A DNA stretch of 64,000 nt. It comes from Pseudothermotoga thermarum DSM 5069 (GTDB lineage: Bacteria > Thermotogota > Thermotogae > Thermotogales > DSM-5069). The position numbers and the translations under genes were made by a program. Location of the stretch: assembly GCF_000217815.1 (NCBI RefSeq), contig NC_015707.1:620001-684000 (forward strand), read 5' to 3'. Positions 1 through 64,000 of this stretch are shown here, piece after piece; position 1 is the first letter of the stretch; each line of letters opens with the position of its first letter. Under the pieces are notes generated by a model. The model made no database searches. It was not told where the DNA came from and was given only the letters and a program-made list of their open reading frames with translations.

Positions 1-2550
1 ATGAACATACTAGGCACAATAGGGAATCCTATCTTTGTTGCAAATTACATGACAATGCTTTTACCGATAGCTTTTTACTTTGTCTTCGCGGACGATTATG
101 GTTGGAAAAACAAAGGCAAAATTGCTAAGTTAACAACAAAAATCTTTTGCTTTGTCGCCTTTCTTTTGTTTCTTACTGTTGATCTGCTTTGTCAAACAAG
201 ATCTGAATACATTGCGATGTTTCTCAGCTTTGCTGCTTTTTGGATCTTGTATTTTGCTTACTCGCGTAATAAAAAGGTTGACGATGAGAAAGAAAATCAA
301 TCTAACAAAAGATTGAGAAGGATTCTAACAGCTCTTCTTGCCATTTGTTCTCTCGTCGTTTTTTGGTTGTTTGGAACAAACAATCCACTGACACAGGGTA
401 AAGCGATAGCACCTAGGTTCACTCCAGAAGTGATAGCAGCGGACGCTGACACAAGAATTCTTGCCTGGCTTGCTGCCGTCGAACAATGGAAGGAAAGCAA
501 AGTAATAGGAACAGGGATAGGCACTTACCAAATAAAAGCCATCGACATGATGGAGAAGGTGATGAGGGAAAAGCCTAAGTACCTTTACGCTTGGGAAAAT
601 TTCAAAAGAGCACACAACGACTATGTGCAAGTTTTAGGGGAAACAGGAATTTTTGGCTTTTCTTCTGTGATTTTGCTAGCTGTCGCTCTAATTTTCTATG
701 CCTTTGCCTATATGAGAAGGGAAACTTCCAAAGATAATCTTTTCCTTTTCCTTTCTCTTTCTAGTTCCTTCATCGCGTTCATGGTTCAAAGCTTCTTCAG
801 CTTTCCAGGACAGTTGATGCCAAATGCTTTGCTTGCGATTTTTGTCGCGAGTGTAGCTGTTGGAAGATATTTCAACCGCTGGTTTGTACTTGCCAAAAAC
901 GTTGATCTTTCAGGATTTAAAAAATTTACAGCAGTTGTTTTGGCATTTTTTGTCGTTATATTCTCCATCTACTTCACTTGGAACTACTTTCTGTCCGAGT
1001 ACAATTTCAAATGGGGTGAGTATTCCTTCAAAATGATTGAAGCTTTATCCAAGCAGAAGTCTCAACTGCAAGAATACGAAAAGTTGTATGCTCAAAAGTT
1101 TAAAGAGCTTGAATCTCTCTCCGGCGAGTTTGCAAGGTTGAGACCGGAAAATTATCCGGTGAAGGGAATCGAAGGAGAAAGGCAAAGGCTTTTGGAGATA
1201 GCAAACATAAGGGCAAGTTTGCAGAAAAGCTTAGAAACCATTCGAAAAAACATCGTTGAAATCGATGAAAAGATCCTAGAACACGAAAACAAGGCAAGAG
1301 AGCGTTTTATAAAAAGTGTTAAGATCAACCACACCTATGGAAAATCGCACTTTTATCTTTCTTCACTGGCTTTAAGATCTTCGAGGATAGAGAAAATTCA
1401 AAAAGTACTAGAATCTGGAAATTACTTACCTTTGGAGCAACGTTTTGACGATATACAGAAAGTTATCTTTCCTGATTACAGATCGGCTGATTTACTGTTT
1501 TTATCTGAGTTTGCATCCAGCTATTCGGAAACCATTGCTTTACTTCAAGCGGCTCTTGATTCATGCGATTTGTTTAAAACATCTTTGAAATCTTTCAACG
1601 AGAGAAACACCTACAAAGCTTTGGCGATGAGATACGCGGCGATTTACATTTTACTCGATCAACTTGAAAGCAAACTTGTTGAAAACGGTATGCCTTTTGA
1701 CAGAAACAATTTTTCAAAGCTTAAAGATCAAATTGTCTTGGAATTCGAAAACTTTGCCAGAAAAACTATAGAAAAACTTCCTGGTGCATGGAACAAATAT
1801 CCAGATTGGAAAAACATCGATTATGCACGGGCATTTTCAGGGGAAGACATATACAGGGTTGTTGCAAAATCTGCCGAGGACACAGGTGATAAAAGGCTCA
1901 ACGAGTTCATCGTTTGGGTGGCAGAAAAAGAAATTTGGGCATGTGAGAATATGGCGAAAAAAGGCGTTTGGGCTGTTCCAAATGGCGCAATCGATTCGAT
2001 TTGTGTTCTAATAGGAAGAATTATGCGAGAGGATGAAAAAAGAGGCAAAGAGTTTGTTGAAAATGTTTTGGGGATGTACAAAAGTAGTTACGAACGCTTG
2101 AAAGTTGACTTGCAAAAAATACAGGTAGAAAAAGCAGTTGAACAGTACATAGACCAAGTGAAGGATGGTGTGGTGAAAATTTTGAATGATTTGAAAGTTG
2201 ATAAAAATCGAATTTTGACAATTGAAACGTCTATAAAAAGGTTGGAAGGAGAGCTACGTCGACTTTTGAGTTCGTTGGACTGGAAAATTGTGGCAAGGTA
2301 TGAGGTAAATTTCTTGATCAAAGATGGTCAGCATCGAAAGAAAGTTTTGCTGTCAAATTATTTGAGCGATGAGATTCGTCGACATATTGAAGAAATAACT
2401 GGTAAAATTGTTACGGACCAAACAACTTTGGCTAAGTTTAAGGAAAACTTGAGCGGAGTTGTTAAAAACATTCCTTTTGATCTGTTGCTTTGGGAAAGAA
2501 TCAATAGATTCATCAGCTATTACGATGTGCTGGCTGAATACTTTGAATGA
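1..2550 (+). CDS. O-antigen ligase (Wzy/WaaL) family membrane protein with long C-terminal coiled region, 5' partial
   Basis: The N-terminal third has hydrophobic segments at about residues 8-30, 45-65, 68-88, 108-124, 213-237, 249-268, 272-290 and 310-332. It carries the family-type [13 protein letters not shown] stretch at the very start and an HNDY-type motif ([14 protein letters not shown], about residues 203-216). In the Wzy_C/O-antigen ligase family these sit in the middle of the membrane domain, so several upstream helices are probably outside the window and the true start lies before base 1. Residues from about 335 to 849 are hydrophilic, Lys/Glu-rich and coiled-coil-like, probably an extracytoplasmic helical or TPR-like region. 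Members of the family polymerise or transfer surface glycans; the substrate here is unknown. The stop overlaps an unused ATG just upstream of hslV. Confidence 0.7.
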
Positions 2551-2582
2551 TTTCCAAAGACAAACAAAGGAGGTGCGCTTGC

Positions 2583-3113
2583 TTGCAGTGGCATGGGACC
2601 ACAATATTGGTTGTTTCAAGAAATGGTAAAACCGTAATGGCAGGCGATGGACAGGTTACATACGGCAACATCGTTTTAAAACACGGTGCCAAAAAGGTGA
2701 GAAAGATCGCCGATGGGCAGGTTCTTGCAGGTTTTGCGGGATCAGTTGCAGATGCTATGGCACTTTTCGACAGATTTGAAGCAAAATTGAGAGAGTGGGG
2801 AGGCAATTTGACAAAAGCAGCTGTTGAATTAGCGAAAGACTGGCGTATGGATAGAGTTTTAAGAAGACTTGAAGCCATGTTGATCGTTGCAGATAGAAAC
2901 AACGTCTTTATAATATCTGGTACCGGTGAAGTCATACAGCCGGATGACAACGTTGCCGCAATAGGTTCTGGGGCTCCTTACGCTTTGGCGGCCGCAAGAG
3001 CACTGCTGAGAAACACAGATCTTGATGCAAGAACTATAGTTGAGAAATCTATGGAGATAGCAAGTGAAATGTGCATCTATACAAACAAAAACATCATAAT
3101 AGAGGAATTGTGA
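2583..3113 (+). CDS. hslV: HslV, proteolytic subunit of the HslUV protease
   Basis: HslV forms the dodecameric N-terminal-threonine peptidase core of the cytoplasmic HslUV (ClpYQ) protease. A TTG start at 2583 is chosen because a strong AAAGGAGG lies 9 bases upstream. It gives a short propeptide MQWHG followed by the catalytic Thr-Thr of the family, whereas the ATG at 2547 would add 12 residues and has no good ribosome site. The AGDGQVT stretch, the GFAGSVADA stretch and the [14 protein letters not shown] region are typical of HslV. The length (176 aa) is normal. The gene is followed 11 bases later by hslU, the usual hslVU pair. Confidence 0.95.
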
Positions 3114-3124
3114 GGGGATTGAAG

Positions 3125-4513
3125 ATGGTGAAAAACTTTGACGAACTTTCGCCGCAGGAAATAGTGAGAGAGCTTGATAGATACATAATCGGTCAGTATG
3201 CCGCTAAAAAAGCGGTTGCTATTGCCATTAGAAACCGAATTAGAAGACAAAAATTGCCTGAGGAATGGAGAAAAGAGGTTCTTCCGAAAAACATTTTGAT
3301 GATAGGTCCAACTGGTGTGGGTAAAACTGAGATTGCAAGAAGGTTGGCGCAGCTTTCAGGTTCTCCGTTTTTGAAAGTTGAAGCAACTCGTTACACCGAG
3401 GTTGGATACGTTGGTAAAAACGTTGAATCCATGATACGCGATCTTGTAGAAATCAGCGTCAACATGGTTAAGAAGGAGAAAATGGATGAAGTTAAAGAAA
3501 AAGCGGAACAAATGGTTGAAGAAAGAATCCTCGATGCACTCATTCCCGAATCACGCAGACCACAGCCAACTGGTATAATGGCTTTATTTGGTCCGCAACC
3601 TTCGCAACAATCTCCGGAGGAAAGGAAATTGCTAAGACAGAAAAGGGAAGAGTTGAGACAAAAACTTCGCGCTGGTGAACTTGAGAACGAAATGATAGAA
3701 ATTGAGGTGGAAAAAGAAGCCGCGCCTTTCGTTGGAGTCATGGGACCAGCGGAATTGGAGGATCTTGGAATAGACTTAACTTCCATGCTTGGGAACTTAC
3801 TTCCAAAGACTCGTCAAAAGAAGAGAGTAACAGTTTCGGAAGCCAGAAAGATTCTACTTCCAATTGAAGCTGAAAAACTCTTGGATATGGATAAAGTAAT
3901 TCAGGAAGCTCTCGACAGAGCTCAAAACAGGGGAATAATCTTCATCGATGAGATCGACAAAATAGCCATCAAATCCACCGGTGCTGGTCCAGACGTTTCA
4001 AGGCAAGGTGTTCAAAGAGATTTACTTCCAATAGTTGAAGGTACAACTATCATGACGAAATACGGCCCTGTGAGAACCGACTACATTCTCTTCATAGCTT
4101 CAGGTGCATTTCACATGAGTAGACCTTCTGATTTGATTCCAGAGCTTCAAGGGCGTTTTCCAATAAGAGTCGAGCTTTCACCATTAACAAAAGAAGACTT
4201 TGTGAGAATCTTGACAGAACCGCAGAATGCTATCATCAAGCAATACCAAGCCCTTCTTTCAACGGAAGGCGTTGAGCTTGTTTTCACCCCAGATGGTGTT
4301 GAAGAAATAGCCAAAATAGCATACGAATTGAATCAGCGCCTTGAGAACATTGGTGCAAGAAGGCTTTACACCGTTGTTGAAAAAGTTCTTGAGGATGTAT
4401 CGTTCCAAGCGCCTGACATACCAACGAAAAAAGTCATCATTGACGCTGCTTACGTTCAGTCGAAACTTTCGAAGATTATCAAAGACGAGGATTTGAGTTC
4501 TTACATACTGTAG
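3125..4513 (+). CDS. hslU: HslU, ATPase subunit of the HslUV protease
   Basis: HslU is an AAA+ unfoldase that forms a hexamer, binds HslV and feeds it unfolded substrates using ATP. Walker A is GPTGVGKTE at about residue 61 and Walker B is IIFIDEIDK at about residue 272. The inserted I-domain lies between them, about residues 110-235, rich in charged residues. The C-terminus ends SSYIL, as expected for HslU tails that insert into HslV. The start ATG at 3125 has GAGGGG about 6 bases upstream; an upstream ATG at 3071 would overlap hslV and lacks support. The length of 462 aa matches the family. Confidence 0.96.
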
Positions 4514-4527
4514 TCTAGGAGGGTTTT

Positions 4528-5775
4528 ATGAAAAGAAGAACCAGAGAGGCGCTGTTGGCTTATTTGTTTTTGTTGCCGTCTTTTGTTATACTTGGCATTT
4601 TTGTTTTTTGGCCAATAGGTTTTTCTTTTGTGCTGAGTTTTTTCAAGTGGGATTTCAAAAACATGAAAAATCCCGTTTTCGCTGGACTTGAAAATTACAG
4701 AGAGCTTTTTCGTTTCTTTACACCACTGAGCCATTCCTTTGCTCATTCACTTTTGTCGACTTGTTTGATATTTATCCTTTGTTTAGGAATAGTGGTTGCG
4801 ATTTATGGATTGGTTGGAACAAAAAAGCCTATTACCCTAGCGCTGTTGATTCTATCTTTGATGGGAGTTCTTTTTATACAAGGAGGATTTGCAGTCGTCT
4901 TGGGAATTGTTGTTTTGGCATTGGCAATCTATCTAATCATCAAAAACAAATTCTTCTTGAAACATTTGGCTGGAATTTTGAGCTTTACATTCATAGGTTT
5001 TATAGTGGCATTGATGTATGATCATAGGGTGTACACAGTGGTGGATTTCTTGCTGGAAGGAAAAGAACGCAACGTTTTCATCAAAGCCATATACAACACC
5101 GTGTATTATGTTTTGTTGACTGTTCCAATTACCTTGGCTTTGTCGTTGTTTGTGGCGATTTTGCTGAACAGCAACGTGAAATTTAGAACCCTTTTTACCA
5201 CCATTTATTTCATCCCGTTTGTGACATCATCTGTGGCTATTTCGTTGGTTTGGAGATGGATTTTCGATGACCATTTTGGTTTGTTGAATTATTTGCTTTC
5301 GTTTTTGAATATCCAGAGGATTGCATGGTTGAAGGACGAAAAATGGACGATACCGACGATTGCTATCGTTTCGATATGGAGGACCATTGGGTATGATGCC
5401 GTTATTTTCCTGGCGGGATTGCAGAACATAGATAAAACTTATTATGAAGCCGCAGAGGTTGATGGTGCCAAAGCTTGGCATAGATTTTTCTACATAACTT
5501 GGCCTTTGCTTTCTCCAACTACGTTTTTCCTTTTGATCGTTTCCATGATAAGTTCGTTCAAAGTTTTCACAGAGGTTTATGTTTTGTACTCAGGTTTACC
5601 TGGACCATATAACAACAGCGGTATGACGATGGTTTATTACGTGTTCGATCGCTTTTACGTTCAACAAAGAATGGGAATAGCTTGTGCGGCAGCTTACATA
5701 TTGGTCGCGATAGTCCTTGTCTTGACGGCAATACAATTTATGGCTGGAAAGAAAGTTGTTCATTACGTTTCATGA
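4528..5775 (+). CDS. Sugar ABC transporter permease, MalF type, with extra membrane insert
   Basis: This is an inner-membrane permease of a carbohydrate ABC importer. The N-terminal helix (LLPSFVILGIFVFWPIGFSF) and the region after about residue 185 (NTVYYVLLTVPITLALSL) match MalF/UgpA-type permeases. The ABC-ATPase contact (EAA) loop is YYEAAEVDGAKAWHRFFYIT, near residue 310. Between them, about residues 70-165, lies an insert with several hydrophobic segments that ordinary 290-residue permeases lack, which raises the length to 415 aa. A clear AGGAGGG precedes ATG 4528. The MalG-type partner follows after 9 bases. Neither a binding protein nor an ATPase is adjacent, so the substrate cannot be named. 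Confidence 0.88.
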   Translation: MKRRTREALLAYLFLLPSFVILGIFVFWPIGFSFVLSFFKWDFKNMKNPVFAGLENYRELFRFFTPLSHSFAHSLLSTCLIFILCLGIVVAIYGLVGTKKPITLALLILSLMGVLFIQGGFAVVLGIVVLALAIYLIIKNKFFLKHLAGILSFTFIGFIVALMYDHRVYTVVDFLLEGKERNVFIKAIYNTVYYVLLTVPITLALSLFVAILLNSNVKFRTLFTTIYFIPFVTSSVAISLVWRWIFDDHFGLLNYLLSFLNIQRIAWLKDEKWTIPTIAIVSIWRTIGYDAVIFLAGLQNIDKTYYEAAEVDGAKAWHRFFYITWPLLSPTTFFLLIVSMISSFKVFTEVYVLYSGLPGPYNNSGMTMVYYVFDRFYVQQRMGIACAAAYILVAIVLVLTAIQFMAGKKVVHYVS

Positions 5776-5784
5776 GGTGATGGA

Positions 5785-8023
5785 ATGCTAAAACTGTTTG
5801 TGAGAATTTTGATCTACCTTCTACTGGCTGCAGGCGCGATAATCATGCTTCTACCATTTGCATGGATGGTTTCGACTTCTTTCAAAACTAGAAGCGAAGT
5901 TGAAAAGTGGCCACCACAATGGGGTTCGAAAAACTTTTCAAGAGAATGGAATGTAAAAGTCAGAGTAAGCAGTAGATCGCTTGGTGGATTGGACTGGCGC
6001 GGACTCACTCTGAGGGAAGCTTTGACTTTGCAAAACATTGAACAAATAGAGAATGTTCTTTCAATTGTCATAACCGATGATCCTGTTTATAGAGGGACTT
6101 TGATTCTAAAGTTCCCCGACGATTGTTCTTATTTGATCGGGGGACTTGATGTCAGCGAATTTAAGGAATTTGCTTTTAGTTTGCAATCCATGACAAAAGT
6201 TAAGGAAGTGAAAGCACTGCTTGAGCGATTTGGCAACGATCCTGAACCGTTTTTTGCCGCTTTCTTTGGTTTGTACACACAGGGTTTGAATGCTGTGCTT
6301 GAAAGGAGAAATTACGTTTCAATGGTTGAAAATGCCATCAAAACTGCTTTGAACCAAATTGAGATTTTTGAAAGGTACAGTGGAAGAATTCCTGAAGATT
6401 TTAAAGATGAGTACCTTCAGCATTTACAATTGTCCCGTGTTGCTTTTAACGATCTTTTATCGAATATAACAATTTTTAGAAGAGGAGCTGTTTTAATTCT
6501 TCAACCTGATGAAATTGAAAAGATATCCAATCTGATCCGTGAATGTTTAACAGCGGTTTCAACAGAAAGACTGAGCGAGGAATTACGCAACCATCCTGTT
6601 GTTCAACTTCTCAAAACCAGAGTTGTTGAGCCTGTAGAACAAGTGGCAAACGTTATAGATACATATACCTTTGTCTTGCAGTATTTCAAGTCTATCCAAA
6701 AAGATCGTCCCGATAACCTTTTGCTTGTTTTCACCTTTCCAACCGAGCAAGAGAAGCGAGATCTTTTTCTTGAAAGTTTAGCTCAAGCAAAAATCGAGGA
6801 AGACTTTGAGATACTGAAAAAATTTGTAAGTGAATCTTTGGAAGGTGTTCCGGAAAAATACGAAAAATTTCTTGACGAATTGATTTTCAAAGAGTTTTCT
6901 TATCTCAGTCTACCAAACCTTCGCTTTTATGTTCAACAGATCAAAATTGCTCTTTCTGGATTGAGGTCGGTTTTGACGAATTTCTCAGAATGGCTTTCGA
7001 TGGAAGATTTCGATTCAACGATACATTTGATAAAATCCAATGCTTTGCTGAATCAAACAGCTTTAGCAGCTTTAGAACGTCTTGAGATGCTTTCCAAGCA
7101 AATTCCCGCAAGAGATTTTCAAAAATTGTTGGTTAGTGCGTACAAAAATCTGGAAAAAGTTTTCATCGTTAGGCAGATTGACTCCAAGGTCAAATCAGTG
7201 ATGAAAATCATTTCATCGCCAAGTTTTGTCAAAGAAGTGAGGCTTAAGCAAAATCAGAACATAGAAATAGATCTTGTGAATGTTCATCCGGTTTACCTCG
7301 AAGACGAATCTTATGCTTTAACTGTTAAGTTCAATTTGAGAGAAATGTTTGGAAATATCTTTCATAACTACGTCACAGCTTGGAAAAGCGCACCTTTTGG
7401 AAGGTATTATTTGAACACGATATTTGTTTCTGTGGTTACAAACTGCTTTGGAAGTGATTTTATCGGCTATGGCGGCTTACGCTTTCTCCTTTATGAACTT
7501 CCTTGCAAAGAAGATCATCTTTGCAGCCTTTTTGGCTACGATGATGGTTCCAGGAGAAGTCTTGCTCGTACCGAACTTCATAACCATATCAAGGTTGGGA
7601 TGGATAGATACTTACTATGCGCTTATAATTCCATGGATCGTCAGTGTTTTTGCGATCTTTCTTATGAGACAACACTTTTTGACATTGCCTTTGGAGCTTA
7701 AAGATGCCGCGATGATAGACGGTTCTTCCCATTGGAGATTTCTTTGGACCATAGTTGCTCCTCTTTCAAAACCTGTTATAATCACAAGTGCGCTGTTGAA
7801 ATTTGTTGGCAGTTGGAACGCTTTCCTGTGGGTTTTAATAGTCACCAACAAGGACAAGTACAGAACATTGACAGTCGGATTGCAAACTTTTAGCACTGAA
7901 GTTGGAACTGTTTACAACCAACTGATGGCAGCTGCTACCATATCGATAATACCTGTTGTGGTTCTTTTCATCTTCACGCAAAGGTATTTCGTCAGAGGTA
8001 TAGCCAGAACTGGTTTGAAATAG
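5785..8023 (+). pseudogene. Sugar ABC transporter permease, MalG type with very long loop, frameshifted at about 7441
   Basis: The first part (5785-about 7440) encodes a membrane helix, about 480 mostly soluble residues, and then the start of the conserved permease core (FHNYVTAWKSAPFGRYYLNT). The second part, in another frame and open from 7424 to 8023, encodes the rest of the core, including the EAA loop LKDAAMIDGSSHWRFLWTIV and a normal end (RYFVRGIARTGLK). Removing one A from the AAA at 7440-7442 would join the two parts into one protein of about 745 aa. Thermotoga is known to have similarly enlarged MalG proteins, so the long loop is probably native. The shift could be a real mutation or a sequence error; as read, full-length protein is not made. 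The gene is codirectional with the MalF-type gene. Confidence 0.85.
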
Positions 8024-8033
8024 GTGATGACAG

Positions 8034-8276
8034 ATGATGGTAAGCAGGTTAAAGACAAAAGGTAAAAAAAGGCAGAGATTTTTGAACAAAATCCTTCTCT
8101 TGATAGTCTTTTTTGTTGTTCTGGGACTTTTTTTGGCTAGTCACATTAGCTATTGGCAAGTCAAAGTTAAAAATCGCGAGTTGAAAAAAAGGCACGCACA
8201 AGTAGCCGAAGAGATAAACTTTCTGCAAGTGAGGATCTTTGAATTGCTCGAGGTGGAGGGAAGGAAAAATCAATGA
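8034..8276 (+). CDS. FtsB/DivIC-like small membrane protein
   Basis: This 80-residue protein has a basic N-terminus, one membrane helix (about residues 17-36) and then a heptad-like coiled coil (KVKNRELKKRHAQVAEEINFLQVRI). That is the architecture of septum-formation initiators FtsB and DivIC, which act in the divisome. Sequence alone at this length cannot separate the two. It starts at ATG 8034 (or 8037) after a weak AGGTGATG, and its last codons overlap the following methyltransferase gene by 4 bases, so the two are probably translated together. Confidence 0.6.
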   Translation: MMVSRLKTKGKKRQRFLNKILLLIVFFVVLGLFLASHISYWQVKVKNRELKKRHAQVAEEINFLQVRIFELLEVEGRKNQ

Positions 8277-9046
8277 TTTTTGTGACAACATCCCATCACC
8301 CTGAGGCTTATCAAGTTGAACAAGCCATAAAACTTGCCAAAGAACTCGGTGTACCTTACCTTTCGAGGAGGCGAAACCCAAATCTGTTGGAAAAGTTAGA
8401 CGATGATTACTGCTATGTTGTTGAAAAAGACAGAGTTGTGGTGAAATGGCGCGGAGGTTGTTTATTCTTTCACCCTTCAATCGCCAAAGTAAGAATGCGA
8501 AACATAAGAAACGGGTTAAAAGACCATTTGATAGAATGTTTGGAATTGGTTGGAAATGAAGTAATTTTGGATACTACTCTTGGACTTGCAAGTGAAGCGA
8601 TATTGATGGCTGCCTTCCTTCCTAACGGCAAAGTTGTGGGACTTGAGGCGTCAGTTCCAATCTACATAGTTGTGAGAGAAGGATTGAAAAATTACAAAGC
8701 AAAAGAAGATTGGATAAACGAAGCGATGAAACGCATTGAGGTCATCAACGCGGATTTTAGGAAATTTATCGCCAACTCTCCCGATAATTCCTTTGATATT
8801 GTATATTGCGATCCGATGTTTGAAAACCCCGTATTTGAATCATCCTCGATGAATCCGCTTAGAATTTTCGCCAAATACGATACTGTTACACAAAAGGATG
8901 TTGATGAAATGCTAAGGGTTGCAAGAAAAAAGGTTGTGCTGAAAGCCCACCAGGAGGATACTCTTTTCAAAAGGATAAAGGTGCATAGGCTTGTTGGAAG
9001 CAAGCGAAGTAAAGTTTTGTACGGGGTGATAGAAAAAGAATGGTGA
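8273..9046 (+). CDS. Class I SAM-dependent methyltransferase, RsmJ-like
   Basis: The central region has a class I methyltransferase fold: motif I is DTTLGLASEAILMA (about residues 98-111), followed by VVGLEAS for the acidic ribose contact and DIVYCDPMF (about residues 180-188). The DPMF signature resembles that of RsmJ, the 16S rRNA guanine N2-methyltransferase, and of Bacillus YpiP. A role on rRNA is inferred from this similarity and not proven. The N-terminal 80 residues may bind RNA. The ATG at 8273 overlaps the FtsB-like gene by 4 bases, and the end overlaps miaA by 7 bases. Confidence 0.72.
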   Translation: MIFVTTSHHPEAYQVEQAIKLAKELGVPYLSRRRNPNLLEKLDDDYCYVVEKDRVVVKWRGGCLFFHPSIAKVRMRNIRNGLKDHLIECLELVGNEVILDTTLGLASEAILMAAFLPNGKVVGLEASVPIYIVVREGLKNYKAKEDWINEAMKRIEVINADFRKFIANSPDNSFDIVYCDPMFENPVFESSSMNPLRIFAKYDTVTQKDVDEMLRVARKKVVLKAHQEDTLFKRIKVHRLVGSKRSKVLYGVIEKEW

Positions 9047-9954
9047 TAATCACCGGACCAACGGGAGTTGGAAAAACTGAGCTTGTCATAGAAGCCTTTC
9101 AAGGTTTGAACGTTGAAATAGTTTCCGTTGATTCTAGGCAAATCTACAGGTACATGGACATTGGTACCGCAAAACCCACCAAGGAACAACAAAGTTTGAT
9201 TAAACATCACTTGATCGATATCGTTGATCCTGATGAGTATTTCAGCGCTTACGATTTCAGACAAATGGCAATCAATGTTATAAAAGACATATTAAACCGT
9301 GGCAAAATTCCTTTGCTGGTTGGAGGCACTGGACTTTACATCGACACACTTGTACGTGGGATATTCGACGGCGTTCCAAAGGATGAACAACTGAGGCAAA
9401 AGCTTCTCGAAGAGGAAAAATCTCGTCCTGGTTCCCTTCGAGAGCAGTTGCTGAAGATTGACCATGTTAGTGCAGCAAAAATACACCCAAACGATCTAAA
9501 AAGAACCATAAGGGCTCTTGAGGTTTGGTACAAAACAAGAATACCACTGTCTGAGCATCAGAGAACTGCAAAACCTGTTGGTGATTTCAAAATAATCGTT
9601 TTGAATCGTGATCGAAAAGAGCTTTATGATAGAATAAACCGGAGAGTAGAAAAGATGATAGAACTTGGACTTGTGGATGAAGTGAAAAACCTGCTTGAAC
9701 GCGGTTACACAAAAGATTTGAACTCCATGAAGACAATTGGATATCAAGAAGTGATAGAATATTTGGAAGGAAAGGCAGATTTTGAAACAACCGTTGAAAA
9801 GATAAAGAAGAATTCCAGAAACTTTGCGCGAAGACAGTTGATTTGGTTCAGAAGGTACAAAGATGCTGTTTGGTTGGATTGCTCTTGCCAAAGTATTGTG
9901 AAAAAAATTCAAGAGATAGTTTTAAATGATGCAAAACATATTTCTTTTTTTTGA
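9040..9954 (+). CDS. miaA: tRNA dimethylallyltransferase MiaA
   Basis: MiaA transfers a dimethylallyl group to N6 of A37 in tRNAs that read codons starting with U. The P-loop GPTGVGKTE is at residues 6-14, the [18 protein letters not shown] motif follows at about residues 30-47, and [13 protein letters not shown] is near residue 90. The 304-residue length is typical. The start ATG (or GTG three bases later) overlaps the end of the methyltransferase gene. The miaA-hfq order downstream is a widely conserved arrangement. Confidence 0.95.
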
Positions 9955-9968
9955 TTGGGGGGTTAAGG

Positions 9969-10250
9969 ATGGCTGAGAAGTTCAATCTTCAAGACAGGTT
10001 TTTGAACACGTTGAGGGTGGGAAAGATCGAGGTAAAGATTTACTTGGTGAATGGATTTCAAACAAAAGGTTATATTCGATCTTTTGACAACTTTACGATC
10101 CTTCTTGAAAGTGAAAACCAACAAAGTTTGATCTACAAACACGCTATCAGCACAATAATGCCAACGACCTATGTGAAACTCTTTAAAGCCGAAGGAAAGG
10201 AGAAAGAAAAGGAGGAGGCGGAAGAGAAGTTTGAAAGTGAAGGAAATTGA
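9969..10250 (+). CDS. hfq: RNA chaperone Hfq
   Basis: Hfq is an Sm-like hexameric protein that helps small RNAs pair with mRNAs. The Sm1 region ([20 protein letters not shown]) and the [20 protein letters not shown] segment are followed by the Sm2 motif [10 protein letters not shown]. The tail is acidic ([17 protein letters not shown]), longer than the minimal Sm core. The start ATG at 9969 has a GGGGGTTAAGG site. It follows miaA by 14 bases and overlaps hflX by 20 bases. Confidence 0.93.
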
Positions 10251-11493
10251 TACCGCTTTAAAACAATCAGCCATATTGGTGAGCATCAAAAAAGATCTCG
10301 ATTCGTTGGAAGAGTTAAAGCAACTTTTGGCTAACCTAGAAGTAGAGGTAATAACAACTTTTGTTCAATCGCGCTTAGAACCTGATCCTGTGACTTACCT
10401 TGGAAAGGGAAAGCTCGAGGAGCTAAAGGCTTTAGTTCAGGCTTATCAACCATCATTTGTTGTGATCGATGGGGAAGTTAAACCATTGCAGGCGAAAAAC
10501 ATTGAAAAAATTTTACAAGTACCGCTCAAAGATAGAACTCAAGTTATACTTGACATTTTTGCAAAACATGCCACTACAGAAGAAAGCATACTGCAAGTTG
10601 AACTGGCGAAACTTTCCTATGAACTACCAAGGCTTGTAGGAGAGGGAAAGAGTCTTTCAAGAACAGGAGGCGGAATTGGTACCAGAGGTCCTGGTGAGCA
10701 GAAGATAGAGGAGAGAAGACGCTACATCAAGCGAAGAATTGCTTGGATTAGGAAAAAACTCGAAGAAATCAGGTTAAATCGAGAAATTCAAAGAAGAAAA
10801 AGGTTGGAAAGCGATTTACCAATGGTTTCCTTTGTTGGCTACACCAACGCTGGTAAATCCAGCTTGCTAAAAGTTCTCTCAAAAAGTGATATCGTTGTAT
10901 CTGAGAAGATGTTCAGCTCCCTTTCCCCAGTTATAAGACGAGTTAAACTACCAAACGGCAGAGTTGTTTTGATGAAAGACACCGTTGGTTTTATCCGAAA
11001 TGTTCCTCACACCATAATAGAAGCTTTTAAATCCACACTGGAGGAAATACTTTACTCTGATTTGCTGGCACTTGTTGTTGATGTTTCAGAAGAAAATTTT
11101 GCTGAAAAAATGAAAACATCCATCATGGTTCTCAAAGAACTTTCCGCTGAATCGATACCTCGGTTGATTGTTTTCAACAAGATAGATTTGGTTTCACCTG
11201 AAGTTTTGGAAAAGCTTACCACAATTTACCCAGAAGCTGTTTTTGTGAGCGCAAAAACAGGCAAAGGTATCGATGAATTCTTACAAAAAGTAACGGAAAA
11301 ACTCTTTCAAAATGAAGCTGAAGAAATTTTTGAAATAGATCCAAGTGCGCTACCTACTGTAATGAAATATTGCGAGCTTTTAACAATAGTTCAAGAGGAA
11401 TGGTGTAATGGCAAAATAAGGTTAAAATTAAAGGGTAGCAAAGACGTTCTTGAACGCTTGCGAAAGGTTGTCCTAGGAGGGATTGAAGAGTGA
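10231..11493 (+). CDS. hflX: Ribosome-associated GTPase HflX
   Basis: HflX binds the 50S subunit and can split stalled ribosomes. The N-terminal domain (about residues 1-120) is followed by the family linker with [14 protein letters not shown] (about residues 141-154), a helical pair, and the G domain with GYTNAGKSS (about 204), DTVGFIRN and NKID. A TTG start at 10231 fits best, although the GGAGGAGG upstream is at a rather long distance (about 13 bases). It overlaps hfq at its start and the M23 peptidase gene at its end (GTGA). Confidence 0.94.
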
Positions 11494-12470
11494 AAAAGAT
11501 CTTTTTAATGGGTTTGTTAGTGGTAGCAGTATTAAGTTTTGGTACATCTTTTTTTATTTATCCGGTTGAAATTGGTCCGATTTTGACTGCCAGTTTCGGT
11601 GAGTTCAGAGGTACTGGCAACAGAGGACCGCACTTTCACATGGGGATAGATTTATCCACCAACATGAGATCTGGTGTTCCAATTCTTGCTGCAGCCGATG
11701 GGTGGTTGGTCAGAGTCGAGATAGACGAAGACGATATCTATGGTAACGTGATAGTTTTGGAACACGAAAATGGATATAGAACGTTGTACGCTCATCTGAG
11801 TGATTTTTCAAGCAAAGTGCAGGACATAGTGAGATCCGTTGTCAACGAGTTTGGGAAAAGGCGGATAGTCGTTGAATTTCCGGAGAAGACTATTTTTTTC
11901 AAGGTTGGTGAGGTTATTGGTTTTTCTGGAAGAACCGGAGAAGCTGCTCAACCTCATTGCCATTTTGAAGTCAGAAGTTTAGATGAAAGTGTTTGCTACG
12001 ATCCCATGGACTTTTTGCCGCTGGTTATTCCAAGCGATGCTAGGTTTGAAGTAAGAAGTCTTATAATAGATGGTGAACGTTATACCTATTCTCCAGGAAG
12101 GGTATATCTTTTCAAAGGAGATATTCCAAAAATAGCAATCAACGCAGTGACGGTGAGCGGAAGAAATGTTTTGGGGCTCAAACGAATAAGGCTGTACTTT
12201 GATGGTACTTTAGCTTATGAATTGGATTTTTCAACAATTCCATGGAACGAGTTCAACAACGTTTGGGCAATTTACACAAGAGATTCCGTGTCCGATGGTT
12301 ATACGTATTCTGCTTGGTATAAACTGTATCCTGAACTTGGAAGTTCTCTTGTAAAGGTGAACAGGTTTGCGGAAATTGCACGTTTACCAAAACAAAGTCG
12401 AGTGAAGATTACATTAACTGATGTTTGGAACAGGAACTTCGATGTAGAGTTTTTGGTAGAAAGAAGGTGA
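11490..12470 (+). CDS. Secreted M23-family metallopeptidase (LytM/peptidoglycan hydrolase-like)
   Basis: An N-terminal signal sequence (about residues 1-20) precedes an M23 domain. Zinc ligands are visible as H50-x3-D54 (HMGID) and as H156-x-H158 (HCH), so the domain looks active. M23 enzymes cut peptidoglycan cross-links outside the membrane. A short insert separates the two halves of the domain, and about 150 further residues follow, of beta-rich character and unknown role. GTG 11490 overlaps the hflX stop, suggesting translational coupling. Confidence 0.85.
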   Translation: MKKIFLMGLLVVAVLSFGTSFFIYPVEIGPILTASFGEFRGTGNRGPHFHMGIDLSTNMRSGVPILAAADGWLVRVEIDEDDIYGNVIVLEHENGYRTLYAHLSDFSSKVQDIVRSVVNEFGKRRIVVEFPEKTIFFKVGEVIGFSGRTGEAAQPHCHFEVRSLDESVCYDPMDFLPLVIPSDARFEVRSLIIDGERYTYSPGRVYLFKGDIPKIAINAVTVSGRNVLGLKRIRLYFDGTLAYELDFSTIPWNEFNNVWAIYTRDSVSDGYTYSAWYKLYPELGSSLVKVNRFAEIARLPKQSRVKITLTDVWNRNFDVEFLVERR

Positions 12471-12473
12471 AGA

Positions 12474-12800
12474 ATGTTCTTTTTTAAGAAAAAGCCAAAG
12501 GATATTTCGTTAAACCCATTTTACAAAGAAGGGAATATCTTTGTTGTGTACTTTAAATGTGATAAATGTGGCGAATATTTTAGAAGTCATCTTAGAATAG
12601 GTTACGATTTTATAAACGATTACGACAATCCGTCGACACCGTATAAAATAGACAAGGTCTATGTAGGCTCTCGATGCCCGAACAAAATTCACTTGCAAGC
12701 ATCTTTTACAGCTGGTTACAAGGTCAAATTTGTGAATCTAGATGGTGGTAAGTTTGTCACAAAAGAAGAGTATGAAAGTGTTGCAAAAAGAGGAGGATGA
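12474..12800 (+). CDS. Small zinc-ribbon-like protein of unknown function
   Basis: This 108-residue protein has a CDKCG pair near residue 28 and a further Cys in SRCPNK near residue 68, which suggests a partial metal-binding ribbon. I do not recognise a family. It lies 3 bases after the M23 gene and 3 bases before metK, so it is part of the same run of genes. No signal peptide is seen; the start FFFKKKPKD is basic. Confidence 0.6.
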   Translation: MFFFKKKPKDISLNPFYKEGNIFVVYFKCDKCGEYFRSHLRIGYDFINDYDNPSTPYKIDKVYVGSRCPNKIHLQASFTAGYKVKFVNLDGGKFVTKEEYESVAKRGG

Positions 12801-12803
12801 GAA

Positions 12804-13994
12804 ATGAAAAAGTTGTTTACAAGTGAGAGTGTTACTGAAGGTCATCCTGATAAAATGGCCGATCAAATTTCGGATGCCATACTCGATGCAATACTCGAGC
12901 AAGATCCAAATGCAAGGGTAGCGGTTGAAACCTTAGTGACGACAGGACTGGCAATCGTTGCAGGTGAAGTTACGACCGAGGCTTACGTTGATATTCAAGA
13001 CATCGTTAGAAAAACTATATTGGAGATCGGTTATACAAGGGCTAAGTACGGTTTTGACGGAGAGACTTGTGGTGTCTTAACGTCGATTCACAATCAATCC
13101 CCAGACATTGCGATAGGTGTCAACAAGGCTTTGGAAGCAAGAGAAAAGAACAACGATGTTGACGAGTACGACAAAATAGGTGCAGGAGATCAGGGTATGA
13201 TGTTTGGATACGCAACCAACGAAACACCGGAGTACATGCCTTTGCCCATTATGCTTGCCCACAAATTGGCTATGAGGTTAGCTCAGGTTAGAAAAGAAAA
13301 GATAGTTCCTTTCCTGAGGCCAGACGGAAAAACGCAAGTGACAGTAGAGTATGATGAGAACGGAAAACCAGTTGCTGTCGATACGATTTTGATTTCCGCT
13401 CAACATGAGCCCGATGTGAGCTTGCAAGACCTTCGTGATGCACTCATAGAGTACGTGATCAAACCTGTTATACCGGAACAGTACATGAAAAAAGACACGA
13501 AAATATTGATTAACCCAACCGGTAGGTTTGTCCTTGGTGGTCCTTCTGCGGACACTGGTTTGACCGGTAGAAAGATAATCGTTGACACTTATGGTGGATG
13601 GATACCGCACGGTGGAGGAGCCTTCAGTGGTAAGGATCCAACAAAGGTTGATAGATCTGCTCATTACATGGCAAGATACGTTGCGAAGAATGTTGTTGCA
13701 GCTGGGCTTGCCGATAAATTCATGATTCAGGTAGCTTACGCCATAGGAAAGGCAAGGCCTGTTTCCATGATGATAGAAACGTTTGGAACTTGCAAAGTTG
13801 ACGAGGAAAAGCTCAAAAAAGTGATAAATGAAATATTTGACTTTAGACCAAAAGCCATAATTGATAGGTTAAAGCTGCTTAGACCGATTTACAAAAAAAC
13901 CGCTGCTTACGGACACTTTGGCAGAAATGATCCTGATTTTACGTGGGAAGCTTTGGATGCCGTCCCAGAATTGAAAAGGGCATTCAATCTATAG
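12804..13994 (+). CDS. metK: S-adenosylmethionine synthetase MetK
   Basis: MetK makes S-adenosylmethionine from methionine and ATP. The N-terminal [20 protein letters not shown], the [12 protein letters not shown] motif (about residues 115-126) and the [20 protein letters not shown]-loop-like motif (about 270) are all present. The length of 396 aa is typical. A strong GAGGAGG precedes the ATG. There is only 3 bases of space upstream, so no SAM riboswitch controls it locally. Confidence 0.97.
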
Positions 13995-14013
13995 AATTTA
14001 AGGGAGGTGTTAT

Positions 14014-14301
14014 TTGACAATGCCTGGCAAAAAGAAAAACAAATCCGCAGAAAAGAGGCACAGACAGTCTTTAAAGGCTAGGGTAAGAAATAAATCCTAC
14101 ATAACTAGAATGAAGAATGCTGTGAAGAAAGTTCTGCAGGCTGTTAAGGCTGGAGAAAGCAAGGAAAAGATCGATGAGTTGGTAAAACAAGCGATTTCCG
14201 TTATCGATAAAGCCGCAAGTAAAGGTGCTATTCACAAAAATCAAGCGGCAAGAAGAAAGTCACGCTTGATGAAAGTTGTGAACAGCGCCGTTAAGGTTTG
14301 A
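14014..14301 (+). CDS. rpsT: 30S ribosomal protein S20
   Basis: The protein is short, highly basic and alanine-rich, with the S20 pattern KSAEKRHRQSLKARVRNKSY at the N-terminus and IHKNQAARRKSRLMK near the C-terminus. S20 binds 16S rRNA and helps 30S assembly. Two starts are possible: TTG 14014 (6 bases after GGAGG) and ATG 14020 (12 bases after), giving MPGKKKNKSAEKR. A terminator follows. Confidence 0.93.
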   Translation: MTMPGKKKNKSAEKRHRQSLKARVRNKSYITRMKNAVKKVLQAVKAGESKEKIDELVKQAISVIDKAASKGAIHKNQAARRKSRLMKVVNSAVKV

Positions 14302-14355
14302 TGAAAATGTGAAAAAATATTCCCGATCTTTTAAATCTGTTTTTCTTTGAAATTT

Positions 14356-14386
14356 CCAGCACCGCCACAAAGGTGCTGGATTTTAT
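14356..14386 (+). terminator. Rho-independent terminator after rpsT
   Basis: CCAGCACC at 14356-14363 pairs with GGTGCTGG at 14372-14379 around an 8-base loop and is followed by ATTTTATTTG. It ends the metK-rpsT transcript and lies just before the CPBP gene. Confidence 0.85.
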
Positions 14387-14419
14387 TTGTATGATAAAAT
14401 TCCTATAGGAGAAATGCGT

Positions 14420-14995
14420 GTGAAGAGGCTGCAAGTTTTGACGATACTTTGTCTTTTGTTTTTGGGTTCAAGCATAGGTTATTACGTTGGGACAAACGGA
14501 TGGTTTGTCCTAGGTTGGTATTTGCTCTTGTTTGGGCTTGTCTGTTATTTTTTGCTTAAAGACGGCGTTGATTTGAAAAGTTTGTTTTCAATAAAACCAA
14601 AGCATTTTTTCAAATCGTTGTTGGCCATACCAATACTTTATCTTGTTTTGATTCCAGTAAGCTTGGTCTTTTCAACTTTGAATGAACCAATTGAGTCGGT
14701 TAAACTCAATTTTCCAATGGTTGTCTCCTTAGTTGCTGTTGGACCTTTGGCTGAGGAAATGATCTTTCGCGTTTATTTTCAAGACTTGTTGAGAAAAAGG
14801 TTTAACGTCAACGCAACAATAATTCTATCTTCCATCTTTTTTGCGGTCTTGCATCCTGTGAGTATTTTCCCACAGGTGTTCGTCATCGCAGTTTTTTTAA
14901 GTACTCTTAGGGAAATCTATGGTTCCATAACACCTTCTGTCGTGGTTCATTGTCTAAACAATGCGGTGGCAATGTTATTCAGTGCTCTGACTTGA
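14420..14995 (+). CDS. CPBP-family intramembrane metalloprotease (Abi/CaaX-like)
   Basis: This multi-spanning protein carries the family motifs E112-E113-x3-R117 (AEEMIFR), then FAVLHP near residue 143 and HCLNNA near the C-terminus. These supply the glutamates and histidines of the buried active site of Rce1/CPBP proteases. Substrate unknown. GTG 14420 is preferred because AGGAG sits 9 bases upstream, whereas the ATG at 14414 is only 3 bases from it. The gene follows the rpsT terminator and precedes clpC by 16 bases. Confidence 0.8.
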   Translation: MKRLQVLTILCLLFLGSSIGYYVGTNGWFVLGWYLLLFGLVCYFLLKDGVDLKSLFSIKPKHFFKSLLAIPILYLVLIPVSLVFSTLNEPIESVKLNFPMVVSLVAVGPLAEEMIFRVYFQDLLRKRFNVNATIILSSIFFAVLHPVSIFPQVFVIAVFLSTLREIYGSITPSVVVHCLNNAVAMLFSALT

Positions 14996-15011
14996 AAGGG
15001 GTGATGCGCTG

Positions 15012-17459
15012 ATGTTTGACAAGTTTTCCGAAAAGTCCGCGCAGGTTTTCGTTGAGGCGCAAAACGAAGCAAAAGAAATGGGACATTCTTATGTGGGTAC
15101 AGAGCATATTTTGCTTGCCATATTGAAGCAGGAATCCGCCTTGTCAGAAAGCCTTGCGGAAATGGGTATAACTTATTCTAGAGCAAAGAATGAAGTTATT
15201 TCCATAGTTGGTATGGGAATGCGTGGCATGACAAGCTCGCCACAGATGACTCCTCGTGCAAAAAGGATCATTGAGCTAGCTTACGAGGAGGCAAAGTATC
15301 TTGGTAGCGAGAAAATACAACCTGAGCACCTTCTGCTTGGAATCATAAGAGAAGGAGAAGGGATAGCAGTTCACGTTCTTAGAAAAATGGGAGCAGACCT
15401 CGGAGCTCTTAGACGCATAATCATTGAAAACAGCTCGTTTAGAATAAACGACTTTGAATCCGACAAAGGTTTGGAAAACGCTTCGGTGAGGCAGCTTGAA
15501 GGATTTGGAATAGATTTGACCGCTCTTGCGATGAAAAATCAGCTTGATCCAGTCATAGGTAGGGATGAGGAAATAGAAAGAGTAATGCAAGTTTTGGTAA
15601 GAAGAAAGAAAAACAACCCTGTTCTGATCGGTGAGCCCGGTATAGGAAAAACTGCGATAGTTGAAGGTTTGGCTCAAAGAATTGTGGCAGGCGAAGTTCC
15701 AGAACCATTGAAGAGAAAAACCATCTTTGCTCTGGATGTTGCAGCTTTGGTTGCCGGTACCAAGTATCGTGGAGAGTTCGAAAAAAGGATGAAAAAACTT
15801 TTGCAAGTTGTTACCAGAGACCCCAATATAATTCTCTTCATAGATGAAATTCACACCATAGTTGGTGCCGGGTCGGCGGAAGGTGCTATAGATGCCGCAA
15901 ACATCCTTAAGCCAGCTTTGGCTCGCGGTGAGGTTAGATGCATAGGTGCTACCACACCAGACGAGTATCGAAAGTACATAGAAAAGGATGCGGCTTTGGA
16001 AAGAAGGTTCCAGAAAATTTACGTCAGAGAACCTACTCCTGAGGAAACTTTGGAAATCCTCAAAGGGTTGAGATCGAAGTACGAAGCTCATCACAGAGTC
16101 AGGTACAGCGATATGGCACTTGAAGCAGCTGTTTATCTTTCAAAACGTTATATTACCGATCACTTCTTGCCTGATAAAGCGATAGACGTCATAGACGAGG
16201 CTGGTGCAAGGGCTCGTTTGAGAAGTTTCGTGCTCCCACCTGAACTTCGCGAGCTTAAAAAACAACTTGATCAAATAAAGGCTGAAAAAGAACTTGCGGT
16301 TTTGAACCAAGATTATGAAAAAGCTGCAGAATTGAAAGAGCGTGAGAGAATTTTGACGCAGACTTACAACGAGCAGTACGAACAATGGAGAAAGAGCGTG
16401 GAAACGAAAATAATAGACGTAGGAGTTGATGACGTTGCAGAGGTTGTTTCAAGCTGGACGGGTATACCCTTGACGAAACTTGAAGAAAGCGAAAGCGTAA
16501 AACTCCTTAACCTTGAAAAAGTTCTCCATGAAAGAATAGTTGGTCAAGACGAAGCGATAAAAGCCGTTGCAAGGGCTATCAGAAGGGCAAGAAGCGGTTT
16601 GAAAGATCCAAGAAGACCTATTGGAGTGTTCTTGTTCCTTGGCCCTACTGGTGTTGGTAAAACGGAGCTCACAAAAGTTCTTGCCACTCATCTATTTGGT
16701 GATGAAAAAGCTCTAATAAGATTTGACATGAGCGAATATATGGAAAGATTCTCAGTTTCTCGTTTGATCGGAGCGCCTCCAGGATACGTTGGTTACGAAG
16801 AAGGTGGAACGTTGACGGAAAAAGTGCGAAGAAGACCGTTCTCCGTGATACTTTTTGACGAAATTGAAAAAGCTCACCCGGATGTGTTCAACATATTGCT
16901 TCAGATAATGGACGAAGGAAGGCTGACGGATTCACAAGGTAGGGAAGTTGACTTCAGGAACACGATAATAGTCATGACGAGCAACATTGGAGGTACTTTG
17001 ATAAACAAGTCGAAGCGAACGCTTGGATTTGTATCGGAAGATAACTTCCAGCAAGAATACGAGGAAATCAAGCAGTTGGTCCTTGAAGAGGTCAAGAAAA
17101 CCTTTAGACCAGAGTTTCTCAACCGCATTGACGAAATAATAGTCTTCCACCCGTTGACAAGAGAACACATAGAAAAGATTGTCGATATCTTGGTTTCAGA
17201 TTTGCGTGAGAGGTTGAAAGAGAAGAATCTGAGCTTGGTTTTGACAAAAGAAGCCAAGGATTTGTTGATCGAAAAAGGTTTCGATCCAGTGTACGGCGCC
17301 AGACCACTTAAGAGAGCAATACAGCAACTGCTCGAAGATCCTTTAGCTGAGGAAATTTTGAGAGGTAAGTTCAATCCAGGCGATACGATTGTTTGTAAGG
17401 CTTCGGCAGGTAGGATAATATTCACAAAAAGAAAACAAAGAGCGGGAGCTTTGAGCTAA
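15012..17459 (+). CDS. clpC: ClpC-type AAA+ unfoldase
   Basis: ClpC unfolds proteins for ClpP. Two Clp_N repeats occupy about residues 1-145, the first AAA+ domain has GEPGIGKTA at about 207, and a UVR-like coiled segment ([17 protein letters not shown]) lies near residue 425. The second AAA+ domain has GPTGVGKTE at about 544, followed by a D2 small domain. The length of 815 aa and the presence of the middle coiled segment favour ClpC over ClpB or ClpA. In many bacteria clpC, radA and disA lie together, as here. The stop overlaps the radA start by one base. Confidence 0.95.
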
Positions 17460-18784
17460 TGAAGGAAAAATCGAGCTTTGTCTGCAGCAACTGTGGCTAC
17501 AAATCCCCAAAGTGGTTTGGGAAATGTCCACAATGTGGCCTTTGGGATACCGCTGTTGAACAAATGGAAAATTCTTCAAAGCCAAAGATCCGTGAAACTA
17601 AAGTTTTGTCTCTTGAAGAAATAGCTAAAACCAGCAATGTATCCAGGTCGAGCACGGGTTTTTCTGAACTTGACACTGCCCTGGGAGGTGGTTTGATCCC
17701 AGGGCAGGTTCTTTTGCTAGGTGGAGAGCCTGGGGTAGGAAAAAGTACCTTGGCACTACAAATCTGCAATTTCTTTTCTTCACTTGGAAAGAAGGTTCTT
17801 TACATAACCGCTGAAGAATCGCCAGAACAAGTGGCTCTTAGAGCGCAAAGACTTGGAGCCAAAAATATCGGAAAGGTAATGATAACAGCGGAGAACGATC
17901 CTGATGTTGTCTTACAACTGGTTGATTCGAGTTTTTCCCTTCTAGTAATAGATTCTCTTCAAACGATGTATTCACCAGAACTTGGGTTGTACGCAGGTAG
18001 TGTTGCACAAGTTCGATACACAGTTGAAAGAACCATTGAACGTTGCAAAACCTTTGGTGTACCAGCAATACTCATTGCACACGTCACAAAAAGTGGAGAA
18101 ATTGCTGGACCAAAGCTCATAGAACATCTTGTAGACACGGTGGTTTACTTTGAAGGGGAACAGTTGACGGAGTTGAGGATACTTAGAACTGTGAAAAATA
18201 GATTTGGACCATCTGGTGAGATCGCAGTCTTTGAAATGACCGAAAATGGTTTAAAACAACTTGAAACTTTTGGATTTTTCGATAGAGTCGAGCAACTCTC
18301 TGGTAACAGTTTATCTTGTGTTATCGAGGGCTCAAGGGCTTTTGTGGTTCAAGTTCAGGCATTGGTCTCAAAAACAAGATCGTCGGTTCCAAAAAGGATA
18401 AGCAGTGGGTACGATTTAACCAGGCTTTACTTGATCATAGCGGTTGTGAGTAAGCAGTTGAACTTTCCGTTCGAGTGGCACGATGTTTATGTAAACGTCT
18501 TAGGCGGACTTCGTATAACCGATACCGCTGTTGATGCAGCCGTTGCGGGCGCTTTAATTTCTTCCTACCTTGATATACCAATTGGAGATGTTGCTTTGTT
18601 AGGTGAATTGAGCTTGGATGGACGCATCAAAAGTGTCAGTCGTTTGCAAACGAGGATAGAAGCTTTGAAAAAGATTGGGATTGAAAAGATTTTAAGTCCA
18701 ACTTCTTTTAATTTGAAAGGAAACATTATCGAAATAAAAACTGTGAAAGATCTTGGTAAGATAATTGGAGGTGTTCAAATCTGA
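17459..18784 (+). CDS. radA: DNA repair protein RadA
   Basis: RadA is a hexameric RecA-like helicase that promotes branch migration. A C4 zinc finger (CSNCGYKSPKWFGKCPQCG, residues 9-27) is followed by Walker A GGEPGVGKST at about 88, the RadA-specific KNRFG motif at about 245 and a C-terminal Lon-protease-like domain with VDAAVAGALISS. The length of 441 aa is typical. The gene is inside the clpC-radA-disA run; its final codons contain the ribosome site for disA. Confidence 0.97.
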   Translation: MKEKSSFVCSNCGYKSPKWFGKCPQCGLWDTAVEQMENSSKPKIRETKVLSLEEIAKTSNVSRSSTGFSELDTALGGGLIPGQVLLLGGEPGVGKSTLALQICNFFSSLGKKVLYITAEESPEQVALRAQRLGAKNIGKVMITAENDPDVVLQLVDSSFSLLVIDSLQTMYSPELGLYAGSVAQVRYTVERTIERCKTFGVPAILIAHVTKSGEIAGPKLIEHLVDTVVYFEGEQLTELRILRTVKNRFGPSGEIAVFEMTENGLKQLETFGFFDRVEQLSGNSLSCVIEGSRAFVVQVQALVSKTRSSVPKRISSGYDLTRLYLIIAVVSKQLNFPFEWHDVYVNVLGGLRITDTAVDAAVAGALISSYLDIPIGDVALLGELSLDGRIKSVSRLQTRIEALKKIGIEKILSPTSFNLKGNIIEIKTVKDLGKIIGGVQI

Positions 18785-19836
18785 TAGAAAGTTCTATTTT
18801 GGAAAAGATAGCTCTTCTTTCTCCTGGTACGAAGTTAAGAAAAGCATTAGAAGACATAATAGCAGCTAACTTGGGAGCGTTGTTGTTTTTTGTAGACGAT
18901 GTGAACAAGTACAGAAACATCATGCAAGGAGGATTTGAACTCAACTGTTCTTTTACACCAGAAAGACTGTACGAACTTGCAAAGATGGATGGGGCAATCA
19001 TTTTGTCCGAAGATGTCACAAAGATATTTTCAGCCAATGTTCATTTGGTACCAGATCCAAACATTCCAACTACGGAAACTGGTATAAGACACAGAACGGC
19101 AGAAAGGGTTGCCAAGCAAACGGGAAAAATGGTTGTCGCCATCTCGAAAAGGAGAAATGTGATAAGCCTTTACGTGGGAGATTACAAGTACGTACTGAAC
19201 GACAGAAGATTGCTCATGACCAAAAGTACACAGGCTTTGAATGCTTTGGAAAAATATCGAACAAGTTTTGAGAAAATTTTTTCGACCATCGAAAACGAAG
19301 AACTAAGGGGTATTTCGATCTATGATGTTGCAAGGGCGATCGAAAAAGCTTTGATCATGCTGAGGATATGGGAAGATATATATCCCTACATCGTTGAACT
19401 TGGCGAGGATGGTAAGCTCATAAGCTTGCAAATGAGCGAACTTTTGGAAGGTTTAGATGACATCGTTTTCCTTTTGGTCATGGATTACAGTTTTGATGAG
19501 TTGAAAATGGAGGACGCAAAAAGGTTGATTTCGAAAATGAAGGAAGAGCGTGACTTATCTACTTTAAGAATAGTAAAATACCTTGGTTGGGATGTTCAAA
19601 GCGTTGCACAGGCGATGGAATTAGTTTACTTACCCAGGGGATACAGGATTTTGAAATATTTTGCAAAGTTACCGATAACTGTTTCAGCGAAAGTCGTTGA
19701 AAGATACAAGAATTTGAAGGCTTTACTGACTGCCACAATTCAGGAACTGATGTCGATAGAGGGTGTTGGAGAAAAGAGAGCGCATGCCATTTTAGATGTA
19801 GTGGAGATCTTGAAGAGTAAAATAAAACAGTTATGA
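18781..19836 (+). CDS. disA: Diadenylate cyclase DisA (c-di-AMP synthase)
   Basis: DisA scans DNA for branched structures and makes c-di-AMP. The cyclase motifs are DGA (residues 70-72) and RHR (residues 103-105); a helical spine follows, and a helix-hairpin-helix DNA-binding domain (LMSIEGVGEKRAHAILD) ends the protein. The start is unusual. GGAGGTG at 18767-18773 is correctly placed for CTG 18781, which also gives an N-terminus matching Thermotoga DisA (…EKIALLSPGTKLR). The first ordinary start, TTG 18799, has no ribosome site. The CTG overlaps the radA stop (CTGATAG). It sits in the clpC-radA-disA operon. Confidence 0.94.
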   Translation: MIESSILEKIALLSPGTKLRKALEDIIAANLGALLFFVDDVNKYRNIMQGGFELNCSFTPERLYELAKMDGAIILSEDVTKIFSANVHLVPDPNIPTTETGIRHRTAERVAKQTGKMVVAISKRRNVISLYVGDYKYVLNDRRLLMTKSTQALNALEKYRTSFEKIFSTIENEELRGISIYDVARAIEKALIMLRIWEDIYPYIVELGEDGKLISLQMSELLEGLDDIVFLLVMDYSFDELKMEDAKRLISKMKEERDLSTLRIVKYLGWDVQSVAQAMELVYLPRGYRILKYFAKLPITVSAKVVERYKNLKALLTATIQELMSIEGVGEKRAHAILDVVEILKSKIKQL

Positions 19837-19837
19837 T
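19810..19837 (+). promoter_or_regulatory. Candidate promoter for the rpmH-rnpA-yidD-yidC-jag operon
   Basis: TTGAAG at 19810-19815 is followed, 16 bases on, by TATGAT at 19832-19837; TAAAAT directly overlaps downstream. It lies inside the 3' end of disA and is about 42 bases before the rpmH start. Confidence 0.5.
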
Positions 19838-19878
19838 AAAATTACTCTTGTCAAGACTTGCAAAAAGGAGGAGACACT

Positions 19879-20013
19879 ATGAAAAGAACTTACCAGCCGA
19901 GCAGAAGGAAAAGACAAAGAACGCATGGTTTTCTTGTCAGGTCTAGAACCCCTTCGGGAAGGAAGGTGCTAGCTAGACGCAGGGCGAAAGGAAGGTGGAG
20001 ACTGGCAGTTTGA
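19879..20013 (+). CDS. rpmH: 50S ribosomal protein L34
   Basis: This 44-residue basic protein begins [18 protein letters not shown] and continues with [19 protein letters not shown], the invariant L34 pattern. It is a small structural protein of the large subunit. AAAGGAGGAG precedes the ATG by a few bases. Its stop codon overlaps the start of rnpA, the conserved rpmH-rnpA pairing. Confidence 0.97.
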
Positions 20014-20369
20014 AACGGTTTTCACTTTCCAAAAACGAAAGACTTAGGCTTACCAAAGATTTTGAAAGGGTTTTCCGCGAGGGTAAAATGTTGCAAAATG
20101 AGTTTTTTACGGTTATTTTTGCAAAAAATAACTTGGGTTACAGCAGGTTGGGGATAATTGTGAAGAAAAAATTTGGGAAAGCCCATGATAGAAACAAAGT
20201 TAAAAGGTGGATTAGGGAGATTTTCAGACACCACAAAGTAAACTTCAAGGAAGGTTATGACGTGTTGGTGATCCCGCGGAAAACCCTTTCTGTTGAATTT
20301 CACAACGTGGATTTTCATCGTATTAAAGATAGCTTGATTCCTTTGTTTGAGGAAATGGAAAAATCATGA
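20010..20369 (+). CDS. rnpA: Ribonuclease P protein component
   Basis: RnpA is the protein subunit of RNase P, which matures tRNA 5' ends. The sequence has the DFERVFREG start region and the [22 protein letters not shown] basic helix that contains the RNR-like RNA-binding motif. The TTG at 20010 overlaps the rpmH stop (TTGA) and has AAGGTGG upstream. A GTG at 19995 inside rpmH would add five residues and is the alternative. The end overlaps yidD by 4 bases. Confidence 0.93.
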
Positions 20370-20605
20370 GAAAGATTGCTCTTTGGTTGATAAGATTTTA
20401 TCAAAAGTACATTTCTCCGTTGAAACCACCTTCTTGCAGGTTTGTGCCAACTTGTTCGGCTTATGCTTATCAAGCTATTGAACGTTTTGGATTGTTAAAA
20501 GGTGGTTTGCTCGCGATAAGAAGAATTCTAAGATGTAATCCTTTAAACCCAGGTGGATTTGATCCTGTTCCAGAAAAATTCGAACTAAGGAGGAGGTCAA
20601 GTTGA
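20366..20605 (+). CDS. yidD: Membrane protein insertion efficiency factor YidD
   Basis: This 79-residue protein has the YidD signature: [20 protein letters not shown], then [13 protein letters not shown] and [14 protein letters not shown]. YidD is a membrane-associated factor that helps YidC-dependent insertion. It overlaps rnpA by 4 bases and yidC by 4 bases, so the group is tightly coupled. Confidence 0.95.
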
Positions 20606-21933
20606 GAAAATTTTTGATCGTGGTACTCAGTTTTCTGGCTTTACTAGTTTTCGCCAAAAATGAGATAAGTGTAATCCAATTAAACAATGGAGTAAAGGTG
20701 AAGACTAGGTTTGCAGAGTACGAGTTCGATTTGTATGGAAACCTTTTGAACGTTTATATTGTTACTGAAAGAAGGTTGCACATTTTCGAGGCTTTTGGCG
20801 ATGGTTTGGAACTGTACGATGAAGATGGAAAAATGCTAGAAGAAGTTGTTAGTTTTTCCATCCTTGGAACCGAAACAGCTCCAGGGAGTTTCTTAAGTGA
20901 TGTTGCGCTTGTCTATGAGTACAAAGATGGAACAGTTAAAAACATCACGGTTAAGAACTCACCTGAGTATTTGCTCTTAGTTGAAGTAAAAACTGATCGA
21001 AAGCTTTTTCTTTCTTTACCCAGAGTGTGGTTTGAGGACAACGATAGGTTTGTAAGAGGTTACTTCATTTCCTTTGCACCCAAGAACAAAATTGTTTCGA
21101 TAAGTAAATTTGACAAAGGAACTCTTGTTTTGAATAAGGTGCAATTTGATGGAGAATTGAAAGTAACAGTTCATATGGGACCTTTGAAAAGAATCTTTCT
21201 GAAAAAACTTTTCCCAGAGGATTATTCGGTAATAGTTTCCGAGTTAAGGACAATAAGGGGTACGACAAGTTGGTACGATCCTTTGTTCTACCCGTTGGTC
21301 TGGTTTTTCTGGTGGTTGTATGAGTTGACTAAAAACTTTGGCTGGGCGATAATTTTGTTCACCATTGTTGTAAGATTCATTTTGTATCCACTTTATCACG
21401 CTCAAACCAAGTCCATGATAAAACTGCGAAAAATCCAACCAAAAATTGAAGAGGTTAGAAAAAAGTACAAAGATCCTCAAAAGCAACAAGAAGCGTTGAT
21501 GAAAATTTATCAAGAAGAAGGCGTCAACCCAGCCAGTGGTTGTTTGATGCTCTTGGTTCAACTTCCAATTTTCTTCCTTTTGTACGCGGTTATTCGCTAC
21601 TTCCAAGAGGAATTTGCATATGGTAGTAGATTTTTGATATGGAACGATTTATCTGTAGGAGGTTTCTCCGCCAACGCAATTTTCATATTGATAACAATCG
21701 TTGCAAGTTATTACAACACACTCATAACGAGCACTGATACAAGGTCAGCTTGGCAGGGAATATTGATGTCCGTTATATTTCCATTCTTGTTCGTTGGTCT
21801 GCCAAGTGGTTTGTTCCTGTACTATACAACCAACACAGTTATTCAACTTATCGTTACGTATTACATCTACAAGCGTTATAAGATAAAGGGAATCACGACC
21901 AGAGAATTACTTGGACTTAGAGCCAAGAGGTGA
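20602..21933 (+). CDS. yidC: Membrane protein insertase YidC
   Basis: YidC inserts and folds inner-membrane proteins. A signal-anchor helix (about residues 4-20) is followed by a periplasmic P1-like domain (about residues 20-215), which Gram-positive YidC proteins lack, and then by the conserved five-helix core with [20 protein letters not shown] and the [14 protein letters not shown] segments. The TTG start at 20602 overlaps the yidD stop and has AGGAGG upstream. Length 443 aa. Confidence 0.95.
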
Positions 21934-21939
21934 AGGGCA

Positions 21940-22569
21940 ATGCGAAAGGTTACAGTTTCAGCTTCAACTGTTGAGGAAGCACTTGAAATTGCGAAAAAGC
22001 AGCATAACTTGCTAGATGGTGAATTTGAATACAAAATTGTTGATAAGGGATTCAAAGGTTTCTTTGGATTGTTCGCAAGGAATGCAGTAGTAGAAATAAC
22101 CTTCAAAAGTAATTATTACGAGCGCAAGTTGAGGGAGTTTTTTCAAACCATTTTTGCCAAATTTGGGCAAGTTGAAATCAACATTTCTTCATCTGGAAAG
22201 AAATTCACGGTAAAGCTAAACGGTGAAAATTTGAAAGAATGGGCTGTTAAAAACAAGGAAGTTGTTCCAGCGATTCAACATTTAGCCACAATACTCATAA
22301 ATCGAGTCAGCGATACAAAATTGTGCGTGGAAGTTGATGTAGGAGATTTGAAGGAAAAGAGGCAGAAAAATTTACACGAAATAGTAGAACAAGCAATATC
22401 AAAGGTGAAAAATGGTGCTAAAAAGATAGTTTTAGAGCCAATGTCGGCAAAAGAAAGACGAATGGTTCACGAGCTTGTCAAGAGATACAAACATCTGAAA
22501 AGTTATTCTATTGGTGTTGAACCGTACCGAAGGGTTGTCATAGAGTATTATCAAGAGGAGAAAAATTAA
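21940..22569 (+). CDS. jag: Jag/KhpB RNA-binding protein
   Basis: The N-terminal Jag_N domain (VSASTVEEALEIAKKQ to about residue 50, with KGFKGFFGLFARNAVVEI) is followed by a KH domain and an R3H domain (ERRMVHELVKRYKHL). KhpB-type proteins bind RNA and influence cell shape and division; their position after yidC is conserved. Its TAA overlaps the stop of the convergent gene that follows. Confidence 0.9.
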   Translation: MRKVTVSASTVEEALEIAKKQHNLLDGEFEYKIVDKGFKGFFGLFARNAVVEITFKSNYYERKLREFFQTIFAKFGQVEINISSSGKKFTVKLNGENLKEWAVKNKEVVPAIQHLATILINRVSDTKLCVEVDVGDLKEKRQKNLHEIVEQAISKVKNGAKKIVLEPMSAKERRMVHELVKRYKHLKSYSIGVEPYRRVVIEYYQEEKN

Positions 22570-23159
22570 GATCTCTTAAAAGCGTCTAAGGCTGCATAAG
22601 CTGCGGCAATTAACGGATCTTTTTGGATCTCACAGCTTCCTATTACACTTTTTTCCAATCCGTTTTGAAGTTTCGTCAAATGACACACTAAAAATTCTTT
22701 CCCAGCTAAGGTAATGATTCTAAGATCGTCTACAGAGAAGATCGAATCACTCAATTCGTCTAAAGCGTTAATAACAGCTTCTGCTGCGGTCTTAAGCTTT
22801 TGAATACTTGTTTTTGCCCCTTCTGCACTGCCTGTGTAAACTTCTCCAGCACGTTCAATGGTTACTTCCACTTTGATCTTCTTGCCCAAATCCTCTGTTC
22901 TTAATGAGGAAATCTCGTAATCGACAAAAGATTGTCCAGGGCTGGAAAGTTGGGCAACACTTATGATTTTCCTGTCAATTTTAATTCCTGTTGAAGCAAA
23001 TATCGCTGTTTCAACATCTCGAACCACCTGTTTTGGATTTTTTTGTGAATCGGTTATGACGTGTATCTCCTTGATGCCTTCCTCGTCCGCGACGACTTTG
23101 ACCCCATTTATTCCAGAGATTTGGGATATTATTGACTCGATTTTTTTAGGGTCAAGCAT
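22566..23159 (-). CDS. Hypothetical protein
   Basis: This 197-residue soluble protein is not recognised. It has alternating strands and helices; an N-terminal segment (about residues 1-55, ISGINGVKVVADEEGIKEIHVITD) resembles a small alpha/beta regulatory-domain fold, but no family motif is clear. The ATG at 23159 has an AGGGGGG site. An ATG further upstream (23210) would overlap ispD on the other strand and is less likely. It is convergent with jag (stops overlap) and divergent from ispD with 43 bases between starts. Confidence 0.7.
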   Translation of the reverse strand: MLDPKKIESIISQISGINGVKVVADEEGIKEIHVITDSQKNPKQVVRDVETAIFASTGIKIDRKIISVAQLSSPGQSFVDYEISSLRTEDLGKKIKVEVTIERAGEVYTGSAEGAKTSIQKLKTAAEAVINALDELSDSIFSVDDLRIITLAGKEFLVCHLTKLQNGLEKSVIGSCEIQKDPLIAAAYAALDAFKRS

Positions 23160-23202
23160 ACTTTCCCCCCTTTTTTGATATTCTAACATGTGGTGATGAA
23201 GA

Positions 23203-23883
23203 ATGAACATAGGAGTTTTGATGGCTGCTGGTAAAGGAACGAGGCTTGGTGATAAAATTCCAAAACAGTTTCTTGAACTTTGTGGAAAACCAATTTTTCT
23301 GTATAGTTTGGAAGCTTTTGAAAAATCTCAGAAGGTCGACGGATATTTGCTCATGGTTCCAGAAGAATACATTGGGTACGCTCAAAAGTTGGCTGTAAAA
23401 GCTGAGAAACTAAAAGCAATCTTAGCTGGTGGTGCAACCAGGCATGAGACTACTTTGATTGCATTGGAGCACTTAAAAACCTTTAATCCGAAGGTAGTCG
23501 TCTTCCACGATGCGGCAAGACCTTTTATCACCTCAAAACTCGTTGATGAGGTAATTGAGGCTGCCGAAAAACACGGGGCATCAACGGCGGCGGTAAAGAT
23601 CTCCGACACCGTTGCGTATTGTGAGAACGGTTTTGTGAAGAATCATGTGTCGCGTGAAAATCTTTATCGAATTCTTACACCACAGGCTTTCAACTTCGAA
23701 CTGGCATATCAAATTTTTCAAAGAATAAGTGGCGATGATGGCACCTTTCCTTTTGTTCAAGCAGGCCTAAAAGTTGCCATTGTACCATCGGATTATCTGA
23801 ATTTCAAAATTACCTTTCCAGAGGATTACCAGGTAGCCAATTTGTTAGCAAGATTTTGGTTTGAAAGTCAAAGACAAACTTGA
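23203..23883 (+). CDS. ispD: 2-C-methyl-D-erythritol 4-phosphate cytidylyltransferase
   Basis: IspD adds CMP to methylerythritol phosphate in the non-mevalonate isoprenoid pathway. The nucleotide-binding loop AAGKGTRLGDKIPKQF (residues 8-23) and the VVFHDAARPFIT motif (about 102-113) are diagnostic. The length of 226 aa is normal. The gene is divergent from the hypothetical gene on its left. A promoter for livK begins at its stop codon. Confidence 0.94.
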   Translation: MNIGVLMAAGKGTRLGDKIPKQFLELCGKPIFLYSLEAFEKSQKVDGYLLMVPEEYIGYAQKLAVKAEKLKAILAGGATRHETTLIALEHLKTFNPKVVVFHDAARPFITSKLVDEVIEAAEKHGASTAAVKISDTVAYCENGFVKNHVSRENLYRILTPQAFNFELAYQIFQRISGDDGTFPFVQAGLKVAIVPSDYLNFKITFPEDYQVANLLARFWFESQRQT

Positions 23884-23910
23884 CAAGAATTTTAAGCGAT
23901 ATGGTAATAT
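23880..23910 (+). promoter_or_regulatory. Candidate sigma-A promoter for the livKHMGF operon
   Basis: TTGACA at 23880-23885 overlaps the ispD stop, and TAATAT at 23905-23910 follows after 19 bases. The spacing is slightly long but the -35 box is perfect. Transcription would start near 23917, just before the leader hairpin. Confidence 0.6.
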
Positions 23911-23918
23911 ATTTATAA

Positions 23919-23937
23919 AACCTGGTTTTGCCAGGTT
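23919..23937 (+). promoter_or_regulatory. Leader stem-loop upstream of livK
   Basis: AACCTGG (23919-23925) pairs with CCAGGTT (23931-23937) around a TTTTG loop. There is no T-run after it, so it is unlikely to be a terminator. It would sit at the extreme 5' end of the livK mRNA, where such hairpins can protect transcripts. Confidence 0.55.
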
Positions 23938-23964
23938 AAAGAATTTTCAAAGGAGGTGTTGAGT

Positions 23965-25092
23965 GTGAAAAAAGCTTGCGTGCTGATCTTCCTTGCCGTG
24001 GTATTTGTTGTACTTTTTGCTCAAGAAATAACCGAGGTAAGGATCGGGGCTGGTTTTGAGATGACCGGACCGATAGCTGGTTACGGTCAAGCGTCTTGGG
24101 ACGGTATAAAGCTTGCGATGAAGTTAAGGCCAACGGTCAACATCGGAGGTAAAGAGATTCCAGTTAGAGTTATTCTTATGGACAACAAGGGCGACAAAGC
24201 CGAGTCAGCGAACGTGGCAAGAAGGTTAATCGACGTTGAAAAAGTTTCTGCCATAATTGGTCCTTGCACAAGTTCGTGTGCACTTGCGGCTGGTGCCATT
24301 GCTGAGGAAAAGAAAGTTCCTTTGATAGGAACCACCACAACAAATCCTTTGGTTACTCAAGGTAAAAAATTTGTTTTCAGAGCTTGCTTTATCGATCCAT
24401 TCCAAGGTGCGATACTTGCAAAGTTCGCGTGGGAACACTTGAAAGCTAAAAAAGTTGCCATTATGGTTGACGTGGCACAAGATTACGTCGTTGGTTTGGC
24501 CAACGAGTTCATGAAGGTTTTCAAACAGTTAGGTGGAACGTATTTCGTTGAGTATTACACAACCGGTGATCAAGATTTCTCTGCTCAGCTGACAAACGTT
24601 CTTGCAAAGAAACCCGACGTGATATTTATGCCTGGTTATTATGCCGAGATAGCTTTGATGTGTGTCCAAGCAAGACAACTTGGATTCAAAGGAGCTTTTT
24701 TGGCCGGAGATGGGGCCGACGCACCGGAGTTGATCGAAATCGGAGGAGATTTTGTTGAAGGACTTTACTACACAACATACTTCCATCCAGACGCAGATCT
24801 TTCTCCAAAGACGAAAGAGTTTGTCGAAGCTTATATGAAAGAATACGGCAGAAGAGCAGACGCTTTTGGGGCTTTGGCGTTTGATGCTTATAATTTGATT
24901 CTTGATGCAATCGAAAGAGCTCAATCTACAGATCCTGTCAAAATCCGTGATGCAATTGCTGCAACGAAAGATTTCGTCGGTGTTGCTGGTACGATAAGCT
25001 TCCCACCCAATTCTGGTGATCCAATCAAACCTGCTGTTATAAACACGATCAAAAATAGGCAATTTGTTCTTTACACGGTTATCCGACCGTAG
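23965..25092 (+). CDS. Branched-chain amino acid (LivK-type) ABC transporter substrate-binding protein
   Basis: An N-terminal signal sequence (about residues 1-20, ending near FAQE) precedes a type 1 periplasmic-binding fold (TEVRIGAGFEMTGPIAGYGQ…). The region GPCTSSCALAAGAIAEEKKV resembles the ligand-contact loop of LivJ/LivK. It would capture the solute outside the membrane for LivHMGF. GTG 23965 follows AAGGAGG by 8 bases; an upstream GTG overlaps the ribosome site. A terminator-like hairpin separates it from livH. The actual ligand may be an amino acid, peptide or urea-like compound. Confidence 0.88.
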   Translation: MKKACVLIFLAVVFVVLFAQEITEVRIGAGFEMTGPIAGYGQASWDGIKLAMKLRPTVNIGGKEIPVRVILMDNKGDKAESANVARRLIDVEKVSAIIGPCTSSCALAAGAIAEEKKVPLIGTTTTNPLVTQGKKFVFRACFIDPFQGAILAKFAWEHLKAKKVAIMVDVAQDYVVGLANEFMKVFKQLGGTYFVEYYTTGDQDFSAQLTNVLAKKPDVIFMPGYYAEIALMCVQARQLGFKGAFLAGDGADAPELIEIGGDFVEGLYYTTYFHPDADLSPKTKEFVEAYMKEYGRRADAFGALAFDAYNLILDAIERAQSTDPVKIRDAIAATKDFVGVAGTISFPPNSGDPIKPAVINTIKNRQFVLYTVIRP

Positions 25093-25113
25093 AAGTTTCA
25101 CATGGGTTTACAA

Positions 25114-25140
25114 AAAGCCCCCTTCATGGGGGCTTTCAAA
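25114..25140 (+). terminator. Intercistronic hairpin between livK and livH
   Basis: AAAGCCCCC at 25114-25122 pairs with GGGGGCTTT at 25128-25136, loop TTCAT. The stem is very stable but the T-run is short, so partial termination is likely. It would lower permease and ATPase mRNA relative to the binding protein. Confidence 0.75.
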
Positions 25141-25163
25141 GGTTTAATTAGGAGGTGAACAAT

Positions 25164-26072
25164 TTGACACTGGAAGCGTTTTTGCAACATTTGGTGAATG
25201 CCATATCGCTTGGTTCAATATACGCGTTGATTGCAATTGGATACAGTTTGGTTTATGGAATACTCAGGTTGATCAATTTCGCTCATGGTGACATTTTTAC
25301 CTATGGCATATACTTTGCGTTTTACGGTGTGATTCTTTTGCGCTTGCCGTGGTGGGGAGCATATATATTTTCCATCTTTGCAACGATGCTTCTTGGTGTA
25401 ACTGTTGAAAGAATCGCTTATAGACCTTTGAGAAATGCTCCAAGAATCTCCCTGTTGATCACGGCGATAGGCGTTTCTTTCTTTTTGACGAATTTTGCAA
25501 CGGTTGTTTTTGGTGGCCGTCCAAAATCCTTCAATCCTCAGACAGGGGTGTATCCAAGGGAATTTTTGAGGATGATAATTTTTGGAAATGTTAGAATTCC
25601 AATTTTAACTTTGATCACAATTGTTGTTGCGGCTGTTGCCATGTTGATACTCACTTGGATAGTTTATAAAACGAAGACCGGTATGGCCATGCGAGCTATA
25701 TCGAGAGATATCGCTACGACGAAGTTGATGGGTGTAAACGTTGATAGAATAATAAGCTTTACCTTTGCCGTGGGTTCTGCCTTGGCTGCCATAGGTGGAA
25801 TTCTATGGGCTATGCGTTTTCCACAGGTTTATCCTTACACGGGATTCATACCAGGTTTGAAGGCTTTCATTGCTGCTGTTGTGGGTGGTATTGGGAGCAT
25901 ACAAGGTGCGATGACCGGTGGCTTTGTTTTAGGTGCAGCTGAGGTTATGATCGTGGCTTTTGCCCCTTCAATAGCTGGCTACAGAGATGCTTTCGCATAC
26001 GTCATCCTTTTGCTGATCTTGCTTGTCAAACCAACCGGAATTCTTGGAGTTGAAATTGCAGAAAAGGTGTGA
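25164..26072 (+). CDS. livH: Branched-chain amino acid ABC transporter permease LivH type
   Basis: LivH is one of two membrane subunits. The sequence LVNAISLGSIYALIAIGYSL and YGILRLINFAHGDIFTYG near the N-terminus, and GGIGSIQGAMTGGFVLGA (about residue 250), are typical of the family. TTG 25164 has AGGAGG 8 bases upstream; GTG 25155 lies inside that site and is rejected. The gene overlaps livM or abuts it closely. Confidence 0.9.
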   Translation: MTLEAFLQHLVNAISLGSIYALIAIGYSLVYGILRLINFAHGDIFTYGIYFAFYGVILLRLPWWGAYIFSIFATMLLGVTVERIAYRPLRNAPRISLLITAIGVSFFLTNFATVVFGGRPKSFNPQTGVYPREFLRMIIFGNVRIPILTLITIVVAAVAMLILTWIVYKTKTGMAMRAISRDIATTKLMGVNVDRIISFTFAVGSALAAIGGILWAMRFPQVYPYTGFIPGLKAFIAAVVGGIGSIQGAMTGGFVLGAAEVMIVAFAPSIAGYRDAFAYVILLLILLVKPTGILGVEIAEKV

Positions 26073-26077
26073 TAAGA

Positions 26078-27142
26078 ATGGAACGGAAACTGAAAACTTC
26101 AACCAAGCTTGTTTTGACAATTATTTTGATGGTGTTGATAGGCTTTTCACTACATCTTGCTCAAAGATTTGCGAGTGATTACATTAAGCTTTTGCTCAAC
26201 TTAATGGCGATAAACATAATTTTCGCAGTATCTTTGAATTTGATAAACGGTATAACTGGGATCTTTTCCCTTGGACATGCTGGATTCATAGCAATCGGTG
26301 CTTACATAGCAACGCTTTTGACGTTGCCTATAAGTCAAAAAGAAATATCTTATTTGGTAAAACCACTCATTTATCCTTTCAACTCGATTGAAATGTCTTT
26401 TTTACCTGCGACTGTAATAGCGGGCTTGGTGGCGGCAGGTTTTGGCTATATAGTCGCAGCTCCTTCGCTGAGACTCATAGGGGATTACCTTGCGATTGCA
26501 ACTCTTGGACTTGGTGAGGTTGTAAGAATAATAGCCAACAACGCTTGGTCTATAACCAACGGTGCCCTTGGTTTGAAGGGTATCCCCCCTTACACAAACA
26601 TTTATTGGTCGTGGGGTTGGGCGTTTGTGACTGTTTTTACCATTGCAAGCCTTGTCAACAGCAGCTATGGTCGAGCTTTGAAAGCGATTAGGGAAGACCC
26701 AATAGCTGCAAAGGCGATGGGGATAAATGTCTTTTCTCATCAAGTTATGGGTTTTGTCATAGGTTCGTTCTTTGCTGGAGTCGGTGGAGCTCTTTGGGCT
26801 CATCTTATAACAACCATAGATCCAAAGTCGTTTGGTGTTACAAAAACTTTCGAAATACTCATCATGGTGGTTTTGGGAGGGCTTGGCAGCATAACAGGTT
26901 CAATTTTTGGTGCCGCTATCTACACCGTGGGTTTGGAGTACCTTAGAATTCTTGAAAGTCCTTTCAAACTGGGAAGAATAACTTTGCCCGGTATTCCTGG
27001 TATGAGAATGGTTGTGCTCTCGGTGATCTTAATAGTTTTAATGCTCTTTTGGAGAAGAGGTCTTTTTGGCAGAAACGAATTGACTTGGGATTTAATTGCC
27101 AATTTTGTTCGAAGGTTAAAACGGGGTGAAAGCCATGGATGA
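26078..27142 (+). CDS. livM: Branched-chain amino acid ABC transporter permease LivM type
   Basis: LivM is the second membrane subunit. Recognisable are INGITGIFSLGHAGFIAIGA (about residues 63-82), GLGEVVRIIANNAWSITNGALGL and the C-terminal GGLGSITGSIFGA. ATG 26078 has AAGGTG at a suitable distance; GTG 26069, overlapping the livH stop, is possible. The end overlaps livG by 8 bases. Confidence 0.9.
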   Translation: MERKLKTSTKLVLTIILMVLIGFSLHLAQRFASDYIKLLLNLMAINIIFAVSLNLINGITGIFSLGHAGFIAIGAYIATLLTLPISQKEISYLVKPLIYPFNSIEMSFLPATVIAGLVAAGFGYIVAAPSLRLIGDYLAIATLGLGEVVRIIANNAWSITNGALGLKGIPPYTNIYWSWGWAFVTVFTIASLVNSSYGRALKAIREDPIAAKAMGINVFSHQVMGFVIGSFFAGVGGALWAHLITTIDPKSFGVTKTFEILIMVVLGGLGSITGSIFGAAIYTVGLEYLRILESPFKLGRITLPGIPGMRMVVLSVILIVLMLFWRRGLFGRNELTWDLIANFVRRLKRGESHG

Positions 27143-27917
27143 GATTGTACTCAGATTAGAGTCGGTAACAAAAAGGTTTGGAGGGTTGGTGGCTGTCGAT
27201 AATTTCACAGGTTATGTAAAACGCGGGGAACTTCTTGGATTAATAGGCCCAAATGGAGCAGGAAAAACCACGCTTTTCAACCTTATAACGGGCATGTATT
27301 ATCCAGAGGGTGGAAGGATATACTTTGAAAACCACGATATAACCTTCAAAAAACCATTCGAACGAACACGTATGGGTATTGCCAGAACTTTTCAAAACAT
27401 CAGGTTGTTTTCTGATTTAACCGTTTTGGAAAACGTCATGGTGGCACAACATCTTAAGTTGAAAAGCTGGATCTGGCTTTTTAAATGTGTGGCAAAGCTG
27501 CCTTCTGCCCTTGCTTTGGAAAGGCGAATGAGGGAAGAAGGTTTAAAACTACTTGAAATCGTTGGTTTGAAACAATTTGCCAACGAGAAAGCAAGTGCAC
27601 TGTCCTATGGTCTTCAAAGAAAACTTGAAATAGCCAGGGCTTTGGCGACAGGTCCAAAGCTTTTGCTTCTTGACGAACCAGCTGCGGGTATGAATCCCCA
27701 GGAAACGGTGGAGTTGATGAACTTCATAAAATGGGTTAGAGACCATTTTAAAGTCACCATAATTGTCATAGAGCACGACATGAAAGTGATAATGGGAATA
27801 TGTGAAAGAATATACGTTATGGACTATGGGAAACTCATTGCAGAAGGGGCCCCAAAACAGATACAAAACGATCCAATCGTCAGAAAAGCCTATCTTGGTG
27901 AGGAGGTATTGCTGTGA
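27135..27917 (+). CDS. livG: Branched-chain amino acid ABC transporter ATPase LivG
   Basis: LivG is a cytoplasmic ATPase subunit. Walker A GPNGAGKTT is at about residues 39-47 and Walker B LLLLDEPAAGMNP at about 178; the AAGMNP extension is typical of LivG. The signature motif (LSYGLQRKLEIARAL) differs from LSGGQ by a Tyr, as is usual in LivG. ATG 27135 has GGGGTGA upstream and overlaps the livM end; livF overlaps its own end by 4 bases. Confidence 0.93.
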   Translation: MDEIVLRLESVTKRFGGLVAVDNFTGYVKRGELLGLIGPNGAGKTTLFNLITGMYYPEGGRIYFENHDITFKKPFERTRMGIARTFQNIRLFSDLTVLENVMVAQHLKLKSWIWLFKCVAKLPSALALERRMREEGLKLLEIVGLKQFANEKASALSYGLQRKLEIARALATGPKLLLLDEPAAGMNPQETVELMNFIKWVRDHFKVTIIVIEHDMKVIMGICERIYVMDYGKLIAEGAPKQIQNDPIVRKAYLGEEVLL

Positions 27918-28633
27918 CCGACGTTGTTTTGAGCGTGGAAGACTTAAATGTTCACTATGGAAGTATTCATGCGGTCAAGGGTATATCCTTTCAAGTTAAA
28001 AGAGGAGAAATAGTTACCTTAATTGGGTCAAACGGTGCCGGAAAGTCTTCCACTTTGAACGCCATTATGAACATCGTTCCAAAGAGTAAAGGTAAAGTTG
28101 TTTTCAATGGTATTGATATAACTAATTTACCGACGAACGAGATAGTAAAACTTGGTTTGACACTAGTCCCCGAGGGTAGGAAGATTTTTCCGAACCTGAC
28201 TGTTTATGAAAATCTGATGATGGGTTGTTATGCGAGAAAGGATAAAAATAAGATAAGGGAAGACCTCGATTGGGTGTTGAATCTTTTTCCGAGGTTGAAA
28301 GAAAGGTTGAAACAGCTTGGTGGTACGCTGTCTGGAGGAGAACAACAAATGTTAGCCCTCGCAAGAGGGTTGATGTCAAGACCAAAGGTTTTGATGATGG
28401 ATGAGCCTTCCTTGGGATTGGCTCCGTTGCTGGTTGCAGAAGTTTTTCAAGTGATTCAACAAATCAGAAATGAAGGCGTCACGATTTTGCTGGTTGAGCA
28501 AAATGCTTTTGCGGCTTTGAAAATTTGTGACTATGGGTACGTTTTGGAAACAGGAAGAATAACGCTTCAAGATAAGGGAGAAAATTTGATCAAAAACGAG
28601 GATGTGGCAAAAGCTTACCTTGGAATAAGCTGA
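27914..28633 (+). CDS. livF: Branched-chain amino acid ABC transporter ATPase LivF
   Basis: LivF is the second ATPase. Walker A is GSNGAGKSS (about residues 38-46), the signature is LSGGEQQMLALARGL, and Walker B is VLMMDEPSLGLAP. The 239-residue length is normal. GTG 27914 overlaps the livG stop with AGGAGG upstream. This completes the transporter set livKHMGF. Confidence 0.94.
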   Translation: MTDVVLSVEDLNVHYGSIHAVKGISFQVKRGEIVTLIGSNGAGKSSTLNAIMNIVPKSKGKVVFNGIDITNLPTNEIVKLGLTLVPEGRKIFPNLTVYENLMMGCYARKDKNKIREDLDWVLNLFPRLKERLKQLGGTLSGGEQQMLALARGLMSRPKVLMMDEPSLGLAPLLVAEVFQVIQQIRNEGVTILLVEQNAFAALKICDYGYVLETGRITLQDKGENLIKNEDVAKAYLGIS

Positions 28634-28672
28634 ATATCTCTATGGTAAACTTTTACTAGGGGTGAACAGACC

Positions 28673-29536
28673 ATGGGTAAACTAAAGATAATTCTTGACA
28701 GCACATCCGACGTTCCAAGGGATTGGATCGAAAAATACGATCTAGCTGTTATACCTCTGCATGTTACCTGGCCAGATGGCACGCAAGAAGACGATACGCG
28801 TGATTTGAAGGAGATCGAAGATTTTTACAGAAGAATAAGCCAAGCGAAGGAACTTCCAAAAAGTTCTCAACCATCTGTCGGGGAATTCGAAGCGCTTTAT
28901 CGAAAAATAGAGCAAGAGGGGTACGATGAAATACTAGTGATATGCATATCCACAAAGCTTTCTCAAACTTACAATTCCGCAAATTTGGCAGCGCAACAAG
29001 TCAAAATCCCTGTTTACGTAGTCGATAGCAAGTTGGCTTCAGCAGCCATGCCGCCGCTTGCAAGAAGAGCAAGGGAACTTGAAAAGGAAGGATTAAAAAC
29101 GCCTGAAATTGTAAAAGTTTTAAACGAAGAACTTGCAAAAGGAAGATATAGAGCCATATTCTATGTTTCAAATTTCGACTTTTTGGTAAAAGGCGGGCGG
29201 GTTTCGCGTGTTCAAGGATTTTTTGGAAGCCTTTTGAACATCTATGTGGGAATATGGATAGATCCAGAGGGTAGGTTGATTCCATTCGAAAAAGCTCGAG
29301 GAAAAAAGCGGGCAAGTGAAATGTTGGTTAAAAAAGCTTTGGATTTGGCAAAGGAAGGATCGACGGTGCGTTTGATAATGGTGCATGCCAACGCAAAAGA
29401 AGATGCTGAGATGATTCTTGAGGAATTGAAAAAACACTACAAAGTTTTGGATGCACCTTTCACCGAGATGGGAAAAGTTATTACAACGCACGTTGGTCCA
29501 GGAACGGCTGGTTTTGCATTGGAGGTAATTGAGTGA
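28673..29536 (+). CDS. DegV family fatty-acid-binding protein
   Basis: DegV/FakB proteins bind fatty acids and can present them to the kinase FakA. Here KIILDSTSDVPRDWIEKYDL starts the fold, SSQPSVGEFEALY and VICISTKLSQTYNSANLAA follow (about residues 63-106), and the C-terminal half has FLVKGGRVSR and HVGPGTAGF. The length of 287 aa is normal. No fakA is seen in the window, so the fatty-acid role is known for the family only. It overlaps the next gene by 4 bases. Confidence 0.87.
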   Translation: MGKLKIILDSTSDVPRDWIEKYDLAVIPLHVTWPDGTQEDDTRDLKEIEDFYRRISQAKELPKSSQPSVGEFEALYRKIEQEGYDEILVICISTKLSQTYNSANLAAQQVKIPVYVVDSKLASAAMPPLARRARELEKEGLKTPEIVKVLNEELAKGRYRAIFYVSNFDFLVKGGRVSRVQGFFGSLLNIYVGIWIDPEGRLIPFEKARGKKRASEMLVKKALDLAKEGSTVRLIMVHANAKEDAEMILEELKKHYKVLDAPFTEMGKVITTHVGPGTAGFALEVIE

Positions 29537-30516
29537 AGCAGTCGTTTTTAATAATTGTCTTCACGATAGTCAGCATTTTGATCATTTACATTGCATACCT
29601 TGAAAGGACTACCTTGAAAATTTTGATCTTTGAAGATGGAATAATCCAATTGCAACAAGGGTTAGATCGTTACGTAAAGGAGACGGGTTTTAAATGTAAA
29701 CCTATAGTTATAAGAATAGATCGTAGTCTTGAGGAGATAGAAAAGTTTTTGAGAGATAATCAAAAAACCTATGCAATAGGTCCAAGGACAAGTTCTCAGG
29801 CGTTGAGATTAATACCACTTTTGGAAAAATACCAAATCTTTGCTATTGCGCCGCTTGTTACTTCACCAGAAGTTCTCGGCAAAAGCAATTACCTTGTAAG
29901 TTTAAGTAGTTCCGATGATCTTCAAGTTCGGCACATAGCTTCTTTGCTTTTAGATTTCGAAAATATAGTCGTTTTCACAGATTTTGATAATCCAGTTTAC
30001 TGCGATACTTTCTACGACATTTTGGTGAAAGAATTACCAGAAAAAACCATTCTCAAAGTTGTGGTTGATAAGGTTGAAAATCTTTCTTTGCCAGACGAAT
30101 TTGACGTGGTAGTTTTTGTCACCGAAGGTCGCAAGGCCGGTTTAATTGCTCAAATGATTAGGTCAAGAAATTTTGAAATCCCGCTTTTTGGTTCTGATTA
30201 TGTTTATTCCGATCAACTTATCCAAATTGGTGGAAAAGCCGTTGAAGGGATGATCGTTTACAATTTGTTTGATTTGGAAAGGATGTTAGTGAGGAATTTT
30301 ACCAGTTTGCATGAAGCAGGATCTTATGATGCTGCACTAGTTATCGACTCACTGGTAAAACAAGGTGTAAAACCAAATCTTGCTGGGGAGTATTTGAAAG
30401 GGAAATCTTTTTCAGGGGCAACCGGTGATTTTACCATAAGCGAAAATTTATGGGCTGTACGAAAGTCAAACTTTGTTACCGTTCAAAATGGTTCATTTGT
30501 CCCATTGAAGAGGTGA
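29533..30516 (+). CDS. Membrane-anchored LivK-like (type 1 periplasmic-binding) sensor protein
   Basis: One hydrophobic segment (about residues 4-22) has no clear cleavage site and probably anchors the protein. The rest is an outward-facing fold resembling type 1 binding proteins: KILIFEDGIIQLQQGL, then AIGPRTSSQALRLIPLLEKY, PLVTSPEVLG, and GSDYVYSDQLIQIGGKAVEGMIVYN. It overlaps both degV (GTGA) and the HD-GYP gene (TGATG). The coupling suggests it supplies a ligand signal to the HD-GYP protein; that is an inference. It could instead be an extra binding protein for the Liv transporter upstream. Confidence 0.7.
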   Translation: MKQSFLIIVFTIVSILIIYIAYLERTTLKILIFEDGIIQLQQGLDRYVKETGFKCKPIVIRIDRSLEEIEKFLRDNQKTYAIGPRTSSQALRLIPLLEKYQIFAIAPLVTSPEVLGKSNYLVSLSSSDDLQVRHIASLLLDFENIVVFTDFDNPVYCDTFYDILVKELPEKTILKVVVDKVENLSLPDEFDVVVFVTEGRKAGLIAQMIRSRNFEIPLFGSDYVYSDQLIQIGGKAVEGMIVYNLFDLERMLVRNFTSLHEAGSYDAALVIDSLVKQGVKPNLAGEYLKGKSFSGATGDFTISENLWAVRKSNFVTVQNGSFVPLKR

Positions 30517-32075
30517 TGGATGCTTTGAGACTTTCAGATAGGATAAGAAGAATCTTTCTTTATGGATCTCTTTTTATTTTTGGATTTGTGCTGATTTTTT
30601 CAGTAGGGCTTTTTTTGATAGTTAAAAGCGTAAATGAAATTTACAGGGAAAGTTATCTGATAAATGCGTACAACCATTTTGCCAATTTGTTTTCAAGCGT
30701 TTCCAGTAAAGTGGTTGATCCAGAAATAATCCTCTTAGAACTCGACGAAAATTTTGTCGACAAACGTACCAAAGTTGATTATTTACGTTTTGTTTCTTCA
30801 ACAAGCCATTTTCCTGCTTTGGTTGGAGGTTTTTCCGGCATTTTTGCCAAAACCAACAGTGCGAAAGTCATTTTTCCAAAAGAGGATGGATATCTATTGG
30901 TGGAAATCCCGCAGGAACATTTTTCAAAACATGTTCCCGGAAAACGAGCTGTTGTTTTGTTGATCGACTCGTTTGAAAACGAAGTTGTTCTCTCTTCTGT
31001 TCCAGAGTACGTTGGGAAGAAAGTTGTGATCAACAAGAAAAAAGGGATTTTATCTTTGAATGGTTCACTTGGTTTCTTCGAAATAAAAGAAACAAGCGTT
31101 TCGAACGCCAAGCTTGCGCTTTTTGTTCCTTTGACAACTTATCTTGTTGATTTAGCTCCTTACTTGGTTGTTTCTTCTTTTGCCTTGTTCGGAGCGATCT
31201 TTTGGTTATACTTCGTACTGCAATACGAACGTAGGTTGATGAATTCCTTCTCATTTGTGTTTGAAGAGATCAACAAAGAAACCTCAAAAACAGTTCAAGG
31301 TAAGGAGACTCATTTTGTTCCGGTGAAAACCGAAATTGAAGAGTTAAACGAACTGCAGGAATCAATCGTACGTTTGCTTGAAGCTGAAAAAGCTGCTCAA
31401 GCTGAAATGCACAGCATGATGGAAAGTTTACAAGATACCATAAATGAACTTGAAGAAACACAAAAAGTGTTGGAGGAAAGGAAATTTCAAATTATCGCGG
31501 CTTTAGCTGAGGCAATAGAAGTCAAAGATGTGGGTACGAAGGGTCATTCGGATCGAATGGTTATGCTGGCTTTGGAACTTGCAAAAGAACTTGGTATCTC
31601 AGATCCAGCCGAACTGGAGGCTATAAAATTTGGGGCTTTACTTCACGACATTGGTAAAATCGGTATACCTGAACATATTTTGAACAAAACCAGTAGACTA
31701 ACGCTGGAGGAATTTGAAATAATGAAAATGCATCCTATTTATGGTGAAAAGATCGTCAAAAACATCTCCGGATGGGACCTTGTTGCGGATGTAATTAGAC
31801 ATCATCATGAGAATATAGATGGAACAGGGTATCCCGATGGTTTAACTGGAGATCAAATAAGTTTGCGAGCTCAAATAGTTGCTATGGTTGATGTGTTCAC
31901 AGCCTTGATAGAGGACAGACCTTATCGAAGGGCATTGAGCATAGAGGAAGCCTTGAAAGTAATCGAAAATGAGATGGTTGGTAAGAAATTTTCCGCTGAA
32001 ATTTACGAAGCTTTCAAAAGAGTTCTCAATAGACTGTTGAAGGAAAAAGGTACAGGCTTTCTCCAAGAAAGTTGA
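30516..32075 (+). CDS. Membrane sensor with HD-GYP domain (c-di-GMP phosphodiesterase)
   Basis: Two membrane helices (about residues 13-37 and 208-232) flank an outward-facing sensor region. A coiled coil (about residues 245-325) leads to a HD-GYP domain. The metal motif H377-D378 (LLHDIGKIGIPEHI) and GYP at 438-440 (HHENIDGTGYPDGLTGDQ) are intact, so c-di-GMP hydrolysis is expected. The start ATG 30516 overlaps the stop of the LivK-like gene, with GAAGAGGTG as ribosome site. Members of this type act in signalling that switches motility and surface growth. Confidence 0.88.
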   Translation: MDALRLSDRIRRIFLYGSLFIFGFVLIFSVGLFLIVKSVNEIYRESYLINAYNHFANLFSSVSSKVVDPEIILLELDENFVDKRTKVDYLRFVSSTSHFPALVGGFSGIFAKTNSAKVIFPKEDGYLLVEIPQEHFSKHVPGKRAVVLLIDSFENEVVLSSVPEYVGKKVVINKKKGILSLNGSLGFFEIKETSVSNAKLALFVPLTTYLVDLAPYLVVSSFALFGAIFWLYFVLQYERRLMNSFSFVFEEINKETSKTVQGKETHFVPVKTEIEELNELQESIVRLLEAEKAAQAEMHSMMESLQDTINELEETQKVLEERKFQIIAALAEAIEVKDVGTKGHSDRMVMLALELAKELGISDPAELEAIKFGALLHDIGKIGIPEHILNKTSRLTLEEFEIMKMHPIYGEKIVKNISGWDLVADVIRHHHENIDGTGYPDGLTGDQISLRAQIVAMVDVFTALIEDRPYRRALSIEEALKVIENEMVGKKFSAEIYEAFKRVLNRLLKEKGTGFLQES

Positions 32076-32129
32076 CGCCAAAGAACCGCATCCAATGTGT
32101 GTTTTTGCTTGAAAATATTTTGGATTTGC

Positions 32130-32157
32130 TTGCCAAAAATGGATTTTGTGTTATAAT
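32130..32157 (+). promoter_or_regulatory. Promoter of ssrA
   Basis: TTGCCA at 32130-32135, a 16-base spacer and TATAAT at 32152-32157 end 10 bases before the mature tmRNA 5' end. Confidence 0.8.
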
Positions 32158-32167
32158 TGATCAACGC

Positions 32168-32525
32168 GGGGGCGAATGGTTTCGACGGGTTTGGACCGCC
32201 CCAGGAAGCGAGCCGAGGTTTCCCACCTCCTCGTAAAAAAAGGTGGGGCAAACAAAAAGTGCCAACGAAGAACTTGCTCTTGCTGCTTAAGGAATAAGCA
32301 GCCGTTCCCTTCGAAGCTTGGCTGAGGCTCGAAGGGGGCGTCAGGGAGTCAGCCTACTGCCGTTGGATTAAGCCTTTCGTCCAACGGTGGGAAAACTTAG
32401 AAGGGCTTGGGTTCACAAAGCCTGCTCGTGGGCGTTGTGAACCGACATCAAAACACGAGCTGCGCTCGGAGATGCCTGGGGTTGTCCAAATTCGGACGCG
32501 GGTTCGATTCCCGCCGCCTCCACCA
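32168..32525 (+). ncRNA. ssrA: tmRNA (transfer-messenger RNA)
   Basis: tmRNA rescues stalled ribosomes and tags the unfinished protein. The 5' end begins GGGGGCGAATGGTTTCGACG and the 3' end is GGTTCGATTCCCGCCGCCTCC followed by ACCA. The 7-bp acceptor helix (32168-32174 with 32515-32521) includes the G3-U70 pair that marks it for alanine. The tag reading frame starts at GCC 32261 and encodes ANEELALAA, ended by TAA at 32288-32290. The LALAA ending is typical for recognition by Clp proteases. The 358-base length is normal. The 3' end lies 2 bases from the stop of the convergent gene. Confidence 0.97.
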
Positions 32526-32527
32526 GA

Positions 32528-33736
32528 TCATTCGTATCTCAAAGCCTCCACTGGGTTGAGTTTGGAAGCTCTTCTTGCTGGAAAAACCCCAAAGAATATT
32601 CCAACGGCTATAGAGATTGAAACTGCTATCAGAATAACTCCAGGGGTAACCGCTGTTCTTAAAGAACCCAGCTTTGCTATAAACCTGGATATCAATATTC
32701 CAACTGCTATGCCAATGCCACCAGCCGTCGTTGTCAAAGTTGAAGATTCTATCAAGAACTGAAGTAGAATGTGCAAATTCGTTGCTCCGATGGCTTTTCT
32801 TATACCGATTTCTTTGGTTCTTTCCGCTACGGAGACAAGCATGATGTTCATTATACCAATTCCACCTACAAGAAGCGAAATTCCAGCGATACTTCCAAGC
32901 ATGAAAGCAAGCAATTGCATGGTTTGGTTAAGGGTTTGAAGCATTGCCTCTTGGCTGATTATTCTGTATTTGTTTTCGTCCAAAAACTTTGAGTAAAGAA
33001 CCGAATCTATTTCCGAAACGGCTTGCTGGGCAAGTTGTTCTGAGCTTGCCTGCGCTATTATCGAAGAAACGTATCTTCTTGGAAAAAGCCGTTGATCTGC
33101 ACTTGCGAATGGTACGATAACAGATCTATCTGGGTTGAGGAAGAGAAGGTTTCCACTTTTCTCAAGAACTCCTATCACGGTGTAAGTTTGTCTTATTCTT
33201 TGGGAGGAAATTCTTATCGTTTTTCCAATCGCATCGCCTTCTGGAAACAAGTTGTTTGCGACATCACTTCCAATCACCGCTACTCTTCTTGCAGCTAGAT
33301 TTTCCTCGTCCGTGAAAAACTCTCCTTCAGCTAGGTTGAGTTTAAGCATTTTGAAGAAAGATGGTTCAACCGCCAAGACCGTTGCCATAGTATTTTGTCT
33401 TCCATACTGAATCGTAAAATTACCTTGATGGACAGGTGTTACATAACTTAAGGAGGGACATGATGCGGCAATTTCTTTTGCGTCGTCTTTCGTCAGAAGA
33501 TCGCTGAGTGCAACCGCGGTTTGTCCAGCCCTTCCACCCGCAAATCCTGGCGTGATCATTATGACGTTTGATCCAATTGCAATTATGTTTTCCTTTATTG
33601 CTTGACGTGTACCTTCTGCAACGGATACAACAGCTATAACCGCGGCTACACCTATGACTATACCGAGCATGGAAAGAAAGGATCTAAGTTTGTTGGCAAA
33701 AATCGATCTTATCGCTTCCCTAAACATTTCCAACAC
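32528..33736 (-). CDS. ABC transporter permease, MacB type
   Basis: This is the membrane half of a MacB/LolCE-type transporter. One N-terminal helix (MLGIVIGVAAVIAVVSVAEG), a periplasmic domain of about 230 residues and three C-terminal helices with the FtsX-like core (GIGIMNIMLVSVAERTKEIG, about residues 295-314) are visible. It ends NPVEALRYE, as MacB proteins do. The start is uncertain among TTG 33739, GTG 33736 and TTG 33733 after AGAGGTGA. It is last in the minus-strand operon and overlaps the ATPase gene by 17 bases. Confidence 0.87.
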   Translation of the reverse strand: MLEMFREAIRSIFANKLRSFLSMLGIVIGVAAVIAVVSVAEGTRQAIKENIIAIGSNVIMITPGFAGGRAGQTAVALSDLLTKDDAKEIAASCPSLSYVTPVHQGNFTIQYGRQNTMATVLAVEPSFFKMLKLNLAEGEFFTDEENLAARRVAVIGSDVANNLFPEGDAIGKTIRISSQRIRQTYTVIGVLEKSGNLLFLNPDRSVIVPFASADQRLFPRRYVSSIIAQASSEQLAQQAVSEIDSVLYSKFLDENKYRIISQEAMLQTLNQTMQLLAFMLGSIAGISLLVGGIGIMNIMLVSVAERTKEIGIRKAIGATNLHILLQFLIESSTLTTTAGGIGIAVGILISRFIAKLGSLRTAVTPGVILIAVSISIAVGIFFGVFPARRASKLNPVEALRYE

Positions 33737-34421
33737 CAATTCTCACCTCTTGTGAAACTATTTTTCCATCTCTCATGTGAATTATTCGATCACCGCATTC
33801 TGCAACCTCAGGATCATGGGTGACAACGACGATCGTGTACCCGTTTTCGTTGAGTTGTTCAAAGATTTTTAGTATTTCTGACCCACTTTTTGAATCCAAA
33901 TTACCGGTTGGTTCATCGGCAAGGATCACAAGAGGATCGTTTGCCAAAGCCCTTGCTATTGCTACCTTTTGCATTTGGCCTCCCGAAAGCTGTGTCGGCT
34001 TGTGGTGAACCCTATCTTTAAGCCCAACTAGTTCAAGAAGTTCCAACGCCTTTTTCCTTCGCTCTTTTTTTAGTATTCCTGCGTATATCATTGGAAGCTC
34101 GACATTTTCCAAAGCAGTCAATTTTGGCAGCAAATTGAACTGTTGGAAAACAAAGCCAATCATCTTGTTTCTTATTCTTGCAAGATGTCTATCGCTTAAT
34201 TTTGAAACTTGGAAATCTCCAATGTATATTTCACCTGAATCTGGCTTGTCCAAACATCCCATCAGATGCAAAAGCGTTGATTTTCCACTTCCCGATGGTC
34301 CCATTATCACCAGATATTCTCCTTTTTCAACGTTTAAGGTGACGTTGTCAACGGCTTTTATGACGTTTTCTCCCATCCGGTAAATCTTCGAAACATTTTC
34401 AAACTTTATTATCGCGGACAT
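33720..34421 (-). CDS. ABC transporter ATPase, LolD/MacB type
   Basis: The 233-residue ATPase has Walker A GPSGSGKSTLLHLMG (about residues 42-56), Q-loop FVFQQFNLLPKLTALENVELP, signature LSGGQMQKVAIARAL and Walker B VILADEPTGNLDS. These place it in the LolD/MacB/FtsE family. It would energise the MacB-type permease encoded next to it. The ATG at 34421 lies 17 bases after the adaptor gene. Confidence 0.93.
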   Translation of the reverse strand: MSAIIKFENVSKIYRMGENVIKAVDNVTLNVEKGEYLVIMGPSGSGKSTLLHLMGCLDKPDSGEIYIGDFQVSKLSDRHLARIRNKMIGFVFQQFNLLPKLTALENVELPMIYAGILKKERRKKALELLELVGLKDRVHHKPTQLSGGQMQKVAIARALANDPLVILADEPTGNLDSKSGSEILKIFEQLNENGYTIVVVTHDPEVAECGDRIIHMRDGKIVSQEVRIGVGNV

Positions 34422-34438
34422 GGCTTTTCACCAACTTT

Positions 34439-35617
34439 TTACCTGATTCGCATCTGTGGACCTGTGAACGGGTTGAAGATTGTTCCAGTACCAGTCGAAG
34501 TTGTGGTTGTTCTCTGAGTGACCGGTACAAGAACAACTTCCCCTTCTTCAAGCCCTTCTAAAATTTCATAACCAGCCGAGGTTCTTTCACCTAACTTTAC
34601 CAGCCTTTTCTCTGTTTTTTCGTTGACTTTCACGGTGACGTAAGCCTGCCCATCTTCAAATTGAATTGCCCTCGTTGGGACAACTATCGCGTTGGGTTTG
34701 TTAAGAACTATTATTTCAACTTGACAAGAGAGGCCTGGTATGAGTTGAATAAGATTTTCATCGGTTGCTCGTTGAATTTGCCGTTGAGTTGAAGAAAACC
34801 TTTGCATCATTTGCTGCAGAGTTTCTGGAGAGATATTTTGGGGTAAATTGGAAGGTACGTTGGCTTGAAATCTTTGCATCATTTGCTGTCTTCTTTCGGC
34901 AGAGATAGTCTGTTGTCCTGTTAGAAGATCCACTTCAATTGGTACCACGGTGATTCCTCCAGCGGTTTGCGCTTCCTTTGATATGTAAGAGACTCGTCCT
35001 GAAAAACCCATGTTTGGGAAAGCGTCAAAAGTTATGTTTGCAAACTGTCCAACGGAAACTTTTGAATAATCTATCTCATCGACGTTTGCAGAAACATACA
35101 GGTTTTGCATATTCACTATCTTTGCAACAATTGTTGATGCGCTCACAATGGATCCTTCTGTCACATCCAAAGAGACCACAACACCGTCTATAGGAGCTTT
35201 GACCGTACATCTTTCCAAATCTCGTTCGGCGATCTTCAGCTCAAGTTCGCGCTGTTGCAAAAGAAGCTTTGACCCAGTTAACTTTGCACTCTCATAGTTT
35301 TGCAAAGCCTTTATGTAAGCCAGTCGATAATCTGTATCGTCTATTTCAATCAGAATGTCACCAGCTTTGACTGTATCTCCTTTTGACACATGTACTTTCT
35401 TTACAACGCCACTCACCAAAGGCCTAACTTCGGCGACTTTTCTGGCGTTCAAAGTTCCATAGACAGTAAGCGAATCTGTCAAATTTTGCCTTGTAACGAC
35501 GTATTCGGTGTAGTTGGATGAAGAAGTTTGTTGATTTGAAGTTTTTCTTGCGCAGGAAACGAACAAAAACAACAAAATCATCAAAACGATTAGCAGTTTA
35601 AAGAGCTTGTTCTTCAT
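34439..35617 (-). CDS. MacA-like periplasmic adaptor (membrane fusion) protein
   Basis: An N-terminal hydrophobic signal ends in FVSC, a lipobox-like site, so this may be a lipoprotein. A lipoyl/biotinyl-like half motif (VSGVVKKVHVSKGDTVKAGDILIEID, residues about 65-90) and its return half (VKAPIDGVVVSLDVTEGS) flank a short hairpin, followed by beta-barrel and membrane-proximal domains. A low-complexity Gln/Met-rich segment (about 235-285) is inserted. It links the MacB complex to a TolC-like channel. ATG 35617 follows AGGTGATG. Confidence 0.85.
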   Translation of the reverse strand: MKNKLFKLLIVLMILLFLFVSCARKTSNQQTSSSNYTEYVVTRQNLTDSLTVYGTLNARKVAEVRPLVSGVVKKVHVSKGDTVKAGDILIEIDDTDYRLAYIKALQNYESAKLTGSKLLLQQRELELKIAERDLERCTVKAPIDGVVVSLDVTEGSIVSASTIVAKIVNMQNLYVSANVDEIDYSKVSVGQFANITFDAFPNMGFSGRVSYISKEAQTAGGITVVPIEVDLLTGQQTISAERRQQMMQRFQANVPSNLPQNISPETLQQMMQRFSSTQRQIQRATDENLIQLIPGLSCQVEIIVLNKPNAIVVPTRAIQFEDGQAYVTVKVNEKTEKRLVKLGERTSAGYEILEGLEEGEVVLVPVTQRTTTTSTGTGTIFNPFTGPQMRIR

Positions 35618-35622
35618 TGCCA

Positions 35623-36954
35623 TCACCTACTTTTCACCAAGTTTATCAAATCTACTCCTATTGCTTTTAGATAGTTTATCTTTGCCACAAGCAAGCTGTA
35701 GTGAGCTTTAATAGCCTCAACTTCTGCATTTTCAAGTTGTATCTTCGCTTTTTCAACATCCTGTTCGGAAAGATATTCGGATGCTTTTAAAGTTCTTTCG
35801 TAATCGAGTTTTGCAAGTGAAAGATCAAGATCTGCGGCTTTCTTTGAGTACTCGGCAATCGTTATGGACAAAGCGGCTCTTTTTACATCTCTTTCTAAGG
35901 AGGACAACTTTTCTTCAAAAATGCGCTGCTGTATGTTGTAATTTTCCAAAGTTTTGAAGTAGCTGTTACTTTTTTCACCACGGTCGATCAACGTATAACT
36001 TACCGAAAATCCCAGTGAAATTGAAAATTTACCATCTGATGAGAGATCCTGTGGAATTTTCACAGAAGCTGTGAAAGATGGATTCGGTAAAAAGCTTTGA
36101 TAAGCTCTTTCATATCTTCTTCTGGCTATTTCAAGTGCTATACTTGAAGCTTTTACATCTGCCCTTTCTCTGGCTATTTGTAAAGCTTCGTCAACGCTTG
36201 GCAAGTTGCCGGTGATTTTTTCAAGTGTTTGAATCATTTGATCGAAAATTTCCTTTGAGTAACTTTTGCTGATGTTTATTCGGCTTTTTTGCAAATCAGC
36301 CAACTGTTGTGTGAGAAGCTGAAGCTCCTTTTGAGTTTTCAAAAGCTCTTCCAGCGAAACAATTCCAGCTTGATACTTTTCTTGAATCGCTTCAGCTTGG
36401 CTACCCAAGATTTCAAGTTGTTTGTTTAAAATCTCCAACTTTGCGTTGTAGTAGTAATCGTTGAAGATCTCTTCAATCAAGCGAGTGAAAACGTTGTTCC
36501 GAGCGTTCAAAAGGTTCCAAGCGGCGTTTTCCAGCTTTTGCAAAGACAAAAGATCGTCAATATCAAAGTTTGTGAAAAGCTGCCTGTTGATCGATATTGT
36601 CCAGCCTCTCTCTTTCCATTCGTTTTTCTTTGAATCATACTGCCAGCTGTTTCCAACGGAAATGTCAAAGCCATAAACGTTCTTAAAGGTCAATGACAAA
36701 GGAATGTTTAAGGAATAAGAAGTCTCATCATGGATATCAACTTCGAAATTGTTGGTTCCGCCGCCGATTGTAAAGTATGGAATATACCAATCACCTTTTT
36801 GTTTTCTTTCAAACAAGGCGTTTTCAAAATCAAGTTTTGCAGAGAGATAGTTTGAATCATTCAAAAGAGCTTCATTGAGCAAGTTATCAAAAGATGCAAA
36901 AACCAGTAAATTCAAGAAAAACGTTGCTAAGAGCAGTATGAAAAACTTCTTCAT
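35623..36954 (-). CDS. TolC-family outer-membrane efflux protein (first of two)
   Basis: A signal peptide (about residues 1-20, ending FASFD) precedes long alpha-helical segments of the TolC (OEP) type, including the DVEKAKIQLENAEVEAIKAHYSLL stretch and YQAGIVSLEELLKTQKELQLL repeats. The protein has 443 residues, normal for TolC. Such proteins form channels across the outer envelope. ATG 36954 has GGGAG about 9 bases upstream. It overlaps or abuts the second TolC-like gene and the adaptor. Confidence 0.8.
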   Translation of the reverse strand: MKKFFILLLATFFLNLLVFASFDNLLNEALLNDSNYLSAKLDFENALFERKQKGDWYIPYFTIGGGTNNFEVDIHDETSYSLNIPLSLTFKNVYGFDISVGNSWQYDSKKNEWKERGWTISINRQLFTNFDIDDLLSLQKLENAAWNLLNARNNVFTRLIEEIFNDYYYNAKLEILNKQLEILGSQAEAIQEKYQAGIVSLEELLKTQKELQLLTQQLADLQKSRINISKSYSKEIFDQMIQTLEKITGNLPSVDEALQIARERADVKASSIALEIARRRYERAYQSFLPNPSFTASVKIPQDLSSDGKFSISLGFSVSYTLIDRGEKSNSYFKTLENYNIQQRIFEEKLSSLERDVKRAALSITIAEYSKKAADLDLSLAKLDYERTLKASEYLSEQDVEKAKIQLENAEVEAIKAHYSLLVAKINYLKAIGVDLINLVKSR

Positions 36955-36959
36955 GACTT

Positions 36960-37973
36960 TCATCTCCCAAACAGCTTTTCAAAAGCTGAGGAGATATCTT
37001 GCTCAGAATCGATGTACAGCGAGCAAACGCTGCTTACGAATGATCTGATGTTGCTCAACAGATCAACCATTGCAGATAAATATTCGTTCTTGGCGTTCAA
37101 CAAGTCTTTTTGTGAAGCTACCCCTGCTTTGTAATTGGCTTCTGTGCTTGCAAGTTTTGATTCCGCAATGCTAAGCTGTTCTTTAGAAGCTTCTATAGAA
37201 CGTTTTAAATTTGCCACGTTTTGAAGTTGAGATTCCAAAGTTTTCCTAACGGCGAACCTTGTGTTCTCAAGGTTATTTTTAGCCTGTTGTAAATTTCTTT
37301 CCGCTTTGGTTTTGGTGTAAACGGATGGATTGATGAGTGTATCCAAATTGTTTTGAGCGATTTGAACGTTGAGATCAGCTATAGTAAGGGTAATGGAATT
37401 TTGCAAGAGAATTTCCAAACTTGGCAGCTCAATGTTTAAATTAAGCTTGATTTTCGATGGATCGAAAGACTCGATGTTACCGATAATTCTTTCATAGTCT
37501 CTTTTAACTTGTTCAAAACTAAGTTTTGCATTTTCAAAACTGTTTTGCTGTTGAAGATAGGAAATCTTAGAACTTTGCAAGTCTTGTGCACTGACAATAC
37601 CTTTTTTGTAAAGTTCCTGCTTTTCGTTGTAATCATCCTCGGCTATTTTTAGCCTGTTTTGTTGTATTTCCAACGACAATTTCTTCTCAACAAATCCTAT
37701 GTACAAGTTTAAGAACTCATCGACAAAGTTTTTCATCGAGTTTCTATAACTTTGCCTGGCTTGCAACCACGAAAGCTGAGCGGAAAGCTCTTGTGATTTG
37801 TTCTTTGCCTCGATCAAGGCTTTTTCGTAGTCGCTTTTTGCTTGTTCAAAATCAAGAATCGCGTTCAAATAGGTTATGCTGTTTTTCTGAGCAGTTTGAA
37901 GGGCTTCCAATGGGTTGGCAAAGGTTGAAATGAACATAACCAAAAGCACCAGTACTCCAAAAAATTTTCTCAT
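36960..37973 (-). CDS. TolC-family-like protein (second of two, shorter)
   Basis: A signal peptide (about residues 1-20, ending STFANP) is followed by helical repeats with NPLEALQTAQKNSITYLNAI, YKKGIVSAQDLQSSKISYLQ and YKAGVASQKDLLNAKNEYLS, the sequence style of TolC helical hairpins. At 337 residues it is shorter than usual and lacks an obvious beta-strand section. ATG 37973 has GGAGGGATC. It is first in the operon tolC-tolC-macA-ATPase-permease. Confidence 0.75.
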   Translation of the reverse strand: MRKFFGVLVLLVMFISTFANPLEALQTAQKNSITYLNAILDFEQAKSDYEKALIEAKNKSQELSAQLSWLQARQSYRNSMKNFVDEFLNLYIGFVEKKLSLEIQQNRLKIAEDDYNEKQELYKKGIVSAQDLQSSKISYLQQQNSFENAKLSFEQVKRDYERIIGNIESFDPSKIKLNLNIELPSLEILLQNSITLTIADLNVQIAQNNLDTLINPSVYTKTKAERNLQQAKNNLENTRFAVRKTLESQLQNVANLKRSIEASKEQLSIAESKLASTEANYKAGVASQKDLLNAKNEYLSAMVDLLSNIRSFVSSVCSLYIDSEQDISSAFEKLFGR

Positions 37974-38060
37974 GTTTGATCCCTCCATTCTATGTTTTGG
38001 CAGAAAGGATTATAGCTTTAAGTGGGAAGGATGCGTTGATTTTTAATCAAACTCTAATGT

Positions 38061-39809
38061 TCATCCAACTCCAACGCGGCTTCCACCAGATCCTGTGCCG
38101 ACTTTTGTTCCACCTGAGGAGGTCGATGAACTTGACTTTGAAACAGTAATAGCAGCTTCCCTGTGGATTGAAGCTATTTCTTCAAACAGATTTTGGTTGT
38201 GATACACTGCCGCTGTGATTGAAGTTGTGGGAGGCTCTGGATAAAGCTTTTTTAGATTCCTTATAACTTCCTTTGCCACTCCAAGCGCTGTGGCGTACAC
38301 GATGTATTCATCCCATATTGCTACAGACTGTGGAGGATAGCTTGAAAGCATCGAAAAATCGGTCAGAAATTTTTCGAAATTTTTCCACCTTAGGTAATAC
38401 AAAAGCCCTTCTTTTGTCCATCTTGCAAAAACGGTTCTTTTCATTGAAATGACAACTAGCGATACTACTATACAAGCCGCCATCATCAGTCGAAAATGAG
38501 AAAAGACAATCTCAAAACCAATTGCGGGAACGTTAAAGGTCAGCAAGATAAGGGAAAATGAGATAATCATCCCAACGATAATTGCAAAGGTTTTTGCCAA
38601 GGTGTTACCTTTAGTGTCCATGTAATTTCTTTGAAGAACCTTTGAGTAAATTTCGTCGAACCATTTTGAGGTTTTCGCAAGAAAGTTTTTGGCATTTTTT
38701 TCGTTGGACATAGCTTTTTTGATTTCTTTGAAAAGCAAAATGCCATCTTTAATGTATCCTTCAAAACACTCGATAAGCTTTTTTCTTTCCGTATCCTCTT
38801 TCAAAATTCTTATACCTATGATTTCTCGCTTTTCGTTTTCCACAAATTTTGCCCTTCCCAACCTCACCATGTCTAACATGGCCGCGGAGATGGCATCGCT
38901 ATCTGGCTTTTGACACAACCTTTTCACGATTGCGTTGACAATTTCAGGTGGGTCTTTGGTTGGTGGTTCTCTTTCGTACTCGGCTTGATAATCAACGGTT
39001 TCTTCCACTCCGTATTTGCGATATACGTATATCGGAAAAGCTAAAACAACCAAAAGGTACGCTATTCCACCGGCAACTAATGCGTAATTTTTCAACAAGT
39101 AGTCTCTTTCTTCTTTTTCAACGTCTTTCAAAGAGGCTTTTATCAAATTTTCCGTTCCAGTACCGACAACGTTTGGAAAAACGAATCGACCTTCGACAAA
39201 GGTATTTTTTGGCACGTTTCGAAATACAAATTCGTAGATGTTTGATGTGATTTCTTTCTTTGCGATTTGAAGTCCCCAAGGATGATGGTAAACAACCGGT
39301 TTTCCAAATTCAGCAGGAAAAACAACACGAACCTTCAACAATTTTGTCGACACATCAGTTCCTTTGCCGATGTATTTGACAAAAACTTGCGAAAAGTCCT
39401 TTCCTTCCATGAGAATGTTTTTGAGAGAATATTCAACGGCGATTTCAACTATTTGTCCTTCCTTCGGCACAGGCAAGTACTCTTCCATGGAAGGGCTGAA
39501 AACGACTTTTAGTGAAACACTGCGCAAAGTTTTCCGATCAAAAACAACTTGCTTTGGGCTTGGGCCTTTTAAAACTTCGACGTTTATATCTTCGATTGTT
39601 ATCGGGTCTTCAAAATCTATAGCCCAGCTGACGTACCTAAAAGGTTGTTTTATCCTGTAGGTAACTTTTTCAACAACCTTTGCGCTGCCATCTGGATTGA
39701 GGATCATATTGTAACTTCTTTCAGGCAATTCGAAAGACACACAAAAAAGGCTTGAAGGGAAAAGTATCAAAATCAGCAAAGATATTGTTTTCATCAGTGT
39801 TTTGGCCAT
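38061..39809 (-). CDS. DUF2207 family membrane protein
   Basis: A signal peptide (about residues 8-24) precedes an extracytoplasmic beta-rich domain (about residues 25-230: RSYNMILNPDGSAKVVEKVTY…), which resembles the DUF2207 N-terminal region. One helix (about 247-266) and two more (about 408-428, 438-455) follow, with a cytoplasmic segment. The C-terminus ends in a Ser/Gly-rich tail (SSSSTSSGGTKVG). Function of the family is not established. The start is one base inside the stop region of the DUF4097 gene, in the same operon. Confidence 0.8.
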   Translation of the reverse strand: MAKTLMKTISLLILILFPSSLFCVSFELPERSYNMILNPDGSAKVVEKVTYRIKQPFRYVSWAIDFEDPITIEDINVEVLKGPSPKQVVFDRKTLRSVSLKVVFSPSMEEYLPVPKEGQIVEIAVEYSLKNILMEGKDFSQVFVKYIGKGTDVSTKLLKVRVVFPAEFGKPVVYHHPWGLQIAKKEITSNIYEFVFRNVPKNTFVEGRFVFPNVVGTGTENLIKASLKDVEKEERDYLLKNYALVAGGIAYLLVVLAFPIYVYRKYGVEETVDYQAEYEREPPTKDPPEIVNAIVKRLCQKPDSDAISAAMLDMVRLGRAKFVENEKREIIGIRILKEDTERKKLIECFEGYIKDGILLFKEIKKAMSNEKNAKNFLAKTSKWFDEIYSKVLQRNYMDTKGNTLAKTFAIIVGMIISFSLILLTFNVPAIGFEIVFSHFRLMMAACIVVSLVVISMKRTVFARWTKEGLLYYLRWKNFEKFLTDFSMLSSYPPQSVAIWDEYIVYATALGVAKEVIRNLKKLYPEPPTTSITAAVYHNQNLFEEIASIHREAAITVSKSSSSTSSGGTKVGTGSGGSRVGVG

Positions 39810-39810
39810 T

Positions 39811-40593
39811 TTATACCAGCTCTTTCAAGATTTCTTTTGCCTGCTCGTAAGAAAGCTTTCCTTCGGCAACAAGTTTGAGGATTTTCTTTTCGATACTTTC
39901 CGCTCTTTCCGCACGGTTGGTCGATTTTATGGTCAAATCGCCTGAAGTTGTGTTGACGATCAGTCTCATCCTACCATCGCCAAAGACGTATTCTTTTCCT
40001 TCGCGTACATAGCCTATGTTGCTGGTCAAATCTCCTCCAACGGTTTTAAACAAAATTCTCAAGCTTGGAACACCAACAGTTTCAATCTCCACATCTCCAC
40101 TGATCGACGAAATAATCCACTCGTAATCTTCGCAAACAACTTCTTTAATTTTGATGTCTCCGCTAACGGTTGTGATAACTATTTTTCTTGAAGATTGTTG
40201 AGAGATTGAAATATCCCCAGACACAGTTTTGATTTCACAAAAGTTTGCCAACAATCTGTTCAATGAAATCTCACCAGAAGTGGTTTTGAACTTCATGTTT
40301 TCCGCTTTTACATGGTTTGCTTTCACATCTCCAGAAATTGTTGTGACAATTATTTCGTCAAGCTGGGTTGGGATCGTTAAACTTATTGGTGTTGAATCGT
40401 GATTGAATATGGGTATCATTCCTCGTCCTGTAACAGATATTTCCAACGTCCCATTTTTCTTTTCGATCAAAAGATCTTTTTCTGGTCCGGTAACGCTGTA
40501 TTCCATTTGAGAAGAGCTAATTTGAACATCTGAAGAGAGTGACTTGACTATCAGTTTTCTAACATCAGAGAAGTCCAAAGAAAATTTTTGCAT
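39811..40593 (-). CDS. DUF4097-type beta-helix protein
   Basis: Repeated segments of the form (T/S)-x-SGD-(I/V) (for example TISGDVKAN, TTSGEISLN, TVSGDISIS, TVSGDIKIK, SISGDVEIE) run through residues about 80-230, as in DUF4097/LiaG-like beta-helical proteins. The C-terminal 25 residues form a short helical hairpin (KILKLVAEGKLSYEQAKEIL) like that of the DUF2089 protein encoded upstream. No signal peptide is seen. It is the third gene of the operon that starts at 41200. Confidence 0.82.
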   Translation of the reverse strand: MQKFSLDFSDVRKLIVKSLSSDVQISSSQMEYSVTGPEKDLLIEKKNGTLEISVTGRGMIPIFNHDSTPISLTIPTQLDEIIVTTISGDVKANHVKAENMKFKTTSGEISLNRLLANFCEIKTVSGDISISQQSSRKIVITTVSGDIKIKEVVCEDYEWIISSISGDVEIETVGVPSLRILFKTVGGDLTSNIGYVREGKEYVFGDGRMRLIVNTTSGDLTIKSTNRAERAESIEKKILKLVAEGKLSYEQAKEILKELV

Positions 40594-40613
40594 AATATCA
40601 CCGCCTTTGCGAA

Positions 40614-40829
40614 TTAAAATCCCATGAACCTAATTATTATCCAGATCACAAAGATTTCACCGGCAATGTAAACTGCCACGGGAATCCAATTGCCTATGAT
40701 TAGCAAAACCGCGTAAAGACAAACAAATATGGAGTAAACAAAAGCTAGAGATTTGACTTTAAGCTGAAGAAGCTTTGATCCTATGTAAACCAAAAGTAGG
40801 ACGCCTATTATGCCCAAGGCTACAATCAT
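40614..40829 (-). CDS. Small two-helix membrane protein
   Basis: This 71-residue protein is almost entirely hydrophobic, with two or three helices (about residues 2-18, 30-45 and 48-68). No family is recognised. Its ATG overlaps the end of the DUF2089 gene by 4 bases, so it is part of the operon. Confidence 0.65.
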   Translation of the reverse strand: MIVALGIIGVLLLVYIGSKLLQLKVKSLAFVYSIFVCLYAVLLIIGNWIPVAVYIAGEIFVIWIIIRFMGF

Positions 40830-41200
40830 TGTTCCTTCAACCTCCTGATTTGTTCTAGTGCCTCCTCAGCGGATACCTCACCTTTCTCGAGTTTTTCCAA
40901 TATTTCGTTTATTTTCTGTTCCTGTGATACTTCCTCAGCTTCGTATCCGAGTGTTCGAACGATGCTCTCAAGCCTAGCTCTTGCCGTTGGATAAGAAATT
41001 CCCAATTCTTTTTGAACTTCACTAAGGTTACCCCTACTTTTTATGAAAATCCTAAGAAAATTTATCTGCTCAGGCGTGAGCCTGAAAAACTCTTCCAATT
41101 CGAACTTTCCTCTTATCACCGTGCCGCAAGAAGGACAAGATAATTCGGTTACGATCAAATGAGAATCGCACACCGGGCAACGTGATACAATCCGAGCCAT
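40826..41200 (-). CDS. DUF2089 protein: zinc ribbon plus helix-turn-helix
   Basis: The N-terminal ribbon has CPVCDSHLIVTELSCPSCG (residues 8-26). A helix-turn-helix-like region follows (ELEEFFRLTPEQINFLRIFIKS and LGISYPTARARLESIVRTLG). The C-terminal hairpin is LEKLEKGEVSAEEALEQI. DUF2089 proteins are predicted DNA-binding regulators; a role in autoregulating this operon is an inference. The gene has the only strong promoter of the locus. Confidence 0.85.
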   Translation of the reverse strand: MARIVSRCPVCDSHLIVTELSCPSCGTVIRGKFELEEFFRLTPEQINFLRIFIKSRGNLSEVQKELGISYPTARARLESIVRTLGYEAEEVSQEQKINEILEKLEKGEVSAEEALEQIRRLKEQ

Positions 41201-41241
41201 TTAAATCACCTCTTTCAAATTTCTAATGTTTGACTGAATAT

Positions 41242-41270
41242 ATTTTAAACCTAAACTTCAATTTTGTCAA
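41242..41270 (-). promoter_or_regulatory. Consensus promoter for the DUF2089 operon
   Basis: On the minus strand, TTGACA (41270-41265) and TAAAAT (41247-41242) are separated by exactly 17 bases. The start would be near 41235, about 35 bases before ATG 41200. Confidence 0.85.
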
Positions 41271-41356
41271 ACAAAACGTTCATGAAACTGAAATTAATCA
41301 AATCTTTCGTTTTTTTCGTACATGGATCTGTTAAAATTCAATGGGAGGTATCTGAC

Positions 41357-43359
<2,003 letters not shown>

Positions 43360-43384
43360 AAAGTGACAAGCACTAGATGATCGT

Positions 43385-43410
43385 GGCGCGGCAAACCGCC
43401 GCGCCTTTAT
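43385..43410 (+). terminator. Terminator after eno
   Basis: GGCGCGGC (43385-43392) pairs with GCCGCGCC (43398-43405), loop AAACC, followed by TTTATT. Confidence 0.9.
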
Positions 43411-43429
43411 TGATTGGAGGTATATTAAG

Positions 43430-44371
43430 TTGAACGAAAGGGAAAAAATATCTGTACGCGCAGCTTTAATTGGAGTTTTGGCGAACGGTCTGCTTTCGGC
43501 AGCGAAAATATTGGTTGGATTGATTTTCAAAAGTAACGCCGTTTTGGCAGACGGTGTAGATACAGGAACGGATGTTTTTACATCTTTCGCCACCTTGATT
43601 TCAAGCAAGGTTTCAAGTAAACCGCCAGATAAAACTCATCCTTATGGACATGAAAGAATTGAAGCTGTGGTTGCAAAGATTGTTTCCTTCATAATTTTCT
43701 ACGCAGGACTTTCTCTTTTGATATCGTCCTCAAAAAGGTTGATCTTGGGTGAACATTCTCACGTTATAGGATTTTTGCCTTTGGTTGTTTCCGCTATCTC
43801 CGTCACCGTTAAAACTTGGCTGTTTCTTTACAAATATTCCGTCGGTAAGAAAATCAAAAGTTCTGCTTTCATTGCCGATGCGCTGAACATGAGAAATGAC
43901 ATACTCATTTCTTCGACTGTTTTCTTAGGAGTTTTGCTCAGTAAATTTGGATTGGTTTGGGTGGATTCCGTTGTTGCTTTGCTTGTTTCAATTTTCATCA
44001 TTCGAACGGCTTTCGCCATCTTCAAAGAAACAAGTTATGAGTTGATGGATGGCATGATCAACTTGGATATCTACAAAGACATTTTTGAAGCAGTTAAAAC
44101 TGTCGAAGGAGCTGCGAATCCTCACAAAGTGAGGGTGAGACAAGTAGGGTACAAGTACTACGTGGATTTAGATATAGAGGTTGATGAAAACATCACAGTG
44201 AAAGAGGGACATGAAATAGCAACCACTGTGAAAAGGGCTATCATCGAACAAAACGACAGAGTTGCGGACGTTATGGTTCACGTGGAGCCAAAAGGAAACG
44301 TTGAGCAAGAGGCTTTTGGATTGGATGAAGAGGTACTGAAAGGAGGGAAAGAACGTGATAATCAACGGTGA
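43430..44371 (+). CDS. Cation diffusion facilitator (CDF) family metal transporter
   Basis: CDF proteins export divalent metals in exchange for protons. Six membrane helices precede a cytoplasmic domain that ends about residue 300. The helix 2 metal site reads D-TGT-D (LADGVDTGTDV) and helix 5 reads N-MRN-D (ADALNMRNDI), in place of the HxxxD and HxxxD of zinc-type CDFs; the HPYGHER loop is present. The changed ligands favour a metal other than zinc, for example manganese or iron; this is an inference. TTG 43430 has GGAGG 9 bases upstream. It overlaps the acetyltransferase gene by 17 bases. Confidence 0.88.
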   Translation: MNEREKISVRAALIGVLANGLLSAAKILVGLIFKSNAVLADGVDTGTDVFTSFATLISSKVSSKPPDKTHPYGHERIEAVVAKIVSFIIFYAGLSLLISSSKRLILGEHSHVIGFLPLVVSAISVTVKTWLFLYKYSVGKKIKSSAFIADALNMRNDILISSTVFLGVLLSKFGLVWVDSVVALLVSIFIIRTAFAIFKETSYELMDGMINLDIYKDIFEAVKTVEGAANPHKVRVRQVGYKYYVDLDIEVDENITVKEGHEIATTVKRAIIEQNDRVADVMVHVEPKGNVEQEAFGLDEEVLKGGKERDNQR

Positions 44372-44888
44372 AAAAATTAGATTGAGGCCAATTGAAATGT
44401 CCGATCTTGATCGACTACTTAACATCAACGATTCGGATATCAGGGCCAATCTTGCTTTGGTTTTTCCACTGAATAGGATCAGAGAGGAAGAATGGATCAG
44501 AAGTCTTTATTCTGAGGATCGTAACATTGTTTTTGCGGTTGAACCGATCGATGAAACTAAACTCATTGGAACCGTAGGTCTTCATAGTATTAACTGGGTG
44601 AACAGAACGGCAGAATTTGGTATAGCCATCACGGACAAAAACTACTGGAATAAAGGTCTTGGAACCGAGGCTACCTTACTCATTCTTAGGTACGGTTTCC
44701 TTACACTCAATCTTCACAGAATATCGCTGCACGTTTACGAATACAATAAAAGAGCCATTCATGTGTATGAAAAATGCGGATTCAAACACGAAGGAGTTTT
44801 GAGAGAGGCTCGTTATTATAACGGCAAATACCACGATGTAATTGTTATGGGAATTCTCGCCGACGAATTTCTTCAAATGCAAAAATAA
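44355..44888 (+). CDS. GNAT acetyltransferase (RimJ/SpeG-like)
   Basis: The 177-residue protein begins IRLRPIEMSDLDRLLNIN and has KNYWNKGLGTEATLLILRYGF (acetyl-CoA site, about residues 93-113) and NKRAIHVYEKCGFKHEGVLR near the end, typical of the RimJ/RimL/SpeG branch of GNAT enzymes. The substrate cannot be told. GTG 44355 follows AAAGGAGGG. It overlaps the CDF gene end and is followed by a bidirectional terminator. Confidence 0.85.
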   Translation: MIINGEKIRLRPIEMSDLDRLLNINDSDIRANLALVFPLNRIREEEWIRSLYSEDRNIVFAVEPIDETKLIGTVGLHSINWVNRTAEFGIAITDKNYWNKGLGTEATLLILRYGFLTLNLHRISLHVYEYNKRAIHVYEKCGFKHEGVLREARYYNGKYHDVIVMGILADEFLQMQK

Positions 44889-44911
44889 AAAGGAGGCTTT
44901 CGCCTCCTTTT
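44888..44911. terminator. Bidirectional terminator shared by the acetyltransferase gene and tRNA-Ala
   Basis: AAAAGGAGGC (44888-44897) pairs with GCCTCCTTTT (44902-44911), loop TTTC. T-runs follow on both strands. On the minus strand it starts at the very end of the tRNA. Confidence 0.85.
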
Positions 44912-44987
44912 GGTGGAGCCGATGGGACTTGAACCCACGACCTCTACCGTGCCATGGTAGCGCTCTCCCAAGCTGAGCTACGGCCCC
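44911..44987 (-). tRNA. tRNA-Ala (anticodon GGC)
   Basis: The minus strand reads GGGGCCGTAGCTCAGCTTGG at its start and GGTTCAAGTCCCATCGGCTC plus CACCA at its end, with encoded CCA. The anticodon stem CTACC/GGTAG encloses ATGGCAC, giving GGC. The acceptor helix has the G3-U70 alanine identity pair. Confidence 0.97.
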
Positions 44988-44998
44988 ACGCAAGAAAC

Positions 44999-45027
44999 AT
45001 TATACCCCATCTTTCCACCGTTTTCAA
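44999..45027 (-). promoter_or_regulatory. Promoter of tRNA-Ala
   Basis: On the minus strand, TTGAAA (45027-45022), 17 bases, then TATAAT (45004-44999). It ends 11 bases before the tRNA. Confidence 0.85.
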
Positions 45028-45067
45028 GAGGAGACTTTTTGTCAAACTGAATTGATAAAAATCTGAT

Positions 45068-46615
45068 CTAATTCGATGGTTCTGAAGCTTGAGAATTATT
45101 ATGTTTTTTAAGTTGATACTTCATTTGATACATCAACGAATCTGCGGTTCTTATTGTTTCGGTGAGATTTCCCAAGAAGGCTTTTATTCCATAAGCTATT
45201 GTGGGTTTTAACGGGTGTGATTCTTTGAACTGCCGGGATATTTTTTCCATGATTTCCTTCGCTTTTTCTTGTGGACAGTTTTTGAGTATGATCAAAAATT
45301 CGTCCCCACCCATGCGAACAACGATGTCATTCGAGCGTATGTTTGATTTGATTGTGGAAACTAGTAACTTAAGCACTTTGTCTCCCTCATCGTGTCCGTA
45401 TGTATCGTTTATATACTTTAGATCGTTGAGGTCAACGAAAACAACCGTGTCTCCAGGATCAAGTTGTAGTTCGTTCAACACCCCTCTGTTAAAAGCACCC
45501 GTAAGACTGTCGGTAATGCTCCTTGCATGAGCCAATCTGGTTTTTACCAAAAGATCTTTGTACTCAACGATCATGTTGTATGAAAACACAGAGAAAGCCA
45601 GTGGAAGGGAAAACACCGTAAGAAACCTTTGACCAGAATGTGATATCAAAGCAAAAGTGTCATGGAGGATTGTCAAGCCAAAAAACGACCAAGAAAAGAA
45701 AAGCGTAGAGGAATAACTTTTCAAAGATTTGTAAACCATAAGGATGGCGTTTGCAAATAAAAGCAACGGCAAAACGCGTGACATAAGGATAATCAAACTG
45801 TATGGACTTGGCATCAAGAATAAGGATATTCCACCCAGGATGTTTGCGATCACAAAAATTTTGTCAAATCTTGTCGCTGAAGAGTAATAAAAGTTAGATA
45901 TCGATTCAAACAGAGATCCAAACGCAAAGTATGCCGATGAAATGAAAAGTTTCCTCAACAACAGAAACACCGTTTCACTTGGAATAAATCCAAAAGATAA
46001 GCTACGAAACAACCAGATTGATGCAAAAATATTTGCAATCGCAAGATAAAAATACGATCGTCTTTTATCGATCTGAACATTTCTTGAGAAAATGAAAAGC
46101 ATCAGGCCGTTCATAAAGCAAATGCCAATCGTGATCGGAATAAATGTCCTTGTAAAGAAAGACAGGTTGGTTTATGCCGATCTCGTTTATTCCATGAACG
46201 CGCAAAGAGATTGTTTTAACTGGTAAGGGAACAAGGAAGATCAGCGGTTCATACCATATATAACCTATTTTTTTCGCTGCACACAACCGAAAGAACCTAT
46301 AAGATTTTCGTTGGCGTACACTTCAACATAACTCGCTGTGATTTGTGGCAAAAACAAATACACCTTGTCTTGATTTTGCGCGACATTCACTTCAGGTATT
46401 TGAGCTTGAACAACCACATAATCTGGTTTTTTAAGAACCTTGTAAAAGGTTGGTGAAATCTGATCTGCTGTGATGTCGATGGTGTTTTCCAGGACAAACC
46501 ATCTTTCCACAACTGTGTCGGTCTTTGATGGCGTTGAACAAACACGAAGGACAAAGAAAACTACAAATAGCACACAAACTGAAAATAAAAATAACACAGC
46601 GGCACGCTTGATCAT
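45068..46615 (-). pseudogene. 7TM-type sensor diguanylate cyclase (GGDEF), interrupted by two frameshifts
   Basis: Three overlapping reading frames together make one protein. The first, from ATG 46615 to 46265, has a signal-like helix and an extracytoplasmic domain ending SYVEVYANENLIGSFG. The second continues KIGYIWYEPLIFLVPLPVKT. The third, open from about 46160 to 45068, has seven hydrophobic helices, then a GGDEF domain with RMGGDEFLI and an RxxD inhibition site (RSND) five residues before it. This is the 7TM-DISM architecture. The shift near 46270 needs one extra A in a run of seven; the one near 46155 needs one T less in TTTCTTT. As read, only the third part, from its ATG at 46114, could be translated. 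Errors in the sequence are an alternative. Confidence 0.75.
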
Positions 46616-46710
46616 TTTATCCCTCCGTATATGTCACAAATTGTCTGGTTTTTGTTACTCATATGTAATTTTACCACAATTTAATTAGATGTTGCTATAG
46701 CGTTTTTGAG

Positions 46711-46739
46711 TTACCAAGAAGCCTTTAATGTTGTATACT
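46711..46739 (+). promoter_or_regulatory. Candidate promoter for the DUF6512 gene
   Basis: TTACCA (46711-46716), 17 bases and TATACT (46734-46739) lie 32 bases before ATG 46771. Confidence 0.6.
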
Positions 46740-46770
46740 AGGAATGTTAATCATAAAGGAGGCGAAAAAA

Positions 46771-47292
46771 ATGAGAATTTTTACGAAGGTAATATTTTAT
46801 GTTTTGATCTTTTCGCTTTTACATTTTGGGTATGAACTTACCGGTTGGGATTTTCTGATACCTTTTTGTGGGATCGACGAATCGGTTTTTGAGCATCTCA
46901 AGATGGGATTTTGGGCTTATTTGCTTGTAAGTTTATTAGAGTTTGCACTTTTGAAAAGAAAACATAGACTGCCTAACAATTTTTGGTTTTCTCGTTTGAT
47001 TTCAACCATGTTCATACCTTGGATCATAGTCGTGGTGTGGTACGTTGTGCCTGGCATCGTTGGAAAAGTCGAATCCATTGCCTTGGAACTTGTTTGGGCC
47101 TTTTTTGTGGTGGTAGTTTCTGGTATTGTTGGTATAGTTCTTGAAAGATTGACTGAAAAGATGCATTTTGGTACAACCGTAAAATTGATGATTCTGATTC
47201 TTTTCTTTGTCTTGATTTTCTTTTTCGTCAGATTCAGTTTCTCAAAACCGTGGGTTGATCTTTTTCAGAATCCCGAATTAGTTATTGATTAA
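46771..47292 (+). CDS. DUF6512-like membrane protein
   Basis: This 173-residue protein has about five membrane helices. The segment WDFLIPFCGIDESVFEHLKM (about residues 24-43) resembles the family-type motif P.nESv.EHlK near the N-terminus. Function is unknown. ATG 46771 has AAAGGAGGCG upstream; an ATG at 46744 has none. Confidence 0.68.
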   Translation: MRIFTKVIFYVLIFSLLHFGYELTGWDFLIPFCGIDESVFEHLKMGFWAYLLVSLLEFALLKRKHRLPNNFWFSRLISTMFIPWIIVVVWYVVPGIVGKVESIALELVWAFFVVVVSGIVGIVLERLTEKMHFGTTVKLMILILFFVLIFFFVRFSFSKPWVDLFQNPELVID

Positions 47293-47295
47293 GCG

Positions 47296-48258
47296 ATGAA
47301 AGAAAGGATCAAGTTCGCTATTATCAAATCCTTCAAGTTCTTGTTGTTTATCATCATTTTCTTTGTAACCACAAACAATTTTTTCGTTGGAATACTTTTG
47401 TTTTTAGTTGCAAACATCAAATTGATCAGAAGATCCATCTTTGGGCGATTACCTTATAAGGTTTCAAAGAAAGCCTCAAGGGGGCCGTTTTCTTACAACT
47501 ACACTTCACATTTGAAGCTTGATTTGTACTATCCAACAGAAGGTGATGCACCGTTTCCAGTGGTAGTTTTTGCACACGGTGGAGGTTGGATAACGGGTTT
47601 TAAAAGACAGCCAAACAATGTTTCTTGGTATCGATTTTTAAATTCACAAGGTTTTGCAGTTGCTAGCCTGGAGTATCGGAAAGCCTTTTACGCTAAGATA
47701 GACAACATAATTTCTGATTATTCTCAAGCCGTTAAGTTTATTCAAGAAAATGCCTTTAAATTAAAGGTTAATCCAGAAAAAATTGTGCTGATGGGTTTAT
47801 CTGCAGGAGGGCATTTGGCTCTTTATTACACCGCCAGAAATTCTTTTTTGAAAAATCTTTCTTCTTCGATAAAAGCTGTAGTGGCGTTTTATGCTCCGTG
47901 TGATTTAACCGATTTGTTGTCAGAAGAAGTTACCTCTTTCTTCGCAAGGTTTGCTTTGGTAACAACCATGAAAACTCTTCCTGTGAGAAATTCGATAAAT
48001 TGCATTCATTATTCACCGATAACGTGGGTTAGCGATTCTATGCCACCGGTTTTTTTGGCTCACGGTTTGAAAGACACTGTTGTCCCGCCAAAATCATCAA
48101 TAAAAATGTACAAAAAGTTGAGAAGTTTCAAAGTCAAAGCGGTGTTGAAAATTCATCCAAAAGGTGATCACGGCTTTGAGTTTGTTCTCAAGGACGGATT
48201 TACGTACAAAATTTTAGACGATCTCGTCAGTTTTCTCAAATGTGTTGTGGAAAAATGA
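47296..48258 (+). CDS. Alpha/beta hydrolase (esterase/lipase, BD-FAE-like) with N-terminal membrane helices
   Basis: Two hydrophobic segments (about residues 14-28 and 31-47) precede an alpha/beta hydrolase domain. The oxyanion motif is HGGGW (about residue 95), the nucleophile is Ser169 in GLSAGG, the acid is probably in LKDTVV (about 263), and the histidine is in KGDHGF (about 293). It would act as an esterase at the membrane face; the substrate is unknown. It follows the DUF6512 gene after 3 bases. Confidence 0.83.
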   Translation: MKERIKFAIIKSFKFLLFIIIFFVTTNNFFVGILLFLVANIKLIRRSIFGRLPYKVSKKASRGPFSYNYTSHLKLDLYYPTEGDAPFPVVVFAHGGGWITGFKRQPNNVSWYRFLNSQGFAVASLEYRKAFYAKIDNIISDYSQAVKFIQENAFKLKVNPEKIVLMGLSAGGHLALYYTARNSFLKNLSSSIKAVVAFYAPCDLTDLLSEEVTSFFARFALVTTMKTLPVRNSINCIHYSPITWVSDSMPPVFLAHGLKDTVVPPKSSIKMYKKLRSFKVKAVLKIHPKGDHGFEFVLKDGFTYKILDDLVSFLKCVVEK

Positions 48259-48375
48259 GTTTAAGTTATAAGTTACTTGTTTCATTTCAAAAATTTTTCG
48301 TAAACAAAATCTAGGTATGATCTTGGTATCCATTGAGATTTTTAATCTCCATCTTTTTGTGGGAGGGGAAACCTT

Positions 48376-49710
48376 ATGGAGAAGCTCTTTGGCGTGAGAG
48401 CCAATGGTAGTACTATACGTCGTGAAATCATCGCTGGTGTGACAACCTTCCTAACGATGGCCTACATAGTTTTCGTCAACCCGTCCATTTTGATTAACGT
48501 GATACCCGGTGCAACACCTGGAAGTACTCTTTACCAACAATTCTTTGGTGCATTCATGGTTGCGACGATTCTCGGTTCTGTGGTTGCCACTTTGATAATG
48601 GGGTTTTATGCAAATTATCCTTTTGCCTTAGCCCCCGGAATGGGTTTGAACGCATATTTTGCCTTCACCGTGTGTTTAAAAATGGGAATTGATTGGCGTG
48701 TGGCTCTTGCGGCAGTTTTTGTGGAAGGCTTGATATTCATCCTCTTGACTGTAACAGGAGCTAGAGCATACGTGATTAAAGCAGTTCCAAATGTTGTGAA
48801 ACTTGCAACCGGTGCCGGAATAGGTCTTTTCATAGCTTTCATAGGTTTAAGAAGTGCTGGAATTGTCGTAAGCGATCCTGCCACTGCGGTTAGTTTGGGA
48901 CATTTGACTGATCCAAACGTTGTGGTAGCCATAATAGGCTTTTTCATCATAGCTATTCTTTCGGCTTTGAAAATACCTGGTGCAATCTTGATTGGTATTT
49001 TGGCCAGCACTTTGATCGGAGCACTTCCAATTTTTGGTGTGACGAAGTATTACGGTATCGTCGGCAAAATACCGGATATATCTCCAACCTTTATGAAGAT
49101 GGATTTTAACCTTCAAGCTTTGGCGACGGCGTCCTTCTGGATGGTTGTTTTCACATTCTTCTTCGTCGACTTCTTTGACACCCTTGGAACTTTAACGGGT
49201 TTGGCAGAATCGGCTGGTTTTATGAAAAACGGTGATCTACCTAGAGCTTCCAGAGCTTATCTAGCAGACGCAATTGGTACTTCAGTTGGAGCTGTCTTTG
49301 GAACGTCTACCGTCACAACGTACATCGAAAGCAGCGCTGGAATTATGGAAGGCGGCAGAACTGGCTTGACGGCAGTCGTGGTGACGTTGCTCATGCTTCT
49401 TATGTTGTTCTTCTCCCCGCTTGCCATGACCGTTCCAGCGGCTGCAACAGCACCTGCTTTGATTTTCGTGGGTATTTTGATGATGAAACCAATTACAAAG
49501 ATAAATTGGGATGATGTAACGGAGGCCATACCGGCGTTCGTAACTTTGCTCATGATGCCTTTGACGTATTCGATTGCAAATGGAATTGCGCTTGGAATAA
49601 TTACCTACCCAGTGGTGAAACTTTTCTCTGGAAAAGCCAAGCAAGTTCATTGGCTTACCTGGATTCTTGCGATTCTTTTCGTGTTTTACCTGGTTTTCCT
49701 CAGAGAATAA
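48376..49710 (+). CDS. NCS2-family purine permease (AzgA/GhxP-like)
   Basis: The sequence has about 13 hydrophobic segments and the motifs of the AzgA branch: TTFLTMAYIVFVNPSIL (N-terminus), NYPFALAPGMGLNAYFAFTV (about residues 79-98), FFVDFFDTLGTLTGLAE and GTSTVTTYIESSAGI. This branch takes up hypoxanthine, guanine or adenine with protons. The 117-base leader holds no recognisable purine riboswitch. The ribosome site is GGGAGGGG before ATG 48376. Confidence 0.88.
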   Translation: MEKLFGVRANGSTIRREIIAGVTTFLTMAYIVFVNPSILINVIPGATPGSTLYQQFFGAFMVATILGSVVATLIMGFYANYPFALAPGMGLNAYFAFTVCLKMGIDWRVALAAVFVEGLIFILLTVTGARAYVIKAVPNVVKLATGAGIGLFIAFIGLRSAGIVVSDPATAVSLGHLTDPNVVVAIIGFFIIAILSALKIPGAILIGILASTLIGALPIFGVTKYYGIVGKIPDISPTFMKMDFNLQALATASFWMVVFTFFFVDFFDTLGTLTGLAESAGFMKNGDLPRASRAYLADAIGTSVGAVFGTSTVTTYIESSAGIMEGGRTGLTAVVVTLLMLLMLFFSPLAMTVPAAATAPALIFVGILMMKPITKINWDDVTEAIPAFVTLLMMPLTYSIANGIALGIITYPVVKLFSGKAKQVHWLTWILAILFVFYLVFLRE

Positions 49711-49720
49711 GTTGTGTCTC

Positions 49721-49749
49721 TTGATAAAATCGCACGGGCGTGGTAGGAT
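49721..49749 (+). promoter_or_regulatory. Candidate promoter of tRNA-Leu
   Basis: TTGATA (49721-49726), 17 bases and TAGGAT (49744-49749) precede the tRNA by 21 bases. Confidence 0.6.
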
Positions 49750-49770
49750 ACTGAATGGGTAGAAATGTTT

Positions 49771-49857
49771 GCCGAGGTGGCGGAACTGGCAGACGCGCAT
49801 GACTCAGGATCATGTGGGTTTACGCCCGTGCGGGTTCAAGTCCCGCCCTCGGCACCA
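49771..49857 (+). tRNA. tRNA-Leu (anticodon CAG)
   Basis: The gene begins GCCGAGGTGGCGGAACTGGC and ends with encoded CCA. The anticodon stem-loop ATGACTCAGGATCAT gives CAG. A long variable arm (GTGGGTTTACGCCC region) marks a class II tRNA. Confidence 0.97.
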
Positions 49858-49859
49858 AA

Positions 49860-49893
49860 GGAGCCGGTAGCACCGGCTCCAAAATTTTTATTT
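49860..49893 (+). terminator. Terminator after tRNA-Leu
   Basis: GGAGCCGG (49860-49867) pairs with CCGGCTCC (49873-49880), loop TAGCA, followed by AAAATTTTTATTT. Confidence 0.9.
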
Positions 49894-49907
49894 AAGGAGG
49901 ATTGAAT

Positions 49908-50627
49908 CTGAAGTTTGTCGAGCTTTTTGACCTTCCGATTGCAGTTTGCAACGAAGAAGAGTTAATTGAATACATCGTTCAGAGAATAAACAACAGACAA
50001 AAGACTTTCGCAGTTAGCGCGAACGCGTCCATAATGGTTAGAGCATGTGAAAATGAGCTTTACAAGGCAGCCGTGAAGTCTGCCGATTTGATCTTTCCAG
50101 ATGGTTCAGGAGTTGTATGGGCAATAAAGAAACTTTACGATGAAAAAGCTTTTAGAATAACCGGCATCGACACCATGCTTAAGCTGTGCAAACTTTCGCC
50201 AGTTTACGGTTGGAAGGTTTTCTTGCTTGGGGCAAGGCAAGAAGTTGTTGAAAAGGCTGCGAAGAATTTATCCCAAAAGTATGGAGCTATCATCTGTGGA
50301 TATCACCATGGTTATTTCAATGGCCCAGGACCAATCGAAATGATCAACGAAAGCAAGGCTGACATAATCTTCGTCGGCATGGGAGTTCCAAAGCAGGAGT
50401 TGTGGATAAAAGAAAACTTTTTCAAAACGACAGCTGTTTTTGCGATGGGAGTTGGTGGTTCATTCGACGTAATCGGTGAAAAGAAAAAACGTGCACCAGA
50501 ATGGATTCAGAAAGCTAAGCTTGAGTGGCTTTACAGATTCTTACAATCGCCTCTTGAAAAGAAGAACGTGCCGGGTGATGTGCTGAAGTTCCTGATTTTG
50601 GTTCACAAATATAGAAACCTTAAATAA
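49908..50627 (+). CDS. WecG/TagA/CpsF family glycosyltransferase
   Basis: The family adds a sugar (often N-acetylmannosamine or its acid) to a lipid-linked carrier in cell-surface glycan synthesis. Characteristic segments are FAVSANASIMVRACENELYK, LIFPDGSGVVWAIKKLY (about residues 66-82), KVFLLGARQEVVEKAAKNL and IFVGMGVPKQELWI. The best-placed start is CTG 49908: AAGGAGG ends 7 bases before it and the protein then starts KFVELFDLPIAV. The TTG at 49902 lies only 1 base after the ribosome site. No partner genes are adjacent. Confidence 0.88.
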   Translation: MKFVELFDLPIAVCNEEELIEYIVQRINNRQKTFAVSANASIMVRACENELYKAAVKSADLIFPDGSGVVWAIKKLYDEKAFRITGIDTMLKLCKLSPVYGWKVFLLGARQEVVEKAAKNLSQKYGAIICGYHHGYFNGPGPIEMINESKADIIFVGMGVPKQELWIKENFFKTTAVFAMGVGGSFDVIGEKKKRAPEWIQKAKLEWLYRFLQSPLEKKNVPGDVLKFLILVHKYRNLK

Positions 50628-50848
50628 TCCGATTAGAACTCGTTCGCTGTTTTACTCCTTGGTGAAATCTCACCTTTAAAACAAAGCAACCTGTAACATT
50701 ATTTTATTCGTTTCGAGGACAACACGTAACATTCTGCTTATTAGAATCGTTCAAACAGGAAGATCCTCCCACAGACCTTTATCATGACACTGAGCGGTGA
50801 CAGCATCACTTGAGATTGATATATCACTTCTGGAAAGGGGGTTAGACC
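50628..50848. other. 221-base intergenic region before nadE
   Basis: No gene is visible. It includes a 10-base perfect palindrome (TGATATATCA, 50817-50826) just before the nadE ribosome site, and an eight-base repeat (GTAACATT, near 50692 and 50727). No clear promoter pair was found. Confidence 0.4.
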
Positions 50849-52474
50849 TTGAAAATTCTACTTTGTCAGATCAATCCCGTCGTCGGAGATGTTGATGGTA
50901 ATACTCAGAAGATCATAGACATTGTTCGATCTCACAAAGAAGCCGATCTTTTTGTTTTCCCAGAGTTGTCTGTATGCGGATATCCTCCGAAAGATCTTCT
51001 GTTTCAAAAAGGTTTTTTAAAAAAGATCGAAGACGCGTTACTGAAAATTGCAGAAAATGTTAAAGAAAATTACGTAATCGTTGGAGCTCCAAGCAGATCC
51101 ATGCATGTTTTCAAACTTTACAACAGCGCTGTTGTTCTTCATAAAGGAAAGATCCACAAGTACGTACACAAGACCCTCTTACCAACCTATGATGTTTTTG
51201 ATGAAACCAGGTACTTTCTTCCCGCACCTTCGAGGGAAATTGTAAATATCAAAGGAATGAAAGTTGGTATAAGTATCTGCGAGGATATATGGAACATAAA
51301 CGAACCTGATGGCAAGGCAATGTATGATATAGACGTCCAAGATGAACTCTACCAAAAAGGTGCGAAATTGTTTGTGAATCTTTCAGCTTCACCTTATCAC
51401 TACAAGAAAATGGAAGTCCAGAGACTTGAGGTGCTCAGAAAAGTTGCTGCAAAATACAAAACTCCCGTGATCTACGTGAACCAAATAGGAGGTAACGATG
51501 ATCTTATTTTCGACGGCAACAGCGTAGTCCTCAATTCTCGAGGGCAGGTGGTAGTAAAGGCAAAAGAATTTGAAGAAGATCTCGTACAAGTCAACCTTGA
51601 AGAAGTTGAAAAGATGCCAGAAATTGTGATACGTGAAGACATATCTTGGGTTAAGAAAGCCCTTGTCCTTGGCATAAGGGACTATTTTGAGAAGACGGGA
51701 ATAACTAAAAAGGCTGTCGTTGGATTATCTGGCGGAATAGATTCTTCCGTTGTTTGTTGCTTAGCCGTTGAGGCTTTAGGCAAGGAAAATGTTCTTGGAG
51801 TCTCAATGCCTTCGAGGTATTCTTCTGAACACAGTCTCACCGATGCAAGAAAGCTTGCGGAAAATCTTGGTATTGAGTATCGAGTATATCCCATTGATAA
51901 GTTATTTCAAGAATATCTGAAACTTTTCAACGAAGATCTTGTTACCCTTCAAGACCTGGCCGAAGAAAACATTCAAGCAAGAATTCGAGGTAACATACTG
52001 ATGTTCATATCCAACAGGGAAAACAGACTCGTTCTAACAACCGGTAACAAATCCGAACTTGCCGTTGGTTATTGCACACTATATGGTGATATGTGTGGCG
52101 GACTTGCGGTGATATCAGACGTTCCGAAAACCATGGTTTACGAACTTGCAAGGTACATAAACAGTGAAAAAGAAATAATTCCACAGAACGTTTTTGTAAA
52201 ACCCCCATCTGCGGAACTTCGCCCGAACCAGAAGGACGAAAACAGTCTGCCTCCATATGAGATCCTCGACAAAATACTGGTTGCATATGTTGAAGAACAA
52301 AAAGACGTTGACGAAATAGTGCAGATGGGTTATTCAGAAGAACTCGTCATCAAGGTGATAAAAATGGTTGAAAAAGCTGAATACAAGCGTAGACAAGCAG
52401 CACCAGGTTTGAAAGTTACATCTAAGGCTTTTGGAACCGGAAGACGAATGCCGATCGCCCAAAAATGGATATGA
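50849..52474 (+). CDS. nadE: Glutamine-dependent NAD+ synthetase
   Basis: The enzyme makes NAD+ from deamido-NAD+ with ammonia from glutamine. The N-terminal nitrilase-type glutaminase has Glu39 (FPELSVCGYP), Lys108 (HKTLLPTYDVFDE) and Cys144 (SICEDIWN). The C-terminal synthetase has the P-loop GLSGGIDSS (about residues 291-299) and TTGNKSELAVGYCTLYGD. At 541 residues it is the two-domain form. TTG 50849 follows AAAGGGGGTTA. Confidence 0.95.
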   Translation: MKILLCQINPVVGDVDGNTQKIIDIVRSHKEADLFVFPELSVCGYPPKDLLFQKGFLKKIEDALLKIAENVKENYVIVGAPSRSMHVFKLYNSAVVLHKGKIHKYVHKTLLPTYDVFDETRYFLPAPSREIVNIKGMKVGISICEDIWNINEPDGKAMYDIDVQDELYQKGAKLFVNLSASPYHYKKMEVQRLEVLRKVAAKYKTPVIYVNQIGGNDDLIFDGNSVVLNSRGQVVVKAKEFEEDLVQVNLEEVEKMPEIVIREDISWVKKALVLGIRDYFEKTGITKKAVVGLSGGIDSSVVCCLAVEALGKENVLGVSMPSRYSSEHSLTDARKLAENLGIEYRVYPIDKLFQEYLKLFNEDLVTLQDLAEENIQARIRGNILMFISNRENRLVLTTGNKSELAVGYCTLYGDMCGGLAVISDVPKTMVYELARYINSEKEIIPQNVFVKPPSAELRPNQKDENSLPPYEILDKILVAYVEEQKDVDEIVQMGYSEELVIKVIKMVEKAEYKRRQAAPGLKVTSKAFGTGRRMPIAQKWI

Positions 52475-52654
52475 AATCAACAATCTTGGTTCCGACCTAT
52501 CTTCGCTTTCGAAAACTGGATTAAGGAAGTAAAACGTGTGGGAGCCCAAGAATTTGTATTGTAATAAAAGCATTCCTTCCGCCTATTGTTACACGATCCT
52601 CAATAGGAAAACGCCACTCGGTGCTATACTTAGCTACCATTAGGAGGAATTATT

Positions 52655-53728
52655 ATGAATCTTTCAAATCTGACAAATGCTGTAAGTCCGAGGTTCTCGA
52701 GAGTTATCCTGCCGTGGCTTTTCAAAAACCCCAAGTATTTGAAGAGTGCCCCAAATCTTATCAGATCTTTTCAAGAATGCGAGATGGCTCGCAAAGAATT
52801 GCTTCTAAGCGAAGATCTTTTGGTTCCACCGGTTGTCATATTGAGCGTCACAAACAACTGTAATTTGCACTGTCAAGGTTGCTTTGTAGAAAAACCTTCA
52901 GGCAGACAGTTGACACTATCAGACTGGAACAATGTCATAAATCAAGCCAAAGATCTCGGAGTTTTTGCCTTTCTGATTGCAGGAGGCGAACCTTTCTTAG
53001 TTGAGAACTTGCTTGATTTGGTCCTCAATCACAAAGATCGTGTTTTTGCAATATTCAGCAACGGGACAAATATTGGTGAAAAGCAACTGCAATTGTTGAA
53101 AACCACTTCCAATACAGCCATCATCTTGAGCTTAGAAGGAGATGAAGAATTAACAGATCAAAGAAGAGGCACAGGTGTTTACAGCACGGTGATGGAGATG
53201 CTTCAAAAACTTTCGCGACTTGGAGTGTTATGTGGTGTGTCCGTGACAATTACAACGGAAAACTACACCTACTGGATGAAGGACGAAAACATGGACACTC
53301 TTGCAAGTATTGGTGCAAAACTTTGTTTTTTTATAGAGTACATCGGTCCAATGGGAGACGGAAAAACTTTGAGCGCTGAGCAGCGACAGCTTTTTAGACA
53401 GAAAGTTTTGCAGTACAAAGACGAAAAACCCATATTCATCGTACACTCACCAGGCGATGAAGAACCCTTTGGCGGTTGTGTTTCAGCCGGAAGAGGTTTT
53501 ATACACGTCAACGCATTTGGTGATTTGACGCCTTGTCCGGTGACTACTGTTTCCATCCACAATTTGAAAAAGACCACTCTCAAAGAAGGACTGAAAAGTG
53601 ACTTGTTCAAGCAAATAATGGAAAACAAACTACTTGAAAACGGCGACGGTCCATGTTCGCTTATGGCACACCAGGACGAACTAAGGCAAATTGTGTTAAG
53701 TTGCTTTCAAGAAAACAGTGTCGGATGA
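52655..53728 (+). CDS. Radical SAM protein with a twitch/SPASM-like auxiliary cluster motif
   Basis: The [4Fe-4S]-SAM motif CNLHCQGC is at about residues 69-76, followed by GGEPF for SAM binding (about 110). The C-terminal part has C-x13-G-x4-C (GGCVSAGRGFIHV to GDLTPCP) and further cysteines (GPCSLM, LSCFQ), as in SPASM/twitch enzymes that bind an extra cluster. The substrate is unknown and no small precursor peptide is seen nearby. ATG 52655 has AGGAGG upstream. The MFS gene is convergent 23 bases downstream. Confidence 0.82.
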   Translation: MNLSNLTNAVSPRFSRVILPWLFKNPKYLKSAPNLIRSFQECEMARKELLLSEDLLVPPVVILSVTNNCNLHCQGCFVEKPSGRQLTLSDWNNVINQAKDLGVFAFLIAGGEPFLVENLLDLVLNHKDRVFAIFSNGTNIGEKQLQLLKTTSNTAIILSLEGDEELTDQRRGTGVYSTVMEMLQKLSRLGVLCGVSVTITTENYTYWMKDENMDTLASIGAKLCFFIEYIGPMGDGKTLSAEQRQLFRQKVLQYKDEKPIFIVHSPGDEEPFGGCVSAGRGFIHVNAFGDLTPCPVTTVSIHNLKKTTLKEGLKSDLFKQIMENKLLENGDGPCSLMAHQDELRQIVLSCFQENSVG

Positions 53729-53751
53729 ATTTGCAACCATCGCAAGAGTAA

Positions 53752-54924
53752 TTATTTCTTTAACCTTGTTAACGCAACGATTGCAAACACTTCCATCATT
53801 ATCGAGAATACGACCATAGCTACAATGGAGATACCGTACAGTATCCCCATCGTAAAGCTTCCCAAAAACCACGCCAAACCAAAGAGTGTGTTGAAGATGC
53901 CGTAGGCTGTTCCTCTTCTTTCTTTTGGTACAATGTCGGCAACAACTGCCTTTAGAATTGATTCCTGAGCACCCATTCCAATTCCCCACAAAGATATTCC
54001 TACGGCTATAACCCAAGGATTTTTCGTCAAAAACACAAGCGGAGCAAACATTGCTGTCAAACCCGAAGAGACCATCAATATTGTCACACCAAATTTGTCG
54101 TAAAGTTTTCCAAACACAAGGGCTGCTGCCGCATCAACGCCCATCGCTAGAGCATAAAGAATCGGTATCAACGAAGCGGCGAAAACCTTTTCTTGTGAAA
54201 CATGAAACGCTATGAATGGAAAGTCGGCAAAACCTGCGGCTATCAAACAAATCGCAATCAAATACCAGATGAATTTTCTTGAAAATTTGCCTTTCGCTTC
54301 AACATCCTGTGAATCTTTTTCAAATTGACTCGGCGCTGGGAAAAGTATTCTGGCTATTATCAAAAGTGCGACGGAAACAGCTGCAGGAACAAAGAGAATT
54401 GCAAAACCAAATCTGTATTTTGAAATCTCTTCACCGCTTTTGAGGGCAAGTACCAAGGAAAGAAAAACAGGACCTGCAACAGCTCCGATTTGATCCAACG
54501 CTTCCTCAAGGCCAAAGCCAAAACCAGAGCCAACCTGTTTGGCTGCGTAGGACATCATCGTATCCCTTGCAGGTTTTCTCAAAGCCTTTCCAAATCTTTC
54601 GGCGATGAGCAAAACAAAAGCAAGCTGCCAATTTCCAACTAAAGCGAGCATCGGTATCGCAAAAAGGTTCATGCCATAACCAATCAGAGTGAAGAGCCAA
54701 TATTTCTTTGTTCTATCAGCAAGATAACCAGATACCAGTCTGAAGGAATAACCTATGAATTCACCAAGACCAGCTACCAATGCCACAGCCGCTGCACTTG
54801 CGCCAAGTAAACCGAGAAATTGACCCGCAATACTTCTTGCACCTTCATAGACAATGTCGGAAAAAAGGCTGACAAAACCCATTAAAATGATGAATGCCAA
54901 AGCCGATCGAATTTGTTTCTTCAA
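53752..54924 (-). CDS. MFS-family transporter
   Basis: The protein has twelve hydrophobic segments and the MFS loop motif (RLVSGYLADRTKKYW, about residues 60-74). KALRKPARDTMMSY and GISLWGIGMGAQESILKAVVADIVPKERR are typical of drug- or metabolite-efflux MFS proteins. The substrate is unknown. TTG 54924 follows AAAGGAGGTG by 8 bases; GTG 54933 lies inside that site. It diverges from mutL across a 92-base region with an inverted repeat. Confidence 0.85.
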   Translation of the reverse strand: MKKQIRSALAFIILMGFVSLFSDIVYEGARSIAGQFLGLLGASAAAVALVAGLGEFIGYSFRLVSGYLADRTKKYWLFTLIGYGMNLFAIPMLALVGNWQLAFVLLIAERFGKALRKPARDTMMSYAAKQVGSGFGFGLEEALDQIGAVAGPVFLSLVLALKSGEEISKYRFGFAILFVPAAVSVALLIIARILFPAPSQFEKDSQDVEAKGKFSRKFIWYLIAICLIAAGFADFPFIAFHVSQEKVFAASLIPILYALAMGVDAAAALVFGKLYDKFGVTILMVSSGLTAMFAPLVFLTKNPWVIAVGISLWGIGMGAQESILKAVVADIVPKERRGTAYGIFNTLFGLAWFLGSFTMGILYGISIVAMVVFSIMMEVFAIVALTRLKK

Positions 54925-54954
54925 CTTCGTCACCTCCTTTGTTTATTATGCGTC

Positions 54955-54977
54955 GAAACGTATTTCTGTTCCGTTTC
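54955..54977. promoter_or_regulatory. Inverted repeat in the mfs-mutL divergent region
   Basis: GAAACG (54955-54960) and CGTTTC (54972-54977) form a 6-base inverted repeat with 11 bases between. Its position between two divergent genes fits an operator, but no regulator is adjacent. Confidence 0.4.
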
Positions 54978-55016
54978 AAAGTTTTTTCAGCTAAGATATC
55001 TACGAGGGGATGAGCG

Positions 55017-56726
55017 GTGAAAATAAAAAAACTAGATCCACAGGTTGTTACCAAGATTGCAGCTGGAGAAGTTGTGACTGGAGTTCATTCAGTTGTGAAA
55101 GAACTTGTCGAAAACTCCTTGGATGCTGGTGCGAAGAAAATTGTCGTTGAACTTGTTGGTGGTGGGAAAAGCCAAATAGTTGTATCAGACGATGGAGAAG
55201 GTATGGAAAAGGAAGACTTATTACTTTGTTATCAACCCCACACCACCAGCAAAATATCCAACTTTGAGGACATCTACAAGCTTGAAACTTTTGGTTTTAG
55301 GGGTGAAGCACTTCACTCGATATGCTCCGTAAGCAAAGTCACCATAAGGTCAAGACCTGTCTATCTTCCAGTTGGACACGAAATAGAAGTTGTCGCAGGA
55401 CATCTTGTTTACGAAAGACCTGTGAGCATGGACCATGGCACTGTGATAATTGTGAAAGATTTATTCTTCAACGTTCCAGCAAGAAGAAAATTTTTAAAAT
55501 CCTCCGCAGTTGAGGCAAGGATGGCAACCGAGGTTTTTGAAAGACTTGCACTTTCAAAACCACAGGTTCATTTTGTTTTGACCAGGGATCAGCAGGTAGT
55601 TTACAACTTGCCTTCAGCTGACTTTCTAACTCGTGTAAAACAGATCTTTACTGATATTCCGATTTCTCAGATTCTCCAAATAGATTCTTCAGAAGGAAGC
55701 ATGAAACTTGAAGGAGTAATTGGCTTGCCGAGTATCGTAAGAACTTCAAGATCAACCATTGTTTTTGTCAACGAAAGATTTGTTGTTAGCCAACTTTTGA
55801 TAAATGCGATTTACTCGGCTTATTCCGACTATCTTGAACACGGCCAACATCCCTTTGCGGTACTCAAGCTTTGGCTTCCAAGTAAAGAGTTCGATGTGAA
55901 CGTTCATCCACAGAAATTGGAGGTCAAATTCACAAACGAAGAAAAAGTCTTTACTTTCATCAGGGATTCGATTAAAAATCAGCTGAAAAAAACCATAGCA
56001 AAGGTGCTGCATGTTGAAAAAGTCAAATACCAAGAAATTAAGCCAACGCCGTCTTCAAGCATCCTTGGTGAATCTGTTTTTGTGCCTTCAAAAGTTGAAA
56101 AACACACTTTTGACTTTGACAAAACTTTGAGTGTGAAAGCCTCTGAAAATCTAAAACTTTTGAAACCAAGGACTTATAGAGTACTTGGTTTGATCAGATC
56201 AAGATACGTTTTGATTGAAACTGAGGATAGTCTTTTAATAATGGATTTTCACGCGGCCCATGAAAGGTTGATTTACGAAAAAATCCTTGCATCTTTGGAC
56301 AATTTGCCTTCTCAACAGTTAGTTTTTGAAATATCTGTTCCAATGAAAAAAAGTGATCTTGAACTTTTTAAAAAGTCTGATCTTCTCAAAAAGATTGGGT
56401 TTGAATATCAAGTTCGAGAAAACGATGTGCTTGTTCAAAAGATACCAAAGTGGTTGGACCAAAGTGATGTGAAAGATTTCTTCCTATCGGCTGTGGACGA
56501 GCTTAAGCTTTTGGATCTTCAGGAAACTGAAGAAATACTCAAAAATCTAATAGCTGATATCGCTTGCAAGAATGCACTTAGAACGAGAGATAAGCTTGAT
56601 AAACTTCAAGCTGAGCAACTTTTCAACGAAATTATCGAAGCAGGTTTGAGCAACTGTCCGCATGGTAGGCCAATATTTTTCTCGATTTCTTACGATGATC
56701 TAGATAAATTTTTCGAGCGGATATGA
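55017..56726 (+). CDS. mutL: DNA mismatch repair protein MutL
   Basis: The N-terminal GHKL ATPase has VVKELVENSLDAGA (motif I), DDGEGM (motif II) and TFGFRGEALHSI. The C-terminal part has D410-x-H-A-x2-E-x4-E (DFHAAHERLIYE), ACKNALRT and CPHGRPIF, so the endonuclease site appears present, as in bacteria without MutH. A linker separates the two halves. GTG 55017 has GAGGGG upstream. The end overlaps the next gene (ATGA). Confidence 0.95.
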   Translation: MKIKKLDPQVVTKIAAGEVVTGVHSVVKELVENSLDAGAKKIVVELVGGGKSQIVVSDDGEGMEKEDLLLCYQPHTTSKISNFEDIYKLETFGFRGEALHSICSVSKVTIRSRPVYLPVGHEIEVVAGHLVYERPVSMDHGTVIIVKDLFFNVPARRKFLKSSAVEARMATEVFERLALSKPQVHFVLTRDQQVVYNLPSADFLTRVKQIFTDIPISQILQIDSSEGSMKLEGVIGLPSIVRTSRSTIVFVNERFVVSQLLINAIYSAYSDYLEHGQHPFAVLKLWLPSKEFDVNVHPQKLEVKFTNEEKVFTFIRDSIKNQLKKTIAKVLHVEKVKYQEIKPTPSSSILGESVFVPSKVEKHTFDFDKTLSVKASENLKLLKPRTYRVLGLIRSRYVLIETEDSLLIMDFHAAHERLIYEKILASLDNLPSQQLVFEISVPMKKSDLELFKKSDLLKKIGFEYQVRENDVLVQKIPKWLDQSDVKDFFLSAVDELKLLDLQETEEILKNLIADIACKNALRTRDKLDKLQAEQLFNEIIEAGLSNCPHGRPIFFSISYDDLDKFFERI

Positions 56727-57238
56727 AGCTTGAAGGTGTGATCATAAGAGAGGTTAAACTTTCCGATGCCGAGCAAATATTGATTTTCAAGAGAATGGTT
56801 GCCGCTGAGTCTGAATTTTTGATTTCTTATCCGGACGAAGTGGAGGATTTGATTGAACAAAAAAGAATCATCAGCCTTTATCTGAGCGATAAAAGAAGGA
56901 TTTTTCTGGTCGCCGAATACCAGGGAAAAATAATAGGTATCATCACACTTTACGGTTTCAACAAAAGAAAGATTCTTCACAAAGGTGAACTTGGAATAAG
57001 CGTCAGAAAGCAGTACTGGGGAATGGGAGTTGGGAGTGCTTTAATGGAGGAATGCTTAAAGCTAGCAAAGCAAAGAGGTTTTAAAAAAATTCAACTTGAG
57101 GTTGTTGAGGGAAACGAAAGAGCTATAGCACTGTATAAAAAATTCGGTTTTGAAGTTGAGGGAATAAAGAAAAAAGCGATTTATCAAAACGGAAGGTATT
57201 ATAATTTGATTGTGATGGGAAAATGGCTCGAAGATTGA
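56723..57238 (+). CDS. GNAT acetyltransferase
   Basis: The acetyl-CoA site is VRKQYWGMGVGSALMEECLKLA (about residues 94-115), followed by EGNERAIALYKKFGFEVEG. The 171-residue protein is a typical stand-alone GNAT enzyme; its substrate is unknown. It overlaps the mutL stop by 4 bases and the next gene by 16 bases. Confidence 0.83.
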   Translation: MKLEGVIIREVKLSDAEQILIFKRMVAAESEFLISYPDEVEDLIEQKRIISLYLSDKRRIFLVAEYQGKIIGIITLYGFNKRKILHKGELGISVRKQYWGMGVGSALMEECLKLAKQRGFKKIQLEVVEGNERAIALYKKFGFEVEGIKKKAIYQNGRYYNLIVMGKWLED

Positions 57239-58050
57239 TTTTTTATTTAGCTCTTGCAGGAATTCTTTGTTTTGCCATGGCTTTTTATTCGTTCAGACAA
57301 CTTGAGCAAGAAAATCAGGTTTTTAAGGATTATCTTCGATCAACCTGCAAACTGCTGAACAGCCTTTTTCAAGCTCAAGTTGATCTTGCCATTGCTTTAC
57401 AGCCTTCTGTTGAAAAAAGTTCAATTTCGGATTTAGTTACAAAGTTTGGCAGAATCTTGCTTTACGATCAGAGCTTGAAAAAGCCAGTTGCAGGTGTCAA
57501 AATCAGCGATGGATTGAGCAAGGTTGTGGTTCTCGATTTTTCCATCCCCTCTATAGATATGGTTGTTTTTGTGGTTGACAGTTCGAGTTTGGTTATTTTC
57601 ACCACTGAACCGGTTCAACTGGGAAGCAAGCTAGAAACGATCATAAACGTTCAACCAAATGATGTGGAAACTGTGGTTGTCTACAAGGGAAAGAAGTTCA
57701 AAGTAGTTCAATTGGTCAACGAAAAGTACGGTTTTAGGGTAATAACCGCTTATCCGATTGTAAACCCACTTTTTCATACCATCTTATTTTTTATCGTAAG
57801 CTTTGTATGTGGCTTGACCATCTTGTTTGTACTGATAATTGAAAAAAGCAAAGCAGTTGTTGAAAAGATCGGGGTAGGGGTGAAAAACATTCTAAGTCAA
57901 AGGTTCCAAGTGCAATCCATCAAATCTGACTATCTTTCGATGTTAAAAGAACTGGATCAACGTATCGAGCAAAGGGAAAAGCTTTTGAAAAAAATGTTGG
58001 ATGAGATACAGAAAATAAAAGAAAATCTCAAGAAACTCAAGGAAAGCTAG
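57223..58050 (+). CDS. Membrane protein of unknown function with C-terminal coiled coil
   Basis: A first helix (about residues 5-24) anchors an outward-facing region of about 160 residues; a second helix (about 186-210) leads to a cytoplasmic coiled coil rich in Lys and Glu to residue 275. The layout resembles a short sensor or chemoreceptor relative without a signalling domain. No family is recognised. It converges on the FlhB-like gene with a 4-base stop overlap. Confidence 0.65.
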   Translation: MARRLIFYLALAGILCFAMAFYSFRQLEQENQVFKDYLRSTCKLLNSLFQAQVDLAIALQPSVEKSSISDLVTKFGRILLYDQSLKKPVAGVKISDGLSKVVVLDFSIPSIDMVVFVVDSSSLVIFTTEPVQLGSKLETIINVQPNDVETVVVYKGKKFKVVQLVNEKYGFRVITAYPIVNPLFHTILFFIVSFVCGLTILFVLIIEKSKAVVEKIGVGVKNILSQRFQVQSIKSDYLSMLKELDQRIEQREKLLKKMLDEIQKIKENLKKLKES

Positions 58051-58307
58051 CTTTTCTTTAAATTTTGAACGAACGCAAGTATTTCTGCGACGGCAAAGTA
58101 CAAATCGTCTGGAATCTGCTCTAAAATTTCCAACTTATAAAGTTTTCCCACCAATTCTGGACTGGAAACTATTGGTATACCGTTTTTCTCGGCTTCTTCG
58201 ATTATTTTTTGTGCTAGCTCACCTTTGCCTTTGGCTATCACGAATGGTGCTTCAAATCGTTCTGGATCGTAACCCAAAGCCACAGCCAACTTATGCGAGT
58301 AGTCCAT
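58047..58307 (-). CDS. FlhB C-terminal-like (YlqH-type) protein
   Basis: This 86-residue protein resembles the cytoplasmic C-terminal domain of FlhB/EscU: AVALGYDPERFEAPFVIAKGKGELAQKI, then EEAEKNGIPIVSSPELVGKLYKLEILEQIPDDLYFAVAEIL. The self-cleaving NPTH motif of true FlhB is absent. Bacillus YlqH is a similar stand-alone domain. It overlaps the upstream gene by 17 bases. Confidence 0.82.
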   Translation of the reverse strand: MDYSHKLAVALGYDPERFEAPFVIAKGKGELAQKIIEEAEKNGIPIVSSPELVGKLYKLEILEQIPDDLYFAVAEILAFVQNLKKS

Positions 58308-58968
58308 TCACATCTCCCACCTTCATGAAGACGTTTTGAAACCTTTTTAAAAGATTTTGCCTAAGTTTTTCCAATTTTTCGAAATCTATTCCAACTGAAG
58401 GCTTTAAATGGAGCGATAAACTTTGGTTCACAATAAATCCGTTGAAAACATGACAAATACCTTTGTTGAAAAAATTTATTTGAAATCTTTTTGTCTTTCT
58501 GTCGATAAGAATATGAATCGGTTCTTCTTCGCTCGGTAAGCTTTTAAATTCGTAGGGATATCCAACAGTGAAAATCCAAAGGCCAAAATCTTTCAGTTTC
58601 TGGTTGATTTCCCCCAGTTTGTAATACTCTGAGAACGAGTTGTAAAAAGCCCTTGGAAGTTCTTCTTTTTCAAGCCTTTCGCATATTTTGTCGGCAAGTG
58701 CTACACAAAAATTTGCCTCATAGCCGCCTCTGAATTTGCCCAACGTTTGAAGAAAAGGATGAAGTTTTTTCAAAGGCGCTAACGATTCTTGTGAATCTAT
58801 CAACCTTTCAGCGACGAAGAAATCTCGACCTTCTGGTTTATCAACAAACCTTACGTACTCACCTTCATTTGGAACTTTTCTTTTGAACTTAAGCAAGGTT
58901 TCTCCTTTGTCTGTTCTAACCTTTACAATTTGTCCTAGCCGCTCGACGACAAAACCTTCCAAATCGAT
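58291..58968 (-). CDS. Hypothetical protein upstream of the FlhB-like gene (YlqG-like position)
   Basis: The protein begins with a beta-rich stretch (VIDLEGFVVERLGQIVKVRT) and a middle region that may contain two helical segments. No family motif is clear. In Bacillus the corresponding position before the FlhB-like gene holds YlqG, and some flagellar hook-length proteins look similar at the C-terminus, but the resemblance here is by position only. The GTG start at 58968 is uncertain, since no good ribosome site is seen; a TTG at 59016 is the longest alternative. Confidence 0.6.
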   Translation of the reverse strand: MDLEGFVVERLGQIVKVRTDKGETLLKFKRKVPNEGEYVRFVDKPEGRDFFVAERLIDSQESLAPLKKLHPFLQTLGKFRGGYEANFCVALADKICERLEKEELPRAFYNSFSEYYKLGEINQKLKDFGLWIFTVGYPYEFKSLPSEEEPIHILIDRKTKRFQINFFNKGICHVFNGFIVNQSLSLHLKPSVGIDFEKLEKLRQNLLKRFQNVFMKVGDVNGLLA

Positions 58969-59048
58969 CACCAATAATATTATCGGATCAAAAAGTCTTG
59001 GTTTTCTGCAATTCAATTAAGTAAAATAATCAACAGAGGTGAGAACTT

Positions 59049-60260
59049 GTGAAAAGCGCTTTTTCAATTTTGATTGGATATTTACTTGGTTGTTTTCTTC
59101 CCGCTTATTTCTTCGCGAAATGGTTTAAAAAAGTTGACATCAGAACGTTGGGGGACGGGAATCCTGGAACCACGAACGTGAAAAGAACACTTGGCTTAAA
59201 GTTTGCGGTACCAACGGCTTTGTACGACACAACAAAAGGAATTTTGGCAATGTTTATCGCAGAAAAAATCTTTCATTGTCAATCTTTAGTTGTTTACCTT
59301 TCTGGTGTGGCAGCTATCGTTGGTCATGTTGCACCATTTTATTTGAAGTTCAAAGGCGGCAAGGGAGCTGCAACTGCGACTGGTATGTTAATAATTATGC
59401 TCTTGAGGATATCAAGGAATATACAACCTTTTGCTTTGATAAGTACTTTGGCTTATCTCACTTTTTATGTTCTTTCAATGTTTTTTGCAACGAAAGATGA
59501 GAATTTCTTGGCTTTATCTACACTTCCTATTCTTGCGATTGTTTTGATCTTTCTTGTACCTTTATTGAATGAAACGATTTTTTCCTTGTGCTTGATGGGT
59601 TATCTTTTCTTTGTCGGTGTAAAGAATATGCAAAAGCTTAAAATGTTCACAATAAAAAGTGAAAATCTTCCTCTTTGGAGAATTTTCATAAGACCAGCTG
59701 CCATGTCGTTTTTTGTTTTAAGTTTGGTGATCAGCAAAATTGCTCTTATTACACTTGTTGGAATTGTTTTGGCTTGCTCTTTTGCAACTGATTTAATAAG
59801 ACTTTCACACGAAAGGGTTGGAAAAATTTTAAACGAAGAAATTGCTCCAAGATTCAGAATTTACAAGCAGAAGGAAAAACATAGAATTTCTTCGATTACC
59901 ATGTTTTTGCTGGGAGTGTTCCTTACGTATTTGCTTTTCAGCGAAAGTATAGCTATAGCAAGTTTGTGTTTTCTTGTTTTTGGAGATATGATGGCTAAAA
60001 TTGTTGGAATAAACTATGGTCGCACGATGATATTGAAAACATCCGCAGGAAAAACGTTAGAGGGTTGGGTTGGTTTTTTGAGTATTTCAGTCAGCGCAGC
60101 ATATTTTCTTTGGTTCGCGAAAATTCTGCCACTTTGGATAGGTTTAGTGGGCGCCTTGGTTGCTTCGATTGCGGAAAGTCTACCCATTCCTATAGACGAC
60201 AACGTGAGCGTTCCAGTTTTATCCGGTGCGGTTATGATGCTTTTAATGAATTTAGGTTAA
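59049..60260 (+). CDS. Fusion of PlsY-type glycerol-3-phosphate acyltransferase with a SEC59/DgkA-type lipid kinase-like domain
   Basis: Residues about 1-200 match PlsY, which acylates glycerol 3-phosphate from acyl-phosphate: GYLLGCFLPAYFFAKWFKKVD, GDGNPGTTNVKRTLG and GHVAPFYLKFKGGKGAATATG. Residues about 215-403 are a second membrane domain with VFGDMMAKIVGINYGRTMI, AGKTLEGWVGFL and SIAESLPIPIDDNVSVPVLSG, the pattern of CTP-dependent diacylglycerol/dolichol/phytol kinases and cytidylyltransferases. The two parts would act in membrane-lipid synthesis. Ordinary PlsY is about 200 residues, so this is a fusion. A GTG at 59049 follows AGAGGTGAG. Confidence 0.8.
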   Translation: MKSAFSILIGYLLGCFLPAYFFAKWFKKVDIRTLGDGNPGTTNVKRTLGLKFAVPTALYDTTKGILAMFIAEKIFHCQSLVVYLSGVAAIVGHVAPFYLKFKGGKGAATATGMLIIMLLRISRNIQPFALISTLAYLTFYVLSMFFATKDENFLALSTLPILAIVLIFLVPLLNETIFSLCLMGYLFFVGVKNMQKLKMFTIKSENLPLWRIFIRPAAMSFFVLSLVISKIALITLVGIVLACSFATDLIRLSHERVGKILNEEIAPRFRIYKQKEKHRISSITMFLLGVFLTYLLFSESIAIASLCFLVFGDMMAKIVGINYGRTMILKTSAGKTLEGWVGFLSISVSAAYFLWFAKILPLWIGLVGALVASIAESLPIPIDDNVSVPVLSGAVMMLLMNLG

Positions 60261-60275
60261 AAATATGAAAAATAA

Positions 60276-60305
60276 ATAGCAGGGCTTTATTGCCCTGCTA
60301 TTCAT
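60276..60305. terminator. Bidirectional terminator after the plsY-fusion gene
   Basis: ATAGCAGGGC (60276-60285) pairs with GCCCTGCTAT (60292-60301), loop TTTATT. On the plus strand TCATTATTAT follows; on the minus strand TTATTTTT follows, which makes a better terminator in that direction. Confidence 0.8.
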
Positions 60306-60306
60306 T

Positions 60307-60336
60307 ATTATACCACAAATCTTAAAAGATTGTCAA
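60307..60336 (-). promoter_or_regulatory. Consensus minus-strand promoter 1
   Basis: On the minus strand, TTGACA (60336-60331), 18 bases, then TATAAT (60312-60307). Transcription would start near 60300, directly at the terminator stem, so no gene lies downstream. Confidence 0.7.
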
Positions 60337-60387
60337 GCATCTTTTTGTGAAAAACCAACTTTTTGAAATCCTACAATATCCTTGTTT

Positions 60388-60416
60388 ATTATACACTCAT
60401 GAAAAAATTTTGTCAA
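60388..60416 (-). promoter_or_regulatory. Consensus minus-strand promoter 2
   Basis: On the minus strand, TTGACA (60416-60411), exactly 17 bases, then TATAAT (60393-60388). The transcript would run from about 60381 to the terminator at about 60270, about 110 nt. Confidence 0.75.
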
Positions 60417-60419
60417 ACA

Positions 60420-60425
60420 ACTTGG
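60420..60425. repeat. Left target-site duplication
   Basis: ACTTGG occurs directly before the left inverted repeat of the insertion sequence and again at 61326-61331 after its right end. Confidence 0.75.
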
Positions 60426-61325
60426 GAGTCTGTTCGAAAAATCAGGAATACACTTATTGTCCCATCAATCAAAGTGTTTCAAATAACCCTCGACAAAAAT
60501 ATACCCTCCTAATAAACAACAACAAAAATATTACCTTTACCCAGTTGTACAGTATCATCTTCACCCATATCCTCTTCTTCGCCATCTGCATGCTCTTTGT
60601 ACCTTCACATCTGCCATACGCATTCTTTATCTTCCCTATCACTTGCTCAACTACATACCTCTCCTTGTACTTCTCCCTGTTGGTTTCGTACATCTCTTTC
60701 ACCTTACCCCTCAAAGGATTCCTAACCTTCGTGTGTAATGTATCCCTCACCGGAACCAGCACAAGTTCCGCCCGCTCAAGTAATCTCCCCAGTAGCTCCA
60801 CACTCATCCTGTAAAGTGCATCCCCTATCACACATCCAGCCTTTACCCACGTCCTCTCCATCAATCCCAACAAAAGTTTCCTCTCGTCACTGTATGCTGG
60901 TCCCATCCTTACCCCTACAAGTATTGCTTCCCCTTTTTCTTCCTTCCCCTCATCCAACTCAGCCTTTGCTTGTCATCGTATCCAAAGCCTGTTCCATCTA
61001 CTACTATCTGCTCAAGCTTTTCACCTACCAATAATGAAGCGTTGAAATCGCAGGCATCTTCTTTTTGAATATCTCTTCAAGATAAAAAACCGTGTCTCTA
61101 AACGACCTTCTCTCAGAGTATTCTCTTGGTCTGCCACGTTTCTTCTTACAACAAGTCTCTTTCAGCTCATCCTCAATAAGTTGCAGTAAACTCTTAATCA
61201 TCTTCACGGATAATCTTTTCAGTGAATATTTTCTCCTCATACAGAGTCTTCCTTCCTTCGGTGAAGTGTTTTTAAGGATTATATCTCATCTTCGGAATAT
61301 TCAAGCCCTTTTTTCGAACACACTC
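60426..61325 (-). mobile_element. Insertion sequence of 900 bp with intact ends and degraded transposase
   Basis: The ends are inverted repeats: GAGTCTGTTCGAAAAA at 60426-60441 and its complement, GAGTGTGTTCGAAAAA read on the minus strand, at 61325-61310 (15 of 16 match). Both are flanked by ACTTGG. A minus-strand promoter (TTGAAT, 15 bases, TATAAT at 61283-61278) precedes the transposase. The transposase is of the DDE type by its VVDGTGF, VIGDALYR and RYVVEQVIGKIKNAYG segments; family assignment (IS4/IS5 group) is uncertain. Confidence 0.85.
60469..61240 (-). pseudogene. Transposase fragments (DDE type)
   Basis: The reading frame starts at ATG 61240, continues through KKKRGRPREYSERRSFRDTV and stops at TAG 61025. 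A second frame continues VGEKLEQIVVDGTGFGYDD…WMRGRK, and a third, open to 60469, contains VGVRMGPAYSDERKLL, VIGDALYR and YVVEQVIGKIKN. Two frameshifts, at about 61027 and 60945, break the protein. The joined parts total about 260 residues, which seems short for DDE transposases of this kind, so internal deletion is also possible. Confidence 0.8.
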
Positions 61326-61331
61326 ACTTGG
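61326..61331. repeat. Right target-site duplication
   Basis: ACTTGG, the match of 60420-60425, lies directly after the right inverted repeat. The uraA promoter begins four bases later. Confidence 0.75.
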
Positions 61332-61334
61332 TAC

Positions 61335-61363
61335 TTGACCAAATAAACTCTCGAAGGTAAAAT
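61335..61363 (+). promoter_or_regulatory. Promoter of uraA
   Basis: TTGACC (61335-61340), exactly 17 bases, TAAAAT (61358-61363). The start would be near 61370, giving a leader of about 50 nt. Confidence 0.85.
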
Positions 61364-61377
61364 TTAGAAGAACGCGT

Positions 61378-61412
61378 TCCTTTAAACTGCTCCAGTGAGG
61401 GCAGAAAGGAGG
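61378..61412 (+). promoter_or_regulatory. PyrR binding loop overlapping the uraA Shine-Dalgarno sequence
   Basis: The leader folds as TCCTTT (61378-61383) with AAAGGA (61405-61410), an AAA bulge on the 5' side, then CTGC (61387-61390) with GCAG (61401-61404), closed by TCCAGTGAGG. This matches the PyrR recognition hairpin of pyr operons, where the loop reads UCCAGAGAGG. The AAAGGAGG at 61405-61412 that serves ATG 61421 is part of the lower stem, so binding of PyrR would hide it. Confidence 0.85.
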
Positions 61413-61420
61413 ATTAGTGT

Positions 61421-62641
61421 ATGATTGATAACCCGGTCCCCCTTGTTCAAGAGAAAGTCACTGGATGGAAGTTTTTCGCCCTATCTTTGCAACACTTCAT
61501 TGCTATGTTTGGAGCCACCGTTCTTGTACCATTGTTAACAGGTCTTGATCCACTTGTAGCTCTTTTCACGGCAGGTTTAGGTACCCTTGTGTTTCACGCG
61601 TGCACTGCAGGTGCTGTCCCTGTTTTTCTAGGTTCAAGTTTTGCTTTCATTGCTCCTGTTCTTCTTGTCAAGGAAAGGTTTAAAGACCTGCGCTATGCAA
61701 CTGGAGGTATTGTGATAGCAGGACTGGTTTATCTTCTTTTTGCGCTTTTAGCTTGGCTCGTGGGAGTCGAAAAGGTCAAAAAACTCTTTCCTCCTGTTGT
61801 CACTGGTCCAATAATCATTTTGATTGGTTTGACCTTAAGTCCTGTGGCAATTCAGATGGCTAGTAGCAATTGGTTTATTGCTGCAGTTGTAATAATCACT
61901 GTAATAATAGTTTCGGCAGTTTTAAAAGGCTTTTGGAATCTTGTACCTGTTCTAATAGGTGTTTCAGTTGGATACCTTGTTTCAATATTCACTGGTCAGG
62001 TTGATTTTACCCCTATTCAACAAGCAAGCTGGTTTGATATACCAAAGTTCATGCTCCCAATTTTTGAATGGTCAGCAATTGTTACAATCGCACCTGTGGC
62101 TTTGGCAACAGTTATGGAGCATATAGGGGATATAACTACCAATGGGGCTGTGGTTGGAAAGAACTTTTTCGAATACCCTGGACTTCACAGAACCTTGATT
62201 GGTGATGGCCTTGCCACATCTGTTGCAGGTTTGGTTGGAGGGCCTGCAAACACAACTTACAGTGAAAACACAGGAGTTCTAGCGCTCACAAGAGTTTATG
62301 ATCCAAGGGTTTTAAGAGGGGCGGCTTTGCTAGCAATTGTTGCATCGTTCATTGCAAAATTTGGTGCTGTGCTTAGAACTCTTCCAAGCTCAGTGATTGG
62401 TGGAATCAGTTTGATACTTTTTGGAATGATTGCATCAATTGGAATAAGGACTTTGGTAAACGCAAAGGTTGATTTTTCAAAACCAAAAAATTTGCTTGTA
62501 GCTTCTTTGATTCTCACGATAGGCCTGGGAGGAGCTTCCTTCAAAATTGGAGTAGTTGAGCTTAAAGGGATCAGTCTTGCAGCGATTGTTGGTATATTGG
62601 CCAACATTTTAATACCAGATAAATTTGCCAACGATTGTTAA
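61421..62641 (+). CDS. uraA: Uracil permease, UraA/NCS2 family
   Basis: The protein has about 13 membrane helices. Typical segments are LSLQHFIAMFGATVLVPLLTGLDP (residues about 20-43), GSSFAFIAPVLL, PPVVTGPIIILIGLTLSPVA, APVALATVMEHIGDITTNGAVVG and GLVGGPANTTYSENTGVLALT, the substrate-site helices of UraA. It imports uracil with protons. The PyrR-type leader supports uracil or another pyrimidine as substrate. The end overlaps the region before the next gene. Confidence 0.93.
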   Translation: MIDNPVPLVQEKVTGWKFFALSLQHFIAMFGATVLVPLLTGLDPLVALFTAGLGTLVFHACTAGAVPVFLGSSFAFIAPVLLVKERFKDLRYATGGIVIAGLVYLLFALLAWLVGVEKVKKLFPPVVTGPIIILIGLTLSPVAIQMASSNWFIAAVVIITVIIVSAVLKGFWNLVPVLIGVSVGYLVSIFTGQVDFTPIQQASWFDIPKFMLPIFEWSAIVTIAPVALATVMEHIGDITTNGAVVGKNFFEYPGLHRTLIGDGLATSVAGLVGGPANTTYSENTGVLALTRVYDPRVLRGAALLAIVASFIAKFGAVLRTLPSSVIGGISLILFGMIASIGIRTLVNAKVDFSKPKNLLVASLILTIGLGGASFKIGVVELKGISLAAIVGILANILIPDKFANDC

Positions 62642-62673
62642 AATTTGCTACAATTTTGCTGGGAGGAAGGAAG

Positions 62674-63261
62674 CTGAATATTCATAGAGTTTTAATCAGT
62701 GTTTGGGATAAGACAGGAATACTTGATTTTGTCAGTGCCTTGAGTGGTAAGGGAATTGAAATTATAGCCACTCAAGGTACTGCTTCTTTTTTGGCAAGCC
62801 ACAATATTCCAGTGAAACCAATAGAGGAGCTAACTGGTTCTTCCAATTTACTGGATGGATCGTTGAAGACAATTCATCATCGAATTTTTGCGGCTATATT
62901 GGCAAAGTCTACAGAAGAACACATAGATCAGTTGAAAAAACTTGGTGTTGAACCGATCGACATGGTTGTGGTAAATTTAAGACCTTTGAATTATGAATCA
63001 ACCACGGACGAAAAGCAATTGCTCGAAAGAATCGACATCGGTGGGGTTGCCTTGTTGAGGGCAGCTGCAAAAAATTATAGAAACGTGGTTCCAGTTTGCG
63101 ATTACAATGACTTTAAAGAGATACTTGATTCGATAGAAAAATGTGGGGATATAACACTTTATCACAGAAGAAAACTGTGCGTCAAAGCTTTCAAAAAATG
63201 CGCAGAATATGATATGCAGGTTAGTCAAATTTTGGCACAGCTTTTTGCTGTCGAGTTGTAA
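62674..63261 (+). CDS. Stand-alone PurH N-terminal-like protein (IMP cyclohydrolase-like)
   Basis: The sequence resembles the N-terminal IMP cyclohydrolase domain of PurH: RVLISVWDKTGILDF, EIIATQGTASFLASHNIPV, GSLKTIHHRI and IDIGGVALLRAAAKNYRNV. The usual (V/I)KTLHPKI reads LKTIHHRI and STGGTA reads ATQGTA. The C-terminal formyltransferase domain is missing and comF follows directly. The chosen start is CTG 62674, with GGGAGG ending 7 bases before it; the upstream TTG 62635 has no ribosome site and would add 13 residues. Activity as cyclohydrolase is uncertain because of the changes. Confidence 0.78.
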   Translation: MNIHRVLISVWDKTGILDFVSALSGKGIEIIATQGTASFLASHNIPVKPIEELTGSSNLLDGSLKTIHHRIFAAILAKSTEEHIDQLKKLGVEPIDMVVVNLRPLNYESTTDEKQLLERIDIGGVALLRAAAKNYRNVVPVCDYNDFKEILDSIEKCGDITLYHRRKLCVKAFKKCAEYDMQVSQILAQLFAVEL

Positions 63262-63271
63262 AGGAAGATTT

Positions 63272-63910
63272 ATGATTGTTCTTTCTTTTTTGGAAAAAGT
63301 TTTTCTTGAATTCTTTCCCAATTCTTGTCCGTTGTGTGGAAAAAGAATTGGAATTAAAGAGCTTCTTTGTCAAACGTGCGAAAAAGAAATAAAAAATGGT
63401 CCTTTGCCGATAGTTCACAAATCGAAGTTTTTCACGGCTTATTTCTATGGTAAATATGAGTCAAAGCTACGCGATTTGATTCTTGCTTACAAAAACGGCA
63501 AGCACTGGCGGCTTTCCAAGGTTATTGCATATTGTATGGCAGATTTGATAACTCGTTATCCATCTTCAGCTGATTTATTAACATGGGTTCCGTCAAGTTA
63601 TAAAGCCACTGAAGAACGAGGTTTTGAAACAATGCGGCTTGTGGCTGAAAATCTATCAAAAGCTTTGAAGATACCTGCAAAAAAATTGCTCGAATCTAAA
63701 GCTAAAACTAGTAGACGTGGAATTGCGGGAAATGATAGAATTAGAATTGTGGATGGTATGATATATCCTGTTGGACAAATAAGTGGTGACATTGTGTTGA
63801 TTGACGATGTTTTTACAACTGGTAAAACTGTCGCAGAATGCGTGCATGTTCTAAAAAACAATGGTGCTAGAAACGTGACAGTTTATTGTTTAGCTATTGT
63901 GCAGCGTTGA
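63272..63910 (+). CDS. ComF-family phosphoribosyltransferase-like protein
   Basis: An N-terminal zinc-finger-like region (CPLCGKRIGIKELLCQTC, about residues 18-35) is followed by a type I phosphoribosyltransferase fold with VLIDDVFTTGKT (about residues 176-187). ComF proteins are linked to DNA uptake in some bacteria and to unknown roles in others. Its location right after the PurH-like gene may be chance. ATG 63272 has AAGGAAG upstream. Confidence 0.87.
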   Translation: MIVLSFLEKVFLEFFPNSCPLCGKRIGIKELLCQTCEKEIKNGPLPIVHKSKFFTAYFYGKYESKLRDLILAYKNGKHWRLSKVIAYCMADLITRYPSSADLLTWVPSSYKATEERGFETMRLVAENLSKALKIPAKKLLESKAKTSRRGIAGNDRIRIVDGMIYPVGQISGDIVLIDDVFTTGKTVAECVHVLKNNGARNVTVYCLAIVQR

Positions 63911-63913
63911 AAT

Positions 63914-64000
63914 ATGAATAAAAAGATTAGTTTGATTGGTGTGCTGACTTTGTTAGTTGTAATCATATTGGCTTTGAGGTTTTCTGAAAAGCCAAAGTTT
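63914..64000 (+). CDS. Membrane-anchored or secreted protein, 3' partial
   Basis: From ATG 63914 the frame is open to the window end and encodes 29 residues: a short basic start and one hydrophobic segment (KKISLIGVLTLLVVIILALR). It lies 3 bases after comF. No family can be told. Confidence 0.5.
   Translation, partial: MNKKISLIGVLTLLVVIILALRFSEKPKF

Follow-up and report, generated by a model that had tools for sequence, protein, structure and literature searches.

The leader of uraA is probably a translational switch operated by PyrR, a reading to which we assign a probability of roughly 0.87; it lies in a window of 64,000 nucleotides, the whole stretch of DNA analyzed here, and positions below are those of the window unless a contig is named. 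In a pyrimidine-rich state, signaled by UMP/UTP, PyrR would bind the CCAGTGAGG loop and stabilize a hairpin whose lower stem holds part of the uraA Shine–Dalgarno (SD) sequence, such that the ribosome would be shut out and the uracil importer not made. When pyrimidines are scarce, PyrR would depart and the ribosome could open the weaker naked hairpin. Binding by PyrR, its ligand, and repression and its direction are what we infer from known PyrR biochemistry, while the hairpin, its loop, the SD overlap, the short leader, the pyrR gene, conservation, and co-occurrence are read from the sequence. The initial annotation had proposed repression of translation through occlusion of the SD by PyrR, and that proposal finds strong support at the level of sequence. 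The parts of the leader are as follows:

61335–61363, plus strand: predicted promoter by consensus match, with −35 TTGACC (61335–61340), a 17-nt spacer, and −10 TAAAAT (61358–61363)
about 61369–61371, plus strand: transcript start, predicted from the promoter
61378–61410, plus strand: PyrR-type hairpin, with lower stem TCCTTT/AAAGGA, AAA bulge, and upper stem CTGCTC/GGGCAG
61378–61383, 61384–61386, and 61387–61392: 5′ lower arm TCCTTT, bulge AAA, and 5′ upper arm CTGCTC of the hairpin
61393–61398, 61399–61404, and 61405–61410: loop CAGTGA, 3′ upper arm GGGCAG, and 3′ lower arm AAAGGA of the hairpin
61392–61400, plus strand: putative PyrR recognition loop CCAGTGAGG, stem-closing pairs included, as aligned to the RF00515 consensus
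61407–61412, plus strand: uraA SD (AGGAGG), 8 nt upstream of the ATG and partly within the 3′ lower arm of the hairpin
61421–62641, plus strand: uraA, likely an NCS2 family uracil permease by profile match, 406 amino acids, ATG at 61421

The promoter agrees with the consensus at 10 of 12 positions in the promoter scan, and reading the window alongside that scan confirms the coordinates first proposed, with a promoter ending at 61363, an ATG at 61421, and a leader of about 50 nt. For the gene itself, the best NCBIfam model is uracil permease NF007995 (3e-119; 398 bits against a cut-off of 477), and the score exceeds the cut-off of the NCS2 superfamily model TIGR00801. The product of 61421–62641 is an NCS2 nucleobase symporter, for which the name uraA is likely rather than certain because the NF007995 score falls under the strict cut-off.

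Mobile DNA lies close by. An IS5-like insertion sequence, with transposase pieces on the minus strand, occupies 60408–61329 and ends only ~6–8 bp upstream of the uraA −35 box; two further copies of the element are found at C1:~501000 and ~503000, and the copy in the window carries an additional stretch of ~107 bp at ~61061–61167. Directly behind uraA, 62635–63261 encodes only the N-terminal (IMP cyclohydrolase) part of PurH. No ATG, GTG, or TTG follows the likely SD of this gene (GGGAGGAAGG), and a CTG at ~62676 may be its start.

That the hairpin is of the PyrR type is indicated by covariance models. In a cmscan of a 401-nt region, the Rfam family RF00515 (PyrR) was the top match at 33.9 bits (E 0.0047), and other weak Rfam matches in the region, among them the L31-Firmicutes leader (E 1.6), were taken as chance. 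The alignment spans the whole binding loop CCAGUGAGG, the unpaired A-rich bulge, and both stems, features that the uraA leader shares with the RF00515 attenuators of Bacillus and relatives. Unlike those attenuators, the uraA leader has neither antiterminator nor terminator: the terminator half of the model is without counterpart, 71 model positions facing only one nucleotide of the leader, and it is because this Bacillus-type half is missing that the score stays below the gathering score of 54 and the leader is absent from gathering-score scans. Because a terminator is part of what the Rfam PyrR model expects, leaders of this class escape it.

Recognition by a model built on attenuators is also what would speak for Bacillus-type transcription attenuation by PyrR, in which the loop would act as anti-antiterminator within a longer leader that also holds an antiterminator and a terminator. 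Such a reading is extremely unlikely given the unmatched terminator half and a leader of about 50 nt, similarly short in relatives; the scan of the leader found no terminator-like site between promoter and uraA start codon, and no antiterminator lies there either. Across all 26 looped uraA leaders examined, the −10 box ends 10–28 nt before the hairpin, too close for an antiterminator and a terminator to fit. Taken by themselves, the promoter scores of several AT-rich relatives do not beat those of shuffles, but the position is consistent. The initial annotation had judged the leader too short for the Bacillus arrangement, and the judgment holds here and in the 26 leaders: in place of a longer transcript with a terminator before uraA, we find no terminator in the window and, in all 26 leaders, a −10 box at that short distance from the hairpin.

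A second model, R1, was built from 24 leaders, that of the window among them. R1 scores the uraA leader at 61 bits (E 1e-14), and its search of the 2.04-Mb genome returned no other site better than E 0.73; the uraA hairpin is therefore not a product of chance. The genome carries one confident PyrR-type loop only, at uraA. The match to the PyrR binding loop that was first noted is thus borne out by the RF00515 alignment and by R1, and the search for further copies it called for yielded none that is confident. Simple patterns gave additional candidates, all rejected: TCCAGNGAGG occurs at two more sites in the genome, neither fronting a same-strand gene with this stem, and CCNGNGAGG occurs at 64, of which the first 30 were folded and only the uraA copy forms this hairpin. 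Minus-strand CCNGNGAGG sites had been folded on the plus strand, and their exclusion rests on the R1 search.

Folding of the leader recovers the hairpin, at −18.4 kcal/mol, whereas shuffled sequences average −12.5 (z −2.25). The lower stem had been described as the SD itself; the overlap is real, but the PyrR-type register, TCCTTT/AAAGGA, hides the SD only in part. A shifted register, UCCUUU/GGAGGA, would hide the full SD; in ViennaRNA the two registers have almost equal energies at 37 °C, and the PyrR-type one is favored at 70 °C. By the same program the hairpin has a free energy near −13 to −14 kcal/mol at 37 °C and near −4 kcal/mol at 70 °C, where the SD of the naked hairpin has a predicted mean unpaired probability of 0.27. 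The protein-free hairpin would accordingly be marginal at the temperature of a thermophile, the growth temperature being assumed, yet would still pair most of the SD. Since the naked hairpin is predicted to pair much of the SD even at 70 °C, the regulatory margin left to PyrR is uncertain.

These predictions also lend something to a hairpin that inhibits translation independently of PyrR, such as an RNA thermometer or a static brake on uraA: the naked structure pairs the SD and weakens with temperature. A static hairpin, however, needs no particular loop letters, whereas the CCNGNGAGG letters are kept in all aligned relatives, and the loop is missing wherever pyrR is absent. We regard this explanation as very unlikely.

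Loop and regulator go together in relatives. A search for uraA covered 61 genomes, and 30 of the loci were read: 25 have the loop, its lower stem containing the SD, and five are without it. All 25 genomes with the uraA loop have pyrR, and none of the five without it does. R1 was then run over 103 genomes of the phylum, with an E below 1e-4 taken as a confident match. A confident loop is present in 31 of the 103, every one of them pyrR-positive; pyrR is present in 42, and none of the 61 pyrR-less genomes has a confident loop (Fisher p 2e-17 over the 103 genomes, a value overstated by their relatedness). Joint absence is seen within a genus too, in G032 as against its congeners G028, G030, and G039, and in family f9 loop and pyrR occur together in three genomes and are both missing from most. 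With loop and pyrR so tightly coupled across the 103 genomes, the mechanism lends itself readily to testing.

Eleven pyrR genomes are without a confident R1 loop (G046, G048, G052, G054, G064–G067, G070, G071, and G101). Weak R1 matches in G099, G089, G052, and G038:C3 were dropped, there being no CCNGNGAGG loop.

Pairing within the hairpin is kept as well. In the 24-leader alignment 242 of 242 cells are paired (100%), and sliding the pairing partners lowers the paired share to 72% or less. Compensatory G-C to C-G swaps occur in the upper stem at pairs 17–30 and 18–29; in a wider alignment, which adds three family f9 uraA leaders and three purE leaders to the 24, double-sided changes are seen at three pairs. 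Variation in the lower stem is slight, and the covariation therefore supports the upper stem only; near-invariance of the lower stem is as would be expected if one of its arms is an SD.

Overlap of the SD by the hairpin is kept in all aligned leaders, which bears on how bound PyrR would act. It may be that PyrR binds as proposed but has its chief effect on the stability of the mRNA or on Rho-dependent termination, not on initiation, since degradation or termination by Rho is a frequent fate of untranslated mRNAs. The universal overlap instead points to initiation as the primary step, with decay or polarity secondary, and we consider a main action on stability or termination quite unlikely.

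The regulator required by the translational switch is encoded in the genome, as a single copy of pyrR at G000:C1:811944–812459 (227 bits against a cut-off of 138), where its absence would have spoken against the initial annotation. Its top PDB matches are all PyrR, the closest eight at E 1e-57 to 6e-53, and it conserves VDRGHRELPIR and GKNLPTS, segments that hold RNA-binding residues in B. subtilis PyrR. The gene is unlinked to any pyr gene; it lies shortly downstream of a putative tgt and upstream of a putative priA, names that were read from the translations.

Translational repression by PyrR is not without precedent. Fields and Switzer reportedly described PyrR-dependent repression of this kind for the pyr operon of Mycobacterium smegmatis, where the PyrR loop is said to lie in a short leader free of terminator and antiterminator and to overlap the first ribosome-binding site. 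To our knowledge, it has been demonstrated only in mycobacteria. The same features recur at uraA: pyrR is present, the loop lies in the initially transcribed region of a short leader, the first ribosome-binding site is overlapped, and the leader has no antiterminator or terminator. What differs is the regulated gene, here the transporter uraA rather than the pyr operon, the unlinked position of pyrR, and the host, a member of the Thermotogota. The initial annotation had seen in uraA a simpler form than attenuation, which is a fair description, but it is no new principle, the form being known from M. smegmatis. The uraA switch would accordingly belong to a known mechanism rather than to a new kind, in a lineage and at a gene for which no earlier report was found; PyrR translational repression is predicted to extend to a thermophilic phylum and a transporter gene. 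Searches of open-licence papers turned up none that describes PyrR sites ahead of pur genes or within leaders of Thermotogota, which is weak evidence of novelty. Fields and Switzer 2007 (J Bacteriol 189:6236) is cited in PMC10672894 and PMC13328217.

A scan of the whole collection for the loop pattern, in which 80 loci were read among the matches listed, suggests that this layout is spread further. Among those matches, which include other phyla, at least 47 loci, most of them in Actinomycetota, have an SD-containing loop immediately upstream of pyrR; at further loci the gene behind the loop is pyrB, carB, or uraA. Several Bacillota and one Thermus show a very short first ORF and then a putative terminator. 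Pseudothermotoga sp. RSWP20 (L219) and Thermosipho sp. (L155) are among the matches, with leaders identical to ones read in relatives. For Thermus pyr genes, PyrR attenuation coupled to a leader peptide has been proposed, and the Thermus locus L232 has that layout. Common to the Thermus form and the uraA leader is a PyrR loop that carries the SD of the first ORF; in Thermus, however, that ORF encodes a short leader peptide and a terminator comes after it, whereas in the window the first ORF is uraA itself.

Leaders before pyrC and purE in relatives resemble the Thermus form more than the leader of the window does. In the pyrC type (loci L141–L146, in G012, G042, G041, G034, G022, and G038), the loop sits at the start codon of a leader ORF of 68–83 codons (VNLVQRGQ...) whose reading frame crosses an intrinsic terminator in front of pyrC-pyrK-pyrD. 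Outside close pairs these ORFs are little conserved past the loop, and all are open beyond the terminator, for which the chance is 0.002–0.015 each by a rough estimate that treats related genomes as independent. In the purE type (L133–L137 and L151, in G026, G018, G014, G016, G020, and G043), the loop bears the SD of a leader ORF of 13–67 codons that is not annotated. Upstream of purE, this ORF stops next to, within, or past a terminator-like hairpin, which in G043 has a poor T-tail. Downstream of purE, where read, are purC, purS, purQ, and purL, with purS and purL named by position and reading.

Both leader types fit a scheme in which PyrR would block translation of the leader and so let the terminator form. 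For the purE leaders, control of the purine operon purE-purC-purS-purQ-purL by PyrR is possible; they hint that purine and pyrimidine synthesis may be coordinated through PyrR and, if this use is real, purine synthesis would be placed under a pyrimidine sensor. More broadly, we lean slightly toward the idea that PyrR of this lineage acts through ribosome access and not through a Bacillus-type antiterminator, with a hairpin of ~35 nt put to use in three ways: at the SD of uraA in the window and in relatives, at the start codon of the pyrC leader ORF, whose translation would break the terminator, and at the SD of the purE-C-S-Q-L leader ORF.

Upstream of the genome's own pyrC-K-D-F-E operon, a leader ORF of 33 codons extends across an intrinsic terminator (L272:3375–3540; C1:1935374–1935539). 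This leader has no recognizable PyrR loop, and another sensor, for instance UTP-dependent pausing, is possible there. Similar leader ORFs with terminators are present in G005 and G007.
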